Positions 1 through 8,474 of a stretch of DNA of 8,474 nt are shown piece after piece; the stretch's first letter is position 1; each line of letters opens with the position of its first letter. The notes beneath the pieces were generated by a model. The model was given only the letters and a program-made list of their open reading frames with translations, was not told the origin of the DNA and did no database searches. Origin of the DNA: Planctomycetota bacterium. Lineage in GTDB: Bacteria; Planctomycetota; Planctomycetia; Pirellulales; Pirellulaceae. The DNA lies in NCBI GenBank assembly GCA_019347795.1, contig JAHWKS010000174.1, positions 1 through 8,474 on the forward strand, in the 5' to 3' direction. The position numbers and the translations under genes were made by a program.

Positions 1-818
1 CCGAGATGGGCACCGTTGAGGAGGTGATGGCCTGGATTATGGACACGTACAGGCAGCACGTCGGCCACGCCGTGCCCGTGGGGGTGCCCGGCACGCCGGT
101 GGCGTTGGGCGGTTCGCTCGGCCGCCGGGAGGCGTCCGGCCGGTGCGTGGTGTACCTCGTGGCCGAGGCGGCGAAGCACATCGGCTTGAAGCTCAAGCAC
201 GCCACGGCAGTGGTGCAGGGGTTCGGCAATGTGGGAAGCAATGCCGCCCGCTTTCTCGAGGAGCTAGGGGTGCGGGTGATCGGCGTGAGCGACGTGAACA
301 CCGGCATCTATAACGCGGACGGCCTCTCGATCAACGCGCTGACGGACCACGTCTCGAAACATCGCACGCTCGTGGGCTTTCGCGGCGGCGAGGAAATCAA
401 TAACCAGCAACTGCTGGAGCTGCCGTGCGACATCCTCGTTCCCGCGGCGCTGCAAAACCAAATCACCGCCGATAATGCACCCAACATCAACTGCAAGATC
501 CTGGCCGAGGGGGCGAACGGCCCGACCACGCTGGAGGCGGATGAGGTCCTCAACAACAAGGGCGTTTTCGTCATCCCCGATATTTTGGCGAACGCGGGAG
601 GCGTCACCGTGTCGTACTTCGAGTGGGTGCAGGATACGCAGAACTACAATTGGACGCTGGAGCAGATCAACCAGCGGCTGCTCGACGTGATGACCGACGC
701 TTTCCGCCGCACCCTCCTCCGCTCGCAGCGCGACAAGCTGGAAATGCGCACCGCGGCGTTGATCGAAGGCGTCCAGCGGGTCGCCGAGGCGAAGCTCGCG
801 CGCGGGCTCTTCCCCTAG
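1..818 (+). CDS. Glutamate (Glu/Leu/Phe/Val family) dehydrogenase, C-terminal part, 5' end cut by window
   Basis: This family catalyses reversible oxidative deamination of glutamate to 2-oxoglutarate and ammonia with NAD(P) in the cytoplasm. The reading frame is open to the left edge, with GAG at bases 3-5 the first complete codon; the ATG at base 6 is internal (the EMGT motif), not a start. About 271 of the usual 410-430 residues are present, so the N-terminal substrate domain with the catalytic lysine lies outside. Counting from the Met at base 6, visible landmarks are MAWIMDTY (8-15), [12 protein letters not shown] (35-46), the Rossmann dinucleotide loop GFGNVG (72-77), [10 protein letters not shown] (145-154), AEGANGPTT (167-175) and [17 protein letters not shown] (191-207). 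Two family positions differ: the usual PDMGT reads (P)EMGT, and the usual ATGRGV reads ASGRCV. The gene is 10 bp from hisH and probably shares its transcript. The family is sure; substrate preference (glutamate versus branched-chain or aromatic amino acid) is inferred. Confidence 0.93.
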
Positions 819-828
819 AACCTCTCTC

Positions 829-1434
829 ATGATCGCCATTGTTGACTACCAGATGGGGAACCTGCGAAGCGTGCAGAAGGCGCTGGAGCGCATCGGAAGC
901 TCCGCCGTCATCACCAGCGATCCGGCCGACTTGGAGCGGGCCGAAAAGCTCGTGTTGCCGGGAGTGGGGGCGTTCGAAGACGCCATCGGCGAACTGCGAC
1001 GCCGCGAATTGGTCGAGCCGATCAAAGCCGCGATCGCCGCGGGAAAGCCGTTTCTCGGCGTTTGCCTGGGGCTGCAACTTTTGTTCGAGGTCAGCTACGA
1101 GGGCGGACGGCATGAAGGCCTGGGCGTGCTGCCGGGCGAGGTCGTGCGGTTCGAGCTGCCGCACGACTACAAGGTGCCGCACATGGGCTGGAACCAGGGG
1201 AACATCGTTCGCCGCGCGCCGTGCCTGGAGGGAATCGAGGACCAGACGCACTTCTACTTCGTCCACTCCTATTACGTGGTTCCCCGCGACGACTCGGTCA
1301 CCGCGCTGGAAGCGGATTACGGCGGCCCGTTCTGCGCCGCCGTATGGTGCGACAATCTCTTCGCGACGCAGTTCCATCCCGAGAAGAGCCAGGCCAATGG
1401 ACTGCGGCTCTTAAAGAATTTCGCGGAACTATAA
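829..1434 (+). CDS. hisH: Imidazole glycerol phosphate synthase, glutamine amidotransferase subunit HisH
   Basis: HisH hydrolyses glutamine and channels ammonia to HisF, which forms imidazole glycerol phosphate and AICAR in histidine biosynthesis in the cytoplasm. The 201-residue protein is the normal length for the family. It starts [15 protein letters not shown], typical of HisH. The class I amidotransferase triad is visible: the nucleophile Cys79 in GVCLGLQLL, and His183 and Glu185 in [14 protein letters not shown]. The oxyanion-region motif LPGVGAF is at 43-49, and the [10 protein letters not shown] block at 141-150 is also characteristic. The ATG follows the upstream dehydrogenase stop by 10 bp with no obvious Shine-Dalgarno sequence, so translation may depend on coupling or leaderless-like initiation. 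No other his gene is in the window, so the pathway genes are probably dispersed. The assignment is secure. Confidence 0.98.
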
Positions 1435-1461
1435 TCTACGGCGGGCGATTGTCGCCGGCGC

Positions 1462-1510
1462 AAGAAAAAACCCGCCCCGGAACTTCCGTTCTCCTTCGGT
1501 GGGGCGGGTT
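1462..1510 (-). terminator. Rho-independent terminator for the mraZ transcript
   Basis: Read on the minus strand, a perfect 10-bp stem pairs AACCCGCCCC (1510-1501) with GGGGCGGGTT (1478-1469). The 22-nt loop holds a small nested GAAC/GTTC hairpin (1480-1483 with 1488-1491). A run of six T (1470-1465) comes straight after the GC-rich arm, then CTT. On the plus strand the hairpin is followed by AGCAGG rather than a T-run, so it is oriented to stop minus-strand transcription coming from mraZ. It may still slow read-through from hisH. It lies about 200 bp past the mraZ stop codon. Confidence 0.8.
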
Positions 1511-1710
1511 AGCAGGACGGTCGAGGCGGTTCGACCCGTTCCCGCAGTTCGCAACTCTGAACGCTCCCTGGTCAAAGTCCGCGGAAACAACCGCGTTGGT
1601 TAGACAGCGGCGACTCGTCGGCTGGTCTGGTGGCCGGTGACCAGCGAGACGGTTTCCACGCTAGGCGAACGGACGGACGTACTCTCCTGTTAATCCAAGG
1701 TGATTCGTAG
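1511..1710 (-). other. Non-coding 3' region of mraZ with inverted repeats
   Basis: This stretch lies between the mraZ stop codon and its terminator, opposite the end of hisH. No convincing gene was found. It holds a perfect 7-bp inverted repeat, GCTGGTC (1621-1627) with GACCAGC (1639-1645). That stem can be lengthened by CTC/GAG (1614-1616 with 1646-1648) across a 4-nt bulge. There is also a 5-bp stem CGCGG/CCGCG (1580-1584 with 1591-1595) around an AAACAA loop. Neither is followed by a T-run. If the terminator call is right, this is a long structured mraZ 3' UTR, or the body of a small RNA using that terminator. Confidence 0.35.
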
Positions 1711-2205
1711 CTATCGCGGCTGGGCCGGCCGGGCCGGCGGCGCCGACTCCAGAGATGCGGCGGCAGGATTGCCGAACGCCTTCTCCGCAATTTCGTCGTA
1801 GTGGGTCTGCATCTCTCCCAGATACGTCTCCCAACGGGCGGCGCTCCACAACTCCAAATGGTCCCGCACTCCCAGCAGCACGACGTCCTTCGCCAGTCCC
1901 GCCCACTGGGCCAGCTCCGGGGGAATCCGGAGCCGCCCCTGCCGGTCGATCTCCGCCGGTTGGGCCTGAGCGTAAAACAGCCGACTGAAGGCCCGCACGT
2001 CGCGACCCGCCGGTGAGGCCTGGGCCAATTGGTCGCCGATGCCGGAAAGTGCGTCCTCCATGTAGAGCGAGAGCGATCCATCAGTTCCGGGCGCGATGTA
2101 AACAACCGACTTCTGGGGGTGTCCCAACGCATCACGGAGGAGTTTGGGAATGGCCAAGCGGTGCTTTTCGTCGAGCGTTCGCGGATAGGCGCCCGTCAGG
2201 AGCAT
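1711..2205 (-). CDS. mraZ: Transcriptional regulator MraZ
   Basis: MraZ is a DNA-binding, ring-forming regulator of the SpoVT/AbrB fold. In other bacteria it sits first in the division and cell-wall (dcw) cluster and regulates its own promoter. The 164-residue product has two tandem AbrB-like repeats. The first contains LDEKHRLAIPK (11-21), where the usual DxKGR core has His in place of Gly. The second contains EIDRQGRLRIPPELAQW (85-101) with the canonical DxxGR. KDVVLLGVRDHLELWS (106-121) follows, also typical. An Ala/Pro-rich tail (about 145-164) extends beyond the usual roughly 140-150 residues. The start MLLTGAYPRTLD matches the family start, and GGTGAG just upstream is a weak ribosome-binding candidate. 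The gene is not followed by rsmH, ftsL or pbp genes: downstream lie only a terminator and convergent hisH. The identity is secure; the target genes here are unknown. Confidence 0.95.
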   Translation of the reverse strand: MLLTGAYPRTLDEKHRLAIPKLLRDALGHPQKSVVYIAPGTDGSLSLYMEDALSGIGDQLAQASPAGRDVRAFSRLFYAQAQPAEIDRQGRLRIPPELAQWAGLAKDVVLLGVRDHLELWSAARWETYLGEMQTHYDEIAEKAFGNPAAASLESAPPARPAQPR

Positions 2206-2211
2206 CGCTCA

Positions 2212-2268
2212 CCCATTGGTTTCCCACTGCGTCCCACAGGACTCCAAAGATACCCACTGGCCCTCCCA
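2212..2268 (-). promoter_or_regulatory. MraZ operator: array of TGGG boxes at about 10-bp spacing
   Basis: On the minus strand TGGG occurs at 2268-2265, 2256-2253, 2236-2233, 2226-2223 and 2215-2212. A degenerate TGGA at 2246-2243 fills the phase gap. Start-to-start distances are 12, 10, 10, 10 and 11 bp, close to one helical turn. Most copies read GTGGGA or GTGGGT. In Escherichia coli, MraZ binds direct TGGGN repeats with 5-nt spacers in its own promoter, so the motif and period both match the known site. Here the array starts right after the -35, runs through the spacer and -10, and ends 6 bp before the start codon. Autoregulation by the adjacent mraZ product is the natural inference. Confidence 0.75.
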
Positions 2269-2274
2269 CGTCAA
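2247..2274 (-). promoter_or_regulatory. Sigma70-type promoter of mraZ
   Basis: On the minus strand, TTGACG (2274-2269, five of six matches to the -35 consensus) is separated by 16 bp from TATCTT (2252-2247, four of six matches to the -10 consensus). This would place the transcription start near 2240, about 35 bp before the mraZ ATG. TGGG boxes occupy the spacer and the transcribed leader, which fits repression by MraZ. The call rests on motif match and position only. Confidence 0.6.
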
Positions 2275-2373
2275 CACGGAGAGTGAGGGGTTCGGGCGTC
2301 GCCTGAGAGCGTCTGCGGCGATGTAGGTGCAATCCCAGGCAACACTTCCATCGCAGAAAACAATATTAACCGC

Positions 2374-2389
2374 GGAAAAATATTTTTCC
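2374..2389. repeat. Perfect 16-bp AT-cored palindrome in the gap between the glycosyltransferase and mraZ
   Basis: GGAAAAATATTTTTCC reads the same on both strands. TTAA tetramers flank it at 2366-2369 and 2392-2395, slightly off symmetry. It lies 15 bp past the glycosyltransferase stop codon and about 100 bp upstream of the mraZ -35. The surrounding stretch of about 40 bp is strikingly AT-rich for this window. It has no loop and no following T-run, so it is a poor intrinsic terminator. A protein-binding dyad or an upstream curved or UP-like element is possible. The function is unknown. Confidence 0.45.
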
Positions 2390-2403
2390 CCTTAACTCCC
2401 AGA

Positions 2404-3531
2404 TCAGAGAGCGGCGATGTAGAGCCGCTCGTAGGCGGCGATCATCGATTCGAGGGAAAAATGATGGGCGACGCGGCGGCGGTTCTCCTGCCCCAACTGG
2501 CTCGCCAAGTGGGCGTTGGCGGTGATCTCGGAGACTCGCCGCGCGAACTCACAGTCGTCGCCGAAGCTCGCCGTTTGGCTTCCTGCGGTCTCCTGGAGCA
2601 GCTCCAGCACGCCCTCACTCCGGGTCGCGACGACCGGCAGCCCGGCGGCCATCGCCTCCAGCACGACGTTCGGCATCCCCTCCCAGCGGGAGGGAAGCAG
2701 CAGCATGTCGCTGGCTGCCAGAATTCGCGGAACATCCTCCCGCCAGCCCGTGAAGTGAACCCGTTCCGAAACTCCGGCGTTCTGTGCCGCCGCCTCCAGT
2801 TTCTGCCGTTGCGGGCCGTCGCCGACGAGGACGAGATCATGATCCGGCGCCGCCGCAAACAGTTGCGGACACAGCGAGAGCAGCCAGTCGAGGCCTTTTT
2901 GCTTATCCAGCCGGCCGATGGCGACAAGGATCCGCCGAATCTCCGGGACGCCCAGCTCCGCCTTCTCCAGCGGCGCCGCAGTGAGGTAAGGCGCCGTATC
3001 GATCCCGTTGGGAATGACCGCGATCCGCTCTTCCGGAAAACCGCCCCGCCGAATCATGAAATCGGCCACGGCGCGGCTCACGCACACCGTCCGAAAGGCG
3101 CCCGATGTGGCCCGCCGCTCAATCCAGAGGCGATGCCGCCGCGGATCGGCGACGCGGATTCCGGTGAGCACCGGGATATCGGCTTTCCGTGCCGCCACGG
3201 CGCCCAACACGTTGGCGTGAAAGAGAAACATCTGCGCGACGTCCGGCGCCTGTTCGTCGAACAGGCCTCGCAACTGCTTCAGCGCGCTGGAGAACTGGCG
3301 CCACGATCGCAAATCGAGAAAGTGGACGGGCACGGCCGCCTGCTCCAGGCGCCGCACGAGCAGGTCGCGACGGGCCGGCGGGCGCGGGGCGAGCGAAATC
3401 ACCAGCGGCGAAAACCGCTGCCGGTCCAGCCCCAAAGCGAGATTCGTGAGGCAGCGCTCCGCGCCTCCCACGTCCAGCTCGGTAATCACCAACGCGACGC
3501 GCGCCGGCTTGGGGTCGGCCTTTTCTTTCAC
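2404..3531 (-). CDS. Glycosyltransferase family 4 (GT-B fold)
   Basis: GT4 enzymes transfer a sugar, usually from a nucleotide-sugar donor, to lipid or polysaccharide acceptors at the cytoplasmic face of the membrane with retention of configuration. The 375-residue protein has both Rossmann-like halves. The N-terminal half opens with RVALVITELDVGGAERCL (11-28), whose glycine loop is typical. The C-terminal half has VIPNGID (172-178), ILVAIGRLDKQKGLDWLL (201-218), LVLVGDGP (233-240), VHFTGWREDVPRILAASD (258-275) and the EX7E donor-binding motif from Glu284 to Glu292 in WEGMPNVVLEAMAAGLPVV. No signal peptide or membrane segment is seen. The start codon is GTG at 3531; the next in-frame alternatives would cut into the first beta strand. 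It diverges from queA across 60 bp and is followed by mraZ after 198 bp. No other surface-polysaccharide gene is nearby, so donor and acceptor cannot be named. Confidence 0.92.
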   Translation of the reverse strand: MKEKADPKPARVALVITELDVGGAERCLTNLALGLDRQRFSPLVISLAPRPPARRDLLVRRLEQAAVPVHFLDLRSWRQFSSALKQLRGLFDEQAPDVAQMFLFHANVLGAVAARKADIPVLTGIRVADPRRHRLWIERRATSGAFRTVCVSRAVADFMIRRGGFPEERIAVIPNGIDTAPYLTAAPLEKAELGVPEIRRILVAIGRLDKQKGLDWLLSLCPQLFAAAPDHDLVLVGDGPQRQKLEAAAQNAGVSERVHFTGWREDVPRILAASDMLLLPSRWEGMPNVVLEAMAAGLPVVATRSEGVLELLQETAGSQTASFGDDCEFARRVSEITANAHLASQLGQENRRRVAHHFSLESMIAAYERLYIAAL

Positions 3532-3591
3532 AGCGGGATGGCGAGAATGAGGTTCGAGCGCCCTGCAGCGTCTTCAATCATAGATTCCGCG

Positions 3592-4638
3592 ATGTCCGAA
3601 TTGGACCAGTATGATTATGAACTTCCAGAGGAGTTGATCGCCCAGCATCCTCTCCCGACCCGCAGCGACGCGCGGCTGCTGGTCGTTGATCGCCGGTCAG
3701 GAGCCTTGACGCACACTCACGTTCGCGACCTGCCGGAGTTTCTCCGCCCGGCCGACTCGCTCGTGCTCAACGACACGCGGGTGATTCCGGCGCGGCTGGT
3801 GGGACGACGCACCGCCACCGGCGGACGCTGGAGGGGATTGTTCCTGGCCGCGGACGAGCGGGGCGACTGGCTGGTGCTGGGCAAGACGCGCGGCAAGCTG
3901 CAGTCCGGCGAGACGGTGACGCTCGAGGACCGTGATTCGCGCCCGCAGTTCACATTGACGATGGCAATGAAGCTCGAAGGGGGCGCCTGGGCCGCCCGGC
4001 CTTCCGTCGCCGGTGAGCCATTCACCCTCTTGGAGCACGTCGGCCGCACGCCGCTGCCGCATTACATTCGCGGCGGCGAAATGGTTGATCGCGATCAGGA
4101 GACCTATCAGACGGTGTTCGCCGAGAAGCCTGGCTCCGTTGCGGCGCCCACGGCGGGTTTGCACCTCACCGCCGAGTTGCTTGCCGAGATCGAGCGGCGC
4201 GGCGCGGCGATCCGCCGAGTGACGCTGCACGTGGGGCTGGGGACGTTTCGCCCGATCGAATCGGCGCGACTCGCCGAGCATCGCATGCACCGGGAGTGGT
4301 GCTCGCTGGACGAACCGACGGCCGACGCGCTGCGGGAAGCGCGACAGACCGGCGGCCGCATCGTGGCCGTGGGAACCACGACGGTCCGCGTGCTGGAGTC
4401 CGCGGCTCGCGACGGCGCGCTGCAGCCGTTTCGCGGGGAAACGGACCTCTTCATCCGGCCGCCGTACACGTTCCGCGCCGTGGACGCCCTGATGACGAAC
4501 TTCCATCTCCCCCGCAGCACCCTTCTCGTGCTAGTCCGGACTTTCGGCGGCGACGACCTGATCCGCCGCGCCTACGAAGAAGCCATCCGCCACCGCTACC
4601 GCTTCTACAGCTACGGCGACGCGATGCTGATTCTTTAA
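3592..4638 (+). CDS. queA: S-adenosylmethionine:tRNA ribosyltransferase-isomerase QueA
   Basis: QueA transfers and isomerises the ribosyl group of SAM onto 7-aminomethyl-7-deazaguanine at the tRNA wobble position, giving epoxyqueuosine. The 348 residues match the family length of about 340-356. Signature blocks appear in order: YELPEELIAQHPLPTRSDAR (9-28), DSLVLNDTRVIPARL (55-69), VLGKTRGKLQSGE (95-107), GRTPLPHYIR (151-160), GSVAAPTAGLHLT (181-193), TLHVGLGTFRPI (211-222), IVAVGTTTVRVLES (257-270), MTNFHLPRSTLLVLV (301-315) and YRFYSYGDAMLI (336-347). The ATG at 3592 gives the canonical MSELDQYDYELP start. The frame stays open upstream to 2461, but that part is antisense to the glycosyltransferase and is not QueA-like. 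No ribosome-binding site is apparent. Genes often beside queA elsewhere (tgt, yajC, secDF, ruvB) are absent here. The assignment is secure. Confidence 0.98.
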   Translation: MSELDQYDYELPEELIAQHPLPTRSDARLLVVDRRSGALTHTHVRDLPEFLRPADSLVLNDTRVIPARLVGRRTATGGRWRGLFLAADERGDWLVLGKTRGKLQSGETVTLEDRDSRPQFTLTMAMKLEGGAWAARPSVAGEPFTLLEHVGRTPLPHYIRGGEMVDRDQETYQTVFAEKPGSVAAPTAGLHLTAELLAEIERRGAAIRRVTLHVGLGTFRPIESARLAEHRMHREWCSLDEPTADALREARQTGGRIVAVGTTTVRVLESAARDGALQPFRGETDLFIRPPYTFRAVDALMTNFHLPRSTLLVLVRTFGGDDLIRRAYEEAIRHRYRFYSYGDAMLIL

Positions 4639-4816
4639 AGGTTGGCGGCGGCAATCCTCCAACGCCGCCTCGGCTCCAAACTTCTCCTGCGAATTGCTTT
4701 ACTGCGGGTGAATATTGTGGCGGGATGATCGGGCATCAGCCGTAGTAGGGCGATAGCCGCGGTAGCCCCGGTTCGGCGCCTGGGAACCTTGCTGCGGAGA
4801 TGCTGAGAACCGGCCG
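4639..4816. other. Convergent intergenic region with weak inverted repeats
   Basis: This gap lies between the queA stop and the end of the minus-strand peptidase gene. Just past queA, GGCGGCG (4644-4650) can pair with CGCCGCC (4663-4669) around a 12-nt loop, but no T-run follows. On the other side, CCGGTTC (4768-4774) is repeated inverted as GAACCGG (4807-4813) with a 32-nt gap, and GGTTC (4770-4774) can pair instead with GAACC (4784-4788). No convincing gene or classical terminator was found. The hairpins may protect 3' ends or support factor-dependent termination. Confidence 0.3.
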
Positions 4817-6238
4817 CTAGCGCGGCGCGGCTGATGATGCGGGGGAGAGATTGAGCATCGCCTCGATCCAGGCTCGCTCGAAGTCGGGGAGCTTTTGGCC
4901 GACGAGGCCTTCGAAGCGGCGGAGGGGAGATTGGGTCGCGTCGGTTTGGACGTACTTGTCCAACTTTTCGCCGCCCAGCAGGTTGCGGTTGAAGAGGAGA
5001 TGCCAGGCCAGGCCCCAGGAGTAGAGGTAGCGGCGGTCGGCGGCGTCGGCTCGGGAGTGGGTGATCAGGAATTCTTCGTCGGCGGAGGTGAGCAGCTCGG
5101 CCAGCGGGAGGCGGTAGCCGCCGGTGAGGTCGGCTTGCAGGCGGCGGAGCAGGTCGCGGTCCGGGGCGTCGATGCGGAGCGTCTCGCCGTCCAGCCGGCC
5201 GCTCTCGAAGACCTGGGCCAGGCCTTCGTTCAGCCAACGGGGGAAGTCGTAGCGGGATTGGGGAAAGAGGTAGTTCTCCAGGTAGGCGTGAAAGGCTTCG
5301 TGCCGCAGGCGGGTGAAGAGCTGCTGCGAGACATCGTCGAAGCGGGCGTCGTTGCGGCGATTCACCTCGGAGATCTTTCGCAACATCACTTGAAAGCGGT
5401 CGTCCCACGCCTTGCCGCGGACCCGCAGCTCCTCGCGAACCTGGTCGTCGGTGAAGCCGCGCTCGCGGAGCCGCTCGGCCAGCTCCCGCTGCTGCCGGGG
5501 AAACTCGCGGTTGAGGTCCCGGTATTGCTGCTCGATGCGCTCGTTTTCCGCGCGAATCTGCTTGAGCCGTTCGGCGTAGTGCGAGAGGTCGGCGCCTGCG
5601 ACGATTACGTTCGCCTCCGCCGAAAAGAAGGCGGGATGGTCGATCTCGAGCCGGTTCTGAAGGAGGTACTCGCGATACTGCTCCATGGAGCCATAGAGCA
5701 TGACCTCCAGACGGCGCCGCGGCTCGGTCCGCGGGGGGAGCGCGTGGCGATACGCGCGAAAAATCTGCTCGATCCGCACCACCGCCCGGCGCGTCGTCTC
5801 GTCATCGCTCGTGCTTGCCAGGCGGAACCAGGGGCCGTTGTAGATGTAAGAAGCGGCGGCACCCTCCTCCGATTTCTTCAGCCGGACGTTCTCCATCCGG
5901 CCGGCCTCGATCCGCGTGCGATGCTTGAACTGCTCGATCCGCTCGATCAGTTTCCGCCGCTCCTCAGCCTCCAGCCGCTGAACGTCCGCCACGGCGCCGG
6001 CGGGGATCGGCCGCACCACCAGATACATGTCTTTCCCCGGCGGGCGGACCACCTCGACGAACTCGACCTCGCGCTGGTTCTCTGCTTGAAGCAGCCCGCG
6101 ATACGTGCGGCCGTCTTGGGTGCGCAGCGTCTCCATCGGCCATTCGCCGAGGCTCGCGCGGTCGCTGGGCGAATCGTCGGCCAGAGCCAGTCCGGCCGTG
6201 ACGGCAATGAGGCAGGCGAGAAATCCGACGCGAATCAT
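4817..6238 (-). CDS. Secreted gluzincin-type metallopeptidase-like protein (DUF1570 family)
   Basis: The 473-residue product is probably an exported zinc peptidase of the planctomycete DUF1570 type; its substrate is unknown. Residues 1-20 (MIRVGFLACL... ending LALA) look like a Sec signal peptide cleaved before DDSPSD. Residues about 33-120 hold a small N-terminal region beginning ETLRTQDGRTYRGLL. DUF1570 proper follows from about 130. Residues about 220-300 are highly charged and heptad-like, probably a helical or coiled-coil insertion. The catalytic region has HEAFH (313-317), an HExxH zinc motif, then WLNEGLAQVFE (336-346), in which Glu338 is the likely third ligand 20 residues after His317. 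YLYSWGLAWHLL (404-415) then matches the downstream helix of such enzymes. The gene lies 84 bp downstream of the PilZ gene on the same strand and may be co-transcribed. No ribosome-binding site is obvious. Zinc-binding residues are intact, so activity is plausible but inferred. Confidence 0.82.
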   Translation of the reverse strand: MIRVGFLACLIAVTAGLALADDSPSDRASLGEWPMETLRTQDGRTYRGLLQAENQREVEFVEVVRPPGKDMYLVVRPIPAGAVADVQRLEAEERRKLIERIEQFKHRTRIEAGRMENVRLKKSEEGAAASYIYNGPWFRLASTSDDETTRRAVVRIEQIFRAYRHALPPRTEPRRRLEVMLYGSMEQYREYLLQNRLEIDHPAFFSAEANVIVAGADLSHYAERLKQIRAENERIEQQYRDLNREFPRQQRELAERLRERGFTDDQVREELRVRGKAWDDRFQVMLRKISEVNRRNDARFDDVSQQLFTRLRHEAFHAYLENYLFPQSRYDFPRWLNEGLAQVFESGRLDGETLRIDAPDRDLLRRLQADLTGGYRLPLAELLTSADEEFLITHSRADAADRRYLYSWGLAWHLLFNRNLLGGEKLDKYVQTDATQSPLRRFEGLVGQKLPDFERAWIEAMLNLSPASSAAPR

Positions 6239-6247
6239 AGACTGATG

Positions 6248-6268
6248 AAGAGACGAAGGAGGTCTCTT
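6248..6268. repeat. Short inverted repeat upstream of the peptidase gene
   Basis: AAGAGAC (6248-6254) is repeated inverted as GTCTCTT (6262-6268) around a 7-nt spacer. On the minus strand it sits 9 bp before the peptidase ATG, in the 84-bp gap after the PilZ gene. There is no T-run. It could be a leader hairpin limiting ribosome access, or a small operator. The length is modest and chance cannot be excluded. Confidence 0.3.
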
Positions 6269-6322
6269 TCACGATGGCGCGCTCCCGCCGGTCCGTCAAG
6301 CGCCGTTGTTCAGCGCCGCTCG

Positions 6323-6730
6323 TCAGCGCACGTCGGCGGGCGTGAGGATGCGACGGGTGAAGCGGCAACCGACCAGGTTCCGCATGTCGCCGCCGTAGGG
6401 GGTCGTTCGGACGTGCTGGATCTTCGCCATGAAGAACGAGAACGGGAGGACTCCCAAGGCCACGACCACTTGCGGGTGCGGGGGCGGATCGTCGGTGAGG
6501 AACGAGAAGCCCCCCGGCGACAGGTCGCAGCAGCGGACCGGCTGGAAGTCAGCGTGCCCCGGGAGCGTGCGGCCATTGTAATAGGCCAGGAGCTGCACGT
6601 ACTCGAAGGGACTCCGCGAGCTGCGGCGGCGACTGCGAGCGGCGCCGGACGGCTCCTCGTCCAGCAAGCGACTCACCTCCTCAAAGAAGGCGAGGTCGTC
6701 GTCCAGCGTATCATTCAGCAGGTCGTTCAT
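6323..6730 (-). CDS. Small PilZ-domain protein, putative cyclic di-GMP receptor
   Basis: PilZ domains bind cyclic di-GMP and couple its level to motility, polysaccharide export or other outputs in the cytoplasm. The 135-residue protein is essentially one PilZ domain with a short acidic N-terminal helix (NDTLDDDLAFFEEVSRLLDE, about 6-25). Both parts of the ligand-binding signature are present: RxxxR as R35-R-S-S-R39, and D/NxSxxG as D69-L-S-P-G-G74 in VRCCDLSPGGFSF. The closing strand NLVGCRFTRR (118-127) matches the usual end of the fold. There is no membrane segment and no second catalytic domain, so it is a stand-alone receptor or adaptor. It sits between a Ser/Thr kinase gene 131 bp upstream and a secreted peptidase gene 84 bp downstream, all on one strand. 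The ATG at 6730 lacks a clear ribosome-binding site. The family call comes from motif order and spacing. Confidence 0.85.
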   Translation of the reverse strand: MNDLLNDTLDDDLAFFEEVSRLLDEEPSGAARSRRRSSRSPFEYVQLLAYYNGRTLPGHADFQPVRCCDLSPGGFSFLTDDPPPHPQVVVALGVLPFSFFMAKIQHVRTTPYGGDMRNLVGCRFTRRILTPADVR

Positions 6731-6848
6731 GCGGGTTACCGGCGTCCTTGGAGACTTGCGGCCTGATCAATTTTACGTCGAATGAAAGAACGCCGCGGAG
6801 TGATTTGCGGACCCGGCGGCATCCCGCTTGCCGAAAATTCGCGACGCG

Positions 6849-6869
6849 CCGGCTGTATCAATCAGCCGG
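6849..6869 (-). repeat. Hairpin overlapping the kinase stop codon
   Basis: CCGGCTG (6849-6855) pairs with CAGCCGG (6863-6869) around a 7-nt loop, so the hairpin includes the TGA of the kinase gene (6864-6862). On the minus strand the following bases are CGCGTCGCGAATTTTCGG, with only a short T-run about 10 nt away, so any termination would be weak. The rest of the gap to the PilZ gene has a -10-like TAAAAT (6775-6770) on the minus strand but no matching -35. Independent expression of the PilZ gene is therefore unresolved. Confidence 0.35.
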
Positions 6870-8474
6870 GCCGGGCCTCCCGCCAAAAGCGGCGGTAGAG
6901 GAGCGGCAGCTCGGGGCCGCGCTCCTCGTGGGAGTGCCCGTTAGCCTTGATCCGCCAGTGATACCAGGAACCGACTCGCCAGATTTCGATCGTGGCGCCT
7001 CCTCGGGCGTAACCGAATACGCCCGGCGCGACGAGATGGCTCTGCGACGTTCCCCCCTTTGGTTTGATCGGGTGTAGTTCAAGATTAAGCCGCGCCAGCT
7101 TCTGCTGCTCGCGATTCAGGATCGCATCAACCTCCGTCCATAAATCGTTCTCCAAGTCCGCCGCCTCATCGGGGAAAGGCTCAATGCGAATCGTCCGGCG
7201 TCCTTGCTCGTCGGTCGTCCGACGCAGGTGCTTTTCCTCCAGGTCCAAGTACCGGCGAAACGCCTTCTGCAGCGCCGCGTTGACCGCTTCCACCTGAGCT
7301 GGCTCGAAGTCCCAAGTCCAGCCGGAAAGCTGGGGTCCCGCCTCCGTCATTTCCCATCCGGTATGGTAGGAAAGACGGCCGAGGCGTTCCGCCACTCGCT
7401 GCCGAACTTCGGCGAGTTGCTGGGGCGTGAGTGGGCGGCGCTGTTCTTCCTGACTATTGCGTGGCGAGACAGTCTCGGGCGCCGCGGCCGCGTCCTGAAT
7501 TTCCCAATTCGGATTGAGCCTCGGTTGAACTCCGTAGTACAGATACGCGGCCGCGATCGGCGCGGCCAGCAGCAGGCCCAACAGTACGGCCACGATGACG
7601 ATGGGCGCCGCCGGCCAGGGCTTCGCGGCCGATGTGCCGGGTTTCTCCTCGATCCGTTTCAGCTTCGGGTCCTGATCTCCCGGGCTCTGGAAGATGCGCA
7701 GGATGCCGGCGACCGCCGCTCCCACGATCGTCGCCGCGGCCGCCAACAGGCTCAGCAGCACGAAGATTTGCAAAGCCGCTTGCCCCCAGTTTCCGAAGAA
7801 CGCGACGGCTACAGGATCGCGCACGTTGGCGCCCCAGGCGTGCAGGCCGCTGGCGCCGCCGCCGAGGGCAAGGATGCCGACGGCGCCGCCTCCCAACGCA
7901 ATCACGCCCACGGCCCAGCCGCCCAGGGCCAGGAAGCCGATCGCCGCGCCGCCGATCGCCACGAGCAGTCCCAGGCTGAGTCCTCCGAAGGTGACTCCGC
8001 CGACGGCGCAGCCGCCGAAGGCGAACAATCCGACGGCGCACCCGCCCAATGCGAACCCGCCGATGGCGACATCGCCGATCGCGATCCACCCCTTCGCCAC
8101 GCGCTTCTTCATCGTTTTGGGATCGTAGCCTCGGACAATATGCACCAACGGCCACCCGAGAAAAGTTCTCGAGGAGCGGTATTCGTATCCGAGAACGCGC
8201 TGGAGATGGACGGGCATTTGCCCTTCAGCAAGGCCGCAGATCGACTCCACATCGGTCTTCACGTCGCTGGCGTGCTGGTAGCGTCGCTCCGGCTCGGCCT
8301 CCAAGGCCCGCAGCACAACGTCGTCCAGCCGCACGTCGATCTGCACCTTCTTTGACGGCGGCGCGAAGCGGCCCACCGGCAACTGCCCCGTGAGCAGTTC
8401 GTAGAATACGACGCCGAGCGAAAAGATGTCGGCCCGGTGGTCCACCGTCCCCGCGCCCGCCAGTTGCTCGGGCG
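6862..8474 (-). CDS. Membrane-associated Ser/Thr protein kinase, N-terminus outside window
   Basis: This is the C-terminal part of a Hanks-type Ser/Thr kinase. The frame is open to the right edge: the first full codons (8472-8446) read PEQLAGAGT, the subdomain VIII xPE motif, so the GTG at 8445 is an internal Val, not the start. Numbering from that Val, DHRADIFSLGVVFYELLTG (2-20) is subdomain IX, and RLDDVVLRALEAEPERRYQHA (39-59) ends the kinase lobe with the conserved subdomain XI Arg. Then come a linker with GYEYRSSRTFLGWPLVHI (86-103), a Gly/Ala pentad repeat (121-206), a membrane segment at about 222-250, a basic linker, a second membrane segment at about 280-304, and a C-terminal domain (340-527) I cannot assign. 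The last ends in a Trp/Tyr-rich strand region (IEIWRVGSWYHWRI, 486-499). The ATP-binding loop, catalytic Lys and HRD Asp lie outside the window, so activity cannot be judged. The PilZ gene follows after 131 bp. Confidence 0.9.
   Translation of the reverse strand, partial: PEQLAGAGTVDHRADIFSLGVVFYELLTGQLPVGRFAPPSKKVQIDVRLDDVVLRALEAEPERRYQHASDVKTDVESICGLAEGQMPVHLQRVLGYEYRSSRTFLGWPLVHIVRGYDPKTMKKRVAKGWIAIGDVAIGGFALGGCAVGLFAFGGCAVGGVTFGGLSLGLLVAIGGAAIGFLALGGWAVGVIALGGGAVGILALGGGASGLHAWGANVRDPVAVAFFGNWGQAALQIFVLLSLLAAAATIVGAAVAGILRIFQSPGDQDPKLKRIEEKPGTSAAKPWPAAPIVIVAVLLGLLLAAPIAAAYLYYGVQPRLNPNWEIQDAAAAPETVSPRNSQEEQRRPLTPQQLAEVRQRVAERLGRLSYHTGWEMTEAGPQLSGWTWDFEPAQVEAVNAALQKAFRRYLDLEEKHLRRTTDEQGRRTIRIEPFPDEAADLENDLWTEVDAILNREQQKLARLNLELHPIKPKGGTSQSHLVAPGVFGYARGGATIEIWRVGSWYHWRIKANGHSHEERGPELPLLYRRFWREARPG
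7828..8085 (-). repeat. Coding repeat: 17 pentads of x-A-h-G-x inside the kinase
   Basis: Residues 121-206 of the kinase fragment (numbered from the Val at 8445) break into 17 five-residue units: IAIGD, VAIGG, FALGG, CAVGL, FAFGG, CAVGG, VTFGG, LSLGL, then one extra Leu (161), then VAIGG, AAIGF, LALGG, WAVGV, IALGG, GAVGI, LALGG, GASGL, HAWGA. Position 2 is nearly always Ala, position 3 a bulky hydrophobic residue and position 4 always Gly. Pentads tend to pair into decads, in which hAhGG is followed by xAhGx. The single-residue insertion splits the array into halves of 8 and 9 units. The region is wholly hydrophobic and uncharged apart from Asp125. It could form membrane-embedded helices with Gly packing, or a beta-solenoid. 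Confidence 0.85.

Follow-up and report, generated by a model that had tools for sequence, protein, structure and literature searches.

The boxes at positions 2212 to 2256 of the window, by which we mean the whole stretch of 8,474 nucleotides of planctomycete DNA analysed here, very probably form a conserved operator, to which the MraZ protein of the adjoining gene would bind to repress its own promoter. Such an operator is known from other bacteria; here it is kept among relatives whose genomes gave no ftsZ gene in our search.

The box array of the mraZ promoter

On the minus strand, which is the mraZ coding strand, TGGG starts at 2268, 2256, 2236, 2226 and 2215 and TGGA at 2246, with start-to-start spacings of 12, 10, 10, 10 and 11 bp; the box positions and spacings given by the original prediction were exact when this strand was read again. 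The elements follow each other in the order TTGACG, TGGG, TGGG, TATCTT, TGGA, three TGGG, six bases and the ATG. The −35 hexamer TTGACG (2269-2274, minus strand, as for all the elements that follow) is invariant in 10 aligned promoters, and is separated by a 16-bp spacer from the −10 hexamer TATCTT (2247-2252), to which both the promoter scan and the alignment point. Indeed, in an independent promoter scan TTGACG-16-TATCTT was one of two sites in 1400-2450 (9/12 matches), while shuffles averaged 0.1 sites. Counting from the −10 hexamer places the predicted transcription start at 2240. Relative to this position, the boxes lie at −28 (TGGG, 2265-2268, 12 bp from the next box), at −16 between the −35 and −10 elements (TGGG, 2253-2256), at −6 (a degenerate TGGA, 2243-2246), at +4 (TGGG, 2233-2236), at +14 (TGGG, 2223-2226) and at +25, shortly before the start codon (TGGG, 2212-2215). 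The −6 box, TGGA in the window, reads TGGG in the nearest relative (L180), whose MraZ protein is 73% identical to that of the window.

None of 20,000 dinucleotide shuffles made from the 200 bp before mraZ contained a six-box TGG[GA] chain at 9-12 bp (the largest chain had five boxes), which argues that the array is not due to chance. With strict TGGG boxes, the longest run in the window is of three boxes and was equalled by 57 of 20,000 shuffles; the strength of the array in this one sequence thus depends on counting TGGA as a box. No second TGG[GA] chain of at least four boxes was found on either strand of the window.

The adjoining gene (1711-2205, minus strand, ATG at 2205-2203) encodes a protein of 164 aa, the predicted autorepressor, which is MraZ by TIGR00242, by PF02381 and by its fold. 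It scores 100.7 bits against the TIGR00242 equivalog profile (cut-off 98.35), and PF02381 matches it in two stretches, as expected for tandem half-domains. D11, R15, D86 and R90, one D...R pair per half-domain, are invariant across 17 aligned sequences, that of the window included. The AlphaFold model of the monomer (mean pLDDT 88.5) matches the M. genitalium MraZ structures 9qlg and 9sz7, with TM scores of 0.71/0.83 and an E value of 1.2e-14 against 9qlg_A. Only one PF02381 gene was counted in the window's genome.

The mraZ gene is probably monocistronic, since the next gene on its 3′ side is the convergent hisH. Between these two genes, at 1464-1510, we noticed an inverted repeat, rich in GC and with runs of A and of T (AACCCGCCCC ... 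GGGGCGGGTT), which by eye would be a two-way terminator; it is missing from the results of our scan, for which its loop is too long. At the other end of the window (6862-8472, minus strand) lies a protein kinase fragment (Pkinase 19.6 bits, below cut-off), followed by a long series of glycine-rich repeats of the AIGGxALGG type.

Conservation of the array and its anchoring to the promoter

A contig scan confirmed 565 relatives, and our counts use the best 80, nearly all of them from planctomycetes. At least three boxes at 9-11 bp were found upstream of 62 of these 80 orthologues (63/81 with the window) as against 28 of 8,100 shuffles, and chains of at least four boxes in 39 of the 81 upstream regions as against none of 8,100. 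Fewer than three boxes in register were seen for the other 18 orthologues. The distances between pairs of boxes in the 81 regions peak at 10 (176), 20 (122) and 30 bp (57); at 9 and 11 bp there are 6 and 10 pairs respectively, and spacing classes away from 10 bp (5-7 to 7-9 and 11-13 to 14-16) occurred in zero to two regions. Missing TGGG boxes in orthologous upstream regions had been proposed as a refutation of the original prediction; what we observe is conservation at a 10-bp phase. A second set of 40 genomes, which overlaps the first, gave at least three boxes in 36 and at least four in 21; these counts do not represent independent events, as the loci share ancestry and the 80 were selected as the best of 565.

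A rule blind to the boxes called promoters in 73 of the 81 regions (TTGAC-like −35, with a 16-bp spacer in all but one). Relative to these promoters the boxes fall, within one base, into the registers −6, +4, +14 and +24, with 39 to 53 boxes each: 53 at −7 to −5, 52 at +3 to +5, 53 at +13 to +15 and 39 at +23 to +25. A fifth register, −16/−17, holds a box in 22 of the 73 promoters, including that of the window. The distance from the −10 element to the ATG ranges from 32 to 122 bp with the registers unchanged, so that the boxes are locked to the −10 element and not to the start codon, even where the latter is more than 100 bp away (L199, L206 and L239, for example). When the window was aligned with nine relatives taken from the 80, the invariant columns were almost exclusively those of TTGACG, the −10 element, the TGG cores (among them those at +4 and +14) and the ATG.

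The outermost box is another matter: the −28 box is absent from all nine aligned relatives, yet 9 of the 73 promoters, the window's included, have a box at −28 to −25, which in three of them overlaps the −35 element itself (L248, L249 and L252). It is therefore probably, but not certainly, incidental. An array extending over the whole promoter had been predicted, which is only partly right: the conserved core consists of four registers, of which the one at −6 is degenerate in the window, and the claim does not carry over to the −28 box.

Two further arrays deserve mention. In L218, seven boxes stand in a row within 70 bp upstream of mraZ, several of them in near-identical TGTGGGGATT units, which may reflect a recent growth of the operator by 10-bp units. 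A clean array (GTGGGAACAAGTGGGAACGAGTGGG) lies at G062:C1:7282297-7282321; the genome concerned is absent from the list of genomes with a MraZ match.

The box array stays with mraZ and not with rsmH

A search for ftsZ (tubulin-family genes), positive in 13 of 14 control genomes, had no match in any of 55 genomes, the window's own (G000, 72% complete) among them; rsmH was present in all 55. In the window's genome rsmH is on another contig than mraZ, so mraZ does not stand as the leader of a dcw cluster followed by rsmH, an arrangement that is a feature of the family's context and not a requirement for belonging to the protein family. We compared 41 genomes with MraZ-A, as we call the family of the window's MraZ; they are a part of those with a strong MraZ-A match. 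In 27 of them rsmH directly follows mraZ, in one it precedes it, and in 13 it lies elsewhere, among them that of the window and one (G196) in which mraZ and rsmH are both at contig ends and may be neighbours. For the 80 orthologues, rsmH was downstream in 48, upstream in one, not found within the flank in 23 and undecidable in 8, and arrays were present in 35 of the 48 with rsmH downstream and in 18 of the 23 without rsmH found adjacent. The reverse of the usual order, with rsmH upstream of mraZ on the same strand, is seen in L204 (G188:C2:559981-561907).

We also considered that a detached rsmH might have kept the operator, and rejected this: for none of 20 rsmH loci away from mraZ did the 260 bp in front of the gene contain a pair of boxes (TGGG or GTGG) at 9-11 bp. 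Eleven of these 20 genomes have MraZ-A elsewhere and nine are without a close MraZ-A match. The operator thus travels with mraZ, not with rsmH. Since it is kept where no ftsZ was found and where rsmH has moved, the conserved function looks like mraZ autoregulation and not like the control of division genes.

In four genomes, the gene right after rsmH encodes a putative membrane MraZ fusion (L066:4877-6238, L065:5255-6106 and L070:4629-5939 on the plus strand, L061:1753-3075 on the minus strand; family f17). These proteins begin, as judged by eye, with a hydrophobic stretch and end in a MraZ domain that follows a long linker. PF02381 is over its cut-off in three of the four, with 17.8 bits in L070. 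From their sequences, the MraZ domain of these fusions may lie outside the cytoplasm with its DNA-binding motifs eroded. A LysM domain, plausible by eye, was not retained, as Pfam gives none.

Comparison with known MraZ operators

In the E. coli K-12 genome, TGGG stands at −43, −33 and −23 from the mraZ ATG, each time after a G. E. coli MraZ reportedly binds the repeats before mraZ, in work attributed to Eraso, 2014. The motif and period that the original prediction took to be common to E. coli and the window can thus be read directly from the K-12 genome as three GTGGG every 10 bp. In both bacteria GTGGG direct repeats with a period of exactly 10 bp lie on the mraZ coding strand and end shortly before the ATG; in E. 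coli three boxes are clear and an AGGGG stands close to the fourth register, whereas the window has the four core registers and the −16 box, and in E. coli mraZ is followed by rsmH and ftsL, whereas in the window it stands apart. Passages of PMC8475190 relate, second-hand, the binding of E. coli MraZ to the mraZ-promoter repeats, describe MraZ as repressing its own gene cluster both in E. coli and in M. genitalium, where ftsZ is part of it, and place the sole M. genitalium motif in the mraZ promoter.

In B. cenocepacia, as presented in PMC7761207, a DNA fragment that carries four 10-bp repeats across the start site is shifted by MraZ. Here too four repeats of 10-bp period lie downstream of the −10 element and overlap the predicted start, but the B. 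cenocepacia site heads a dcw operon and its binding was shown, that of the window array being predicted. In Mycoplasma, direct repeats centred on GTG again follow a 10-bp period and the protein fold is the same, with a repeat unit of AAAGTGK instead of GTGGG; the M. gallisepticum site is given as (AAAGTGKN3)3 in an excerpt of PMC5282649. The titles of PDB entries 9r4j and 9sz7 describe M. genitalium MraZ with its promoter, in 9sz7 with a "4 box promoter".

The identity of the protein, the E. coli and B. cenocepacia repeats and the M. genitalium structures together lead us to assign the window array to MraZ operators of the known kind: its direct GTGGG/GTG repeats, with their 10-bp period, lie beside the mraZ promoter, and its registers (−6, +4, +14 and +24) run from the −10 element across the predicted start site. 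Judged by its letters, it is such an operator with an additional −16 box common to part of the relatives. Among the papers listed in a literature search, mostly open-access ones and thus weak evidence of absence, there was neither a planctomycete MraZ operator nor a palindromic one.

Search for a regulon

The proposal that clusters of phased boxes elsewhere would reveal a regulon was not borne out, as strict arrays outside mraZ were at about control level, although weak sites would escape such a scan. In the window's own genome, TGGGN6TGGGN6TGGG with at most one mismatch gave 20 matches against 8 in the reversed control. Two of these are the mraZ array; the remaining 18, which exceed the control (18 vs 8), lie in stop-free frames of at least 753 nt and appear coding, and none was shown to front a gene. 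Over 248 genomes, three GTGGG in phase gave 17 matches, 7 at mraZ and 10 elsewhere, against 23 in the reversed control, hence no sign of a regulon. Four GTGG in the 41 MraZ-A genomes gave 8 matches, 7 of them at mraZ, against 2 in the control, with a pattern that misses all but 7 of these 41 promoters of mraZ. The MraZ circuit looks local, as in M. genitalium.

A second MraZ family with paired palindromes

A second family, MraZ-B, shares 22-30% identity with the window MraZ (11 members aligned) and was listed in 130 of 297 genomes at 128 bits or more. PF02381 matches it in the five members scanned, and it falls below the TIGR00242 cut-off in the two members scanned. Its modelled fold is that of MraZ, as the models match 9qlg. 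It has in common with the window MraZ both this fold and the GTGGG half-site, but its half-sites are inverted (TGGGN7CCCA), in two palindromes 41-42 bp apart, whereas those of the window are direct repeats.

Twenty MraZ-B test loci (L073-L092) had been taken before the palindrome motif was known. All 20 contain the paired palindromes, with scores of 14-16 out of 16; shuffles reach this in 2 of 1,000 cases, and at the most favourable of ten other spacings one of the 20 loci does. In four of them (L081, L089, L090 and L091) the 17 bp that separate the −35 hexamer (TTGATT/TTGAAA) from the −10 hexamer (TAGGAT/TAGAAT/TACAAT) are, by eye, filled by the second palindrome. Furthermore, we scanned the 297 genomes for two TGGGN7CCCA with 25-29 bases between them (a period of 40-44 bp) and found such pairs in 83, against four with the reversed control. 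Among the 75 pairs listed, from 69 genomes, 66 sit 44-278 bp upstream of MraZ-B, all with a spacing of 41 or 42 bp, and nine lie elsewhere. The scan gave no such pair in the window's genome. These sequences suggest that MraZ-B is likely an autorepressor acting on paired palindromes, which would probably represent a new operator layout; that MraZ-B bridges the two palindromes is a guess.

Alternative explanations

Could the G-tracts act by themselves? With GTGGG repeated every 10 bp, the GGG tracts are separated by loops of 7 nt, and for S. aureus a G-quadruplex lying downstream of the mraZ promoter, with motifs conserved in other bacteria, has been proposed to control expression (PMC11796246). 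We hold a quadruplex in the mraZ promoter or leader to be very unlikely here, as the motif of four G3 tracts with loops of 1-7 nt is met by 5 of the 63 arrays, the window's not being one of them; moreover, 72 of 232 boxes lack the third G with the 10-bp phase kept (the TGG itself being fixed by the definition of a box), and the MraZ-B promoters arrange an equal half-site as a palindrome. The G-tracts are better explained by the MraZ box, which offers a simpler reading of G-rich mraZ promoters described as quadruplexes. An action of the repeats in the mRNA leader, through translation, a Shine-Dalgarno-like GGUGA or RNA structure, could account for the last box sitting at the expected position of a ribosome-binding site, where GTGGTGA recurs in some relatives. 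Nevertheless, the −6 and −16 boxes would not be transcribed, the array of promoters with a long leader keeps to the −10 element and not to the ATG, and Rfam gives no match at the gathering threshold in 1400-2450, so we give this possibility very little weight.

The −16 box inside the promoter spacer would also suit another regulator, or a MraZ acting here as an activator, and the evidence on MraZ comes from bacteria other than planctomycetes. MraZ could indeed activate, or act on other genes. Yet the half-site and period are those of E. coli mraZ and precede mraZ in 62 of 80 orthologues, and strict arrays elsewhere stay near the control level, both of which speak against another regulator; we find this alternative as a whole quite improbable. 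A simple tandem duplication or a chance run of TGGG, for which one might invoke the 10-bp units repeated almost exactly in L218, is hardly credible: the spacers of the window are unrelated to each other, Tandem Repeats Finder finds nothing in 2150-2350, and the box registers recur over 73 promoters. This conservation speaks against such an origin for the core; for the single −28 box it may hold.

Proposed mechanism and implications

Autorepression by MraZ being the preferred reading, one subunit of a MraZ ring would hold each GTGGG half-site, the 10-bp period placing the half-sites on one face of the helix. As the core boxes span the −10 element and the predicted start, to about +28, a bound ring would block promoter opening or the escape of RNA polymerase. 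We consider that the boxes, their period, their anchoring to the promoter, their conservation and the detachment from rsmH can be taken as established; binding, occupancy by a ring, and repression and its strength we infer, the promoter block in particular by analogy with the E. coli, B. cenocepacia and M. genitalium systems. Since mraZ lies apart from rsmH in this genome, plain negative feedback on mraZ itself is predicted.

Considering both families, MraZ-A using GTGGG in direct repeats and MraZ-B in palindromes, the MraZ ring would accept half-sites in tandem or inverted. We thus favour, with some reserve, a picture in which planctomycetes devoid of ftsZ have two MraZ circuits built on one half-site, MraZ-A on 10-bp direct repeats and MraZ-B on palindromes paired at four helical turns (41-42 bp), and in which an ancestral division regulator would now be a self-contained loop, independent of ftsZ and in many cases of rsmH as well.

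In conclusion, the planctomycete MraZ operator becomes a testable unit of four boxes at −6, +4, +14 and +24. If confirmed, the MraZ-B operators would show that one ring-type repressor family uses one half-site in two geometries.
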